A stretch of DNA of 48,104 bases, from positions 1 to 48,104 of the forward strand of contig JAISUL010000030.1 in NCBI GenBank assembly GCA_031272145.1, in the 5' to 3' direction. This document shows, piece by piece, positions 1 through 48,104 of the stretch (the first letter of the stretch is position 1; the number at the start of each line of letters is the position of its first letter). Origin of the DNA: Synergistaceae bacterium. GTDB taxonomy: Bacteria; Synergistota; Synergistia; Synergistales; Aminobacteriaceae. The translations under genes and the position numbers were made by a program. The notes beneath the pieces were generated by a model, which was not told where the DNA came from, ran no database searches, and worked only from the letters and a program-made list of their open reading frames with translations.

Positions 1-288
1 ATGGCTTCGCTGATGGAGTCTATGGATAGAGGTGAGAGTGAGATGTACGAGTCTGTGTTCCAGAGGGTGTACACGGCCGAGGGTATGGCTCAGGGTATGG
101 CCCAGGGCATAGCCCAGGGCATGGCGCAGGGCATAGCCCAGGGTCGCGTCGAGGGCAGTGCTGAGGGGTATGCCAAGGGACGCACTGAGGTCGCCCGCAA
201 CATGCTGCGCAAGGGCTTCTCCGTCGACAGCGTGGTCGAGTGCACGACACTGCCGCGCGAAGAGGTCGAGTCATTGGCGAATCTTTAG
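1..288 (+). CDS. C-terminal end of an Rpn-family PD-(D/E)XK nuclease/transposase-like protein (5' truncated)
   Basis: Only the last 95 codons or so lie in the window, so the first ATG is probably internal. The visible part holds a run of short Gly-Met/Ile-Ala-Gln-Gly repeats (about residues 28-60) followed by a helix of the type RNMLRKGFSVDSV and LPREEVESL. This is the usual tail of Rpn (recombination-promoting nuclease, YhgA-like) proteins, where a charged or Gly-rich repeat linker ends in a small helical motif. The nuclease core would lie upstream and cannot be checked. The repeats are also a 12-nt DNA repeat, so their number may vary between strains. The gene converges with the fragment on the other strand, overlapping it by 18 bp. 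The family call rests on the tail pattern only. Confidence 0.6.
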   Translation: MASLMESMDRGESEMYESVFQRVYTAEGMAQGMAQGIAQGMAQGIAQGRVEGSAEGYAKGRTEVARNMLRKGFSVDSVVECTTLPREEVESLANL

Positions 289-624
289 CGATAGGACAGC
301 AAACAAAACGGCGCGGGAGATGCTCAAGCACTGCAGGTCGCTCAGGTTCGATGCCTTGCCCGCGATGGACAGCACAGGCGTGCCCAGCGGAACTAGGGCA
401 CCGCTCACGCTGACCGTCGGCACGAACGTAAGGTTGGAGTACGTCCTCCCCAGAGCCGCCTCCACGACGTCGAGGCTGGCCACATTGATCCCGTCAACCA
501 GCGGCGCCTCCAGCACGACGTTGGAGAGGTCAGTCCCGACCGGCGCGGTGATGACCCACGTCCCGGTGTTTTCGATCTCCCCCCTCGCCGCGGTTTCCAC
601 CGAAGGCTCCGATACGCTGCCAAT
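271..624 (-). pseudogene. Fragment of a beta-rich, probably secreted protein
   Basis: A stretch of about 115 codons is open and has strongly G/C-ending codons like the real genes here, so it was once coding. It begins right after an in-frame TGA at 625-627 and has no credible start (a GTG lies at 600). The residues (NTGTWVITAPVGTDLSNVV, then many Val/Ser/Thr/Gly strands) look like part of an extracellular beta-sheet protein. The last 20 codons lose the coding bias, so the original end is missing too. It lies immediately downstream of the radical SAM gene. I cannot name a family. Confidence 0.35.
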
Positions 625-641
625 TCACGCACGCGTCTGCT

Positions 642-1877
642 TCAAAACGGCAGCGTAAGCTGCCGGCTGACGTCCGTCAGCATCAGCCTCAGCAGGCCGG
701 CGTCGCTTATCATGTCCTCAGCTCGGCCGTCGCACGTCAGGAAGTGGCGGGCGCGTTTCATCACTACGCCCAGCGCCTTCAAGTCCTCGTGCCTCAGGCG
801 GCGGGCGCGGCGCGCGGATACAATCCTCTTGGCCGACTTCACCCCGACGCCGGGAATCCTCAGGATGCGCTCGTAATCCGCGCGGTTCACGTCCACAGGG
901 AAGAAGCTGAAATTGCGCAGCGCCCACGCTGTCTTCGGGTCTAGCGCTTCGTCCAGCGCTTCGGAGCCGTCGAATATCTCGGGAGCCGAAAAGCCGTAGA
1001 ACCTCAGCAGCCAGTCAGCCTGATAAAGCCTGTGCTCCCTCAGAAGCGGCGGCGGCAGAACAGGGAGGCTGCTGCCCTCGTTCACCGGCATGTAGGCCGA
1101 GTAGTAGACGCGCTTCAGCCCGAAACGCCCATAAAGCGCCTCGGACAGCCGGATTATTGCACGGTCGCTGTCAGGCGTCGCGCCGATTATCAGCTGCGTC
1201 GTCTGTCCTGCGGGGACGAACATCTGCGCACTTTTACGCCTTACCGCTGGCAGATGGCGCTTCTGATCGTCCCTAGCCTCACTAATGCGTCCGCTTATGA
1301 AGTTCATCGGGCGAAACACCGCCTGCTTCGACTTCTGCGGCGCCAGCAGCGTCAGGCTTTGCTCCGTCGGGAGCTCGACGTTAACGCTCATCCTGTCCAC
1401 CAGCCTGCCCATTGCCTCGACCAGCTCGGACGAGCAGCCTGGGATCGCCTTCGCGTGTATATAGCCGTTGAAGCGGCGCTCCCTGCGGAGTATCGCGGCG
1501 GTTCGTACCATTCGCAGCATCGTCTCGTCCGGCCCGTGAATCACGGCGGAGCTCAAAAATAATCCCTCGATGTAGTTGCGCCGGTAGAAGTTTATAGTGA
1601 GGTCTGCCACTTCCTCTGGTGTGAAGGTGGCGCGAGGGCGGTCGTTGCTCCGCCGATTGACGCAGTAGGCGCAGTCATAGGCGCAGTCGTTGCTCAAGAG
1701 CAGCTTCAGCAGTGACACACAGCGTCCGTCGTCCGTCCATGTGTGGCAAATTCCGGCGCTGTACGCGCTACCGAGACCCAATGGCGTATTCGCGCGCTTC
1801 GACCCGCTCGAAGAGCACGAAACGTCGTATTTCGCCGCGTCCGCTAGAATTGACAGCTTGCCGATAAGCGATCCCAC
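642..1877 (-). CDS. Putative DNA modification/repair radical SAM protein
   Basis: The protein (411 aa) carries the radical SAM cluster motif CAYDCAYC (Cys65, Cys69, Cys72 from the chosen start), preceded by the typical opening LADAAKYDVSCSSSG, and a C-terminal helix-hairpin-helix (IPGVGVKSAKRIVSARR) that suggests DNA or RNA contact. This is the architecture of the family named putative DNA modification/repair radical SAM protein (TIGR03916 type). A GTG at 1877 is chosen because it puts the conserved opening at the N-terminus and leaves a 2-bp gap to yraN. A TTG at 1919 would extend it 14 residues into yraN. It is the last gene of the coaD-to-yraN operon. In many genomes this family sits beside a uracil-DNA-glycosylase-like gene; none is visible here. 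Confidence 0.85.
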   Translation of the reverse strand: MGSLIGKLSILADAAKYDVSCSSSGSKRANTPLGLGSAYSAGICHTWTDDGRCVSLLKLLLSNDCAYDCAYCVNRRSNDRPRATFTPEEVADLTINFYRRNYIEGLFLSSAVIHGPDETMLRMVRTAAILRRERRFNGYIHAKAIPGCSSELVEAMGRLVDRMSVNVELPTEQSLTLLAPQKSKQAVFRPMNFISGRISEARDDQKRHLPAVRRKSAQMFVPAGQTTQLIIGATPDSDRAIIRLSEALYGRFGLKRVYYSAYMPVNEGSSLPVLPPPLLREHRLYQADWLLRFYGFSAPEIFDGSEALDEALDPKTAWALRNFSFFPVDVNRADYERILRIPGVGVKSAKRIVSARRARRLRHEDLKALGVVMKRARHFLTCDGRAEDMISDAGLLRLMLTDVSRQLTLPF

Positions 1878-1879
1878 GG

Positions 1880-2251
1880 TTATGAGTCCGTTATGCCGCG
1901 CACGTGCTCTATCGGCCAATTATAGCCGTGCGATGCGGTGATGCCTATGAGGTCTATCCGCCATGGGCCTTGCCAGTTCACCTGCTCAACGTACACGCTG
2001 CCGGCCTGAATCAGCGATTTCAGCTTCTTCGGCCCTATCGAGTCCGCTGGGGACTGAACCTCCCCAAGGGTTCGGCACCGCACTTCGACCGCCACGAGCT
2101 CGTTTTCGTCCTTGTCAATCGCGATTATGTCGAGCTCTCCCCCCGCGCAGGGGCAAGTAAAATTTCGCGACAGGATAGGCCAGCCAAGCCCGCGCAGGTA
2201 CTCCGCTGCCATGTCCTCAGCGCGTTTGCCGAGGTCTTGTGCGCGGCTCAC
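1880..2251 (-). CDS. yraN: YraN family (UPF0102) putative endonuclease
   Basis: A 123-residue protein with the YraN opening (LGKRAEDMAAEYLRGLGW) and the PD-(D/E)XK-like core GELDIIAIDKDENELVAVEVR, where Glu, Asp and Glu would bind metal. The usual Lys of EVK is Arg here. The GTG at 2251 is chosen because it overlaps the preceding stop as GTGA and matches the family N-terminus; an upstream ATG at 2281 would add ten residues inside the previous gene. The family is linked to Holliday-junction or DNA processing in some bacteria but its role is not settled. It sits between the FlhB-like gene and the radical SAM gene. Confidence 0.85.
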   Translation of the reverse strand: MSRAQDLGKRAEDMAAEYLRGLGWPILSRNFTCPCAGGELDIIAIDKDENELVAVEVRCRTLGEVQSPADSIGPKKLKSLIQAGSVYVEQVNWQGPWRIDLIGITASHGYNWPIEHVRGITDS

Positions 2252-2529
2252 GGCTCTTCCTTCTCCATGCGGTATATCCAAGAGAGCACGCGGGCGACGG
2301 CCTCGTAGAGCTCCACCGGTATCTCCTGGCCAAGCTCCAGCGACAGCAGCGCTGAGACCAGAGCCGCGTCCTCGACTATCGGGACGTTGGCTGCCTCGGC
2401 CACCTCCACGATTTTGCGCGCCACCAAGCCCTCGCCCTTCGCGGTGACCACCGGGGCGGAGTTCTTGTTCTTGTCGTAGCTCAGAGCGGCGGCCTTGTCC
2501 CTGGCGGCCTTGTCCCCCATCTTTATCAC
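2248..2529 (-). CDS. FlhB-like cytoplasmic-domain protein (YlqH type)
   Basis: A 93-residue protein equivalent to the soluble C-terminal part of FlhB/EscU export-switch proteins, with no membrane segments. The autocleavage motif NPTH of full-length FlhB is NSAP here, in KNKNSAPVVTAKGEG, so self-cleavage is not expected. It matches B. subtilis YlqH, which occupies the same place downstream of a FliK-like gene. GTG start overlapping the upstream stop as GTGA; an ATG lies three codons in. Translation is probably coupled. In the family it may assist flagellar export, but this is inference. Confidence 0.8.
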   Translation of the reverse strand: MIKMGDKAARDKAAALSYDKNKNSAPVVTAKGEGLVARKIVEVAEAANVPIVEDAALVSALLSLELGQEIPVELYEAVARVLSWIYRMEKEEP

Positions 2530-3602
2530 ACCGTTATGTCAAGCCCGCGCTCCGACAGAAGGCCGCGCCTCAGTCCGCCGACTATGATCCTCGACACGCC
2601 GATGAACTGCAGCGCCAGCGGAACTCCCTCAAGCTCGTCGCGTATGGCGCCGCGCTTGCGCTGCAAAAACTCGCACGTGTCGGGGCGCTCGGCGTAGAGG
2701 TTCAAGTTGTACGACCTCCCGTCGCTCTCGGCCTCGCCTCCCACCAAGCCCAGCTTGACTCCCTCCACCGCGAAGCCCATCTGCCAGTAGCGCCTGTCTC
2801 CCTCTTCCTTCACCCGTCCGAGGAAGACCCGCGCTGTCATGTTCCTCATGTCGTCCCGCGCCGGCCACGTCGGGGCCTCCAGAAGGACGGCGTTCACGTC
2901 GTCACGCGGCGCCTTCAGCAGCATCGAGTGCCCGCGAAGAAAGCGCCCCGTGTCGTCGTCCCCCTCCTTCAGGTTGCGCAGCACGTCCACGGGGTTCTCG
3001 CCCCCCGCGGTTCGCCGCTTGAGCTCCCGCTTCACCCGCGCCCATATCGCGTTTGCCGACTCGCTGGACAGGGCGGAGTACCAGATCAGGAGCTTCGCGT
3101 TCCCCTCCGTCAGCGGCAGGTCCCGCGCCCAGAGCTCAAGAAGCGGCCCGAGCTGCTCCGGGTCTTTGCCCATGCGCCGCCACGCGTCCTTGACGGCCTT
3201 CATTATCTCGCCGGAAAGCGGCATCCCGCGCGCCAGCATGGCGGTCGCCATCTCGCGGTCGGCCAGCGGCATCTTCGTCAAGAGCGACAGCTCGCTTTGG
3301 GAGAGCCTCAGCAGCGGAACGTCCTGCCCCGAGGAGTCCCACACGGCGCGGAAGTTCTCGCCGACTATGAGGTCGATCGTGGCGCGTGCCAAAAGCGTCC
3401 TTGCCCCGCCGGGCAGGTTCAGCCTAACGTCGTAGCTCCCGTCCGCGTTGCGCGACAGTACCTGTCCCTCCACAACAGTGCCGGAGCGCAGCTGCGGAAC
3501 AGCAGACGCGCGCGCCGCCGCTCCTCCCTCGACGGTGCGCTGCGCCTCGCTTCCGATCCTGCTCTGGTCAAGCTGGGCGCCTAGATTAGTTATTTCCGCC
3601 AT
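2526..3602 (-). CDS. FliK/YlqG-like hypothetical protein
   Basis: A 358-residue soluble protein with no signal peptide or membrane segment. Residues 40-90 look like a small beta domain (TVVEGQVLSRNADGSYDVRL), the middle is helical, and the last 110 residues alternate strands and helices like the C-terminal domain of flagellar hook-length control proteins. Its identity rests mainly on position: rnhB, this gene and the FlhB-like gene follow the B. subtilis order rnhB-ylqG-ylqH. The ATG has a GGAGGTG ribosome site within the end of rnhB, overlapping it by 17 bp. Function is unproven; a role with the FlhB-like partner is the simplest guess. Confidence 0.6.
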   Translation of the reverse strand: MAEITNLGAQLDQSRIGSEAQRTVEGGAAARASAVPQLRSGTVVEGQVLSRNADGSYDVRLNLPGGARTLLARATIDLIVGENFRAVWDSSGQDVPLLRLSQSELSLLTKMPLADREMATAMLARGMPLSGEIMKAVKDAWRRMGKDPEQLGPLLELWARDLPLTEGNAKLLIWYSALSSESANAIWARVKRELKRRTAGGENPVDVLRNLKEGDDDTGRFLRGHSMLLKAPRDDVNAVLLEAPTWPARDDMRNMTARVFLGRVKEEGDRRYWQMGFAVEGVKLGLVGGEAESDGRSYNLNLYAERPDTCEFLQRKRGAIRDELEGVPLALQFIGVSRIIVGGLRRGLLSERGLDITV

Positions 3603-4191
3603 TACACACCTCCAGCAGCTTGCGGCAGAACTTCACCCTATGCATGGGCGACATGCCCCAAGTTCTCACTGCCTCCCTGTGCTCCCGCGTGGGGTATCCC
3701 TTGTGCCTCGCGAAGCCGTACACGGGGTAAAACCGATCCAGCTCGGCCATAACCCTGTCGCGCAGCACCTTGGCTGCGACCGACGCAGCCGACACGGCGG
3801 GAAAGCGCGAGTCCGCCGACACGACGGGGAACTGCGGCAGCGAGACGCCGGGCACCCCAAACAGCCCGTCGACGACCACGAAGTCGGCATATGCGGACGC
3901 TAGGAGGGCTGACACGCTCCTGCCCATAGCGAGCAGCGATGCCCTGAGTATATTGAATGCCTCTATCTCCTCCACGCTGGCCGACCTTGCGCGCCACGCC
4001 ACGCCCATGTCCTGCATCGCGGCGAAGACCGCCTCCCTGCCTGACGGGGACATCTTCTTGGAGTCCCTGAGCCCCATATCCAGCAGAGCCCGCTCCTGCT
4101 GGGGCGTAAGTATCACCGCTGCGGCCACGACGGGCCCGGCGAGAGGCCCTCGGCCAGCCTCGTCAGTTCCGACTGCTACTCCGTCAGTCAA
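3586..4191 (-). CDS. rnhB: Ribonuclease HII
   Basis: Cuts the RNA strand of RNA-DNA hybrids and removes single ribonucleotides from DNA. All core motifs are present: VGTDEAGRGPLAGPVVAAA (catalytic Asp10, Glu11), DSKKMS, ADSRFPAVSAASVAAKVLRD with the further catalytic Asp, and HKGYPTREH. No ATG fits: the only one in frame, at 4272, would add 27 unrelated residues within ylqF. I choose the TTG at 4191, with AGGCGA just upstream, giving 201 aa and an 8-bp overlap with ylqF. The ylqF-rnhB pairing is conserved in Firmicutes. Confidence 0.9.
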   Translation of the reverse strand: MTDGVAVGTDEAGRGPLAGPVVAAAVILTPQQERALLDMGLRDSKKMSPSGREAVFAAMQDMGVAWRARSASVEEIEAFNILRASLLAMGRSVSALLASAYADFVVVDGLFGVPGVSLPQFPVVSADSRFPAVSAASVAAKVLRDRVMAELDRFYPVYGFARHKGYPTREHREAVRTWGMSPMHRVKFCRKLLEVCNGGNN

Positions 4192-4996
4192 AAATAGATT
4201 CGCCTGGAAGCTCAAGCGTGACGCGCCCCAGCCTGCCCGAGGCGAAGGACTCCACCAAGCGGCGCGCGGCAAGGCCGGAGTTCACGGCGCCTCCGCTTGA
4301 GAGGCAGCCCAGCCTTCGCCCGATGCCGTCGAGAACCGCCTCGTCCGGCTCGTCCGTCTCAGCCGCGCCCCAAACTCCGGCCACGGCGAGCCAAAGCCCC
4401 CTGCGCCGCAGGAACGAGATCAAGCCCAGAGCCGCCGCCTCGTACCCGCCCACCACCTCCGCCCTCGCGCAGCCGAGCCATGAGAGAGCCAGGTGTACGC
4501 CCGGCGCCGACCTCGGGTCAAGTATTCCAGGCGAGTCCACGACCAAAAATCCGTTCCCCCTGTACCAGCCGACGCCGCGCGTGACGCCTGGCACGCCGCC
4601 GACCTTGGCCGCCGCGCCGCCCACGAGGCTGTTCAGAAGCATGGACTTCCCCACGTTCGGTATGCCGACGACCCCCACTCGGAGCTCTCTGTGGGCTGGC
4701 TTCAGCCTGAGCATCTCCTTTTTGAGCGGGCCCAGGCCGTCGCGCCGCAGGTCGAAGGCGTAGCGAGTCCGTCCCTTGAGCCATATCTTGGTCTTCTCAG
4801 GGTCGGCGAGGTCTTTCTTTGCCAACACCGCGACCACGGGCTTGAGCTTGGCGAGGGCCGCGGCGTCGGGCGAAGACGTGGACGCGGGAGCTCGTGCGTC
4901 GCGCGTCTCGATGAACAGGTCGAGGCGCGCGGCCAGCTCGCTCAGCTCTCGCCTCCCCTTGGCCATGTGGCCTGGGAACCAGACGGTTCTGCTCAA
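4184..4996 (-). CDS. ylqF: Ribosome biogenesis GTPase YlqF (RbgA)
   Basis: A circularly permuted GTPase needed for late 50S subunit assembly. The permuted order is visible: the N-terminal WFPGHMAKGRREL motif, then G4 (AKKDLADP, residues 59-66), then G1 (GIPNVGKS, 111-118), G2 Thr139 in GVPGVTRG, and G3 DSPG at 154-157. The C-terminal part is the helical RNA-binding region. A TTG at 4996 overlaps the lepB stop as TTGA and places WFPGHMAKG close to the N-terminus as in the family; an ATG at 5077 would add 27 residues lying inside lepB. Product 270 aa. Confidence 0.93.
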   Translation of the reverse strand: MSRTVWFPGHMAKGRRELSELAARLDLFIETRDARAPASTSSPDAAALAKLKPVVAVLAKKDLADPEKTKIWLKGRTRYAFDLRRDGLGPLKKEMLRLKPAHRELRVGVVGIPNVGKSMLLNSLVGGAAAKVGGVPGVTRGVGWYRGNGFLVVDSPGILDPRSAPGVHLALSWLGCARAEVVGGYEAAALGLISFLRRRGLWLAVAGVWGAAETDEPDEAVLDGIGRRLGCLSSGGAVNSGLAARRLVESFASGRLGRVTLELPGESIFD

Positions 4997-5574
4997 CGCG
5001 GAATCCCGATGCGAGTCAGAGGCCAGTAGCGGAAGAACGCTGGCCCGTGTATGTCCTCCGCCGGAACGTAGCCCCAAAAGCGCCCGTCCTGCGAGTTAGG
5101 CCGGTTGTCTCCGAGGGCGAAGTACTTCCCGTCCGGCACGGTGAAGGGCACTGTGGGGTAGAACCTGTTCGGGCGCATGTTGAAGTGGTCTCGGTTGACC
5201 ACGTAGGGCTCCGGCAGGGGGGTGCCGTTTATGTACACCACTCCCTCCCTGATGTCGACCGTGTCGCCCGGAACGGCTATTATCCGCTTGATGAAGTCGC
5301 GCGACCTGTCCTCAGGGTAGCGGAACACGTATATGTCGCCGCGCTGGGGCCGCGCGAACCACGTCCAGAACTTGGCCACGAGCACTCTGTCGCCGACCTG
5401 AAGCGTCGGCACCATTGACCCGCTGGGTATCCAAAACGCCTGAACGACGAACGTCCGTATAACGAGGGCTAGGACGAGCGCCCAAACCACCGTCTCCACT
5501 GTTTCCCTCCACCAGGTTTTTTTTGCTGGCCCCGCTGGCCCCGTCCCAGTTCTGTGCCCCGGCCCTCCTGCCAC
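4993..5574 (-). CDS. lepB: Signal peptidase I
   Basis: Membrane-anchored serine protease that removes signal peptides from secreted proteins. One N-terminal membrane segment (about residues 26-46) leads into box B, IPSGSMVPTL, with nucleophile Ser53, and the general base Lys96 lies in FIKRIIAVPGD. The box E pattern ALGDNRPNSQDGRFWGYV is complete. At 193 aa it is a short Gram-positive-like form. GTG start with a GGAGG site eight bases upstream, 25 bp after dnaJ. Confidence 0.95.
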   Translation of the reverse strand: MAGGPGHRTGTGPAGPAKKTWWRETVETVVWALVLALVIRTFVVQAFWIPSGSMVPTLQVGDRVLVAKFWTWFARPQRGDIYVFRYPEDRSRDFIKRIIAVPGDTVDIREGVVYINGTPLPEPYVVNRDHFNMRPNRFYPTVPFTVPDGKYFALGDNRPNSQDGRFWGYVPAEDIHGPAFFRYWPLTRIGIPR

Positions 5575-5599
5575 GATGCGTCCTCCGTTTCCTTTTAAC

Positions 5600-6733
5600 T
5601 CAGAACAGCTTCCTCACTTTGTCGAAGAAGCCCTCCTCGCCGGCTGCGACCGGGGACTGCATCTCCCCTGCGAGCTCGACCACAAGCGCCCTCTGTTTCT
5701 CTGTGAGCTTTTTGGGAATGTCGACGGTCACGTGAACCACGAGGTCGCCGCGTTCACTCAGCGCCCAGCTTCCGCGCAGCCTCGGCATTCCTTTGCCCTT
5801 GACCCTGAGCATGGCCCCGTGAACCGTGCCCTGAGGCACCTCCAGCATCTCGTTCCCGTCTATTAGCGTGGGAACCTCGATCGTTGCGCCCAAGACGGCC
5901 TGAGGGTACGTCAGAACCAGGCTGGTGTGGAGGTCTGCCCCCTCCCGCTCAAAGCCCTTCATATGCCCGACGTCGATCGTGATGATCAGGTCGCCGGCTG
6001 GGCCTCCGTTCAAGCCGGCCTCGCCCTCGCCGTGGAGCTGGAGCCGCGTCCCCCGGTCGACCCCCGCCGGTATCTTGACCTCTATCTTGTGGGTCTCCAG
6101 AACGCGGCCGCTTCCCTTGCAGCTGGCGCACTTTTCCTCGATGACCTTGCCCTTGCCTCCGCAGCTGGGGCATGGGCTGACCGAGAGGAACTGGCCGAAC
6201 ACTGTGCGCTGAGCGACCCTCACCTGCCCGCTCCCCCCGCACTGGGGGCAGACCTTGGGTGACGTGCCTGGCTTGGCGCCAGTCCCGCCGCATGTCTTGC
6301 ACGTGCTCCACCGCGAGACCTCGACCAAGCGGTTGAGCCCCTTTGCAGCCTCGACGAGCGTGAGGGAGACCCGCGCCTCGATGTTGGCCCCGCGCTTGGG
6401 GGCCGATGGGTTAGCGCGCCGCGCGGAGCCGAAGAGGATGTCCCCGAAGCCGCCGAAGCCGCCGAACCCCCCGAACCCCCCGAACAGGTCGGAGAGGTCG
6501 CCGTCGAACGTGGCGCTCCCTGAGTCCGTGCCGTACTGGTCGTAGCGCGCGCGTTTGGCCGCGTCGCCCAGCACGGAGTAGGCCGCGTTGACCTTCTTGA
6601 ACTTCTCCTCTGCGTCCTTGTCGTTTCGGTGCGTGTCGGGGTGGTACCGGCGCACCAGCGCGCGGTATGCCCTCTTTATGTCGTCCTGGGAAGCACCCCT
6701 ATCGACGCCCAATATTTGGTAAAGGTCCTCCAA
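5600..6733 (-). CDS. dnaJ: Chaperone protein DnaJ
   Basis: Hsp40 co-chaperone that stimulates DnaK ATPase. J domain with the HPD motif at about residues 32-34, a Gly/Phe region (DLFGGFGGFGGFGGFG), four CxxCxGxG zinc repeats (CKTCGGTG, CPQCGGSG, CPSCGGKG, CASCKGSG) and the substrate-binding C-terminal domain. A TTG at 6733 with GAGGTG six bases upstream is preferred; a GTG at 6742, next to the coaD stop, would add three residues. There is no dnaK or grpE nearby, and no CIRCE element was seen. Confidence 0.94.
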   Translation of the reverse strand: MEDLYQILGVDRGASQDDIKRAYRALVRRYHPDTHRNDKDAEEKFKKVNAAYSVLGDAAKRARYDQYGTDSGSATFDGDLSDLFGGFGGFGGFGGFGDILFGSARRANPSAPKRGANIEARVSLTLVEAAKGLNRLVEVSRWSTCKTCGGTGAKPGTSPKVCPQCGGSGQVRVAQRTVFGQFLSVSPCPSCGGKGKVIEEKCASCKGSGRVLETHKIEVKIPAGVDRGTRLQLHGEGEAGLNGGPAGDLIITIDVGHMKGFEREGADLHTSLVLTYPQAVLGATIEVPTLIDGNEMLEVPQGTVHGAMLRVKGKGMPRLRGSWALSERGDLVVHVTVDIPKKLTEKQRALVVELAGEMQSPVAAGEEGFFDKVRKLF

Positions 6734-6743
6734 ACAAGACACC

Positions 6744-7229
6744 TCAGCTTCTGTTTCTTTTGGCTATCATCATGCGAAGCACGCAAGGCGGCACGAACTC
6801 CTCGACGGAGCCGCCGCACTGGAAGACCTCCTTCACGCCCCTGCTGGACAGGTAGGCGTACTTGGCGTCGGTCACAATGAAGAGGGTCTCGGCGCGCGGG
6901 AAGAGCTGCTTGTTCATCTGCGCCAGCTGGAACTCGTACTCGAAGTCGGATATGGCCCTCATGCCCCGTATGGCGATGTCGGCGCCCTCCTGCTTCAAGA
7001 AGTCGACCATGAGGCCGTCGAACGTCGCGACTCGGACGTTACCTATGTCGGCCACAGCCTCCTCGATCATCTCGACGCGCTCCGACACGCTGAACGCGGC
7101 ATGCTGCTTCTCGCGGTTGAACAGAACTGCCACGACGAGCTCGTCGAATATCGCGGCCCCGCGCCGCGTAACGTCGAGGTGCCCGTTCGTGAACGGATCA
7201 AACGACCCAGGGTAAACCGCCTTGCTCAT
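6744..7229 (-). CDS. coaD: Phosphopantetheine adenylyltransferase
   Basis: Makes dephospho-CoA from 4'-phosphopantetheine and ATP, the penultimate step of CoA synthesis. The nucleotidyltransferase signature AVYPGSFDPFTNGHLDV has the TxGH form of the HxGH motif, and ISDFEYEFQLAQMNKQL is the second family signature. 161 aa, the usual length, ATG start with GGGAGAGG upstream. It is the first gene of the minus-strand operon. The leader to 7330 holds a small CCGCCC/GGGCGG hairpin and no obvious metabolite switch. Confidence 0.95.
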   Translation of the reverse strand: MSKAVYPGSFDPFTNGHLDVTRRGAAIFDELVVAVLFNREKQHAAFSVSERVEMIEEAVADIGNVRVATFDGLMVDFLKQEGADIAIRGMRAISDFEYEFQLAQMNKQLFPRAETLFIVTDAKYAYLSSRGVKEVFQCGGSVEEFVPPCVLRMMIAKRNRS

Positions 7230-7332
7230 GCTTCCCTCTCCCGGCTATCGAATAATAAAACAATCTGCTCCCTCCGCCCGAAATAAGGGCGGCCTGCCTG
7301 CTTACCCTCAACAAATCCGTATTCTAGCACAC

Positions 7333-7348
7333 GACGAAATATTTCGTC
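7333..7348. promoter_or_regulatory. 16-bp perfect palindrome, operator-like
   Basis: GACGAAAT followed by ATTTCGTC is an uninterrupted inverted repeat in the 247-bp gap between the divergent coaD and NhaC genes, 33 bp upstream of the NhaC -35 box. An AT-rich centre with GC-rich flanks is typical of a dimeric repressor site. The regulator is unknown. Confidence 0.4.
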
Positions 7349-7380
7349 CAAGTTGTCGGCGAGTTTCGGCGGTGGCGACG

Positions 7381-7408
7381 TTGCCGAAGCGCGAGCTTCC
7401 ATTATACT
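7381..7408 (+). promoter_or_regulatory. Sigma70-type promoter for the NhaC gene
   Basis: TTGCCG, a 16-bp spacer and TATACT. Transcription would start near 7415, about 60 bases before the start codon. Confidence 0.5.
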
Positions 7409-7475
7409 AGGGCCAGGTGAGCGGCGGCTGCTCTGCGTCGACGCCGCGAAATTTTTTTAGCGGGAGTTGATTTCT

Positions 7476-8906
7476 TTGGATTCAACCAGCACGAAGGAAC
7501 ACGGGGAGTCAAGGGTTGGCCTGAAGGGCGCCGTGACGATCTTCGGCACCATCCTCGCGATCATCGTCATAGGCCGCCTCATATTCGGCTTCGACGTCGC
7601 GCTGCTGCTGATGTTCAGCGGCATGTTCACGACGCTCGTCTACACCGTGAAGTACAGGTACAAGTGGGACGACCTCTTTGACAGGGGCGTAATTCCGATG
7701 GTCGCCCGCGCGATGGGCGCGATACTGATCCTGCTGACGGTGGGGCCTCTGATCGCGGTCTGGATGCTGTCCGGCACCATACCCTACCTCATCCACCTTG
7801 GCCTGAAGCTGCTTGACCCGTCGACGTTCCTGGCCGCCGCGTTCGTGATATGCGCCCTGTCCTCGACGTTCACCGGGACGTCGTGGGGCACGGCTGCGAC
7901 GTTCGGCGTGGCGTTCATAGGGATCGCGCAGGGGCTCGGGGTCTCCCTGCCCGCGGCGGCAGGCGCGGTGGTCGCGGGGGCGTACTTCGGCGACAAGCTG
8001 AGCCCGGTCTCCGACACCACGATACTCGCGGCGGCAGTGGCCAGGGTCGAGGTCGTCGACCACATACGCTCCATGCTCTGGACGACGGTTCCGGCCTTCA
8101 TCATCAGCCTAGGGATTTACGCATGGGTCGGAAAGGGACAGACCGCCGCGCAGATCGACATGTCGCAGGTCGGCCTCATCCTGGACAGCATAGACAAGTC
8201 CTTCACGCTCAACCCGATCATCCTGCTGCCTCCGGTGGTCATCCTGGTTCTGGCCTACATGCGTTGGCCGACTCTGCCGGTGCTCTGGATCGCGATAGTC
8301 ATCTCCATCCCTATGGCCCTCATGCAGGGCTCCGACATGAGCGCCATCTTCAAGGCCATGGCCTCCGGCCCGAAGATCGCCACTGGCCTCGAGACTCTGG
8401 ACAAGCTGCTCAGCAGGGGCGGCCTGTCGTCCATGACCGGCTCCACGGTCGTGGTCTTCTTCGCGTACCTCTTCGCGGGACAGCTTGAGTGCACGGGGAC
8501 GTTCCGCGTGATATGCGACGCGCTGCGCGACAGGTTCATCGGGGCCAGCCGCGGCAGGCTCGTCATGTCCACGTCCCTCACCGGCATAATGACCGGCCTC
8601 GGCACGGGCAACTCCTACCTCAGCGAGATAGTCCCAGGCACGATGTACGGCGACCTCTTCGACGAGATGGACATATCCCGCCGCGTCCTCTCGCGCACCC
8701 TGGAGGACTCCGGAACAGTCGTCGTCCCGCTTATCCCATGGTCGGCGGCAGGCATTTACATGTCCACGCTGCTCGACGTGCCGGTCATGAGCTACGCGCC
8801 CTGGGCGTTCCTCTGCTGGCTCGGCTTCGTGACGGCATGGATCTACGGCTTCACCGGCATAGCGATATGGAAGTCCGACCCATCTCAGGCAAAGGTGGGA
8901 GAGTAG
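7476..8906 (+). CDS. NhaC-family Na+/H+ antiporter
   Basis: Integral membrane protein (476 aa) with about eleven hydrophobic segments. The NhaC signature GAYFGDKLSPVSDTTILAAAVA is present, with the Asp residues expected to take part in cation exchange, and a second inverted half carries GTGNSYLSEIVPGTMYGDLF. NhaC proteins export Na+ for H+, although some members carry organic substrates such as malate or amino acids. A TTG at 7476 is chosen because GGGAG lies nine bases upstream; a TTG at 7467 abuts that site. It ends four bases before the isoaspartyl dipeptidase gene, so the two are probably cotranscribed. Confidence 0.88.
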   Translation: MDSTSTKEHGESRVGLKGAVTIFGTILAIIVIGRLIFGFDVALLLMFSGMFTTLVYTVKYRYKWDDLFDRGVIPMVARAMGAILILLTVGPLIAVWMLSGTIPYLIHLGLKLLDPSTFLAAAFVICALSSTFTGTSWGTAATFGVAFIGIAQGLGVSLPAAAGAVVAGAYFGDKLSPVSDTTILAAAVARVEVVDHIRSMLWTTVPAFIISLGIYAWVGKGQTAAQIDMSQVGLILDSIDKSFTLNPIILLPPVVILVLAYMRWPTLPVLWIAIVISIPMALMQGSDMSAIFKAMASGPKIATGLETLDKLLSRGGLSSMTGSTVVVFFAYLFAGQLECTGTFRVICDALRDRFIGASRGRLVMSTSLTGIMTGLGTGNSYLSEIVPGTMYGDLFDEMDISRRVLSRTLEDSGTVVVPLIPWSAAGIYMSTLLDVPVMSYAPWAFLCWLGFVTAWIYGFTGIAIWKSDPSQAKVGE

Positions 8907-8910
8907 TCCA

Positions 8911-10092
8911 ATGCTGCTGATCCAAAACGGCGACGTCTACTCGCCAAAGCATTTGGGGGTCAGGGATTTGCTGATCTCCGAGGGGAAGATAATCAGCGTG
9001 CTTTTGCCCAGCGCCCATACCGCGTCGCTGGTTGAAGCGCTGCGCGCCGTCGACTCCGACCTTGAGGTGCTCGACGCCAAGGGCTGCCGCCTCACCCCCG
9101 GCATAATCGACCGGCACGTTCACTTCAACGGAGCTGGTGGCGAGGGAGGGCCGAGGTTCCGCACGCCGCCGATGCAGCTGTCCGCCTTCATACGCGCTGG
9201 CGTGACATCCGCCGTGGGGCTGCTTGGCACGGACGGGACATGCCGGTCCCTGCGCGAGCTCCTGATGAAGGCCCGCGCCTTGGACGACGAGGGCATAACG
9301 ACCTGGATGCTCACCGGCAGCTACGGGGTGCCGTCCGCAACGTTGACCGGCGACGTGAAGAGCGACATATGCCTCATCGACAAGGTTATAGGGCTCAAGC
9401 TCTCCCTCTCCGACCACCGGAGCTCTCACCCGTCGGTGGAGGAGCTTCGCCGCGCCGTATCGGACGCCAGGGTCGGGGGAATTCTGGCCGGCAAGAGCGG
9501 CATAGTGTGCGTCCACATGGGGTCTGAAAAAACGTCCCTAGCCCCCCTGCTCGCCGCCATAGAGGGCACGGACGTCCCCATAGCCCAGTTCGCCCCGACC
9601 CACATCACGAGGTGCAAGCCCCTTCTGCAAGACTCGGCTGCCTTCGCCAAGCGCGGCGGCGGAGTAGACATAACCGCCGAGACTCAGAGCGTGCCCATCT
9701 TCGGCGTGTCGACGCGCGACGCCATACTGACCCTGCTAGACCAAGGCGCCCCGCCCGACAGGATCACGCTCAGCTCCGACGGCAACGGCAGCATGCCGGT
9801 CTTCGACGAGCACGGCAAGATGACCGGAATGGCAGTGGGATCAATAAAGACCGTGCTGGAGACGCTCCTGTCCCTATGGGACGACCCGGCCTTCGACCGC
9901 GAGACCGTGCTGAGCTTCGCCACGTCCAACGTCGCCGACCACCTCTCGCTCAAGGGCAAGGGCAGAGTCGAGAAAGGCGCGGACGCGGATATTCTGGCAA
10001 TAGATCAGGAGAACACGCTATTCCACGTCGTGGCCAAGGGAAAGGTCATGATGCGCGCCGGAACCGTGCTTCACAAGGGGACATTCGAGTAG
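8911..10092 (+). CDS. iadA: Isoaspartyl dipeptidase (beta-aspartyl peptidase)
   Basis: Zinc amidohydrolase that cleaves beta-aspartyl dipeptides derived from damaged proteins. The binuclear site is complete: His69 and His71 (DRHVHF), Lys162 (GLKLS, the bridging carboxylated Lys), His201 (CVHMG), His230 (PTHITR) and Asp289 (SSDGNGS), with spacing almost identical to the E. coli enzyme. 393 aa, ATG start after GGGAGAG. Its pairing with a sodium antiporter fits an amino-acid-fermenting lifestyle, which is inference. Confidence 0.92.
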   Translation: MLLIQNGDVYSPKHLGVRDLLISEGKIISVLLPSAHTASLVEALRAVDSDLEVLDAKGCRLTPGIIDRHVHFNGAGGEGGPRFRTPPMQLSAFIRAGVTSAVGLLGTDGTCRSLRELLMKARALDDEGITTWMLTGSYGVPSATLTGDVKSDICLIDKVIGLKLSLSDHRSSHPSVEELRRAVSDARVGGILAGKSGIVCVHMGSEKTSLAPLLAAIEGTDVPIAQFAPTHITRCKPLLQDSAAFAKRGGGVDITAETQSVPIFGVSTRDAILTLLDQGAPPDRITLSSDGNGSMPVFDEHGKMTGMAVGSIKTVLETLLSLWDDPAFDRETVLSFATSNVADHLSLKGKGRVEKGADADILAIDQENTLFHVVAKGKVMMRAGTVLHKGTFE

Positions 10093-10107
10093 GAAATAGT
10101 GAAATCA

Positions 10108-10131
10108 GGGGGCCTATTACGGCCCCCTTTT
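10108..10131 (+). terminator. Rho-independent terminator after iadA
   Basis: A 7-bp GGGGGCC/GGCCCCC stem with a six-base loop runs into four T residues. It also lies at the 3' end of the convergent metH gene. Confidence 0.8.
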
Positions 10132-10132
10132 G

Positions 10133-12550
10133 CTACCCAAGCAGACGGGACACCAGCGTCACCGCCCCGACTGCGTCGGATGCCCAGCCGTCGGCCCCGA
10201 TCCTCTCGCAGTAGCCGTCGCTGACCGACGCCCCGCCCACTATGACGAAGACGCCGGGCAGGCTCTTCTTGAGCAGGAAGACGTCCTCCTTCATGCACTC
10301 CATCGTGCCGGTCATCAGGGCGGACAGGCCGATTACGCCGGCGCCGCTCTCCTTTGCCGCGCGCTCTATCTCCGAGCAGCGCACGTTCTTCCCGAGGTCG
10401 ACCACCCTGTAGCCGTAGCTCCGGAGCATCGTCGCGACGATGTTCTTTCCGAGGTCGTGAAGGTCTCCCTCGACCGTGGCGAGCAGCACAGTCCCCTTGT
10501 CGGCGCTCTTTTCCGAGCCTGCCCCCGACGCGGATATGCGGGACAGCTCGGCGTCGCACACCCTCTGCGCTGCCTCGGCTGCGGAGAGAAGCTGGGGTAG
10601 GAAGAATTTCCCCGAATCATAGAGCCTCCCGACCTCCGCGAGGGCCGGGACGACCCCTCTGTCTATGACCTCCCTCGGCTCTACTCCGGCCTCGTCGAGC
10701 GAGCGCCCTATCGCTCCGGCCTTGTCCGGGTCGCAGCGGACTATTGCGCGCTTAAGCGCCTCCCAGGCGTCGGCTGGTTGTTCATCGGCCTTCTCCTTTT
10801 CATCAGCCGCAACGCCTGGGGAAGAGGAAAACGAGGCCGCTGAGGCCAGAAACGCCTTGGCGTTCTCGTCGTGCCCCATGAGCAGGTTGCCTGCCGCGAT
10901 GGTCTCGGCTATGCCGGGCCCCAGCGGGTTTGCTATCGCCGCGTCCAGCCCGGCCGACATCGCCATGGCGAGCCACGTCCGGTTTATTACCCCCCTCGCC
11001 GGCATGCCGTGGGAGATGTTGCTTAACCCGAGCATAGTCCGGCAGCCGAGGGATTTTATCAGGCGCAGGACTTCGAGCCCTACGGACGGGGCATTGATGT
11101 CAGCACCCACGGCCATGCACAGGCCGTCGATAAAAAGCAGTGCTCTGGGGTATCCGAGGCGGTCGGCTGTCTCGGCGGCGCGGCGCGCTATGGCGCATCG
11201 CGCCTCCGCCCCGTCCGGTATGCCGTCCTCGTCCATCGGCAGGACGGCCAGTATGGCCCCGTACTTCTTTGCTAGCGCTATGCCGCGCTCGACCTCCCCG
11301 GCCTTGGCCGTGACGGAGTTCAGGAGGGGAATGCCAGCGCAGGCCTTGAGCCCGGCCTCCATCACGCTCGGCATGTCGCTGTCTATTGAGAGCGGGAGGT
11401 CGGACGCGCTCTCGACCACCGCAACGGCCCGCTTCATGGTCTCGGCCTGGTCGACCTGAGGGAGGCCGACGTTTACGTCCAGCACGCTGGCCCCTGCCTC
11501 GGTCTGAGCCCTCGCTATCTCCCTTATCTCGCCCCAGTCGCCCGCCTCGATGTGCGGCCTGACGGCGGGGCGCGACGCGTTCACCCCCTCGCCCACGAGG
11601 ACGAGCCCGCGCTCCATGACGAGCCTCCCGCGCCCGGCAAACGGGGCGGGGTCAGAAGACACGTCGCGCCTCGGAAGCACCGGCATGTCCCCTATGCGTC
11701 TTTTCAACTCGGCTATGTGCTCCGGAGTGGTGCGACAGCACCCGCCGACGACCGTGGCCCCGGCCTCGACCAGCGCAGCCCCGGCCTCGGCGTAGCGCTC
11801 CGGCCCCCACTGCTCGCCCTCGCCGTCGCCTGGGAGTCCGGCGTTCGCGTATATGAACACCGGCAGGCCTGAGTGCTCGTGCAGAACCGCGACCGTATCG
11901 ACGTAGGCGCCCGGCCCCATGCCGCAGTTAGCCCCCACGGCGCATGCCCCGACGATCCGAGCCCAGCGAGCCGCGACCTCCGGCGGAGTGCCGGTCACAG
12001 TCCTGCCCTTGTGCTCAAACGTGAAGCTGACCACGAACGGGAACGCGTCGTCGACCTCCTTCAGCGCCGCCACAGCCGCCTTGACCTCGCGTATGTCTAT
12101 GGCGGTCTCTATGAGGATGAAGTCCGCTCCGCCCTCAATGAGCCCCTGGAACTGCGGGCGGAACGCGTCCACCGCCCCGTCGAACGAGAGCTTCCCGAAC
12201 GGATCAAGAAGCTCGCCGAGTGGCCCTGCGCACCCCGCCACGAGCTTATCCGGCCCAGCGGCCTGCCTTGCTAACCTGGCTCCTGCCGCGCATATCTCGA
12301 CAGCGCGGTCGGCGAGGCCTCGGTGCGCGAGCTTCACGGGGCTGCCGCCGAAGGTGTTGGTCTCTATGATGTCCGCTCCGGCCTCGATGTAGGCCCTGTG
12401 TATGCCGCGCACCACGTCGGGCCTGCTGAGGTTGAGCTCCTCCGGCAGCTCCGGCGGCGCCCAGCCGCGCTCCGCCAGCATCGTCCCCATGCCCCCGTCG
12501 AGCAGAAGCAGGGACGCCCCGCGCGTCATAACGCTCATCAAGTTCTTCAT
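10133..12550 (-). CDS. metH: Cobalamin-dependent methionine synthase, short form
   Basis: 805 aa. Residues 1-300 form the homocysteine S-methyltransferase barrel with zinc cysteines (GANCGMGP and GGCCRTTPEH). Residues 310-560 form the pterin-binding barrel (ARAQTEAGASVLDVNVG; SNISHGMPARG). A helical cap covers about 590-680, and the B12 Rossmann domain has EGDLHDLGKNI, whose His698 is the lower cobalt ligand. The C-terminal AdoMet-dependent reactivation domain of E. coli MetH is absent, as in several anaerobes that encode it separately. A Glu/Lys/Ala-rich linker (about 570-590) joins methyltransferase and B12 modules. No cobalamin riboswitch is visible in the 130-bp upstream gap. Confidence 0.93.
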   Translation of the reverse strand: MKNLMSVMTRGASLLLLDGGMGTMLAERGWAPPELPEELNLSRPDVVRGIHRAYIEAGADIIETNTFGGSPVKLAHRGLADRAVEICAAGARLARQAAGPDKLVAGCAGPLGELLDPFGKLSFDGAVDAFRPQFQGLIEGGADFILIETAIDIREVKAAVAALKEVDDAFPFVVSFTFEHKGRTVTGTPPEVAARWARIVGACAVGANCGMGPGAYVDTVAVLHEHSGLPVFIYANAGLPGDGEGEQWGPERYAEAGAALVEAGATVVGGCCRTTPEHIAELKRRIGDMPVLPRRDVSSDPAPFAGRGRLVMERGLVLVGEGVNASRPAVRPHIEAGDWGEIREIARAQTEAGASVLDVNVGLPQVDQAETMKRAVAVVESASDLPLSIDSDMPSVMEAGLKACAGIPLLNSVTAKAGEVERGIALAKKYGAILAVLPMDEDGIPDGAEARCAIARRAAETADRLGYPRALLFIDGLCMAVGADINAPSVGLEVLRLIKSLGCRTMLGLSNISHGMPARGVINRTWLAMAMSAGLDAAIANPLGPGIAETIAAGNLLMGHDENAKAFLASAASFSSSPGVAADEKEKADEQPADAWEALKRAIVRCDPDKAGAIGRSLDEAGVEPREVIDRGVVPALAEVGRLYDSGKFFLPQLLSAAEAAQRVCDAELSRISASGAGSEKSADKGTVLLATVEGDLHDLGKNIVATMLRSYGYRVVDLGKNVRCSEIERAAKESGAGVIGLSALMTGTMECMKEDVFLLKKSLPGVFVIVGGASVSDGYCERIGADGWASDAVGAVTLVSRLLG

Positions 12551-12680
12551 ATTGATCGACCTCCGTATTTCAGCTTACCGCGCCGTAGTATAAACTCCCG
12601 ATGAACGCCGCAGGCCGCTTCGTGTACAATATACCCTGTTCAGCATTTCTGCATTACTCTTTTTTGGAGGTGCTTTTATT

Positions 12681-13151
12681 ATGGTTAGGATGAGGTATCT
12701 TCCGTCCGTTTTTGAGGGTGACCCGTCGCCGCTGCTGCCCTCGATGCTGGCGTCGATGGCCAAGCACGACATATGGCGCCAGATGCTGGGGGCAGGCGAT
12801 CACGACGAGGGCGGCCTTCTGGTTCCGCGCGTCGACCTGTACCGCAAGGAAGGCAAGGTCTTCGTCGAGGCCGAGCTCCCCGGCGTGGCGCCGGACGACG
12901 TGAACATTCACATCTACCACGACCGCATCTCCCTCTCGGCCGAGAAGAAGGGCGAGGACAAGAAGGAGGACGGAGGCTATTTCCGCTCCGAGCGCTTCTA
13001 CGGCAAGGTCGAGCGCGTCATGCCCTTCCCTGTGGAGGTCAACCCCGACTCCGCCAAGGCGTCATTCAAGCACGGGGTGCTTACGGTCGAGGTAGCGGAG
13101 AACACCAAGCCGTTGGATTATAAGAAGGTTCCTGTAACGTCCGCCGAGTAA
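12681..13151 (+). CDS. Hsp20/alpha-crystallin small heat shock protein
   Basis: ATP-independent holdase, 156 aa. The alpha-crystallin domain runs from about residue 45 (VPRVDLYRKEGKVFVEAELP) to 145, with the edge strand HGVLTVEV near the end. The Ile-x-Ile assembly motif at the C-terminus is not evident. A strong TTTTTTGGAGGTGC ribosome site lies before the ATG. A TACAAT -10-like box is at 12625 with a poor -35; no CIRCE or HAIR operator was seen in the short gap shared with divergent metH. Confidence 0.92.
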   Translation: MVRMRYLPSVFEGDPSPLLPSMLASMAKHDIWRQMLGAGDHDEGGLLVPRVDLYRKEGKVFVEAELPGVAPDDVNIHIYHDRISLSAEKKGEDKKEDGGYFRSERFYGKVERVMPFPVEVNPDSAKASFKHGVLTVEVAENTKPLDYKKVPVTSAE

Positions 13152-13197
13152 AGAGCCGCAGCCCTCAAGAGGTCGTAGACCCCACGGGGTCGTAAAA

Positions 13198-13227
13198 GGG
13201 GGGGAGTATATATATTCCCCCCTTTCG
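13198..13227 (+). terminator. Terminator after hsp20
   Basis: A G-run and a C-run (GGGGGGA/TCCCCCC) flank a TATATATA centre and are followed by TTTCGCTTTT. It lies between convergent hsp20 and the HicB-like gene and may serve both. Confidence 0.7.
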
Positions 13228-13231
13228 CTTT

Positions 13232-13585
13232 TCATGCCCTGACGCTGGCGAAGAGATTCTTCGCCTTCTGCACCACGCGTTTGTTATTCACTTCCTCGCG
13301 GAAGAGCGCCATCCACACGTCCACTAACACGACCACTAGACGGACGTTTGGGTCTTCATAGTAGCTAACGTCCAGCTTATCGATGGGCGTGGGTGCGGGG
13401 ATTTCGTCCCCGTCGCGTTCCATAGCCCAAAGGTGCAGCGACAGCGCCTCGCGCCCCATCCGCAGCGCGTCCTGCTCATCGACACCCTGCGAGGTGCACC
13501 CTGGCAGGTCTGGAAAAACGACGCCGATCTCCGCCCTGCCGCCCTCATAGGCAAAGAGGGCGGGGTAGACATACCGATCTTGCAC
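13232..13585 (-). CDS. HicB-like antitoxin with C-terminus replaced by an FkbM gene tail
   Basis: The first 100 residues are a HicB fold: YVYPALFAYEGG, then VVFPDLPGCTSQGVDEQDAL and VVLVDVW. After NNKRV, where HicB normally continues into a ribbon-helix-helix DNA-binding segment, the protein switches to VQKAKNLFASVRA, the end of the neighbouring FkbM proteins. The DNA over the last 40 bases is almost identical to the 3' end of the second FkbM gene. GTG start with AAGGAG nine bases upstream; an ATG at 13603 overlaps the FkbM stop as ATGA and is possible. No hicA is adjacent. The chimera has probably lost operator binding. Confidence 0.75.
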   Translation of the reverse strand: MQDRYVYPALFAYEGGRAEIGVVFPDLPGCTSQGVDEQDALRMGREALSLHLWAMERDGDEIPAPTPIDKLDVSYYEDPNVRLVVVLVDVWMALFREEVNNKRVVQKAKNLFASVRA

Positions 13586-13599
13586 TGTACACATCTCCT

Positions 13600-14574
13600 T
13601 CATGGCGGGGCTACACTCGCGAAGAGCTTCATGGCCTTCTGCACCACGCGGTAGGCGGGGTTGCTTTCCTTTATTATACCCTCCAGCACCTCCGGGTCGT
13701 CCAGCAGGTGGTAGGTGCACAGGGCTAGCTTCGGCGCGAACCGCCGCAACGTTTCTCTTGCTCCAATCAGCATGTTCCGTTCGTAGCCCTCGATGTCTGC
13801 CTTGATGAAGTCCACGCGGGTCAGGCCGTTCTCGCGGACGAAGTCGTCGATGGTCGTGATGCTGACCGTCCGCTCCTCGCCGCCGTTCACCCGCCCGGCC
13901 AGAGCCGAGTTGGTCGACGAGGCCGGGTTGTTCTTGCCCGCGAAGAAGCGGGACTCGGTCTTGACGTCGCCAAGCCCGGCCATCACCGGGTGGATGTTGG
14001 GGTTCATCGCGGCGGTCTTCAGGAGGTACTCGAAGGTCTCGGCGGTCGGCTCGAAGGCATAGATTTTACTGGCGCCCTTGACCGAGGCGTAGGCGGCGAA
14101 GTCGCCGATCCAGCTTCCGGCGTCGATGACCACGTCGCCTGGTTCGACAGTCACGTCCACCGTATCGTTCCGCAGGCAGTAGGGGCCCTCGGCGAGCTTG
14201 TCGAAGAGATCGCCGATCAGTGACTCGTCGTAGCGGTCGCCGAACTCGGAGTAGACGAGGAACGTGTCGCCCCACCCGAAGTTGAAGAGGGTCTCCTCGT
14301 TCGCCCGATCGAGCAGGGGCAGCCTGACGTCCTTTATGACGTAAGCCCCGTCCTTGACGATGCGCCTTGTTTCAAGAGGCCACGCCCGCAGGAACTTGGC
14401 CTTGCGACGGTTGCATGCCTTTTGGTAAAAGCCCGGGTTGTGCCCAACGACGTTGACGGCGGCCAGGTCGAAGATAGCCAGGAACAGCTCCCAAGGGGTA
14501 GCGCCCCTGTGCGAGAAATTCGACAGCACCTTGCGAGCAGCCGCCAGCTTGCGGCGAATGACGCAGGCGCTCAT
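13600..14574 (-). CDS. FkbM-family SAM-dependent methyltransferase (copy 1)
   Basis: 324 aa, closely related over its whole length to the gene upstream. The Rossmann SAM site is VVIDAGSWIGDFAAYAS, followed by IYAFEPTAETFEYLLK and the FkbM signature DFIKADIEGYERNML. Methyltransferases of this type often O-methylate sugars of surface glycans or natural products; the acceptor here is unknown. N-terminal residues 1-60 are basic and hydrophobic without a clear signal peptide. It is transcribed from a near-consensus promoter on a repeated unit, with a pentanucleotide tract in the leader. The spacing between the repeats and ATG contains no strong Shine-Dalgarno site. Confidence 0.88.
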   Translation of the reverse strand: MSACVIRRKLAAARKVLSNFSHRGATPWELFLAIFDLAAVNVVGHNPGFYQKACNRRKAKFLRAWPLETRRIVKDGAYVIKDVRLPLLDRANEETLFNFGWGDTFLVYSEFGDRYDESLIGDLFDKLAEGPYCLRNDTVDVTVEPGDVVIDAGSWIGDFAAYASVKGASKIYAFEPTAETFEYLLKTAAMNPNIHPVMAGLGDVKTESRFFAGKNNPASSTNSALAGRVNGGEERTVSITTIDDFVRENGLTRVDFIKADIEGYERNMLIGARETLRRFAPKLALCTYHLLDDPEVLEGIIKESNPAYRVVQKAMKLFASVAPP

Positions 14575-14625
14575 AGGCGCGCCTCTGTGAAATGTCTTAG
14601 CGGGAGATTTTCAGCAAACGAAAGG

Positions 14626-14690
14626 GTGCCGTGCCGTGCCGTGCCGTGCCGTGCCGTGCCGTGCCGTGCCGTGCCGTGCCGTGCCGTGCC
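14626..14690. repeat. Pentanucleotide microsatellite, 13 copies of GTGCC (GGCAC on the minus strand)
   Basis: Thirteen perfect tandem copies lie in the 5' leader of FkbM copy 1, starting at the predicted transcription start and ending about 50 bases before the ATG. They can slip during replication. The second FkbM gene has nine copies at the same place. Confidence 0.95.
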
Positions 14691-14802
14691 CATTATACAA
14701 ATGGCGCGGGGGAAGTCAAGGGGCAAAAGCATGATTTTTCCACTCCTTTAGAGAAATTTTCGGAGCGATGGAGCAGCGTCCGATGGGGTGATTATAGCAC
14801 AG
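14691..14802 (-). repeat. Intergenic promoter-bearing repeat unit, copy A
   Basis: About 110 bp that recur twice upstream of FkbM copy 2. Conserved blocks read on the plus strand are CCCATTATACA, GGCGCGGGGGAAGTCAAG, GGGCAAAAGCATGATTTT, CCACTCCTT, AGAAATTTTCGGA, GCAGCGTCCGA and GATTATAGCACAG. The unit encodes the promoter and probably no protein. Confidence 0.85.
14692..14719 (-). promoter_or_regulatory. Near-consensus sigma70 promoter for FkbM copy 1
   Basis: On the minus strand: TTGACT, 16-bp spacer, TATAAT. It is part of the repeated intergenic unit, and the same hexamers and spacer length occur in the other two copies. The GGCAC tract begins two bases after the -10 box. Confidence 0.8.
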
Positions 14803-14824
14803 CGGGGGTGTTATGCGCCCCCGC
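14802..14824 (-). terminator. Hairpin after FkbM copy 2
   Basis: A 7-bp GCGGGGG/CCCCCGC stem with a nine-base loop lies 11 bases past the stop codon of FkbM copy 2. There is no T-run on the minus strand, so termination is uncertain; it could instead protect the 3' end. Confidence 0.4.
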
Positions 14825-14835
14825 CTTGCTGTTTT

Positions 14836-15774
14836 TCACGCGCCGACGCTGGCGAAGAGCTTCTTCGCCTTCTGCACCACGCGATACTCAGGGTTAGCTT
14901 CCTTTATAATGCGCTCCAGCACCTCTGGGTCGTCTGGCAGGTGGTAGGTGCATATAGCCAGCTTCGGCGCGAACCGGCGGAGCGTCTCGGCGGCGCCCAT
15001 GAGCATCTGCCGCTCGGCTCCCTCGATGTCCGCCTTGATGAAGTCCACGCGAGGCAGCGCGTTTTCCCTCACGAAGTCATCTATCGTGGTGATGCTGACA
15101 GTCCGCTCCTCGCCGGCGACTCGCCCTGGCATTAGCGTATTGCTGACTGAGTTCATCTCGTGGGTCACGAAGAACGACGCCGACGCCTTTGCTTCGCCGA
15201 GCCCGGCTTTCACAGGGTGGATGTTCGGGTTGAGCGCGGCGGTCTTCAGGAGGTACTCGAACGTCTCGTCGGTAGGCTCGAAGGCGTAGATGGCAGATGC
15301 ACCTTTGGCCGAGGCGTAGGCGGCGAAGTCCCCCGCCCAGCTCCCGGCATCGATCACGACGTCCCCTTGTGCGACCCTGACGTCGACCGTCCCGTTTCGC
15401 AGACCGTAGGGCCCTTCGGGCAGCTTGACGAAGAGGTCGTCGATAAGTGACTCGTCGTAGCAGTCATCGTACTTGGTGTACACGAGCAGGGTGTCTCTGA
15501 ATATTCCTGTGAACAGCATCTTCTCATACGCCGCGTTCATCCGCGGGAGTTTAGCGTCTCGAAACGCCCAGCACCCATCGCGGCGAGCCTCGCGCCTCAG
15601 GCGTTCCTCGTACACCGCCTCGCTGAGCTTGCGATCGCGGCCAGTGAAATTCGCTATGGCATAGCTAACGTAGAGCAAAAGAAATTCCCAAGGGGTGTAG
15701 CGGAGGGCGATAGCGTCAGAGGTTAGGTATTTCGCTGTTTGGAGCTTGCGGGATAGCAGACGCAGGAGGCTCAT
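14836..15774 (-). CDS. FkbM-family SAM-dependent methyltransferase (copy 2)
   Basis: 312 aa. SAM motif I VVIDAGSWAGDFA at 139-151, the adenosine-binding strand YAFEPTDETFEYL at 163-175, and VDFIKADIEGAER at 243-255. It shares most of its central and C-terminal sequence with copy 1, including the final YRVVQKAKKLFASV, so the two arose by tandem duplication. The N-terminal 120 residues are more divergent, which may alter the acceptor. Two tandem promoter units precede it. Start ATG at 15774 with GGAGG upstream. Confidence 0.88.
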   Translation of the reverse strand: MSLLRLLSRKLQTAKYLTSDAIALRYTPWEFLLLYVSYAIANFTGRDRKLSEAVYEERLRREARRDGCWAFRDAKLPRMNAAYEKMLFTGIFRDTLLVYTKYDDCYDESLIDDLFVKLPEGPYGLRNGTVDVRVAQGDVVIDAGSWAGDFAAYASAKGASAIYAFEPTDETFEYLLKTAALNPNIHPVKAGLGEAKASASFFVTHEMNSVSNTLMPGRVAGEERTVSITTIDDFVRENALPRVDFIKADIEGAERQMLMGAAETLRRFAPKLAICTYHLPDDPEVLERIIKEANPEYRVVQKAKKLFASVGA

Positions 15775-15820
15775 CTAATGGCCTCCGTGAGAGGGGTTAG
15801 GCTATGGGTACAAGAATAGG

Positions 15821-15867
15821 CCGTGCCGTGCCGTGCCGTGCCGTGCCGTGCCGTGCCGTGCCGTGCC
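15821..15867. repeat. Pentanucleotide microsatellite, nine copies of CCGTG
   Basis: Nine copies plus two bases in the leader of FkbM copy 2, directly downstream of its proximal promoter. Same unit and orientation as the tract before copy 1. Confidence 0.95.
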
Positions 15868-15970
15868 CATTATACAGGTGGCGCGGGGGAAGTCAAGGGG
15901 CAAAAGCATGATTTTTTCCACTCCTTCTATAGAAATTTTCGGAACACCTAAGGGCAGCGTCCGAACCGTG
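15868..15970 (-). repeat. Intergenic promoter-bearing repeat unit, copy B
   Basis: Nearly identical to copy C, which follows in tandem with a period of 105 bp. It carries the same CATGATTTT, CCACTCCTT and TTTTCGGAACACC blocks. Confidence 0.9.
15869..15896 (-). promoter_or_regulatory. Proximal sigma70 promoter for FkbM copy 2
   Basis: TTGACT, 16-bp spacer, TATAAT on the minus strand, in repeat unit B, feeding straight into the nine-copy GGCAC tract. Confidence 0.8.
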
Positions 15971-16087
15971 CCCATTATACAAGTGGCGCGGGGGAAGTCA
16001 AGGGGCAAAAGCATGATTTTTCCACTCCTTCTATAGAAATTTTCGGAACACCTAAGGGCAGCGTCCGACCGGAGGATTATAGCACAG
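15971..16087 (-). repeat. Intergenic promoter-bearing repeat unit, copy C
   Basis: Second tandem unit upstream of FkbM copy 2. Only one pentanucleotide (CCGTG) remains at its border with unit B, giving 1, 9 and 13 pentamers at the three units. It extends to GATTATAGCACAGG as in copy A. Confidence 0.9.
15974..16001 (-). promoter_or_regulatory. Distal sigma70 promoter for FkbM copy 2
   Basis: TTGACT, 16-bp spacer, TATAAT on the minus strand in repeat unit C, 105 bp upstream of the proximal promoter. Confidence 0.75.
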
Positions 16088-16119
16088 GGGCCGGGCGCTG
16101 CGTTGTGGCTCCTATGGTG

Positions 16120-17733
16120 TTACCAGGCGGCTACTGTTCCGTCCGTCCTGGGCTCCGTGGCGCCGGCCAATGTGCCGTGCTCGGTTCGCACTATGATCTC
16201 GCCACGGCCGAACGTGATGCTGTCGGGGAGCATTTTGACGTCGTGGCCGCGCTCGGCCAGGCCAATGGCGACGTGTGCCGGGACGCTGGACTCGACCTCG
16301 ACGGTCTTGCCTCCGACCCACTGCCAGCGCGGGGCGTCCAGCGCCTCCTGGGGGTTCATGCCGAGGTCAAGCATGTTCATCACCACCTGCATGTGCCCCT
16401 GAGGCTGCATAAAGCCGCCCATCACACCGAACGGGCCCACGGGCTCGCCGTTCCTCGTCAGGAACCCGGGGATGATGGTGTGATAGGGCTTCTTCCTCGG
16501 GGCCAGCGCGTTCGGGTGGCCTGGCTCAAGGCTGAAGTTGCTGCCGCGGTTGTGGAGGGCTATGCCTGTGTCCGGCACGGCTAGGCCTGAACCGAAGCCC
16601 ATGTAGTTGCTCTGGATCATCGAGACCATGTTGCCGTCGCCGTCCGCCGCCGCGATGTAGACCGTGCCGCTCGGACGCGGCGTGCCGTGGGCTGGGGCTA
16701 TGGCCGTCTCGCCGATGAGGGCGCGCCTCTGAGCCGCGTAGTCCTCGGAGAGCAGGTCGGCGGCGCGCACGTCCATGAAGCGCGGGTCGGCCACGTAACG
16801 CGCCGCGTCCGCGTAGGCCAGCTTCATCGCCTCGATCTGCCTGTGCCGCATCTCTACATCCCACACGCCGGAGGAGGGAACTGAAAAACCTTTCATTATA
16901 TTAAGAGCCATCAGGGCGGTCACGCCGTGCCCGTTCGGGGGTATCTCCCAGACGTCGTAGCCGCGGTAGTCCGCGTGGATGGGCTCGACCCACTCCGGGT
17001 CGAACTCGGCCAGGTCGTCCGCCGAGAGCCAGGCCCCGAAGCGACGCGCGTAGGCGTCGACCTTCTCGGCCAAGGTGCCGCGGTAGAACGCCTCGGCCTC
17101 GGTCTCCGCTATGAGGGCCAGGGTCTTGGCGTGGGCGGCTGACCGCCAGGTCTCGCCAGGCAGAGGGGCGCGTCCGAGCGGGGCGAAGGTGTCGAACCAT
17201 GACCGGAACTCCTCGCCTGTGCACTCGGCCTTGTACTTCGCGAAGGCAGCCGCCCAGAGCTTCGCCATCGTCGGGGAGACGGGGAAGCCGTCCTCGGCGT
17301 AGCTGATCGCCGGCTCGAACAGGGTGCGGAAGGGCAGCTTGCCGAACCACTTGGACATGGCGAACCACCCGGCAGGGGCGCCGGGCACTGTGACCGTCTT
17401 CCATCCCAGCTTGGGCATGGCCTTTTGCCCTGCCATCTCATCCAGGTTTGCGGCCATGGGGGAGAAGCCGCTGGAGTTGAGCCCGTAGAGCTTCCTCGGG
17501 CTGCCAGACCAGATGAGGGCGAAGTTGTCTCCGCCTATGCCGTTCGACGTCGGCTCGACCACGGTGAGGCATATGGCCGTGGCCACGGCTGCGTCGATGG
17601 CGTTGCCTCCCTTTTTCAGCGCGTCGAGGCCGGCCTGGGCGGCGAGAGGCTGGCCGGTCGCGACCATGCCGCGGCTCGCGAACACGACCGTCCGCCGAGA
17701 CGGAAACACGTACCTTAGAGCGTCGAACTTCAT
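16120..17733 (-). CDS. Gamma-glutamyltransferase family protein (YwrD-like)
   Basis: Ntn-hydrolase that transfers or hydrolyses gamma-glutamyl groups, for example of glutathione. ASRGMVATGQPLAAQAGLDAL opens the large domain, with GGNAIDAAVATAICLTVVEP after it. The small subunit begins at the nucleophile Thr in PSGTVYIAAADGDGNMVSM, and NRGSNFSLEPGHPNALAP plus GVMGGFMQPQGH complete the family pattern. There is no signal peptide, so it is probably cytoplasmic like YwrD. ATG at 17733 (537 aa) is chosen; an ATG at 17760 adds nine residues, and a longer frame to 17967 is spurious because it crosses the likely promoter (GTAACA, 17 bp, TATCAT near 17777-17805). Confidence 0.88.
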   Translation of the reverse strand: MKFDALRYVFPSRRTVVFASRGMVATGQPLAAQAGLDALKKGGNAIDAAVATAICLTVVEPTSNGIGGDNFALIWSGSPRKLYGLNSSGFSPMAANLDEMAGQKAMPKLGWKTVTVPGAPAGWFAMSKWFGKLPFRTLFEPAISYAEDGFPVSPTMAKLWAAAFAKYKAECTGEEFRSWFDTFAPLGRAPLPGETWRSAAHAKTLALIAETEAEAFYRGTLAEKVDAYARRFGAWLSADDLAEFDPEWVEPIHADYRGYDVWEIPPNGHGVTALMALNIMKGFSVPSSGVWDVEMRHRQIEAMKLAYADAARYVADPRFMDVRAADLLSEDYAAQRRALIGETAIAPAHGTPRPSGTVYIAAADGDGNMVSMIQSNYMGFGSGLAVPDTGIALHNRGSNFSLEPGHPNALAPRKKPYHTIIPGFLTRNGEPVGPFGVMGGFMQPQGHMQVVMNMLDLGMNPQEALDAPRWQWVGGKTVEVESSVPAHVAIGLAERGHDVKMLPDSITFGRGEIIVRTEHGTLAGATEPRTDGTVAAW

Positions 17734-17863
17734 CGGAATCACGGGAATCCCGCCTTTCATTGGACAACTGCGATGATGATAGCACGGGAGGAGCGCTGTG
17801 TTACGCGCTATGTTAGAATGAGGGCATCGGCGATTGCCGACATATTGTAGGGGGAATGCCGCT

Positions 17864-18298
17864 ATGCCTATGCAGATAGGTCTGGACGAACTGCTTTCGA
17901 TGCTGCTGGCCCGCGTCGACGGGCTGTCGCTCGACAGCGAGAACCAGAAGAGCCGCTTCAACATCATGTTTCGCGTGCTCTACAAGAAGGGGCTCTTGAC
18001 CGACGCCGACGTCGCTGACTCGGTCAAGGAGGAGCACCGCATAATGAAGGACCTGGGGATAATCGACAAGATTCCGCCTCAGGAGGCCATCGAGGCCGCG
18101 GCGAAGGGCATCATGCTCTGGATCAAGGGCGACGCCGCCGGAATCAAGAAGATGATGGAGGACTACGAGAGGCAGGTCACCGAGCTCGCGGCGAAGCAGC
18201 AGAAGCCGAAGATCGACGTGGCCCCGGCCGCGGTGCTCTCCCAGCTCGACCGGATTGGCGGCGGGCAGCAGAACAGCGGCAAGAAGCTCATTTTTTAA
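17864..18298 (+). CDS. Hypothetical protein, 144 aa
   Basis: A soluble, Lys/Glu-rich helical protein (MPMQIGLDELLSMLLARVDGL at the start, YERQVTELAAKQQKPK near the end). No signal peptide and no recognised domain. The ATG has AGGGGGAA upstream, and an extended -10 box (TGTTAGAAT, 17811-17819) precedes it. Its stop directly abuts the GTG of the dehydratase gene, so the two are probably translationally coupled. Confidence 0.7.
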   Translation: MPMQIGLDELLSMLLARVDGLSLDSENQKSRFNIMFRVLYKKGLLTDADVADSVKEEHRIMKDLGIIDKIPPQEAIEAAAKGIMLWIKGDAAGIKKMMEDYERQVTELAAKQQKPKIDVAPAAVLSQLDRIGGGQQNSGKKLIF

Positions 18299-20191
18299 GT
18301 GCGGACGCTGCTCAACTGGCTGTTCGTTTTCTGGAAGGGGCTGGCGAAGCGCTCCGCATGCGTCGCGCTGCTCGACATGATCCTGCTGCTCTTCGCCGCC
18401 TACATGGGTTACGCCATAAGGCTGACCCTGTTCATACCGCGCGTCTACGTCTCAGACCTCGTGCTCGTGAGCCTGGCCTTCTCGCTCCTTACGGTCGGGG
18501 TATTTTGTGTTGGGGGACAATACAGGGTTCTTTGGGTTCAGGCAGGGCTGGAGGATTATCTTAAATTTGCCCGGCTCTACCTGCTTTCGGCCATCATCTT
18601 CACCGTCATATCCTCTTTATGGCGCTGGGGCATCAGGCCCTGGGGGCTCAGGCCGTTAGCAATCCTGCCGCGCACCTCGCTCGTGATCATGCTGTTCGCC
18701 GGGGTGCTCCTGTGCGGCGGACTGCGGGTGTCCTGGAGGTTCTCGCTCATACGCGCGCGGGAGCGGCCTAACGCGCTCATAGTCGGGGCAGGGGAGGCAG
18801 GGGCGATTCTCGCGCGCGACCTCATGAGGCACGGCGGCGACCTCGTCCCGCTCGGCTTCGTCGACGATGACCCGGCCAAGCAGGGCAAGTCAGTGTCGGG
18901 CCTCACTGTGCTCGGGCACTGCTCCGACATAGCCGCCATAGCCCGCAGCCGCGGTGTGAAGGCCGTCCTGGTGGCCATCCCGTCGGCGAACCGCGGAAGG
19001 ATACGTGCGCTGTACGACGTGCTGGCCCCGCTCGGCCTGAGCGTCAGAGTGCTGCCGAGCCTCAGCGAGCTTGCGAACGGAAGCGTCGGTAAAAGCCTGA
19101 TCCTGAGCCTGCGCCACGTGAGCCTCGAAGACCTGCTCGGTCGCGAGCCAGTCCAGATGGACATGCGCGGAATATCGGATTATCTGCGCGGGCGGAGCGT
19201 GCTCGTGACCGGCGCGGGCGGCTCCATCGGGAGCGAGATAGTCCGGCAGGTTTTGGGGTGCGGGCCGAGGGAGGTCATAGGGCTAGGCCACGGGGAGCAG
19301 TCAATTTACCTTTTGACTGAATCCGAGTCCGGGGCAGCGGTTCGCCCTGTCATAGCTGACGTGGCCGACGAGACCGCCATGCGCTGCGTGTTCGAGGAGC
19401 GGCGCCCCGCGGTGGTGTTTCACGCCGCTGCGCACAAGCACGTCCCCCTGATGGAGGACAACCCGCGCGAGGCCCTGAGGGTGAACGCGCTAGGGACTCG
19501 GACTGTCGCGCGGCTGGCTGGCGAGTTCGGGGCCGAGCGGATGGTGCTCATATCGACGGACAAGGCCGTGAACCCCACGAGCGTGATGGGTGCCAGCAAG
19601 CGCGCAGCGGAGGTCATTCTGGGGGAGGTGCAGGAGGAGTTCCCCGGCACGGTCTACACGGCGGTGCGCTTCGGAAACGTGCTGGGCAGCCGCGGCAGCG
19701 TCGTTCCGAAGTTCGAGAGGCAGATAGCCGACGGAGGCCCTGTGACCGTGACCGACCCGGCGATGAAGCGGTACTTTATGCTCATCCCTGAAGCGGTAAG
19801 CCTGGTCATTCAGGCTGGGGCTATGGGGCGGGGCCTGTTCGTGCTGGACATGGGCGAGCCAGTGCCGATAGCGGAGATGGCCGAGCTCCTGATTCGGCTG
19901 CACGGCTACGAGCCTGGCAGGGACATCAAGATAGTCTACACGGGGCCGCGCCCTGGGGAGAAGCTCTCCGAGGAGCTGTTTTACGACCCAGCGTCCGTGC
20001 ACCCGACGCCGAACCCGAAGGTCTTCGCGTCGAACCTGCTGGCCAAGGACGGAATATCAGCCGCCCTGGACGACGCCCTGAGGACGCGCGAGGGGTCGCT
20101 GGCGCTGCTGGAAAGCGTGGGACTCTTCTCAGGCTCAGGCTCAGGCTCAGGCCCATGCTCGAATGGAGATGCGGCACGTGATAGAGCGTAA
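18299..20191 (+). CDS. Membrane-bound nucleoside-diphosphate-sugar 4,6-dehydratase (CapD/WbpM/PglF type)
   Basis: Likely converts UDP-GlcNAc to the UDP-4-keto-6-deoxy sugar for surface glycans. Four N-terminal membrane helices (about residues 1-135) lead into a first Rossmann domain (ALIVGAGEAGAILARDL) and then the catalytic SDR domain (VLVTGAGGSIGSEIV; LISTDKAVNPTSVMGASKR with the active-site residues). 630 aa, the normal length. GTG start immediately after the preceding stop, with no clear ribosome site. The C-terminus ends in a Ser-Gly run encoded by four GGCTCA hexamers (20130-20153), an in-frame microsatellite, and reads into a remnant of another gene. Confidence 0.9.
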   Translation: MRTLLNWLFVFWKGLAKRSACVALLDMILLLFAAYMGYAIRLTLFIPRVYVSDLVLVSLAFSLLTVGVFCVGGQYRVLWVQAGLEDYLKFARLYLLSAIIFTVISSLWRWGIRPWGLRPLAILPRTSLVIMLFAGVLLCGGLRVSWRFSLIRARERPNALIVGAGEAGAILARDLMRHGGDLVPLGFVDDDPAKQGKSVSGLTVLGHCSDIAAIARSRGVKAVLVAIPSANRGRIRALYDVLAPLGLSVRVLPSLSELANGSVGKSLILSLRHVSLEDLLGREPVQMDMRGISDYLRGRSVLVTGAGGSIGSEIVRQVLGCGPREVIGLGHGEQSIYLLTESESGAAVRPVIADVADETAMRCVFEERRPAVVFHAAAHKHVPLMEDNPREALRVNALGTRTVARLAGEFGAERMVLISTDKAVNPTSVMGASKRAAEVILGEVQEEFPGTVYTAVRFGNVLGSRGSVVPKFERQIADGGPVTVTDPAMKRYFMLIPEAVSLVIQAGAMGRGLFVLDMGEPVPIAEMAELLIRLHGYEPGRDIKIVYTGPRPGEKLSEELFYDPASVHPTPNPKVFASNLLAKDGISAALDDALRTREGSLALLESVGLFSGSGSGSGPCSNGDAARDRA

Positions 20192-20287
20192 AGCGTACAT
20201 GAGGCGCCTGGCCGCGCTGCGGGACGCGCACATCATAAAGATAGTGACCGGCATAAGGCGCTGGACTGGCTGCTTGAGGAGTCATAA
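20163..20287 (+). pseudogene. Collapsed AAA_14/DUF4143-type ATPase gene (both ends kept, middle deleted)
   Basis: From the ATG at 20163 the frame reads MEMRHVIERKAYMRRLAAL then RDAHIIKIVTGIRR, the characteristic N-terminus of AAA_14 ATPases just before the Walker A loop. Instead of GKST the sequence jumps, one frame over, to KALDWLLEES and a TAA at 20285, which resembles the C-terminal end of such proteins. About 1.1 kb seems to have been lost by a deletion joining at or near GGCATAA. The head overlaps the dehydratase 3' end by 29 bp. Confidence 0.6.
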
Positions 20288-20311
20288 TGATGTTTTTGGA
20301 GGTGCGCTTAA

Positions 20312-21385
20312 ATGAAAATTGCCGTTGGATGTGACCACGCTGGGTTTGTTTTGAAGGACGCCGTCGTCGGGTTCCTGCGCTCGCGCGGGATTGACGTCGC
20401 CGACAAGGGCGTGTTCTCGGCGGAGAAGGCCGACTACCCTGATCAGGCCTTGGCGGTCGCTGGGGCAGTGGCCTCAGGCGAGGCGGACGCCGGCGTCCTG
20501 ATGTGCGGGACAGGGATAGGCGCATCAATTGCCGCGAACAAGGTGAAGGGCGTCCGCGCCGGGACATGCAACGACCCCGAAGCCGCCCGGCTCGGCAAGA
20601 CCCACAACAACCTGAACGTCCTCTGCATGGGCGGGCGAGTCATCAAACCGGACGAGGCTGGGGCTATCCTGTCGGCTTGGCTAGACTCCGAGTTCGAGGG
20701 AGGGCGGCATCTGGTCAGGATAAACAAGATAGCCGCAGCCGAGGCGTCCGACCTGTCGGGGCGCGTCGTCATCTTCAACCACCCGCTCGTCCAGCATAAG
20801 ATCGGGATAATCCGCGACAAGAACACCAGCGTGAAGGAGTTCCGCGAGCTCGTTCAGGAGATCGCCGGCCTGATGGTCTACGAGGTCACGCGCAACCTGC
20901 CCCTCACGGACGCAGTAGTTGAGACGCCCGTGGCCAGCGCCGCCGTCCGGAGCATATCGGGGAAGAAGCTGGCGGTCGTGCCTGTGCTTCGCGCTGGGCT
21001 CGGCATGGTGGACGGGATACTCCAGCTGATACCCAACGCCAAGGTCGGTCACATAGGCCTTTACCGAGACCCTGCCACGCTGGCGCCCGTGGAGTACTAC
21101 TGCAAGCTGCCGCCGGACATCGGTGAGAGGGATATTTTCATACTCGATCCGATGCTCGCGACGGGCGGCTCGGCGGCGGCGGCCATCTCCCTCGTGAAGC
21201 AGCGTGGCGGCAGGAAGGTGTCCCTGCTCTGCCTGATAGCCGCGCCGGAGGGCATAAAGAAGGTGCGCGAAAGCCACCCGGACGTGGAGATATTCGCCGC
21301 CGCGCTGGACGATAGGCTGAACGACCACGGCTACATCGTCCCAGGCCTCGGCGACGCCGGGGACAGGCTGTTCGGCACCAAATGA
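20312..21385 (+). CDS. Fused ribose-5-phosphate isomerase B / uracil phosphoribosyltransferase
   Basis: 357 aa. Residues 1-145 are Rpi[12 protein letters not shown], catalytic Cys in [15 protein letters not shown], and [15 protein letters not shown]. Residues 150-357 are [32 protein letters not shown], the PRPP loop [10 protein letters not shown] and the uracil-binding end [15 protein letters not shown]. The first interconverts ribulose- and ribose-5-phosphate; the second makes UMP from uracil and PRPP, so the fusion links two steps of one salvage route. The reading frame through the junction is uninterrupted. ATG preceded by TTTTTGGAGGTGC. Its end overlaps wecA by 4 bp. Confidence 0.92.
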
Positions 21386-22269
21386 ACGTCGCTCTGACTC
21401 TGACGGGGCTGTTCGGGTTCTTCTGGGGCGGGTTCGTCACGCCGCTATCCATCCGGCTGGCCGAGGCGTTCGGCATACTCGACCTGCCCGACCGGCGCAA
21501 GATCCACGCGCGCCCGATGCCGAGGGGGGCGGGCCTCACTCTGTGGAGCGGCTGCCTGCTCTGGTCGCTCTACTTCGTCTCGCACCTGAACGCCGCCTCC
21601 GTCAGGCTCTGCGCGACAGGGGCCACGCTGGTCTTCTTCTGCGGCTACATGGACGACATCAAGTCCCTGAGCCCCTTCGTCCGGCTGGCGGTTCACATGG
21701 CGGCGGCGGCCTTGATGGTTTTTCCCCTCGGCCTGCCGCCCATCCACGCCGCGATATGCTTCGTTTGGGTCACAGGCATGACCAGCGCGTACAACCTTAT
21801 AGACGGAGTGAACGGGCTTTGCATCTCCGTGTTCATATCGTCGGCCTTGGCGCTCGGGCTGCTGAGCGACCCGTACTTCGGCGCGGTCGGTGCCGGGCTG
21901 GCGCTCGGAGTGTTCTGCTGGAACTTTCCTAGGGCTAGCACGTTCTTGGGCGACGGGGGCAGCACGCTTCTGGGTTTCCTGTTCGCGTCGCGCTTCGTCG
22001 CGTCGGCATCGGGCGTTTTGACCAGAGCTCGGCCTCACGAGCTCATCTTCCTGCTCTTCCTGCTCGGAGGGGTTCCGGTGCTCGACACGCTCTTTGCGTT
22101 CAGCCGAAGGGTCGCCAGGGGCAAGTCCCCCTTCTACCCCGACAAAGGGCACCTGCATCATATAATCATGGAGCGCATCGGATCGTCCTTCGCGGCTGTG
22201 GCCTGCCTGCTCACGCTGCACGTCGCGCTGCTTGTCTGCGGGTGCGCCGTGTACGCCAGGCTGAAGTAG
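21382..22269 (+). CDS. wecA: WecA-like undecaprenyl-phosphate GlcNAc-1-phosphate transferase
   Basis: Membrane enzyme that starts a lipid-linked glycan by moving a HexNAc-1-phosphate onto undecaprenyl phosphate. About ten hydrophobic helices; conserved cytosolic motifs [29 protein letters not shown] and the His motif DKGHLHH. 295 aa, ATG overlapping the upstream stop as ATGA. With wecB next door it may feed teichoic- or O-antigen-like polymer synthesis. Confidence 0.9.
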
Positions 22270-22281
22270 GGATTAAGGAAG

Positions 22282-23388
22282 ATGTCCGCTCAGTTAAAGA
22301 TAGCCTGCGTCGTGGGCACCAGGCCTGAGGCGATCAAGATGGCGCCGGTCGTGTTCGCGCTCCGGGAGGCGGCGCACCACGTGTCGGTCGTCGCTAGCGG
22401 CCAGCACTCCGAGATGCTGACTCAGGCTCTGAGCGGCTTCGGCATAGAGCCGGACGTGAACCTCTCCGTGATGAGGGAGGCTCAGACGCTCGACCACGTC
22501 ACGTCCGCCGTCATAGAGGGGGTCGGGCGGTTCCTAGACGAGGCCGGGCAGGACGTCCTGCTGGTTCACGGCGACACGACCACGACGCTTGGGGCGGCCA
22601 TGGCCGGATTTTACCGCGGCGTGCCTGTGGGACACGTCGAGGCAGGCCTGAGGAGCGGGGACATGAGGCGGCCGTTCCCTGAGGAGGCCAACCGCGTGCT
22701 GACAGACAAGCTGTCCACGCTGTTCTTCGCTCCGACCGAGTTGGCCGCGGCGAACCTCAGAGCCGAGGGCGCGGACGAGGCGCGCATCTTCGTCACGGGC
22801 AACACGGTCATCGACGCGCTGTTCATGACGCTCAGACAGAACGCCGCCCGCTCCGGCCTCCCGAAGGGCGCGGTGCTTTTGACTGCGCACAGGCGAGAGT
22901 CGTGGGGAGCCCCGATGGAGAGGATATGCGAGGCAGTCCGCCGCGTGATGGAGGAGCGCCCCGGCCTCCGCCTCGTCGTCCCCCTGCACAAGAACCCGGC
23001 TGTGCGCAGCGTCATCAAAGCCAAGCTCGGCGGCATCGAGAGGGTGACGTTCACCGAGCCGCTTGACTACCCCTCGTTCGTCGCGGCTATGAACGACAGC
23101 CTGTTCATCTTGAGCGACAGCGGCGGGGTTCAGGAGGAGGCGTCGGCGCTTGGGAAGCCAGTGCTGATACTGCGCGAGCTCTCCGAGAGGCCTGAGGCTC
23201 TGACGGACGGAACCGGCGTCCTGGTCGGGACGGACGAGGCGCGGATAGAGGCCGCTGCCCTGCGCCTTATCGACGACGAGGCGTACAGAGGCTCGTTCGC
23301 GGCCAAGCGAGGCAAAAACCCCTTCGGCGACGGACGCGCGGCGGAGCGGATACGCAAGGCAATAGAGAATTTTTTTGGGTTAATTTGA
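22282..23388 (+). CDS. wecB: UDP-N-acetylglucosamine 2-epimerase (non-hydrolysing)
   Basis: Interconverts UDP-GlcNAc and UDP-ManNAc. GT-B fold motifs: VVGTRPEAIKMAPVVF, VHGDTTTTLGAAMAG, GHVEAGLRSGD, PEEANRVLTDKLS, LLTAHRRESWG and the nucleotide-binding SDSGGVQEEASALGKP. 368 aa, full length. ATG with AAGGAAG upstream, 12 bp after wecA. Confidence 0.94.
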   Translation: MSAQLKIACVVGTRPEAIKMAPVVFALREAAHHVSVVASGQHSEMLTQALSGFGIEPDVNLSVMREAQTLDHVTSAVIEGVGRFLDEAGQDVLLVHGDTTTTLGAAMAGFYRGVPVGHVEAGLRSGDMRRPFPEEANRVLTDKLSTLFFAPTELAAANLRAEGADEARIFVTGNTVIDALFMTLRQNAARSGLPKGAVLLTAHRRESWGAPMERICEAVRRVMEERPGLRLVVPLHKNPAVRSVIKAKLGGIERVTFTEPLDYPSFVAAMNDSLFILSDSGGVQEEASALGKPVLILRELSERPEALTDGTGVLVGTDEARIEAAALRLIDDEAYRGSFAAKRGKNPFGDGRAAERIRKAIENFFGLI

Positions 23389-23398
23389 GGTGTTCCAG

Positions 23399-24532
23399 AT
23401 GTCGAGAGACGTTTACTCGGAGCTTGGCGTGAAGAAAATCATCAACGCCGCGGGGACATACACGATGGTCGGCGGCTCTCGCATGAGCGAGGCGACGATC
23501 GAGGCGATGGCGTCGGCGGCGCGGAGCCACGTCGTGATAAGCGAGCTTCAGTCAAAAGTTCAAGAGCGCCTGGCCGTCTTGACGCGGAACGAGGCGGCAT
23601 ACGTGACGACCGGCGCGGCGGCTGCGCTTCACATAACCGGGGCAGCCGCCATCGCCATGCACTGCGGACGGCCTCACGCGTCGCTTGCGCCGGAGGCCGC
23701 AGCCAAGTGCGAGTTCGTCGTCTATCGGGCGCACCGCAACCCCTACGACTGGGCGCTGCGCCTGCTCGGAGCCAAGCTGGTCGAGGTAGGGTTCCCGAAC
23801 ACCATACAGTCCCCCACGAAGCGCGAGCTCGACCTGGCCATAACGGACAGCACGGCGGCGGTATATTACTTTTTCATGCCTCGGGGCGGCTGGATGCCGG
23901 ACGGGGCACTGGGCTTCGACGACACGGTGGAGGTGGCGTCGGCGCGCGGCGTGCCGGTGGTGGTCGACGCAGCGGCTCAGCTTCCCCCCGTAGAGAACCT
24001 CTGGCGGCTAACCGAGCGCGGGGCGTCGGCATGCGTGTTCAGCGGCGGCAAGGACCTGCGAGGGCCTCAGGCCAGCGGCCTGGTGGTCGGGCGGCGCGAA
24101 TTTCTTGCGCACGTCGCGGAGACCGGCTTCCCGACCTACGGCGTCGGGCGGATGTTCAAGCTGGGGCGCGAGGAGATCGTCGGCCTGTGGGCAGCGGTCG
24201 AGCAGTACGTCTCGATGGACCACGCTAAACGGGCAGAGTGGGCTGAGGCGAGGGTTCGCGGCATGGCGGAGGCATTATCTGCGGCGGACGGGAACGTCTC
24301 GGTCGAGTACTGTTACCCAAACGAGGCAGGGCAGCCGATGCCGAGGGCGTTGGTGCGCTTCAAAAAGCACAGGGCTGAGTTCGTGCTGCGCCGCCTGATG
24401 GAGGGCGAGCCGCCCATATTCACCAACGCCGCCGGTGAGGACGGCGTTTTCGTAAACCCAATGACTCTGAGGGACGACGAGTTCGGCATGGTCGTCCGGC
24501 GCCTGTGCGAGATAGGAGGAGAAGGAGAATGA
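23399..24532 (+). CDS. SelA-like PLP-dependent enzyme (DgaE/EF_0838 type)
   Basis: 377 aa aminotransferase-fold protein related to selenocysteine synthase. The PLP lysine lies in VFSGGKDLRGPQASGLVVG, preceded by the cofactor Asp in VPVVVDAAAQLPP; the N-terminal LGVKKIINAAGTYTMVGGS is typical. Real SelA proteins are about 450 aa and act with tRNA; this shorter group includes D-glucosaminate-6-phosphate ammonia-lyase and other lyases. Pairing with the next gene, as in EF_0838/EF_0837-like loci, supports a catabolic lyase. Substrate unknown. ATG at 23399 with GAGGTG six bases upstream; a GTG at 23390 is an alternative. Confidence 0.8.
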   Translation: MSRDVYSELGVKKIINAAGTYTMVGGSRMSEATIEAMASAARSHVVISELQSKVQERLAVLTRNEAAYVTTGAAAALHITGAAAIAMHCGRPHASLAPEAAAKCEFVVYRAHRNPYDWALRLLGAKLVEVGFPNTIQSPTKRELDLAITDSTAAVYYFFMPRGGWMPDGALGFDDTVEVASARGVPVVVDAAAQLPPVENLWRLTERGASACVFSGGKDLRGPQASGLVVGRREFLAHVAETGFPTYGVGRMFKLGREEIVGLWAAVEQYVSMDHAKRAEWAEARVRGMAEALSAADGNVSVEYCYPNEAGQPMPRALVRFKKHRAEFVLRRLMEGEPPIFTNAAGEDGVFVNPMTLRDDEFGMVVRRLCEIGGEGE

Positions 24533-25779
24533 TGAAGAAGGGTTCGCTAGTGCTTCGCGGCGGGCGGATAATCGACCCGGCGACGGATACGGACATGAAG
24601 ACCGACCTTCACATCGAGAACGGCGAGATCTTTCCTTTCAGCTTGAGCATACACCCAACCGTCATAGACGTGTCGGGGCTCATTATCACGCCTGGGCTTG
24701 TGGACATTCACTCGCACCTGTTCGCAACCGGCGGCAACCCCGCGTCGTGGGTCGGCGACCTGAGCGTCAACCCGGACTGCTTCAGCTTTCGCTCGGGCGT
24801 GACGACGATGGTGGACGCCGGCAGCTCGGGCTGGCGCAACTACGACTTGTTTCACGCGACGGTGATCGAAAGGGCAAAGACGCGCGTCTTCGCCATGCTG
24901 AACGTATCGGCATGGGGCATGGTGAACCTCGGAGCGGAGCAGCGCCTCTCCGACATGATAGACACGAACGAGATAGAGTCGTTCTTTCGCTGGAAGCCGA
25001 ACAACATCGTGGGGATAAAGACGGCGCACTACGAGGGGCATGGGTGGGAGCCGGTAGAGCGGGCGGTGCAGCTCGGAGATAAGGCGGGACTGCCGGTCAT
25101 GGTGGACTTCGGCTACTTCGTGAAGGAACGCCCCTACTGGCAGCTGGTGACGGAGAAGCTTCGCAAGGGCGACATCAGCACTCACTGCTTCAGGAGCACG
25201 GTGCCGATAACCGACGAGGAAGGCAAGCTCTACCCGTACCTGACGCAGGCCAGAGAGCGAGGAGTTTTCTTCGACCTTGGACACGGGGCTGGGAGCTTCG
25301 ACTTCCGCCGCGCCGCGCCGGCGATAGAGCAGGAGTTTTACCCCGACTCGATCTCGACCGACCTGCACGCGGATAGCATGAACGGCGCGATGATGGACAT
25401 GCCGAACGTCATCTCGAAGCTGCTTGCCCTCGGCATGCCGCTGGACGAGGCCATACTTCGCTCAACGTACATCCCCGCCTGCATGATCGGGCACTCTGAG
25501 CTCGGCAACTTCTCGGTGGGCGCCCCGGCCGACGTGGCGGTTTGGAACATAAGGCACAGCGCCGACGAGAAATACGGGAAAAAGTTCGGCTTCAAGGACA
25601 ACTACGGCGGCAGGGTCTACGGAACCGAGAGGCTGGAGTGCGAACTGACCCTGAAGGGCGGCGAGGTGGTTTGGGACCGAAACGCCCGCTCCGTCCCCGA
25701 GTCCGTCCCAACCGACGCTGGGATAAGGGAAGGGGAAGTGATCGTGAGGCCGGCTGGCTCGGGGGCCAAGGCCCCTTGA
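24529..25779 (+). CDS. Amidohydrolase/deacetylase-family metallohydrolase (cog3964 type)
   Basis: Amidohydrolase-superfamily protein often misannotated as dihydroorotase. Metal ligands can be followed: the HSH of GLVDIHSHLF, a bridging Lys in VGIKTAHYE, His in ISTHCFRS and DLGHGAGSFDF, and the terminal Asp in SISTDLHADSM. 416 aa. ATG overlapping the upstream stop as ATGA, with GGAGGAGAAGGAG before it. Family members deacetylate small acylated compounds; the partner PLP enzyme would act on the same metabolite. Substrate not known. Confidence 0.82.
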   Translation: MMKKGSLVLRGGRIIDPATDTDMKTDLHIENGEIFPFSLSIHPTVIDVSGLIITPGLVDIHSHLFATGGNPASWVGDLSVNPDCFSFRSGVTTMVDAGSSGWRNYDLFHATVIERAKTRVFAMLNVSAWGMVNLGAEQRLSDMIDTNEIESFFRWKPNNIVGIKTAHYEGHGWEPVERAVQLGDKAGLPVMVDFGYFVKERPYWQLVTEKLRKGDISTHCFRSTVPITDEEGKLYPYLTQARERGVFFDLGHGAGSFDFRRAAPAIEQEFYPDSISTDLHADSMNGAMMDMPNVISKLLALGMPLDEAILRSTYIPACMIGHSELGNFSVGAPADVAVWNIRHSADEKYGKKFGFKDNYGGRVYGTERLECELTLKGGEVVWDRNARSVPESVPTDAGIREGEVIVRPAGSGAKAP

Positions 25780-25805
25780 CACAGCCGATAAAGATGTGTT
25801 AGGGT
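25776..25805 (+). promoter_or_regulatory. Promoter for mltG
   Basis: A perfect -35 hexamer TTGACA overlaps the stop codon of the amidohydrolase gene. The best -10 is TAGGGT after 18 bp, which is poor. Confidence 0.35.
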
Positions 25806-25847
25806 CAAATCAGGTGACCGTCTTCACCATCCTTGAGGGGGAGGACG

Positions 25848-26879
25848 ATGAAAAAAAGAGGTCTGTTTTGTATTTTACTCCTGTTTTTCCTGTCGTTTCT
25901 GACTGTCGCTCTGGCGCTCTTCCTTATGAGGACGCCTTACGAGTTCTGGAACGCTTTGCTGCCGATACCTCACGACGAGATGAGGGTCGTGGTCATCAAG
26001 CCGGGGCTCTCCGCGCGCGAGTGCGCGGACGCGTTCAAGGAGCAGGACGCCCTGACCGGCTCGGCGTCATCGCTGGCTGGCTGGATGAGGTGGCTTGGCA
26101 TAGACAGGAAAATCCGCCCCGGGCAGTACAGGGTGATACGGAGCTCCCCCTGGGATTTGGCGCGGCAGCTGACCACGCTGCGCCCGGTCGATTGGAGCCT
26201 GACTATTGCGCCTGGCATGGACGTGTTCTCCATCAAGACCTTGTTCGATTTCGACGACTCAGACGACGCGCCGGACGCCCTGTTTCTGGCCGTGATGAAC
26301 GACGCGAACTACCCGCGGCCAATGACGAAGGTGCTTCCGTCGGACGAGGAGGGGAGGATAGCGTTTTTGCTTCCTGAGACGTACTTCGTAGTGGAGAGGA
26401 CGCCGGTTGAACTGGTCAAGGTAGCGAGCCACGCGTGGTGGGACAGGTTCGGAGACCGCGCCTCTGCGATGACGTCGCGCGACCTGAGCGGGAAGGCCGC
26501 CATAGCCTCGATGATTGAGCGCGAGGCCCTGTGGGACGAGGAGCGTCCGATAATAGCCGGAGTCATAAACAACAGGCTCAAAAAAAACATGCCGCTGCAG
26601 ATAGACGCGACGGTGGTCTACGCGTGGAAGCTGCTAGGCAAGAGAATAACGCGGGTTCTGTACAGTGACCTTGAGGTGGACTCGCCGTACAACACGTACG
26701 CAGCGCCAGGGCTGCCCCCGTCGCCGATATGCGTCCCGTCCGCCGAGTCGTGGGAGGCCGCGCTGAGCCCGGGCGAGAACGGGTACTATTACTACGTTGC
26801 GCGCCGCGACGGGTATCACATCTTCGCCGAGACGTACGACGACCACAGAAAGAACATCAAGAAGGCGAAGGAGAATTAG
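25848..26879 (+). CDS. mltG: Endolytic transglycosylase MltG
   Basis: Inner-membrane lytic transglycosylase that cuts nascent glycan strands and sets their length. One N-terminal membrane helix (FCILLLFFLSFLTVALALFL), a LysM-like region (GLSARECADAFKEQ; IRPGQYRV), then the YceG core LPETYFV, SMIEREALWDEERP with the catalytic Glu, NNRLKKNMPLQIDATVVYA and YNTYAAPGLPPSPI. 343 aa. ATG with GGGGGAGGA upstream. Converges with the spsF-like gene, the stops being only a few bases apart, with no terminator visible between them. Confidence 0.93.
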   Translation: MKKRGLFCILLLFFLSFLTVALALFLMRTPYEFWNALLPIPHDEMRVVVIKPGLSARECADAFKEQDALTGSASSLAGWMRWLGIDRKIRPGQYRVIRSSPWDLARQLTTLRPVDWSLTIAPGMDVFSIKTLFDFDDSDDAPDALFLAVMNDANYPRPMTKVLPSDEEGRIAFLLPETYFVVERTPVELVKVASHAWWDRFGDRASAMTSRDLSGKAAIASMIEREALWDEERPIIAGVINNRLKKNMPLQIDATVVYAWKLLGKRITRVLYSDLEVDSPYNTYAAPGLPPSPICVPSAESWEAALSPGENGYYYYVARRDGYHIFAETYDDHRKNIKKAKEN

Positions 26880-26883
26880 ACAA

Positions 26884-27615
26884 TTACTTCTGCTTCACGT
26901 GACGGTTCAGCGCGGCTATTTCCGGATGGGCATTAAGAAACTCCAGCACGTCGCGGAAACTGAACGTCGGATTTACAGGGTATAGGGCCTCTATTACCGA
27001 CCTCGCTAACTCGAAGTCCTCTATCGTGTCAACAGTCCAGCGGCAGTCCCCAAGGCTTGCGCTGTTAAAAACGCCGCCTAGGCGGAAAACCTCCGGGTGG
27101 CCGATGATGTAGGGAGTGACGTGCTCCCGCTCCGGCTGGGACTTGGCCTCGCTGCACGCCTTGTACAGCGCGTCAGTCGTGAAGACCTCTGCGTCCAGGC
27201 CGCGCGGATAGGTGCGGCGCTCGAAGACGTCCGAGACGTAGTCGTACCCGCCGCCCTCGATCTTTCCTATGACTAGGTCGATGACCTCAGGGTCGATCAG
27301 GGGGCAGTCGGCGGTCAGACGCAGCACGAAGTCTGGGGGCTCAGGCGAAGCGCGCACAGCTCCGGCAAACCGGCCAAGCACGTCGTCCTCCGAGCCGCGG
27401 AATACTCCGAAGCCCAGAGACGACGCGTACTTAGCCACTGTATCGTCCGTTGCGTTGACCGTCGTCGCCACGGTGATGGCCGAAATTTTCCGAGACCTCG
27501 CGGCGCGCTCAAGCTCATAGCCCAGAAGCGGCTTGCCAAGCACCTCCATCATAACCTTGCCAGGCAGCCGCGTCGAGGTCATGCGGGCCTGGATTACGGC
27601 CAAAGCCCGCATCAC
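26884..27615 (-). CDS. SpsF-like cytidylyltransferase/glycosyltransferase-family protein
   Basis: Nucleotide-sugar transferase fold, 243 aa: ALAVIQARMTSTRLPGKVM with the nucleotide-binding Gly/Arg residues, LRLTADCPLIDPEVID with the metal Asp, and CRWTVDTIEDFELAR. Similar proteins (SpsF, PseF-related) activate or transfer sugars for spore coat or flagellar glycans. Its start overlaps the pseB-like stop by 4 bp, so the pair acts together. Confidence 0.8.
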   Translation of the reverse strand: MMRALAVIQARMTSTRLPGKVMMEVLGKPLLGYELERAARSRKISAITVATTVNATDDTVAKYASSLGFGVFRGSEDDVLGRFAGAVRASPEPPDFVLRLTADCPLIDPEVIDLVIGKIEGGGYDYVSDVFERRTYPRGLDAEVFTTDALYKACSEAKSQPEREHVTPYIIGHPEVFRLGGVFNSASLGDCRWTVDTIEDFELARSVIEALYPVNPTFSFRDVLEFLNAHPEIAALNRHVKQK

Positions 27616-28643
27616 TCAGGACTCCATTCGTGCGATGAACCAACTCCGTCTGGCAGGTTCAGGCGGATCATCTCCCTTATCTCGTCCACCGAAAGAAACC
27701 AGTAGTTCGTGCCGGAGCAGTACTCGAAGTCAGGAGAGACCGGCGTTCCGTGCTCGCCCAGGCGGTTCGTTTCGTAGCCGTCCGTTCCGAAAAATATCGC
27801 CGGCCTGATGACGTAGTGGTCGCCGAACTCCAGCACGAACCTCGCGTCGTCGGCGGGGCACATCACCTCGTGCAGCTTCTCGCCAGGCCTCACGCCCACC
27901 ACGCGCAGCGGCACGTCAGGCGCAACGGCGGAGGCCATGTCGGTTATGCGCGCCGAGGGAAGCTTCGGCACGAATATCTCCCCGCCGACCATCCTCTCGA
28001 ACGCCCTCAGGACGCAGTCGACCCCCTGCTTCAGCGTTATCCAGAAGCGCGTCATGCGCGGGTCCGTTATTGGAAGCTCCTTCGCACCGCCGCTGAGCAG
28101 ACGCATAAAGTAGGGCACCACCGACCCGCGCGACCCAAGGACGTTGCCGTAGCGCACCACGGAGAAGCGCGTGCACCCGGAGCCGGCCAGGTTGTTTCCG
28201 GCGGTGAACAGCTTGTCGGAGCACAGCTTCGTGGCGCCGTAGAGGTTTATCGGGTTGGCGGCCTTGTCCGTCGACAGCGCCACTACGCTCTTCACGTTGT
28301 TGTTTATCGCGGCCTGCACGACGTTTTGCGCGCCCATTACGTTGGTCTTTATGCACTCCATAGGGTTGTATTCCGCCGCGGGCACCTGCTTGAGCGCCGC
28401 GGCGTGAACCACGCGGTCGACGCCCCTCATCGCCATGCGAAGCCGCGCCTCGTCCCTCACGTCGCCTATGAAGTACCTCATGCACGGAGTATGAAAGTCC
28501 TCCTGCATCTCGAACTGCTTGAGCTCGTCGCGGGAGTAGACTATCAGGCGCCTAGGCTCGTAGCGCTTCAAGACCTCCGCGACAAACGCCCTGCCAAACG
28601 ACCCGGTGCCCCCAGTGACGAGAACGCTCTCGCCGTCGAACAA
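27612..28643 (-). CDS. PseB-like UDP-N-acetylglucosamine 4,6-dehydratase
   Basis: Soluble extended SDR enzyme: VLVTGGTGSFGRAFVAEVL, HAAALKQVPAAEYNPMECIKTN, ALSTDKAANPINLYGATK, with the active-site Asp-Lys and Tyr-x-x-x-Lys. This is the PseB signature (the first step of pseudaminic acid synthesis, dehydration with C5 epimerisation). A TTG at 28643 is preferred because GGAGG lies eight bases upstream; a TTG at 28658 has no ribosome site. Other pseudaminic genes (pseC, pseH, pseG, pseI) are not in the window. Confidence 0.85.
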   Translation of the reverse strand: MFDGESVLVTGGTGSFGRAFVAEVLKRYEPRRLIVYSRDELKQFEMQEDFHTPCMRYFIGDVRDEARLRMAMRGVDRVVHAAALKQVPAAEYNPMECIKTNVMGAQNVVQAAINNNVKSVVALSTDKAANPINLYGATKLCSDKLFTAGNNLAGSGCTRFSVVRYGNVLGSRGSVVPYFMRLLSGGAKELPITDPRMTRFWITLKQGVDCVLRAFERMVGGEIFVPKLPSARITDMASAVAPDVPLRVVGVRPGEKLHEVMCPADDARFVLEFGDHYVIRPAIFFGTDGYETNRLGEHGTPVSPDFEYCSGTNYWFLSVDEIREMIRLNLPDGVGSSHEWSPE

Positions 28644-28664
28644 GCGCGCCACCTCCAAGTGTAG

Positions 28665-29630
28665 TTACTGTTTCTTCTTCCGCTTGCTGAGCGTCTCGCG
28701 GAGGTCGAAGCAGGCGTCGCACAGCCCAAGTGCTACCACCCATCCCCCGAACAGCGGGAAGAACAGCAAAGCCATCAACATTATCCTAATCGCTATGTGC
28801 GCGCTCTTCTTGCACAGAGCCCACCATACGAACGACATCCCCTGAATAAAGAAGAGCACGCTTATGATTATCTTGAGGTTGATGGATATTATGTCGCACA
28901 GCAACGCTAAATCCGCCGGCATGTCGCCAGCGCCAGTCTCGGACAGAAACGGCAGCACGTAGGCCAAAAGAAACGCCCACACGAGGCTCTTCGAGAAGCG
29001 CCACGAGGTGAACGGCGGAAGCGACGGAAAATTTACCCTGTTCTTGCCCCCGCCTCTGGCGGTAATCCTCTCGCATACCTTGTAGTTTACGAACGAGTCA
29101 AGCACCGACGACAGCACCAAAAGCGACGGAAGCATGCGCGGCACTATGGCGGCCATCTCCTCAATGGCTTTGGCCGCGTCTGTACCAGCCGCGCCAGTCG
29201 AGTATATGTCGATGAAGTGCTTAATCTGCTCCGTAAATGGGTTCGTACCAGTGATGTAGACCGCCGCGCCAAGAAACAGCAGCTTCGACAGCAGGGACAC
29301 AGCCGTGCACACGGACAGGCAGTCCGAACCTCGGCTGAGGCTGAGCGGCTTCATGGGCGGCAGCACGAGGCCGTAGCACAGCATACCCTCGCCAAGGAAA
29401 AAGTAGACAAGCACCTCGGGGCCGAAGAGCATCAGAACAATCGCGCTTGTCGCGGCGAGGCACGCCGACATCCAGTACAGGCCGTCCTTGACGCCCACAA
29501 AGGCAAGAGGCGCCGGGCATAACATAAGCGCCACGGCACCCAGCACCGCCGAAAACGACCCCGCGCAGAAAAACAGCGCCGACAGAAGCGCACCAGCGCC
29601 GCACCTTACAAACGCCGCCCGATTGTCCAT
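28665..29630 (-). CDS. YybS family membrane protein (DUF2232)
   Basis: 321 aa with about eight hydrophobic helices, closing with a basic tail (RETLSKRKKKQ). The MLPSLLVLSSVLDSFVNYKV and SLVWAFLLAYVLPFLSE regions fit DUF2232. Position supports it: B. subtilis yybS also lies close to rpsF-ssb-rpsR. Function unknown; the fold resembles substrate-binding ECF components. Confidence 0.75.
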   Translation of the reverse strand: MDNRAAFVRCGAGALLSALFFCAGSFSAVLGAVALMLCPAPLAFVGVKDGLYWMSACLAATSAIVLMLFGPEVLVYFFLGEGMLCYGLVLPPMKPLSLSRGSDCLSVCTAVSLLSKLLFLGAAVYITGTNPFTEQIKHFIDIYSTGAAGTDAAKAIEEMAAIVPRMLPSLLVLSSVLDSFVNYKVCERITARGGGKNRVNFPSLPPFTSWRFSKSLVWAFLLAYVLPFLSETGAGDMPADLALLCDIISINLKIIISVLFFIQGMSFVWWALCKKSAHIAIRIMLMALLFFPLFGGWVVALGLCDACFDLRETLSKRKKKQ

Positions 29631-29644
29631 AACTCGCCGATAGC

Positions 29645-29914
29645 TTAGTTAGTGGAGTACGGCAGCAGGGCCATGTATCTGGCCCTCTTTATCGCCTCGG
29701 TTATGAGGCGCTGATGCTTGGCGCAGCTGCCGGTCACGCGGCGGGGGATTATCTTGCCCCGGTCGCTTATGTACTTGCGGAGCTTATCGGCGTCCCTGTA
29801 GTCGATCTTCTCCTGCTTCTCGACGCAGTAATAGCAAAACTTCGGGCGCCTCCTGGAGCCGCCCCTGCGCATCCCGTCGCGCGGGCCGTAGCCCTGCCTT
29901 ACGCCTTCGTTCAT
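29645..29914 (-). CDS. rpsR: 30S ribosomal protein S18
   Basis: 89 aa, with the family core [38 protein letters not shown] and [13 protein letters not shown]. The Cys-x-x-Cys plus distal Cys (FCYYC; GSCAKH) suggest the zinc-binding form. A 20-residue Gly/Arg-rich N-terminal extension precedes the core. ATG with TTTTGGAGG upstream. It binds S6, encoded two genes upstream. Confidence 0.95.
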
Positions 29915-29948
29915 CTAGATAAACCTCCAAAAGTGCCGAGATACCGCC

Positions 29949-30446
29949 CTAGAACGGTATCTCGTTCTCCTTGTCCTCACCCTCGCCGAAGCCAGGCATG
30001 TCGGCCATGAAGTCGCCGCCATCGCCGAAGCCCGTGTCGCGCATGCTCTTGCCAAATCCGGCGTCGCGCCCGCCGTCCGAGGGAGCACCCCCGTCGCCGT
30101 CGCGCCTCCCGCCGCCGCCGATGAACTTCACCGCGTCGGCGTAAACGTCCGTGGCGTACCTCTTGCCGCTGCCGTCCTTGGCCTCGTAACTGCGCACCTT
30201 GATCCTGCCCTCGATGAAGACGCCGCTGCCCTTCTTCAGGTAGCGCCCGCAGTTCTCGGCCAGTCTGTCCCACGCCACGACTGGTATGAAGTCACAGCCG
30301 TTCTGCACCTCGCCGTTCTTGCTCTTCCACGAGTAGTCCACGGCGACGGTGAACCGCACCCACGTCCGCTTGTCCACCGTGCTTCGGACCTCAGGGTCGC
30401 GGGCCAGGTTGCCCATAATGATCACCTTGTTGAAGCTAGCCGCCAT
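29949..30446 (-). CDS. ssb: Single-stranded DNA-binding protein
   Basis: 165 aa: an N-terminal OB fold (FNKVIIMGNLARDPEVRST; TVAVDYSW; FIPVVAWDRLAENC; LKKGSGVFIEGRIKVRSYE), a Gly/Asp-rich disordered linker, and the acidic tip ENEIPF through which SSB contacts repair partners. Located between rpsF and rpsR as in Firmicutes. Confidence 0.95.
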   Translation of the reverse strand: MAASFNKVIIMGNLARDPEVRSTVDKRTWVRFTVAVDYSWKSKNGEVQNGCDFIPVVAWDRLAENCGRYLKKGSGVFIEGRIKVRSYEAKDGSGKRYATDVYADAVKFIGGGGRRDGDGGAPSDGGRDAGFGKSMRDTGFGDGGDFMADMPGFGEGEDKENEIPF

Positions 30447-30450
30447 GGTA

Positions 30451-30753
30451 TCACTCGTCCTTCAGTATGAGCATCTGCCGGATGACGTTCGGCCTCAGGC
30501 CCAAGACGCGCTTTAGCTCGAACGTCTGGCTTGGCTCAAGGCCGAAGCGGAACAGCACGTAAATACCCTCGCTCTTCTCGGGGAACTGGTTCCCCTTGCG
30601 CACAGGATAGGCCAGCCGCCTCCTGCCAAGCACGTCGGAGTACGCGTCCTCACTGCCGCCAAGGCCGCCGATGATCTCCCTTATCTTGCCCGTTTCCTCC
30701 GCCATGTCCCCGACGTCGGGGTCCATCAGGACGAGCATCTCGTAACGCCGCAT
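30451..30753 (-). CDS. rpsF: 30S ribosomal protein S6
   Basis: 100 aa: MRRYEMLVLMDPDV, the RRRLAYPVRKGNQ segment and YVLFRFGLEPSQTFELKRVL are diagnostic. ATG with GGGGAGGTG upstream. First gene of the operon. No S6:S18-binding leader fold was recognised in the short leader. Confidence 0.95.
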   Translation of the reverse strand: MRRYEMLVLMDPDVGDMAEETGKIREIIGGLGGSEDAYSDVLGRRRLAYPVRKGNQFPEKSEGIYVLFRFGLEPSQTFELKRVLGLRPNVIRQMLILKDE

Positions 30754-30784
30754 GCGCTACACCTCCCCTCGGACTATGGCCTCT

Positions 30785-30813
30785 CATATAAAAGCGTGAG
30801 AGGCAGGGATCAA
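30785..30813 (-). promoter_or_regulatory. Promoter of the rpsF operon
   Basis: Minus strand TTGATC, 17-bp spacer, TATATG; a transcription start near 30778 leaves a leader of about 25 bases. Confidence 0.45.
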
Positions 30814-30838
30814 TAAAACCCCGGAGCTTTCGGCTCCG
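30811..30838 (-). terminator. Terminator after glpK
   Basis: Minus-strand stem CGGAGC/GCTCCG with a CGAAA loop followed by GGGGTTTTATTG. It directly precedes the rpsF promoter, whose -35 box overlaps the T-run. Confidence 0.75.
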
Positions 30839-30861
30839 TCTGCATTATACAGCATACTTGG

Positions 30862-32382
30862 CTAATCTCCAGCCCAGCCTTTCGACTTTGAGACGGCCTT
30901 CTGCCAGCCGCGGTACTTCTTCTCGCGCTCCGACGGGTGGATTTGCGGGGCGAAGTCCCGCTCCTTCTTCCAGAGCAGCCTCAGGGAGTCCATCGAGTCC
31001 CAAAAGCCAACGGCCAGACCGGCGGCGTAGGCGGCACCAAGCGCGGTCGTCTCGCGCACCACCGGACGAATCACGTGGCAGCCCGCGATGTCGGCCTGCA
31101 TCTGCATCAGCGCGCCGTTGCCCACGGCCCCGCCGTCCACCTTCATCGCGGAGACCGCTATGCCGGAGTCCTTCCTCATCGCCTCGAGGACGTCGCGCGT
31201 CTGGTAGCAGATGCTCTCCAGCGCGGCGTAGACGAGGTGCTCCTTGCGGGCGTAGCGCGTGAGGCCGAGCACCGCACCCCTCGCGTCCATGTCCCAGTGC
31301 GGCGCAAACAGGCCGGAGAACGCCGGCACGAAGTACACCCCGCCCGAGTCCCCGGCCTTCCCCGCGTAGTACTCGGTGTCCTCAGCCCCGTCGATGAGGC
31401 GCAGGCTGTCCCGCAGCCACTGGATGGTCGCGCCGCCCATAGCTACGGAGCCCTCCAAGGCGTAGACGCACTCGCCCCTCTTTAGGCTGTAGGCCGGCGT
31501 CGTGATGAGGCCGTTCTTCGAGGCCGCCCTGAGGCTGCCAGTGTTCAAAAGTATGAAAAGCCCCGTGCCGTAGGTGTTCTTCACCATGCCCGGGCCGAAG
31601 CACGCCTGCCCGAACAGCGCCGCCTGCTGGTCCCCAAGGTCGCCCGCAATGGGCACGCCGCCGCCGCAGGGCGCGTTCTTGGCCGTTTTTCCGTAAACAG
31701 AGCTCGACGGCTCTATGCTGGGCAGCATGCACCTCGGAACTCCCAGAAAGTCCAGCATCTCGTCGTCCCAGTCCAGGGTTTCGATGTTCATCAGAAGGGT
31801 GCGCGACGCGTTCGTGGCGTCCGTTATGTGCAGGCCGCCGTTCACGCCGCCGGTGAGGTTCCATATGAGCCATGTGTCGATGTTGCCGAAAAGCAGGTCG
31901 CCGCGGCGGGCCCGCTCCATAGCGCCTGGCACCTCGTTCAGAATCCAGCGGAGCTTCGTGCCGGAGAAGTACGTGTTTATCAGGAGCCCCGTCTTGTCCT
32001 TGACGCGGCCGCAGCCGGCTGGGGTCTGCTCCCAGCCGGGCATGCTCTGCCACCGAGCGCAAAAGTCCTGAGTGCGGGTGCACTGCCAGACAGGGGCGTT
32101 GCATATCGGCTCGCCGGTCTTCCTGTCCCACACCACGACGGTCTCGCGCTGGTTCGTTATGCCTATCGCGACGGGACGCGCGGAAGGACGTGCATCCAAG
32201 GCCGCACGCACCACGTTTTGGGCGCAGAACCATATCTCGGACGCGTCGTGCTCCACCCAGCCAGGCTTGGGGGTTATCTGGGCGTGAGCCTGCTGGTGCT
32301 GCGCGTAGGGAAGCCCGTCCTCGCCGAAGAGAATAGCCCTCGTGCTAGTCGTGCCCTGATCCAGCGCTATCACGCAGTCCAT
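30862..32382 (-). CDS. glpK: Glycerol kinase
   Basis: Phosphorylates glycerol to sn-glycerol-3-phosphate. FGGY-family motifs: IALDQGTTSTRAILF (phosphate loop), AIGITNQRETVVVWDR, FSGTKLRWILNEV, GDLGDQQAALFGQACF, KNTYGTGLF and DGGAVGNGALMQMQADI. 506 aa from the ATG at 32382; a GTG at 32412 would add ten residues. The Ldh-family gene just upstream ends about 30 bp away, so they likely share a transcript. No glycerol facilitator or dehydrogenase is nearby. Confidence 0.94.
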   Translation of the reverse strand: MDCVIALDQGTTSTRAILFGEDGLPYAQHQQAHAQITPKPGWVEHDASEIWFCAQNVVRAALDARPSARPVAIGITNQRETVVVWDRKTGEPICNAPVWQCTRTQDFCARWQSMPGWEQTPAGCGRVKDKTGLLINTYFSGTKLRWILNEVPGAMERARRGDLLFGNIDTWLIWNLTGGVNGGLHITDATNASRTLLMNIETLDWDDEMLDFLGVPRCMLPSIEPSSSVYGKTAKNAPCGGGVPIAGDLGDQQAALFGQACFGPGMVKNTYGTGLFILLNTGSLRAASKNGLITTPAYSLKRGECVYALEGSVAMGGATIQWLRDSLRLIDGAEDTEYYAGKAGDSGGVYFVPAFSGLFAPHWDMDARGAVLGLTRYARKEHLVYAALESICYQTRDVLEAMRKDSGIAVSAMKVDGGAVGNGALMQMQADIAGCHVIRPVVRETTALGAAYAAGLAVGFWDSMDSLRLLWKKERDFAPQIHPSEREKKYRGWQKAVSKSKGWAGD

Positions 32383-32414
32383 TATTTTGCTCGCTTTCGC
32401 TTCCGTGCCCACGC

Positions 32415-33521
32415 CTACTCGAACGGGAACCTGTACTTCAATCCGAGCTCGTCGCGCACGGCAATCAGCTCGCGCTGAACCGAGTCGTTGACCGGCACGC
32501 CCGTGGAGGCGCGCTCCTGCCGAGTCAGGTACTCCTTCTCGCCCGCCGTGTAGATGCGGTCGTGCCCAGGGGCCTTCTTGGAGGCGCGGAGCTCTCTCAG
32601 GATGTCGCCGGCGGTCTTGCGGAAGCTGCTCTCGGGGAGGAACGCCCCCACGTCGATGGCGATGAAGAAGTGCCCGAGGTGGTACGGCTGCCTCTTGCCG
32701 TCGGGGCCGACGGGGTCGTTCAGCTGCTTCAGGAACTTCCCGTTCTGGAAGGCCGCCGACATGATCTCGACCACAGTCGCGTAGCCGAAGCCCTTGTACC
32801 CGGCCAGCTCCTCGCCTATGCCGCCGAGTGGCGCCAGAGCGGCGGTGCCCTTGACCATGTCGGTCAGTATTGCGCCAGCGTCAGAGAGGGCTGACCCGTC
32901 CTCGCCTATGACCGTGCCCACGGGGACGGGCATACCGTTCCGCGCGAGGGTTTCGACCTTGCCGCGCTGGATGATGGACGTCGCGCAGTCAAGGCTGAAG
33001 TTGAACGGCTCGTCGGTCGGGATGCCGAAGGTCAGCGGGTTGGTGCCGAGCATGTTCTCGACGCCGAAGGTCGGCGCTATGGAGGGACGCGCGTTCGTGC
33101 CGCTTATGCCGACGCAGCCCTCGGCGGAGGCCATGCTTGTGTAGTACCCCGCGATGCCGTAGTGGGAGGAGTTCCGCGCCGCCACCATGCCCATGCCGAG
33201 CTTCTTGGCCTTGTCTATAGCTATGCGCATAGATCTCTTCCCGATGACCTGTCCCATGCCGTCGTGTCCGTCGACCACGGCCGTCGTGGGGCCGTCCTTG
33301 ACGACCTCGACCTCCGTCACGGGGTTCAGTATCTTCGCCTTGATGCGGTCGAGGTACACCGGCTTGAGCCTGTTGAGCCCGTGGGACTCTATGCCGCGCC
33401 TGTCGGCCTCCAGAAGCACGTCAGCGCACACCTCCGCGTCCGCCTCAGGAACGCCGTAACCCTTGAAGGCGTCCACGACGAACCTCTCAGCCTGCTCCCA
33501 CGGTATGGAAACGTAAGCCAT
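32415..33521 (-). CDS. Ldh-family oxidoreductase (malate/L-lactate/sulfolactate dehydrogenase type)
   Basis: NAD(P)-dependent dehydrogenase of the YlbC/YiaK family, which is unrelated to classical LDH. 368 aa: LLEADRRGIESHGLNRL, the catalytic His in ARNSSHYGIAGYY, cofactor segment GTNPLTFGIPT, DCATSIIQRGKVE and GYKGFGYATVVEIMSAAF. Substrate cannot be read from sequence. The ATG at 33521 has TTGGAGGG upstream; an open extension to 34079 runs antisense to htrA and is not real. A GGGGG/CCCCC hairpin (about 33538-33558) sits in the leader ahead of the ribosome site. Confidence 0.87.
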   Translation of the reverse strand: MAYVSIPWEQAERFVVDAFKGYGVPEADAEVCADVLLEADRRGIESHGLNRLKPVYLDRIKAKILNPVTEVEVVKDGPTTAVVDGHDGMGQVIGKRSMRIAIDKAKKLGMGMVAARNSSHYGIAGYYTSMASAEGCVGISGTNARPSIAPTFGVENMLGTNPLTFGIPTDEPFNFSLDCATSIIQRGKVETLARNGMPVPVGTVIGEDGSALSDAGAILTDMVKGTAALAPLGGIGEELAGYKGFGYATVVEIMSAAFQNGKFLKQLNDPVGPDGKRQPYHLGHFFIAIDVGAFLPESSFRKTAGDILRELRASKKAPGHDRIYTAGEKEYLTRQERASTGVPVNDSVQRELIAVRDELGLKYRFPFE

Positions 33522-33627
33522 AATAATACCCTCCAATAAGGGGGAGTCTTCGCCCCCCAAAAATAATAAAAAATTATACACGCCGGCGAGGGGCGCATCA
33601 GCGATATGGCCTAAGTATATTTCTCTA

Positions 33628-33655
33628 TGGACTAACTCGGGATGCCCGCTATAAT
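33628..33655 (+). promoter_or_regulatory. Promoter of htrA
   Basis: TGGACT, 16-bp spacer, TATAAT, followed 45 bases later by a TTTTTTTGGAGGTGC ribosome site. Confidence 0.5.
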
Positions 33656-33699
33656 GCTTTGCGAGTGAAAACGCTCTAAATTTTTTTGGAGGTGCTATT

Positions 33700-35175
33700 A
33701 TGCATAGAAACGCAAAGAACCTGTTCTTTCTGCTCCTGGCGGCTGCCTTTTTGCTGCCGCTGCACGCGGCGACGGCGTCGCCCGCGCCCGGCCTGAATGG
33801 GGCTGACTCTAACCCCGTGGTGCGAATCGCGCGCGATCTGGCTCCTGCGGTCGTCAACATAGACGTTGAGTCGGCACCGAGGCGCTCGCGGCTCTCCATG
33901 CCGTTTGACGACCCGTTTTTCAAGCGCTTCTTCGGCGAGGAGTTCGAGAGGTTTTCGCGCTCAGTTCCCATGAAGGGGCGCGGGTCGGGCTTCATCGTCT
34001 CCAAGGACGGGCGAATACTCACCAACAACCACGTGGTGTCCGGCGCCGAAAAGATAACCGTCACCATGTCGGACGGCAAGACCTACAAGGCCGAGGTCTT
34101 GGGCAAGGATCCGACCTTCGACCTTGCGGTCATCAAGATCAAGCCCGACCGCGAGCTCAAGGTGCTTGAACTCGGCGACTCCGACGCGGTGGAGGTTGGG
34201 GAGTGGGTCGTGGCCATCGGCAACCCGTTCGGCTTCGAGCACACGGTCACAGTGGGGGTCATCTCGGCCAAGAACCGCAGCGTCCACGCACAGAACATAG
34301 ACTTCGACGGCTTCCTGCAGACCGACGCGGCGATCAACCCAGGCAACAGCGGCGGCCCTCTGCTCGACATGGAGGGGCGCGTGGTCGGCATCAACACGGC
34401 CATCATTCCCTACGCTCAGGGCATCGGCTTCGCAATCCCAGTCAACATGGCCAAGCAGATAATGAACGACCTCGTGTCATTGGGACGCGTAAAGCGCGGG
34501 TGGCTCGGCATATCCGTGCAGGACATGACCGAAGAGTTCGCCGAGACGTATGACGTCAAGGAGAAGTCCGGCGTGGTGGTGGGCTCGGTCGTGGAGGGCT
34601 CCGCCGCCGACAAGGCAGGCCTCAAGCGCGGCGACGTCATCCTCGAAGTCGGAGAAGGGGAACAGCCCCCCAAAACCGCCGAGGACGTGCGCTGGTTCGT
34701 GAACAAGATTCGCTCGATGCCACCAGGCACCAAGGCCAAGATCGTGGTCTCGCGCAAGGGCAAGAACAGCGGCCCTCGCGAGCGCGTAACTCTGACGGCC
34801 ACGCTGAGCGAAATGCCCGAATCCGAGGGCACCCTAACCGAAAAGGACGTGGGCTCCTCAGAGTCGGCCGCTTCGTCCCTGAAGCACGTCGGCATAACTG
34901 TGTCTGACATCACGCCCGCCGTGGCGCGGCGCTTCAATCTGGACAAATCCGCACCGGCGGTCGTGATCGTTGACGTAGACCCGGGCTCCCCAGCGCAGGA
35001 GAGCGGCGTACGAGCCGGCGACGTCATACTCGAGGCGGGCGGCAAGAAGGTCAAGGACGTAGCATCGCTGGCGCTCGCCGTCAAAAAGGACGCAGCGGTG
35101 GTGCTGCTAATAGAGCGCGACGGGGGAGCAAGCTCCCCGAGCCGGACGTTCTTCGTCTCCCTCAAGGGGTCTTAG
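33700..35175 (+). CDS. HtrA/DegP-family periplasmic serine protease
   Basis: Envelope quality-control protease, 491 aa. Signal peptide at residues 1-27 (LFFLLLAAAFLLPLHAATA), trypsin-like domain with His111 (LTNNHVV), Asp141 (FDLAVIKI) and Ser217 (GNSGGP), then two PDZ domains (KRGWLGISVQDMTEEF onward and a second near residues 390-485). A Do-type two-PDZ architecture. Strong ribosome site shared in sequence with hsp20 and rpiB-upp. Confidence 0.95.
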   Translation: MHRNAKNLFFLLLAAAFLLPLHAATASPAPGLNGADSNPVVRIARDLAPAVVNIDVESAPRRSRLSMPFDDPFFKRFFGEEFERFSRSVPMKGRGSGFIVSKDGRILTNNHVVSGAEKITVTMSDGKTYKAEVLGKDPTFDLAVIKIKPDRELKVLELGDSDAVEVGEWVVAIGNPFGFEHTVTVGVISAKNRSVHAQNIDFDGFLQTDAAINPGNSGGPLLDMEGRVVGINTAIIPYAQGIGFAIPVNMAKQIMNDLVSLGRVKRGWLGISVQDMTEEFAETYDVKEKSGVVVGSVVEGSAADKAGLKRGDVILEVGEGEQPPKTAEDVRWFVNKIRSMPPGTKAKIVVSRKGKNSGPRERVTLTATLSEMPESEGTLTEKDVGSSESAASSLKHVGITVSDITPAVARRFNLDKSAPAVVIVDVDPGSPAQESGVRAGDVILEAGGKKVKDVASLALAVKKDAAVVLLIERDGGASSPSRTFFVSLKGS

Positions 35176-35200
35176 CCCCCGAGAGGTGCTAAACCAATAA

Positions 35201-36067
35201 ATGCCGTTTGCTAAGGCGCTCTTTGCGCTGCTTTTGCTGGCTCTGCTTCCGTCACGTGGGCTTGGGGGGCTTGCCCCACCCCCCAAGCTTGACGTGCTGG
35301 TTACGTCTCCTTGGCTGGCCATTGTAACTAGCTTTGTCGGGGGCGTGAACGTCTCCGTTCGGTCGGTTCAGGAGTGGAACGCGGACGGAGATTTGACTAG
35401 GCGCATTCGTGCCCGCGCTCTTCAGGACATGCCGCCCGACACGCTGATAATAGCCTTTGACGATCGGGACGCCCGCTCGGTAGGGTTGCCGCTGGAAAAA
35501 TACATAAACTATCACCGGCTGTACGACTTAATGCCGATAGACGAGAGCCGCGTGGACTCGTTCATGTCCGACCCGTCGGTGCTGCCGTTCATAGCGCAGC
35601 GCGTGCTTACCGCCCTTGCCGACTGGGACCCCAACGGTTATCCATATTATCAGCGCCGTTTGGCGGAGTTTCAGGCGCGGCTTTACAGCAGCACTTTGGC
35701 CGGGCGGCAGATATTGAAGGACAAGCCGGTTTACGATCTGACCGGCCACAGTTGGGCTATGCTTTGTGCCGCCGGCTGCGACGTAGTCCGCCCGTCGCCG
35801 GAGGACTGGGCTGCGTGGAGCACGTGGCACGGCCTAGACAGGCTGCTATCGGAGGTGGCCCGACTGACGGAGGCGAAGTTCACGGTGGTTATAGACTGCT
35901 CTTCTCCGAGGTCAATACGCGCATACCTAGCCGCGAAACCGGCGGTGTTTACTCTGGCAAGGCCGGTGGGGGACTACACGACGTTTCTGCACGACCAGTA
36001 TTTGGCGCTATGGTCGAAGATGAGTGAACGTCCGCTCCCGCCAAGGGGTGCCCGCCGTAGCTATTGA
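35201..36067 (+). CDS. TroA/ZnuA-like periplasmic binding protein, degenerate, with phage-derived 3' end
   Basis: Signal peptide (FAKALFALLLLALLPSRGLG), then LDVLVTSPWLAIVTSFVGG and a helix DWDPNGYPYYQRRLAEFQARL typical of zinc/manganese binding proteins of the TroA fold. The usual His ligands are not at their expected places (the HxxEP- and HVWLDP-like motifs are missing), no His-rich loop is present and no ABC permease or ATPase is nearby, so metal uptake is doubtful. The last 15 codons overlap, in antisense, a ClpP-like phage remnant, so the natural C-terminus has been replaced. ATG with GAGAGGTG upstream. Confidence 0.65.
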   Translation: MPFAKALFALLLLALLPSRGLGGLAPPPKLDVLVTSPWLAIVTSFVGGVNVSVRSVQEWNADGDLTRRIRARALQDMPPDTLIIAFDDRDARSVGLPLEKYINYHRLYDLMPIDESRVDSFMSDPSVLPFIAQRVLTALADWDPNGYPYYQRRLAEFQARLYSSTLAGRQILKDKPVYDLTGHSWAMLCAAGCDVVRPSPEDWAAWSTWHGLDRLLSEVARLTEAKFTVVIDCSSPRSIRAYLAAKPAVFTLARPVGDYTTFLHDQYLALWSKMSERPLPPRGARRSY

Positions 36068-36244
36068 TGTGCACGTTCAGCGTCTGGACGTCGCCGAGCG
36101 CCTGCAGGTCATTAAAAAGGGCACGGGGGGCTTGTCGTCCTCCCTCAGTGCCATTTCTGCAAGCTCTCCGTAAATCAGTATTTCCCCCGCTCCGGCGTCA
36201 GCCGCGTCGTTTCGGACGTGCCAGGACTTTTCACTTGCCGTCAT
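36010..36244 (-). pseudogene. Remnant of a phage ClpP-like head maturation protease
   Basis: The ATG at 36244 still has GGAGGTG upstream. The frame begins MTASEKSWHVRNDAADAG then EILIYGELAE. A shift at a TTTTT run (near 36114) moves to FNDLQALGDVQTLNVHINS and YGG, the familiar segment before the nucleophile region of phage ClpP proteases. About ten residues later the homology stops where the TroA-like gene enters from the other side. Only the first quarter of the gene is left. Confidence 0.7.
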
Positions 36245-36264
36245 CACGGCACCTCCATATAAAA

Positions 36265-36290
36265 CAGGCGGCCCCTTGCGAGGCCGCCTG
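36265..36290 (+). terminator. Hairpin CAGGCGGCC/GGCCGCCTG, copy 1
   Basis: A 9-bp GC-rich stem with an eight-base loop, followed by TGCTTGATTT. It is nearly identical to the hairpin at 38164-38189 in the same orientation. The T-run is weak. Confidence 0.5.
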
Positions 36291-36375
36291 TGCTTGATTT
36301 AGGTGGTAGAATGAAGGCGAGGGGGGCAGGTCTTCAACTCGCCTCGGGAACCACTCCCAGAAGGGGGGTGATACC

Positions 36376-36462
36376 ATGATGAAAGAAGTCACGCGTTTTA
36401 TCTTTGCGTGCGCCGAGCTAATTTGGGCGGTTGCTGACTTCATCCGGACTCTGAAATCATGA
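36376..36462 (+). CDS. Candidate small hydrophobic peptide (28 aa)
   Basis: MMKEVTRFIFACAELIWAV then ADFIRTLKS, preceded by AGAAGGGGGGTGATACC, a near-perfect ribosome site. One amphipathic/hydrophobic helix with charged ends is the shape of small type I toxins or holin-like peptides. Convergent features support it weakly: a TATAAT box on the minus strand at about 36544-36549 could drive an antisense RNA over the 3' end, where two hairpins lie (GAGCT/AGCTC and AAGTGAGG/CCTCACTT). CGAGGGG..CAGG near 36315 is complementary to CCTGCCCCTCG near 36531. No family match is claimed. Confidence 0.4.
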   Translation: MMKEVTRFIFACAELIWAVADFIRTLKS

Positions 36463-36574
36463 GAACCTTCGCTAGAGCTTAGCTTTTAGCTCGAAGTGAG
36501 GGTGACACCTCACTTTGAGCATTCTCCCGCCTGCCCCTCGTCTATATTATACCCGATTCCCCGCTCGGCAGCGC

Positions 36575-36772
36575 CTATACCTCATCATCCTCAGTGTCAA
36601 CATCGACCATCCCCACGGGATACCCCAGCCCCGCCTCTTTCCACAGCGCGTTCTCCCTCGCAAGCTGCCGAACGTTGGTCTCGTAGTCGCCCCCGTGAGC
36701 TCCGCCGTCTCTCTGGCGCGCGTCGAGAAGCCCTCTTCCACGCGCCGAGCCGCCGCCTTGCCCTCCAAACTT
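36575..36772 (-). pseudogene. C-terminal fragment of an unidentified phage protein joined to the tape measure remnant
   Basis: One frame over from the tape measure, the DNA reads KFGGQGGGSARGRGLL, then YETNVRQLARENALWKEAG and an acidic end VDTEDDEV before TAG. Codon bias is like the real genes here. A Gln/Arg-rich helix plus acidic tail would suit the C-terminus of a lambda-type portal protein, which normally precedes the ClpP-like gene found next; this is a positional guess. Confidence 0.4.
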
Positions 36773-37613
36773 TCGTGCTCATCTCGGCCATGAGGTCGGG
36801 GAGCTCGCGCAAGTCGCCCTGTGCGGTCAAGGCGGCAACACCTATCTCCTTCAGAGCAGCCGCCGCCTGCTCCATTGACATGCCGACGCCGGCTGCCACA
36901 GGCGCCACCATCTTCATGGACTCGCCGAGAGTTGCGATGCTGGTGTTCGTCGAAGCCGACATCTTCGCGAGAACGTTCGCCACTCGCCCTGACTGGTCGG
37001 CAGCTAGGTTGAACCCGCGCAGCGTAGACGCCGCAATATCAGACGCCGAGGCCAAGTCCATGCCCTAGGCTGCCGCCATGTTGAGCAGTCCCGGCATAGC
37101 CGCGATGATCTCCTCAGTCCTGAGTCCGGCGCGAGCCAGGTTCTCCTGCGCGCCAGCCGCCTGCATAGCCGTGAACTGCGTGTCGCGCCCAAGGTCGCGG
37201 GCCTGCTTCGCGAGGGCGTCGAACGACTCCCCCGTCGCCCCGCTCACAGCCGCGACCCGCGCCATGGCCTGCTCGAAGGCGGCGGCGGTCTTGACGGGCC
37301 CCGCGAGCATGGCGACTGGCCATGCCGCCGAGATGATGTCGCCGGCGGCGTTGGCGAGTACCTGCCGCGTCGCAGCCACGCGTGACTGCGCGGCGGTTAG
37401 CCTGTTCAGCGCGCCCTGCGCAGCCTCGATCTGCCTGACGTCGCCGACGATTTGCTCTCTCCCGTTGGGGAGGATGATCCTAGAGCTCGCCTGCATCTGG
37501 CTGATTCTGCTCTGCAGCTTCTCGATGGTGTCCGTCGCGCCCCTGAAGACGCTGTTGAAGCTATTCGCCAGGTCAGCTCCAATCCTTATCGACATCTCCA
37601 AAAGACGCGCCAT
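36770..37613 (-). pseudogene. Phage tail tape measure protein, N-terminal part with an amber codon
   Basis: MARLLEMSIRIGADLANSFN and a helical region lead into FEQAMARVAAVSGATGESFD and SMEQAAAALKEIGVAALTAQG, conserved in tape measure proteins. A TAG at 37065-37067 stops the frame after LLNMAAA, and the same frame continues directly with MDLASASDIAASTLRGF; CAG to TAG is the simplest history. The frame then breaks near 36770. Genuine tape measure proteins run several hundred to over a thousand residues, so this is a remnant. ATG with GAGGAG upstream. Confidence 0.8.
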
Positions 37614-37691
37614 GATTTATCTCCTCTTATGTTAAAATCTATTTCAGGAGGTCTTATGTGATATTAGACCCCCACGAAGGAGGCGAGCACA
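37611..37691 (+). repeat. Duplicated leader, copy 1
   Basis: Shares with 40495-40568 the blocks GTTAAAATCTAT, TCAGGAGGTCTTAT and CCACGAAGGAGGCGAGCACA before an ATG. The left border also includes the reverse-strand start region of the tape measure gene. Confidence 0.85.
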
Positions 37692-38132
37692 ATGTTCAAA
37701 ATCATGCCGCTGATAAGGTACATCGACGGCACAGAGTACCCGGACACTCCGATGAACCGCTGTCTCTGCCGTATCGCCAAGTGGCTGAAGGCACGCGAGG
37801 AGAACGCCCGCCTGCGCGTCGAGTGGCTGAAGGCGCGCGAAGATAAGGCACGCCTGCGCGTCGAGCAGTTAAAGGCGCGTCAGGAGGAACTGAATGCGCG
37901 CGCGCGGGAACACTGGCGGGAGTTCAACCGAGAGTTCCGTCCCGTCGAGGGGTGGGGCAAGTGGTCTCTCAAGTGCCTGCTCAAGTTCGGCAAGTGGACG
38001 TGCAAGGCCGCGTTCTGGGCCGGCATCGCCTTCCTTATTTTTGTACAGGTCGTCTTAATTATAGTAGGACTACCAGGAGCACTCGGTGGACTCCACGTCG
38101 GCCTCGGCTTCATGGGGTTATTCCTGTTCTAG
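37692..38132 (+). CDS. Coiled-coil protein with C-terminal membrane segment
   Basis: 146 aa. N-terminal motif EYPDTPMNRCLCRIAKW, then three near-repeats of a 14-residue unit (WLKAREENARLRVE, WLKAREDKARLRVE, QLKARQEE) predicting a charged helix or coiled coil at residues 35-80, a Trp-rich amphipathic stretch, and a C-terminal hydrophobic segment AFLIFVQVVLIIVGLPGALGG. The repeats are also 42-nt DNA repeats. ATG with GAAGGAGGCGAGC upstream. A decayed paralogue is at 40569. No family recognised; it could be a phage-borne accessory or membrane-acting protein. Confidence 0.7.
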   Translation: MFKIMPLIRYIDGTEYPDTPMNRCLCRIAKWLKAREENARLRVEWLKAREDKARLRVEQLKARQEELNARAREHWREFNREFRPVEGWGKWSLKCLLKFGKWTCKAAFWAGIAFLIFVQVVLIIVGLPGALGGLHVGLGFMGLFLF

Positions 38133-38163
38133 GGCGCCACCCCCGCAGTTCAAATATACAAAT

Positions 38164-38189
38164 CAGGCGGCCTCTTGCGGGGCCGCCTG
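38164..38189 (+). terminator. Hairpin CAGGCGGCC/GGCCGCCTG, copy 2
   Basis: Follows the coiled-coil gene by 30 bases; 9-bp stem and eight-base loop, then TGCTTGATG. Same stem as copy 1 at 36265. Confidence 0.55.
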
Positions 38190-38233
38190 TGCTTGATGTG
38201 CCTTTTCGCAGGCCGTCACCGCCCTGAGGGGTT

Positions 38234-38560
38234 TCAGCCTCTCTTGATGAAGAAGTATGACGATATGCCACTTACGCCCAAGCCTACGATGATTGACAGC
38301 GCAAGGTCTTTAGCCCGCCCTAGCTCCTCCGCGCCAAGCCAGTACCAACTCTTTGGGCCTAGAATATGGACGCCAAATACCACCAACGCGGCAACGAAAA
38401 GCAATACCATAGACCACGCTAGGAAAATTCTTGCCGTACGCATGGCGCATTCCTCAAAAGCTGAGTAGCCAGGATATGGCTTATCGCCCTCCGTCTTCTG
38501 GTCTACCTCCGTCTGCGTTTGCTGAAGAGGGGTCGGAACCTTCAGGCCTACGTCAGGCAT
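38234..38560 (-). CDS. Small two-helix membrane protein, candidate toxin of a Panacea pair
   Basis: 108 aa from the ATG at 38560, which lies inside the end of the Panacea gene (8-bp overlap). A polar N-terminal half (TPLQQTQTEVDQKTEGDK) precedes two hydrophobic segments, about IFLAWSMVLLFVAALVVFG and ALSIIVGLGVSGISSYFF, ending in a short KRG tail. No signal peptide and no recognised domain. The overlap with a Panacea antitoxin-type gene and its size suggest a membrane-acting toxin; this is inference from context. Confidence 0.6.
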   Translation of the reverse strand: MPDVGLKVPTPLQQTQTEVDQKTEGDKPYPGYSAFEECAMRTARIFLAWSMVLLFVAALVVFGVHILGPKSWYWLGAEELGRAKDLALSIIVGLGVSGISSYFFIKRG

Positions 38561-39029
38561 CTTTGACAACCAGCACATTCCGCGCAAAATAGTCTGAGAT
38601 TAGGTCGTCGGGGATTACGCCGTTCCGGTCATGCAGTTCGTTGATCACGTAGCTCCATGGCGACCCGTCCATGTGCGACCATTTCGACAGTGCCGACGCC
38701 GAATATGCCCCGAACACCTTGACGGTGTCGCCAATCAGCGATAGCACAGCCTCCGGGGCGGCGAGTTTGGGGCAAAGCGCAGCGATGTCTTGCCCCTTGT
38801 GAAGGTAGTTGAAGACGCGAGGAAAAACAGGGCCATACTGCCACGCGCGCGGACGCTCATCACAAAGCCGCCGCCCAAAGGCAGCGAGAGCGGCGCCATA
38901 GCAGCAGTACAGCAGTTTTTGCACCTTCGTTGGGTTGTAGACGACGCCGTCCTGCTCGCATAGATTCACGATATACGAAGCCACGTGAAGGCTTGGATAC
39001 TCCAAAGCCGCGTCTATAACCGCACCCAC
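38553..39029 (-). CDS. Panacea-domain (DUF4065/SocA-like) protein, candidate antitoxin
   Basis: 158 aa. The domain's hallmarks are visible: VASYIVNLCEQDGVVYNPTK, VQKLLYCCYGAALAAFG, RPRAWQYGPVFPRVFNYL and KWSHMDGSPWSYV (the Ser/His near the C-terminus). Panacea proteins are versatile antitoxins that neutralise unrelated toxins encoded next door. GTG start with GAGGAGTG seven bases upstream. Both genes are intact amid prophage debris, which fits selection for a maintenance module. Confidence 0.82.
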   Translation of the reverse strand: MGAVIDAALEYPSLHVASYIVNLCEQDGVVYNPTKVQKLLYCCYGAALAAFGRRLCDERPRAWQYGPVFPRVFNYLHKGQDIAALCPKLAAPEAVLSLIGDTVKVFGAYSASALSKWSHMDGSPWSYVINELHDRNGVIPDDLISDYFARNVLVVKDA

Positions 39030-39197
39030 GGTAAATCACTCCTCTCTAGAAGGACGTTAAAAACCGCCCTTCGATAGCGAGAGTATACACCAACATCATG
39101 GGTTCTTGCCCCAATTTCTCCTTTTATTGCCCAGCCCCGCTTCCCGCGCAAAGGCCGTTCAATCCCCGCGCGCAGCGCGCGCGAGGTTCAATAATCC

Positions 39198-40434
39198 TCA
39201 CCACGAGACGCCCCTGCTTACGATCCGCCGCCGCGCCCCCGCCCCCGGCGCCTGAGTCACCGTCACGGACGGGCGCGATGGCACCTTGACCTGCGCCGTC
39301 GGCGCCTTCATCGCGGGGCCAGGTTCAGGTTCGGGGGGCCTGCTTGTTTCCGGAGGCTTGCTCGCCTTCCCAGTCCCCTGCCGGGCCAGGGCGCGCCGCA
39401 CTTCCTTCTCCAAGTCGGGGTTGAATATCTCCAACGCTCCCGTCGCGTAGACCCTCGTGTCCAGGGGCTCGTTCCGAAGACCCTTGGCCCTCGGCTCCCA
39501 CTCGACCCGCTCCTTCCCCCGCAGCCGCCGGACGACCATCCGCTCGCTCAGCAGCCCCTTGAAGTACGGCGCGTCATAGCCCCTGTGGTTCGTCTTGGGC
39601 TCTATGGGAAAGTGGCAGTATCCGGGGCCGGGCTTCTCGACCTTCAGGCGCGAGAACAGAGTCCCCTTCAGCGTGCTCACGCCCAGCGTGAACAGCGGCA
39701 CCCTTCTCCGGTTGTTTCGCGTTGGCTTGCTCACCGACGGCCTACCGGAGTCGCCGCGCCCGATTATGGCGAAGACGTTGCGCCTTGCCCTCGGCTTGCA
39801 GAACCGGTAGACCTCGTCGGTGTAGTGGCCTGCCGCGTCCACGCATGGGCATGACAGGCCAAGCTCCTCGCCCCCCGCCTTCGCCCACGTCCTCGACAGG
39901 AATTCGTCCAGCGCCGCCCAGACCTCGGCCTGCCCCGGGTCGCCGTAGAGCACCTTGTACTCGATGCCCCAGCTTTCCTTCCCGGCTCCCCACCCCACGA
40001 CCTCGGCCTCCAGCCTGTCGTCCTGCGTGTCCACCCCGCAGGTCAGCACTGTGACCCCGTCCGGAAGCTCTGCCCCGTACTCCTCGCGGTGCGTTTCTAG
40101 CGCCTCAACCTCGACTGTCCCCGTGCGGTTCTCCCACGGCAGCCCCAGCTTGGTGTTCCACCAGACTTTGAGGGTTTCCTCTCCCCCGCGGTATGCCTCG
40201 GCGAACTGGTCTATAAGCTGCGCCCAAGAAGTCCACGGCGAGGCGAAGGCGTTCATATGGAAGCTCCGGGTCTTCGTGCCGCTGGGCGCGCCGCCCAGCC
40301 ACTGGCCTCGGATTTGCCCCGCCTTCCACTCAAGCTCCCCGTGGAGCGCGCCGCAGTGGATGCACTTCATGACCGGCTCCGGCTTGTCCTTGGTGCCGGC
40401 CGACACGGGGTAGCGGTCGACCTCGTCGCACATG
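39198..40434 (-). pseudogene. Phage terminase large subunit remnant (GpA type), copy 1
   Basis: The open frame has lost its first half (the ATPase Walker A/B part). It starts around LMCDEVDRYPVSAGT, jumps over about 50 residues to DKPEPVMKCIHCGALHGELEW with its zinc-like CxxC, and continues through the nuclease half (GVDTQDDRLEAEVVGWG; DAAGHYTDEVYRFC; YDAPYFKGLLSERM) to RRIVSRGVSW. The 5' end is fused to a tape measure fragment. About 410 codons of a protein that is normally near 600 or more. Confidence 0.85.
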
Positions 40435-40497
40435 AGAGCATGGCGACAGGCCAAGCCGCCGAGGTGATCTCGCCGCCGACGTTATGAAACGCGACAT
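40435..40497 (-). pseudogene. Second tape measure gene remnant (start codon plus a short internal piece)
   Basis: About 41 of 47 bases match the tape measure segment at 37305-37350 (codons for GDIISAAWPVAML). The ATG at 40497 and its upstream leader also match the first copy, but some 85 codons between are gone. The fragment is joined to the terminase frame. Confidence 0.7.
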
Positions 40498-40568
40498 GGT
40501 TTATATCCCCTTTGTGTTAAAATCTATCTCAGGAGGTCTTATAGGCCTCCACGAAGGAGGCGAGCACA
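40495..40568 (+). repeat. Duplicated leader, copy 2
   Basis: Matches 37611-37691, including GTTAAAATCTAT, TCAGGAGGTCTTATA and CACGAAGGAGGCGAGCACA. It precedes the decayed paralogue of the coiled-coil gene. Confidence 0.85.
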
Positions 40569-40749
40569 ATGGTTAAGCCAGGCACCCCGATGATAAAGAG
40601 CTTTGACGGCGCCCACGAGTACCCCGACACGCCGATGAACCTCCTCATCTTCGCGCAAGTAGTCTTTCTTGATCATAGCCGGACTGCCCGGCGTGCTCAG
40701 CGGAGGCATAGGCCTCCTGTGGCTCCTTCTGCTCTATGGTACCAACTGA
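40569..40749 (+). pseudogene. Decayed paralogue of the coiled-coil membrane protein
   Basis: Keeps the N-terminal signature HEYPDTPMN, then jumps straight to LLIFAQVVF, so the coiled-coil middle has been deleted. A one-base shift at the TTTCTTG run moves the frame; the other frame reads LIIAGLPGVLSGGIGL and LLWLLLLYGTN before a TGA at 40747. The unshifted frame reads on with unrelated residues (HSRTARRAQRRHRPP). Confidence 0.75.
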
Positions 40750-40761
40750 GGTGGTGATTTT

Positions 40762-41622
40762 ATGGAATCGACCTTGACACTTTTTGCGGAAAACACGTCT
40801 AGCGATCCCCAAGCGGACGTGTTCCATTTTGACGAAGACCGGCCTAACTTCGAGCAGTTCGCTCAGGACAACGGCTTCCACTACTGGAAGTGCTCGGAGC
40901 TTATGCGTCTTTTGGGCTATGACGTTCCGCCTGACGTCGGCAAGATGAAGCCGGTTCAGCGTGCCATCACAGCGTGCAACACCTTGGACATCCCTATTCA
41001 GGAAAACTTCACCTTCGACGGCGGCGAGATAAGGCTGACGCGGTTTGCCTGCTATCTAGTGGCTATGAACGCCGACCCCAATAAGCCCTACGTTGCGGCG
41101 GCCCAGGCGTATTTCGCCACGCTCGCCGAGCAGTTCAGCCGCTATGCACGGGAGAACGAGGCACTCGACCAGGTGCTGACCAGAGGCAAAATATCACAGC
41201 AGGAACGGTCGCTGGCTGGCGCGGCACATCGTGCGGGCGTTGGAGACTACGCGCTGTTTCAAAACGCCGGATATCGTGGTATGTACAACATGAACATCAA
41301 AGCACTGCGCGAGCGCAAGGGTGTTCCCCCTAACAGAAGCCCTCTCGACTTTATGGGTGCCACGGAGGGGGCTGCCAACCTCCTGCGCATCCGTTTGACG
41401 GAGGACAAAATCGCCGCCGACGGAGCACATGGGCAGGACGAGCTTGAAAACACGGCTGCCAAAGTGGGCGGTGAAGTCCGCGATCTCCTGCGCCGGACGA
41501 TAGGCAAAGCTCCCGAAGACCTTCCTCCAGCGCCGGACATTCGTCAGGTGCACCAAGGCTTGAAGGCCACCAGCAAAGGCTTCAAGGGCATAGACGCCCC
41601 CAAAAAGAAACGCAAGCGATAG
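40762..41622 (+). CDS. DinD-family protein (BRO-N-like domain)
   Basis: 286 aa, full length. DRPNFEQFAQDNGFHYWKCS and ELMRLLGYD open the BRO-N/P22AR-like domain; LTRFACYLVAMNADPNKPYV and AAAQAYFATLAEQ are diagnostic. The C-terminal DinD region has GVGDYALFQNAGYRGMYNMN, LDFMGATEGAANLLRIR, KVGGEVRDLLRRTIG and PEDLPPAPDIRQV. E. coli DinD is SOS-induced and reported to inhibit RecA; phage relatives may be antirepressors. ATG with AGGTGGTG upstream. No clear LexA box was found. The only complete ordinary phage-type gene between the remnants. Confidence 0.85.
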   Translation: MESTLTLFAENTSSDPQADVFHFDEDRPNFEQFAQDNGFHYWKCSELMRLLGYDVPPDVGKMKPVQRAITACNTLDIPIQENFTFDGGEIRLTRFACYLVAMNADPNKPYVAAAQAYFATLAEQFSRYARENEALDQVLTRGKISQQERSLAGAAHRAGVGDYALFQNAGYRGMYNMNIKALRERKGVPPNRSPLDFMGATEGAANLLRIRLTEDKIAADGAHGQDELENTAAKVGGEVRDLLRRTIGKAPEDLPPAPDIRQVHQGLKATSKGFKGIDAPKKKRKR

Positions 41623-41649
41623 CCCGCTTCCCCGCGACTTGGGAAATAC

Positions 41650-41880
41650 TCACCACGAGACGCCCCTGCTGATGATCCGCCGCCGCGTCCCGCCCGCCGG
41701 CGCCTTCGGCATAGGGGCGGCTGCTTCTTCGGGGGCGGGTGGCCTGCTTGCTTCAGGGGGCTTGCTCACGGACGGCCTGCCGGAGTCGCCGCGCCCCATA
41801 CCCCACGACCTCGGCCGCCAGCCTGTCGTCCTGCGTGTCTACCCAGCAGGTCAGCACTGCGACCCCGTGCGAAGAGTAGT
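41650..41880 (-). pseudogene. Terminase large subunit remnant, copy 2
   Basis: Three blocks of copy 1 recur in order with the intervening parts missing: the 3' end (CACCACGAGACGCCCCTGCT, encoding RRIISRGVSW and stop), the segment around 39727-39763 (GGCTTGCTCAC, CGGAGTCGCCGCGCCC), and the segment around 39995-40058 (CCACGACCTCGGCC, CTGTCGTCCTGCGTGTC). Differences from copy 1 show it is an older duplicate, not a recent copy. Confidence 0.8.
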
Positions 41881-41959
41881 TTTAGCCCGTCATGTAGGCG
41901 AGGCCGAGCCGTCCTAAGGCGATCTGCCGCGAGTGCTGATACACGACGGAATATAAGGC

Positions 41960-41988
41960 TTGAATTCATAGCTCAGGTATGTTATACT
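41960..41988 (+). promoter_or_regulatory. Sigma70-type promoter reading into noncoding DNA
   Basis: TTGAAT, 17-bp spacer, TATACT. No coding sequence follows on the plus strand for 800 bases; the region downstream contains CRISPR-like repeats and large hairpins. Confidence 0.5.
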
Positions 41989-42131
41989 TCAATCATGCAC
42001 GCTAGCGCGGGACGTGACATACCTCCTTTCTGTCCCCATGTGTGTGGGTCTGTCTCTCACTATTTCAGCCCATACGCCCGCGCGGGGCGTGCCCCCACAA
42101 GCATTTCAACCCACGTGCGCGCACTCCCCCC
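41986..42131 (+). repeat. Degenerate repeats resembling type I-C CRISPR repeats
   Basis: Three elements begin TTCAA/G: TTCAATCATGCACGCTAGC continuing GCGGGACGTGAC (from 41988), TTCAGCCCATACGCCC continuing GCGCGGGGCGTGCC (from 42064), and TTCAACCCACGTGCGCGCAC (from 42105). They resemble the reverse complement of type I-C repeats (TTCAATCCACGC, GCGCGGGG, GCGAC). Spacing is about 76 and 41 bp, the repeats differ from each other, and there are no cas genes, so at most this is a decayed array. Confidence 0.3.
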
Positions 42132-42177
42132 TTATATAATAGGAAGATAACACACCCTCCCTTTTTCTATGCCTCCC

Positions 42178-42264
42178 CTTCGTCCGGCAGGGCGAGCCCG
42201 TGGTCTTAAGTGATGGCGGCCTCGCCCTGCTTCGTGCGGGGCTTACGCCCTGCCGACAACGAAG
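42178..42264. other. Structured noncoding element with two mutually exclusive hairpins
   Basis: Outer stem: CTTCGT and CGGCAGGGCG pair with CGCCCTGCCG and ACGAAG near 42246-42264. Inner alternative: GCAGGGCGAG (42188-42197) pairs perfectly with CTCGCCCTGC (42221-42230). Both use the same strand, so only one can form. It lies 33 bp past the stop of the minus-strand gene and downstream of the plus-strand promoter at 41960; either could transcribe it. No known RNA family recognised. Confidence 0.45.
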
Positions 42265-42296
42265 CCTGTAGGCACCCGGCCGTAGTATGATCTCCT

Positions 42297-42671
42297 TTAA
42301 TCCAGCGTCGGTGGAGCAGGCAGGGCGGCCTGACCCTTCAGCTGCTCGATCCTGTCCGCTGCCTGGCCGGCCCAGCGCGACTCCGGGCATCGCTTCAGGA
42401 ATATCTCCAGCACCCTCACGGCGTCTGCCTCGCGCGGCTCGCTGAAGCCGTCTAGGTAGAGGTTCGACAGAGCCCAGTACGCCTCCGCCGCCTCCTCGGT
42501 GCCGGGGGCAGCGTCGATGAGCATCATGTAGAGCGCCTCCTTAGCGTCCGCGGTCGGCGCGCGGGACGCCATTATCCCCAGGTCCATAACGTCCTGCGAC
42601 ACCAAAGCGCCGTGGGCCGCCACAGCCGCGGCCAGCATGAAAACCGCTAACGCCGAGCATCGGCCACTCAT
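42297..42671 (-). CDS. Small secreted TPR-like protein
   Basis: 124 aa. Signal peptide (SALAVFMLAAAVAAHGA) and then helical pairs such as EEAAEAYWALSNLYLDGFSE and VLEIFLKRCPESRWAGQAAD, the pattern of a tetratricopeptide-like or outer-membrane assembly helper. No lipobox Cys. ATG with GGGAGGA upstream, divergent from the Synerg-CTERM gene 122 bp away. Partner unknown. Confidence 0.65.
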   Translation of the reverse strand: MSGRCSALAVFMLAAAVAAHGALVSQDVMDLGIMASRAPTADAKEALYMMLIDAAPGTEEAAEAYWALSNLYLDGFSEPREADAVRVLEIFLKRCPESRWAGQAADRIEQLKGQAALPAPPTLD

Positions 42672-42793
42672 TTTTATCCTCCCGTTTTTTTGAAGTCTTG
42701 CGCCGCCATATCTCTCATTTTAACAGCGTCGGCACCCGAATATAAAAGGTAGGATAACGCTCCGATTTGTATTCAAGGAGGATGTAAGAAAAC

Positions 42794-44728
42794 ATGCACC
42801 GCAAAACGAAGATGACGCTATGCCCGCTGCTCGCGCTGGCCGCGTGTGCACTGCTGTTCTTCGCTCAGGGGGCACTGGGCGCGGAGTATGATGCCTACCA
42901 CCTCATGGACGTCAGTGGGGCGCGCGACGGACACACGATCGCCGGGCCTCAGTGGTTCGTCACGTACTGGGATGTGAACGGGCTGCTGCGAACCCGCGGC
43001 GCTCCGCTCACCACGGCGATGGACGCCTATGCCCACCTGCCGGACAGGTTCAGCTCCATCCGCATCTTCCCCGCCAGCCTCAACAGAGACCACAACAAAA
43101 TCCAGTCCATCTTCCTCGTGAACAAGGCCGATCAGAAGGCCGCGATGGACATCGACTTCTACAACTGGAGCACCCTGATCGACCCTACCTCCGACCCTAC
43201 CCCGTCGGTCATGGCCGACATCGAGGCCGACGTCGCCGAGCACGCGACGCAGGTGACACCGTCCACGCCGCAGTCCGTCGAGTCTGAAGCGGCCCTGTCG
43301 GTGGACGTGACGTTCCGCGCCGAGCTCGCGGACTACCGGAGCACGATGGGGTACCTCACGTTCCGCCAGTCGCTGAACGGCAGCAGGCAGTCGATCCTGA
43401 TACCCATCGTGGTGGCCGACGTGTACGACGGCACGGCCGCGGACGAGAGCCTGATCTTCGACATGACGGTGGTGGACAGCGGCGGGGGCCTCGTCACGCG
43501 CAAAAAGTTCACATGGGGCGCCGAGCCGGACAACCCGAAGACCCAGGCGCTTGGGAACTTCTTCGCGATCTTCCCTGCCGACGCAGCCATCGGCTACAAC
43601 CTGAGGACGCGCGTCACCAACAGAACCGGCACGAGCTACCGCGTCCAGCGCTATGACGAGGTCATCAGCCCGGACTCATGGGCATACGACCTCGGAGCGG
43701 AGGAGATAAGCGAGAACCTGCCGGCGAGCTTCCAGCTCGACCCTCTGAGCCAGATAGCGCCAGGCCTGGTCACGAACTACAACATCCCCATAGCCGATAA
43801 ACTGCGGCTGTACTCGTTCGGCGACACGCGGCCAGCCGACCTCACGCTTACCTACCGGGTCATCGGCGGTATGACGCCCTACGGGGAGACGCTTACGAAC
43901 GGGACGATTGAAAATCCGTACACTTGGAACGTAACGGCATTCCAGATGAAGTTCGCTGACCAGGCCGGGCGCACAACTCAGGCAGAGGCTGCGGCGGCGG
44001 ACGATGGGAACACCGAGGACGAGATCGCGGCGGAGATAGGCGGGACGCCCGTCATGCCCGACATAACCTACGCGTTCACGGCGGATAACATCGATATGGA
44101 TTACTACTTCGGGGCCGACAGGTACAGCGCGTTCATGATCTCGGCGGACACGGCGCCGGCTTACGCCGCACCGCTCGCCGCTGACGAGGTGCCCCTGCTG
44201 CCGCTGCGCGTGCGCATAAGGCTCTCGAAAAATAACCCGCTCATCTCCGCCAAGTGGAACGACGCGGCGGCGGCATCGGACATCCTGAACTGGTTCACGA
44301 AGTACGGGGCGCTCTGGCTCCGCTCGCCCAACACGCGGGAGCTCGACCTGAACCTCTTCGAGGCCGTCGTCGAGCGCGACTACAGCGTCGGCCAGTGCGT
44401 CCAGGCGTTCGTAGACGACAGCTACCTGTATCTTGACGTCAACGTCCTGCTCGCCGACGCCAAGAGCGGCGACAGCGGCAAGACAGCCCAGTTCAGGGTG
44501 GTCGAGGACGACAGCGTGCCGTACATACTGGTCAGCGACGGCAAGGCGGACGGGGCGTGGACGCTCGGCTTCTTCGCGGCCAAGAACACGTCGAGCCTCC
44601 CCGACAACAACAGTAATAATAATACCAACAACTCCTCCGGCAAGAAGGGCGGCGGCGGCTGCCAGACGGAGTTGTTCTCTCTGCTCCTCCTTGTCCCAGC
44701 GCTGGCTATGCTTAGGAAGAGGCCCTAA
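42794..44728 (+). CDS. Secreted protein with Synerg-CTERM-type C-terminal sorting signal
   Basis: 644 aa. Signal peptide at residues 1-29 (LLALAACALLFFAQGALGA). A long beta-rich extracellular part (GPQWFVTYWDVNGLLRTRG; NVTFRAEL-like strands; LPLRVRIRLSKNNPL) follows, then an Asn/Ser linker, SSGKKGGGGCQTE, a hydrophobic helix LFSLLLLVPALAML and the basic end RKRP. The tripartite Gly-Cys, helix, Arg/Lys tail is the Synerg-CTERM layout, presumably processed and anchored by a dedicated sorting enzyme. No enzymatic domain recognised. ATG with AAGGAGG upstream. The 3' end overlaps hypA by 4 bp in convergent orientation. Confidence 0.8.
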   Translation: MHRKTKMTLCPLLALAACALLFFAQGALGAEYDAYHLMDVSGARDGHTIAGPQWFVTYWDVNGLLRTRGAPLTTAMDAYAHLPDRFSSIRIFPASLNRDHNKIQSIFLVNKADQKAAMDIDFYNWSTLIDPTSDPTPSVMADIEADVAEHATQVTPSTPQSVESEAALSVDVTFRAELADYRSTMGYLTFRQSLNGSRQSILIPIVVADVYDGTAADESLIFDMTVVDSGGGLVTRKKFTWGAEPDNPKTQALGNFFAIFPADAAIGYNLRTRVTNRTGTSYRVQRYDEVISPDSWAYDLGAEEISENLPASFQLDPLSQIAPGLVTNYNIPIADKLRLYSFGDTRPADLTLTYRVIGGMTPYGETLTNGTIENPYTWNVTAFQMKFADQAGRTTQAEAAAADDGNTEDEIAAEIGGTPVMPDITYAFTADNIDMDYYFGADRYSAFMISADTAPAYAAPLAADEVPLLPLRVRIRLSKNNPLISAKWNDAAAASDILNWFTKYGALWLRSPNTRELDLNLFEAVVERDYSVGQCVQAFVDDSYLYLDVNVLLADAKSGDSGKTAQFRVVEDDSVPYILVSDGKADGAWTLGFFAAKNTSSLPDNNSNNNTNNSSGKKGGGGCQTELFSLLLLVPALAMLRKRP

Positions 44729-44967
44729 TCTTCGACCTCGACAGACTCGATGACCATGTCCATGTCCGACCGGGCTGGGAGGATCGATAATACTGCGCCT
44801 TCGGATGGCGTTCCCCTCGACGCCACTCCGAAGGCGAATTCCAGCAGCTCCGGGTCGACCTGCCTCATACGCCCGACCGACAGCACGACGCGCCTCACCC
44901 GCCGTCCATCGAGCGGCAGCTCCGCCAATGTCGACTGGATGGCCTCCGCAAACGACAGTTCGTGCAT
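44725..44967 (-). CDS. hypA: HypA-like hydrogenase maturation protein lacking the zinc domain
   Basis: 80 aa. N-terminal MHELSFAEAI has the nickel-binding Met-His-Glu, and RRVVLSVGRMRQVDPELLEFAFGV is the HypA core. Normal HypA (about 115 aa) then has a zinc loop with two CxxC pairs; here ILPARSDMDMVIESVEVE runs straight from the strand before the loop to the strand after it. The frame is intact, so this is a clean domain loss. No other hyp or hydrogenase gene is in the window. Start ATG at 44967, second of two tandem ATGs, so that His is residue 2; GAGGTGAG upstream. Confidence 0.75.
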   Translation of the reverse strand: MHELSFAEAIQSTLAELPLDGRRVRRVVLSVGRMRQVDPELLEFAFGVASRGTPSEGAVLSILPARSDMDMVIESVEVED

Positions 44968-44971
44968 CATC

Positions 44972-45766
44972 TCACCTCGCGTAGCAGTAGACGCACCCGG
45001 CCCTGCACGTGCCGTAAGCGCTTATGTCCACGCTTTGGGCGCAGCCGCATAGGGGGCGCTGCCCTTTGTCCTTCGCGCAGGGCACGGGGCGCCCCGAGAG
45101 CTTTTGCACGAGCTTCGGGTCGACGCAGCGGGCGCTGGTGATTCCGTACTCGGATAGGTCAACCTCCTCGGCGCAGGCCGCGACGGCGTGACTGGCGTCG
45201 GAAAAAACACTCGATATTTCCCTGGCGACGCGGCGCTGCTCCTCCAAGCTCATCGGCTCGATGGAAAAGCGCTCGACCGCGCCGCGCGTCTTAGCGTAGA
45301 AGTCCATGAAACTTATAATCACCTTTCCCGTGAACGCGCTCAGGCTGCGTGCGAGGCGGGCGAACCTCTCGACGTGGTACTCCACGCCGCGGCCAGGGCG
45401 CGACAGAATCGGGTCATAGCGCCATATGACTCGCTCATGGCCTACCGCGCCGGAGAGCCTTTTGAACGTCTCGATCCGCTCGGCCAGGGGCGGGACGTTC
45501 GGCTCGATCTCGGGCTCGTAGTCGTTCAGCGTGAAGTGGAAGTAGAACGGCCGCGGCGCTAAGAGGCAGAGCTTGCCGAGCATGGGCGCCGGGTTTTTGC
45601 TCCAGAGGACGAGGCAGTCGACGTCGTCCGGCGCAAGGGAGACGGTGCGCACGACGCGGGGATTTCGCGGGCTGCTCACGGCGACGGAGCCGACGCGCAG
45701 CTTCTCGAAGAGCCACTCCGAATGGAAGGCCGGTATGTCCGACCTCCTCCCGGCGCTTATGATCAC
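44972..45766 (-). CDS. DUF1848 family protein
   Basis: 264 aa: SAGRRSDIPAFHSEWLFEKL at the start, DCLVLWSKNPAPML and GKVIISFMDFYAKTRG in the middle, and a C-terminal cysteine cluster PLCGCAQSVDISAYGTC then GCVYCYAR. Such proteins likely bind an iron-sulfur cluster and resemble radical SAM enzymes in permuted form, but their activity is unknown. GTG at 45766 overlaps the speE stop as GTGA; the longer frame to 45901 is not family-like. Confidence 0.85.
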   Translation of the reverse strand: MIISAGRRSDIPAFHSEWLFEKLRVGSVAVSSPRNPRVVRTVSLAPDDVDCLVLWSKNPAPMLGKLCLLAPRPFYFHFTLNDYEPEIEPNVPPLAERIETFKRLSGAVGHERVIWRYDPILSRPGRGVEYHVERFARLARSLSAFTGKVIISFMDFYAKTRGAVERFSIEPMSLEEQRRVAREISSVFSDASHAVAACAEEVDLSEYGITSARCVDPKLVQKLSGRPVPCAKDKGQRPLCGCAQSVDISAYGTCRAGCVYCYAR

Positions 45767-46608
45767 GCGAAGCACTCCGCCAAGAACTTGGGCAGGACGA
45801 ACGCCGCCCTGTGGACTGCCTCGGTGTAGTACCGGGCGTCGTGCACAGTCCTCAGGGGAACGGACGGGTCTGCTGAGTCCGACGCGGCGCAGTACGTCCA
45901 CATGCCGGACGGGTAGGTCGGCACAGCGCCCCAGTAGACCCGCGCATTTCGGAAGACGCTCCGCATCTCCGACACGGCCTGACGCATCAGAGCCCCGTCG
46001 CAGAACGGAGACTCGGTGAGCGTAGCGACTATTCCTCCCTCGTTCAGAACCCCCTTCACGTCGGAGTAGAACGGCGCCTGAAAGAACCCCGCCGCAAAGT
46101 CAACGGGGTCGGTGCTGTCGATTATGGCCGCGTCGAAGCGCTCGTCGGTGCGGCGGATGAACTCCATGGCGTCGACGTTCTTGACGTCAGCGCGTGGGTC
46201 TTCGAGGCGGGCGGACGCCCAGGGCATATAAAGTTTCGACGCCTCGACGACCTCGCGGTCGATGTCGAGCAGGACGCACCTCTCGACCTCAGGGTGCTTC
46301 AGCACCTCGCGAAGTATGGCCCCGTCGCCTCCGCCAGCTATGAGCACTCTGCGCGGACAAGGGTGGGCGCAGAGCGGCACGTGCGCCATCATCTCGGAGT
46401 AGCAGAACTCGTCCCTCTCGGTTATCTGAACAGCCCCGTCGAGCACAAGCACCCGCCCGTACTCCGGCGTGTCGACGATGAGTATCTCCTGGTACTCCGA
46501 CCTCCTCCGAAAGACGACGTCATCGACCTTGAGGGACAAGCGCAGCCCCTCGGTCTGCTCCTCGGTGAGCCAAAGGCTGTTCTCGCGCTTCTCACGAACG
46601 ACGGGCAT
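45763..46608 (-). CDS. speE: Spermidine synthase (polyamine aminopropyltransferase)
   Basis: Moves an aminopropyl group from decarboxylated AdoMet to putrescine. The beta-barrel N-terminus (EYQEILIVDTPEYGRVLVLD; ITERDEFCYSEMMAHVPL) and Rossmann core VLIAGGGDGAILREVLKHP, LLDIDREVV and AIIDSTDPV with catalytic Asp are intact. 281 aa. speD is not nearby. Starts 4 bp after hicB. Confidence 0.92.
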   Translation of the reverse strand: MPVVREKRENSLWLTEEQTEGLRLSLKVDDVVFRRRSEYQEILIVDTPEYGRVLVLDGAVQITERDEFCYSEMMAHVPLCAHPCPRRVLIAGGGDGAILREVLKHPEVERCVLLDIDREVVEASKLYMPWASARLEDPRADVKNVDAMEFIRRTDERFDAAIIDSTDPVDFAAGFFQAPFYSDVKGVLNEGGIVATLTESPFCDGALMRQAVSEMRSVFRNARVYWGAVPTYPSGMWTYCAASDSADPSVPLRTVHDARYYTEAVHRAAFVLPKFLAECFA

Positions 46609-46611
46609 GGG

Positions 46612-46905
46612 TTAGGCTCCGCTGGCGGCCAATTCGCGGCGCGGAATTTCCAAGCGCGAAGCCAAGTCGGCGCTAACGAACTCAACGAACTCGCCTTCGC
46701 CGACCGGCACAAGGCGCGACGGCGAAGGGATGTGCCGCCCCTTGTCCATAAGGTAGCCCAGCCACTGCGTCAAGGCCGAGTGAGCCATGAGCATGGCGCT
46801 GCTCTTTGATTTGCCCTCGCTTACGCAGCCTGGCAGGTCAGGGTAGGTGATGGTGAAGCTGCCGTCGTCATTGGCGTGAAAAACCGCTGGATACGAGTAT
46901 TCCAT
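46612..46905 (-). CDS. hicB: HicB antitoxin
   Basis: 97 aa: MEYSYPAVFHANDDGSFTI, YPDLPGCVSEGKSKSSAMLM and the HSALTQWL helix are HicB. The C-terminus ends FVSADLASRLEIPRRELA rather than in a clear helix-turn-helix or ribbon-helix-helix module, so autoregulation is uncertain. ATG with AAAGGAGG upstream, 13 bp after hicA, giving the hicA-hicB order. Confidence 0.88.
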   Translation of the reverse strand: MEYSYPAVFHANDDGSFTITYPDLPGCVSEGKSKSSAMLMAHSALTQWLGYLMDKGRHIPSPSRLVPVGEGEFVEFVSADLASRLEIPRRELAASGA

Positions 46906-46918
46906 GGCATAGCCTCCT

Positions 46919-47095
46919 TTATAAAATGCCTGCCGTTTTGAGAATCGCCCTAGCAGTGTTCTCGTTAATCTCTTTGTGATTTGGCACTTGCACGGCGCGA
47001 AACCCGTCCTTCTCAAAGATAGCGTGCCCTCCGTCGTTTCTATCCTCTACGTAGCCCGCTGCCCTCAGTCTTCGGAGGAGCTCTATCCGTTTCAT
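46919..47095 (-). CDS. hicA: HicA mRNA interferase toxin
   Basis: 58 aa: MKRIELLRRLRAAGYVEDR, the catalytic His24 in GGHAIFEKDG, and VPNHKEINENTARAILK, all canonical. HicA cleaves mRNA and is blocked by HicB. The ATG overlaps the stop of the HD-domain gene as ATGA, so expression is probably coupled to it. Confidence 0.93.
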   Translation of the reverse strand: MKRIELLRRLRAAGYVEDRNDGGHAIFEKDGFRAVQVPNHKEINENTARAILKTAGIL

Positions 47096-47847
47096 CGCTC
47101 GCTCGCAAGCAGCCCGTCCACTACTTTCAGCGTCCTCTCGCCGCAGTGGACGAACGAGCCGCGTATGCGCTCCAGTATCCCGCTCTCATAGAGCATCCTC
47201 CTTGACGGGGCGAAGTTCAGGTCCTCTATCCACGTCAGCTGGATCAGCAGGAAGTCCAAAAGCGTGTGGGCGTTTCGGTACGAGCCGCTTCCGCAGGCCT
47301 CGATCTCGTCTAGGAGGGCAGGCGTCACCTCGGCCCGGGCCGCGTGGCCGGGCAACATGGCGTCCAGCGTGCCGGCGTCCATGCGGCGGCGGGTCAGGGC
47401 GAAGATGTCCAGCTTGTCGGCGTCGCGCACCAGCCGGCAGAAGGGAAGAACCGCCGGGGGCAGCGAGTCGGGGCTAGGGAGATCCTTCTTATTATGGTGC
47501 CGGACGGCCTGAAGGACTGCCTCCATCGCCTCGGCGTCGGCCAAAGCGCTGGGAAACTCCGTCGAGAGAACGTCGTACCCGCGCTCCCCATGGTCAACCG
47601 ACGCCCTGTCGTAGTACGTGCCGAAGTCCCGGTACTGAGTGAAGCGCCCCACGTCGTGCAGCAGGCATGCGGCGCTGCCCACCTCCGCCTCGGGCCTGGG
47701 CCATGACATCGCCTCGACCAGCCTGCCGCCGACGCGCCAGACGTCGATGCTGTGGACGCGCTTCATCTCAATCATTGGGTCGCCGAGGTCGAACCCCCCG
47801 ACGTATCCGTCAAACCATCGCCTGATTCCCTCAAGGTCAACGAACAT
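47092..47847 (-). CDS. HD-domain phosphohydrolase
   Basis: 251 aa. His of KRVHSIDVWRVG, HD pair in ACLLHDVGRFTQY, second His in AVRHHNKKDLP and Asp in RDADKLDIFAL form the metal site of the HD superfamily. Substrate unknown; standalone HD proteins cleave nucleotides or signalling molecules. First gene of the HD-hicA-hicB-speE-DUF1848-hypA operon. GGAG lies one base from the ATG at 47847, so the true start may differ slightly. Confidence 0.85.
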   Translation of the reverse strand: MFVDLEGIRRWFDGYVGGFDLGDPMIEMKRVHSIDVWRVGGRLVEAMSWPRPEAEVGSAACLLHDVGRFTQYRDFGTYYDRASVDHGERGYDVLSTEFPSALADAEAMEAVLQAVRHHNKKDLPSPDSLPPAVLPFCRLVRDADKLDIFALTRRRMDAGTLDAMLPGHAARAEVTPALLDEIEACGSGSYRNAHTLLDFLLIQLTWIEDLNFAPSRRMLYESGILERIRGSFVHCGERTLKVVDGLLASER

Positions 47848-47979
47848 GCTCCATCTTGGGGTCCCATGACCCCCACCTCCGAGAGAAATATATCACTTAT
47901 CCGGCCAGAATGCCCCGTATTGACGCTGGCATAAAGAGCATGCTCTATCGGGCGGGCTGTTGTGGTATCCTATTCCCCC

Positions 47980-48104
47980 ATGAGAAAGCCCAAGGAAAAG
48001 CGCTCCATCATGGACGCGCTGTGGAAGGAAATCCTAACTTCGCTGACCTTCCCGGCGGTGGAGGTCTTTTACCCCGCCCTCTACGCCGAGCTGGACACCG
48101 CCGG
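47980..48104 (+). CDS. Truncated N-terminus, unknown (possibly Rpn/DUF4351-like)
   Basis: Reads MRKPKEKRSIMDALWKEILT then LTFPAVEVFYPALYAELDTA to the end of the window. The (F/L)FPxLxxELD pattern resembles the opening of PD-(D/E)XK transposase-like (Rpn/DUF4351) proteins, like the gene at the window start, but too little is visible. TTGACG at 47920 could be a -35 box. Confidence 0.4.
   Translation, partial: MRKPKEKRSIMDALWKEILTSLTFPAVEVFYPALYAELDTA

Follow-up and report, generated by a model that had tools for sequence, protein, structure and literature searches.

The window analyzed here, a 48,104-nucleotide stretch of DNA corresponding to contig C49 of a 2.05-Mb genome in 107 contigs, carries on its minus strand two genes previously annotated as FkbM methyltransferases, an assignment borne out by a PF05050 (Methyltransf_21) domain in each product: copy 1 (324 aa; 13600-14574; E 1.2e-19) and copy 2 (312 aa; 14836-15774; E 1.1e-18). 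The named closest relatives of these proteins come mostly from Synergistaceae or Synergistales of insect and ruminant guts, with habitats taken from record names. GGCAC repeats precede both genes on the same strand. TRF detected two perfect arrays with a 5-nt unit, one of 13.0 copies at 14626-14690 and one of 9.6 copies at 15820-15867; they hold a (GGCAC)13 tract at 14626-14690 and, from TRF combined with the sequence itself, a (GGCAC)9 tract at 15823-15867. Two tandem 105-bp units lie before copy 2 (15863-16072, minus strand), and the distal one holds a single GGCAC; each unit comprises 35 codons, and the reading frame is therefore preserved. These findings agree with the copy numbers of 13, 9 and 1 and with the tandem arrangement described in the initial annotation.

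Also present as first described are three copies of TTGACT-N16-TATAAT on the minus strand, aimed at the FkbM genes. Each copy has 11 of 12 consensus matches, whereas the number expected by chance from shuffles of the window is 0. We refer to this promoter-like pair as P2; it is found within the leader ORF of copy 1 (14692-14719), within the leader ORF of copy 2 (15869-15896) and in the distal tandem unit (15974-16001). The tract had been placed right beside the -10 box, and it begins one base past TATAAT (TATAATG followed by GGCAC). A second element, P1, is an extended -10 box (TGTGCTATAAT) located on the minus strand 5' of leader ORF 1 (14791-14801), where it is a candidate promoter for the leader mRNA, and 5' of leader ORF 2 (16076-16086). 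A P1-type TGC-TATAAT box also precedes the leader ORF in rumen relatives. A search of the DNA against Rfam gave no match, and no tRNA was found. Adjoining the FkbM pair, at 18299-24532, is a divergent polysaccharide-type cluster with genes for Polysacc_synt_2, an RpiB-UPRTase fusion, a glycosyl transferase 4 and a UDP-GlcNAc 2-epimerase. A 42-nt repeat at 37780-37886 (2.5 copies, unit length a multiple of three) is apparently coding and does not belong to the switch type.

In the window, the repeat does not lie within the FkbM reading frame, and FkbM has its own Shine-Dalgarno (SD) sequence and ATG. The tract of copy 1 is spanned by a 53-aa leader ORF with an AAGGAG-ATG start (14571-14732, minus strand), and at the assembled n=13 its TGA falls inside the ATGA of the FkbM start, the coupled phase. 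The leader ORF of copy 2 (35 aa; 15802-15909, minus strand) stops 30 nt upstream of the gene at the assembled n=9 and is thus uncoupled, and by computation it would terminate at the ATGA of FkbM copy 2 at n=10. Leader ORF 2 would grow to 70 aa if it began at the in-frame start of the upstream tandem unit (16014). Every device of the window family has an SD and a start codon upstream of the tract, with no stop before the tract. Moreover, the FkbM SD of this family pairs with codons 2-4 of the gene: the hairpin AGGCGC-GCCTATGA-GCGCCT (14565-14584, minus strand) is predicted to bury the SD and start of copy 1, and GGAGGC-CATTAGATGA-GCCTCC (15765-15786, minus strand) those of copy 2. The SD hairpins of the five FkbM paralogues of this genome are within the most stable 3-9% of starts in their own genome; they stand out by hairpin energy only, since the number of SD-hairpin pairs does not distinguish them from background, where 55% of starts have at least 6 such pairs. 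No terminator was found in the window leaders, the sole terminator-like site lying outside them on the plus strand. The leader of copy 1 (about 14605-14620) and that of the paralogue on C29 contain TTTGCTGAAAATCTCC.

A search of this genome for the unit, as had been proposed, recovered GGCAC or GGCTC tracts with the box, all of them before FkbM paralogues. Long GGCAC arrays number only four (n = 13, 9, 9 and 13), and all four have the same TATAATG box just before them and an FkbM paralogue 45-51 nt after. In the fifth paralogue (C29), the corresponding position holds (GGCTC)5, preceded by TTGACA-N16-TATAAT. The five paralogues (copy 1, copy 2, C59, C30 and C29) all follow one pattern: a single repeat phase brings the leader stop to +1 relative to the FkbM start, and the remaining two place it at -25 to -39. 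At C59 and C30 the -35 box is degraded to TTGCTT, and inspection by eye revealed no clear P1, so these two would depend on upstream transcription. The suggestion that the unit is mobile was not supported here. We rejected a mobile promoter element in this genome since no copies were found at unrelated genes; because all GGCAC and GGCTC units precede FkbM paralogues, the unit was duplicated with the gene and travels with it in this genome. In contrast, rumen relatives carry one repeat module before unrelated genes (L196, L197 and L211). Two other genes of the window genome have comparable leaders: a related gene on C16 with (CAGG)21 in its leader, and a gene on C19 resembling UDP-galactopyranose mutase with (GCGGCCCA)6 after TATAAT, which couple in one phase at +5 and +1, respectively. 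At L278, in the same genome, the leader fuses in frame to a GT2 in one phase.

From the anatomy, phases, hairpins and conserved logic, all read from sequence, we infer that the FkbM genes are controlled by a repeat-containing leader ORF through frame-dependent translational coupling, a model to which we assign a probability of about 0.78. The mRNA, coming from P1 or from upstream genes, would carry an SD and a start codon 5' of the repeat, and leader ribosomes would translate through the repeat. In the right frame, one of three phases, they would move past the FkbM Shine-Dalgarno and open the hairpin, terminate at the TGA that overlaps the ATG of FkbM and then re-initiate, presumably giving the ON state. 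In the other two phases they would stop 25-39 nt short and the hairpin would stay closed (putatively OFF), and slippage of the 5-nt unit in living cells would shift the phase. Given the strength of the FkbM SDs, some expression may leak through in the uncoupled phases. The likely effect is stochastic methylation of a surface glycan.

We then considered how widely these features occur among relatives. In gut bacteria, simple repeats upstream of FkbM homologues numbered 38 in 55.6 kb versus 48 in 571 kb of the same loci, a density of 0.68/kb against 0.084/kb. In a rumen genus (g16), an extended -10 (GCTATAAT), TTGACA and TAWAAT follow one another in fixed order at 48 places in 19 genomes, and the reversed control of this three-box pattern gave 0 matches. 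The second spacer is N16-17 in 48 matches, N8-15 in 5 and N18-25 in 17 (largely N18), a concentration expected of a sigma70 promoter. A repeat starts -2 to +4 nt from the second -10 in 45 of 47 distinct g16 places. The repeat units comprise 30 distinct sequences of 4, 5, 7 or 8 nt and none of 6 or 9, whereas of 43 background repeats with 4-9-nt units counted in the window genome, 25 were 6- or 9-mers; the background survey was made on samples, 400 kb of G036 and 668 kb of G000. About 45 devices were found in rumen relatives, mostly before glycan genes; the genes 3' of them include GT1, GT2 and GT-D glycosyltransferases, LicD, bacterial sugar transferase, pyruvyl transferase, Stealth proteins and methyltransferases. 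In some (L185, L199, L204, L210 and L216), one phase fuses the leader in frame to a glycosyltransferase or other product. Many devices are assembled in an uncoupled phase with their genes intact, the pattern that switching loci should show. In rumen devices the tract is directly followed by a loosely conserved box resembling TTGTCTGAAAT(T/C)TCC. Many contigs end in or at tracts (L145, L153, L158, L162, L170, L180, L188, L189, L198, L207, L221 and L222); since assemblies break there, more devices exist than were counted, and the tracts may be mixed in length.

The reading frame after the tract ends within -15 to +20 of the gene start in 23 of 24 devices, versus 12.8 expected from random genes of the same genomes, and the leader ends exactly in ATGA in 14 of 24 versus 4.0 expected (P about 1e-5). 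Such P values are indicative, since the devices share ancestry (the five paralogues are related and L196, L197 and L211 share a module) and the nulls ignore relatedness. With a leader as short as about 50 nt, one frame extends to the start in some 60% of random genes; therefore, the window copies alone prove little, and the case is carried by the set as a whole. In each of 18 rumen FkbM leaders, a single frame stays open after the tract, covering 120-155 nt and crossing a terminator, and the other two close 93-135 nt short. This terminator covaries: across 16 sequences its stem shows 100% pairing, and 6 of the pairs have changed on both sides (0 of 500 shuffles). Because units are never a multiple of three and exactly one phase couples or fuses in all five paralogues and in dozens of relatives, these patterns argue that repeat number is read out as reading frame.

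Among known systems, the closest is the pil1/pil3 switch of Streptococcus gallolyticus, in which GCAGA repeats in a leader peptide move its stop and hence control a terminator; the pil1 switch is experimentally proven, and its promoter and start site lie upstream of the leader (PMC3894217). A literature search found no direct precedent besides pil1. As in pil1, the window has a 5-nt repeat, not a multiple of three, in a short leader ORF with a ribosome-binding site and start, and only in some phases does repeat number bring the leader stop near or past a control element. Like pil1, the rumen FkbM devices have a terminator between repeat and gene, and they are predicted to work like its attenuator. 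In contrast, the window leaders lack a terminator, their stop overlaps the gene start (ATGA) and the SD hairpin would be the lock; with the same frame logic but no terminator, they are by predicted anatomy a translational-coupling variant rather than members of the attenuator type. Unlike in pil1, a promoter-like pair overlaps the leader ORF here, and there are dozens of loci, mostly glycan genes, with 30 repeat units. The neuO heptanucleotide is a classical case of phase variation by a repeat in the coding sequence (PMC13001214). It shares with our devices a repeat that is not a multiple of three and frame-dependent ON/OFF states, and L185, L199, L204, L210, L216 and L278 belong to this type; in the window, however, the repeat lies outside the FkbM frame and the leader, when coupled, ends at +1 relative to the FkbM start. 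In Moraxella catarrhalis uspA1/uspA2, repeats between promoter and start codon set expression level by copy number (cited in PMC4679880). There too the repeat is in the transcribed leader of a surface-related gene, but the frame constraint and leader ORF here point to translation. Repeats of hif and nadA act on promoter spacing (for nadA, PMC2791445); ours are likewise close to a promoter, but the tract lies 3' of the -10 and not in or upstream of the promoter spacer. The kind of switch proposed here is known; its form in these bacteria is new, and it recurs at many loci.

The leader-frame model leaves P2 unexplained. Transcription from P2 is predicted to begin within the repeat, past the leader start codon, so that P2 transcripts cannot supply the leader switch. 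The P2 -35 box occupies the spacer between SD and start in many relatives. Codon-driven conservation of TTGACA was rejected, because among FkbM relatives the motif is found in two different frames with respect to the leader start; it is therefore conserved as DNA. One explanation, which we regard as unlikely, is that P2 serves the tract, with the open complex or transcription start in the repeat raising slippage while the readout is still the leader frame. It would account for a P2 position that is nearly fixed relative to the tract across 30 unrelated repeat units and for transcripts that, without the leader start codon, are unusable for frame readout, and P2 is found at four of five repeats with 7- or 8-nt units in an unbiased 400-kb sample of one rumen genome; however, P2 is absent at L278, L152 and L150, and its -35 is degraded at C59 and C30. 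It is similarly doubtful that P2 is a dedicated mutability element, one that raises slippage of the switch by opening or transcribing the tract, in a portable module (promoter, ribosome start, repeat and coupling stop) spread over the surface-glycan genes of gut Synergistaceae.

In the initial annotation, repeat number was proposed to act at the TTGACT/TATAAT promoter by altering the initially transcribed sequence or the fold of the leader; transcription or mRNA stability would change accordingly. P2 is a near-consensus promoter, its matches in relatives are concentrated at sigma70 spacing (48 at N16-17) and the tract begins -2 to +4 nt from the -10, all of which would suit this idea. Yet at n of about 4 or more the first ~15 nt are always repeat, so extra units leave the first transcribed bases unchanged and change only leader length and reading frame. 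Furthermore, the proposal predicts no frame constraint, yet no unit length is divisible by three, and the P2 start site always lies downstream of the leader start codon. We rejected it as the main mechanism on the frame constraint and consider it very unlikely; a phase-variable switch on glycan-type methyltransferases is supported, but not the route through initially transcribed sequence or leader fold. That the tracts are fixed or neutral and the coupling accidental deserves least credence, for although there is one genome per species and (GTTCGCA)8.3 has equal length in three genomes (L196, L197 and L211), the repeats are perfect and unpunctuated, n differs between paralogues, and both the enrichment upstream of FkbM homologues (0.68 versus 0.084/kb) and the frame statistics (no units of a multiple of three; coupling in 23 of 24 versus 12.8) oppose it.

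Under the leader-frame model, pil1-style leader-peptide switching, reported in one streptococcus, would be a general strategy, spread over dozens of loci in gut Synergistaceae with signs in termite spirochaetes, and would use two different locks, an SD hairpin and a terminator, on one frame logic. The genes concerned are mostly glycan genes and likely to shape contact with phage and host. Gene callers that start at the second ATG miss such a switch completely, and the fixed promoter-repeat geometry raises the question of whether transcription start drives repeat mutation.

Related arrangements were seen elsewhere. In G037, of another genus, TATAATG(GGCAC)4 (L135:1507-1527) precedes a gene for a probable secreted protein, and one leader phase ends 5 nt before the ATG. 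Upstream of FkbM homologues of termite-gut Spirochaetaceae (L086:2348, L090:100 and L109:2196) is a C14 tract, and the frame downstream of it closes at the FkbM ATGA, a recurrence of the leader-coupling logic in another phylum. Poly-G (11-15) or GA (8-19) tracts lie inside the FkbM homologues of L165, L084, L120, L111 and L173, and that of L165 (on a contig shared with L108) is split over two frames; these intragenic tracts would represent ordinary coding phase variation within one gene family. The window genome itself probably has a large phase-variable repertoire. It contains many long (GA/CT)11-27 dinucleotide tracts, many apparently intragenic (L273:8135-8190 and 14905-14927, L250:6662-6698, L254:2092-2137 and L169:8842-8915), and two of them lie, by eye, in GT8-like glycosyltransferase frames.
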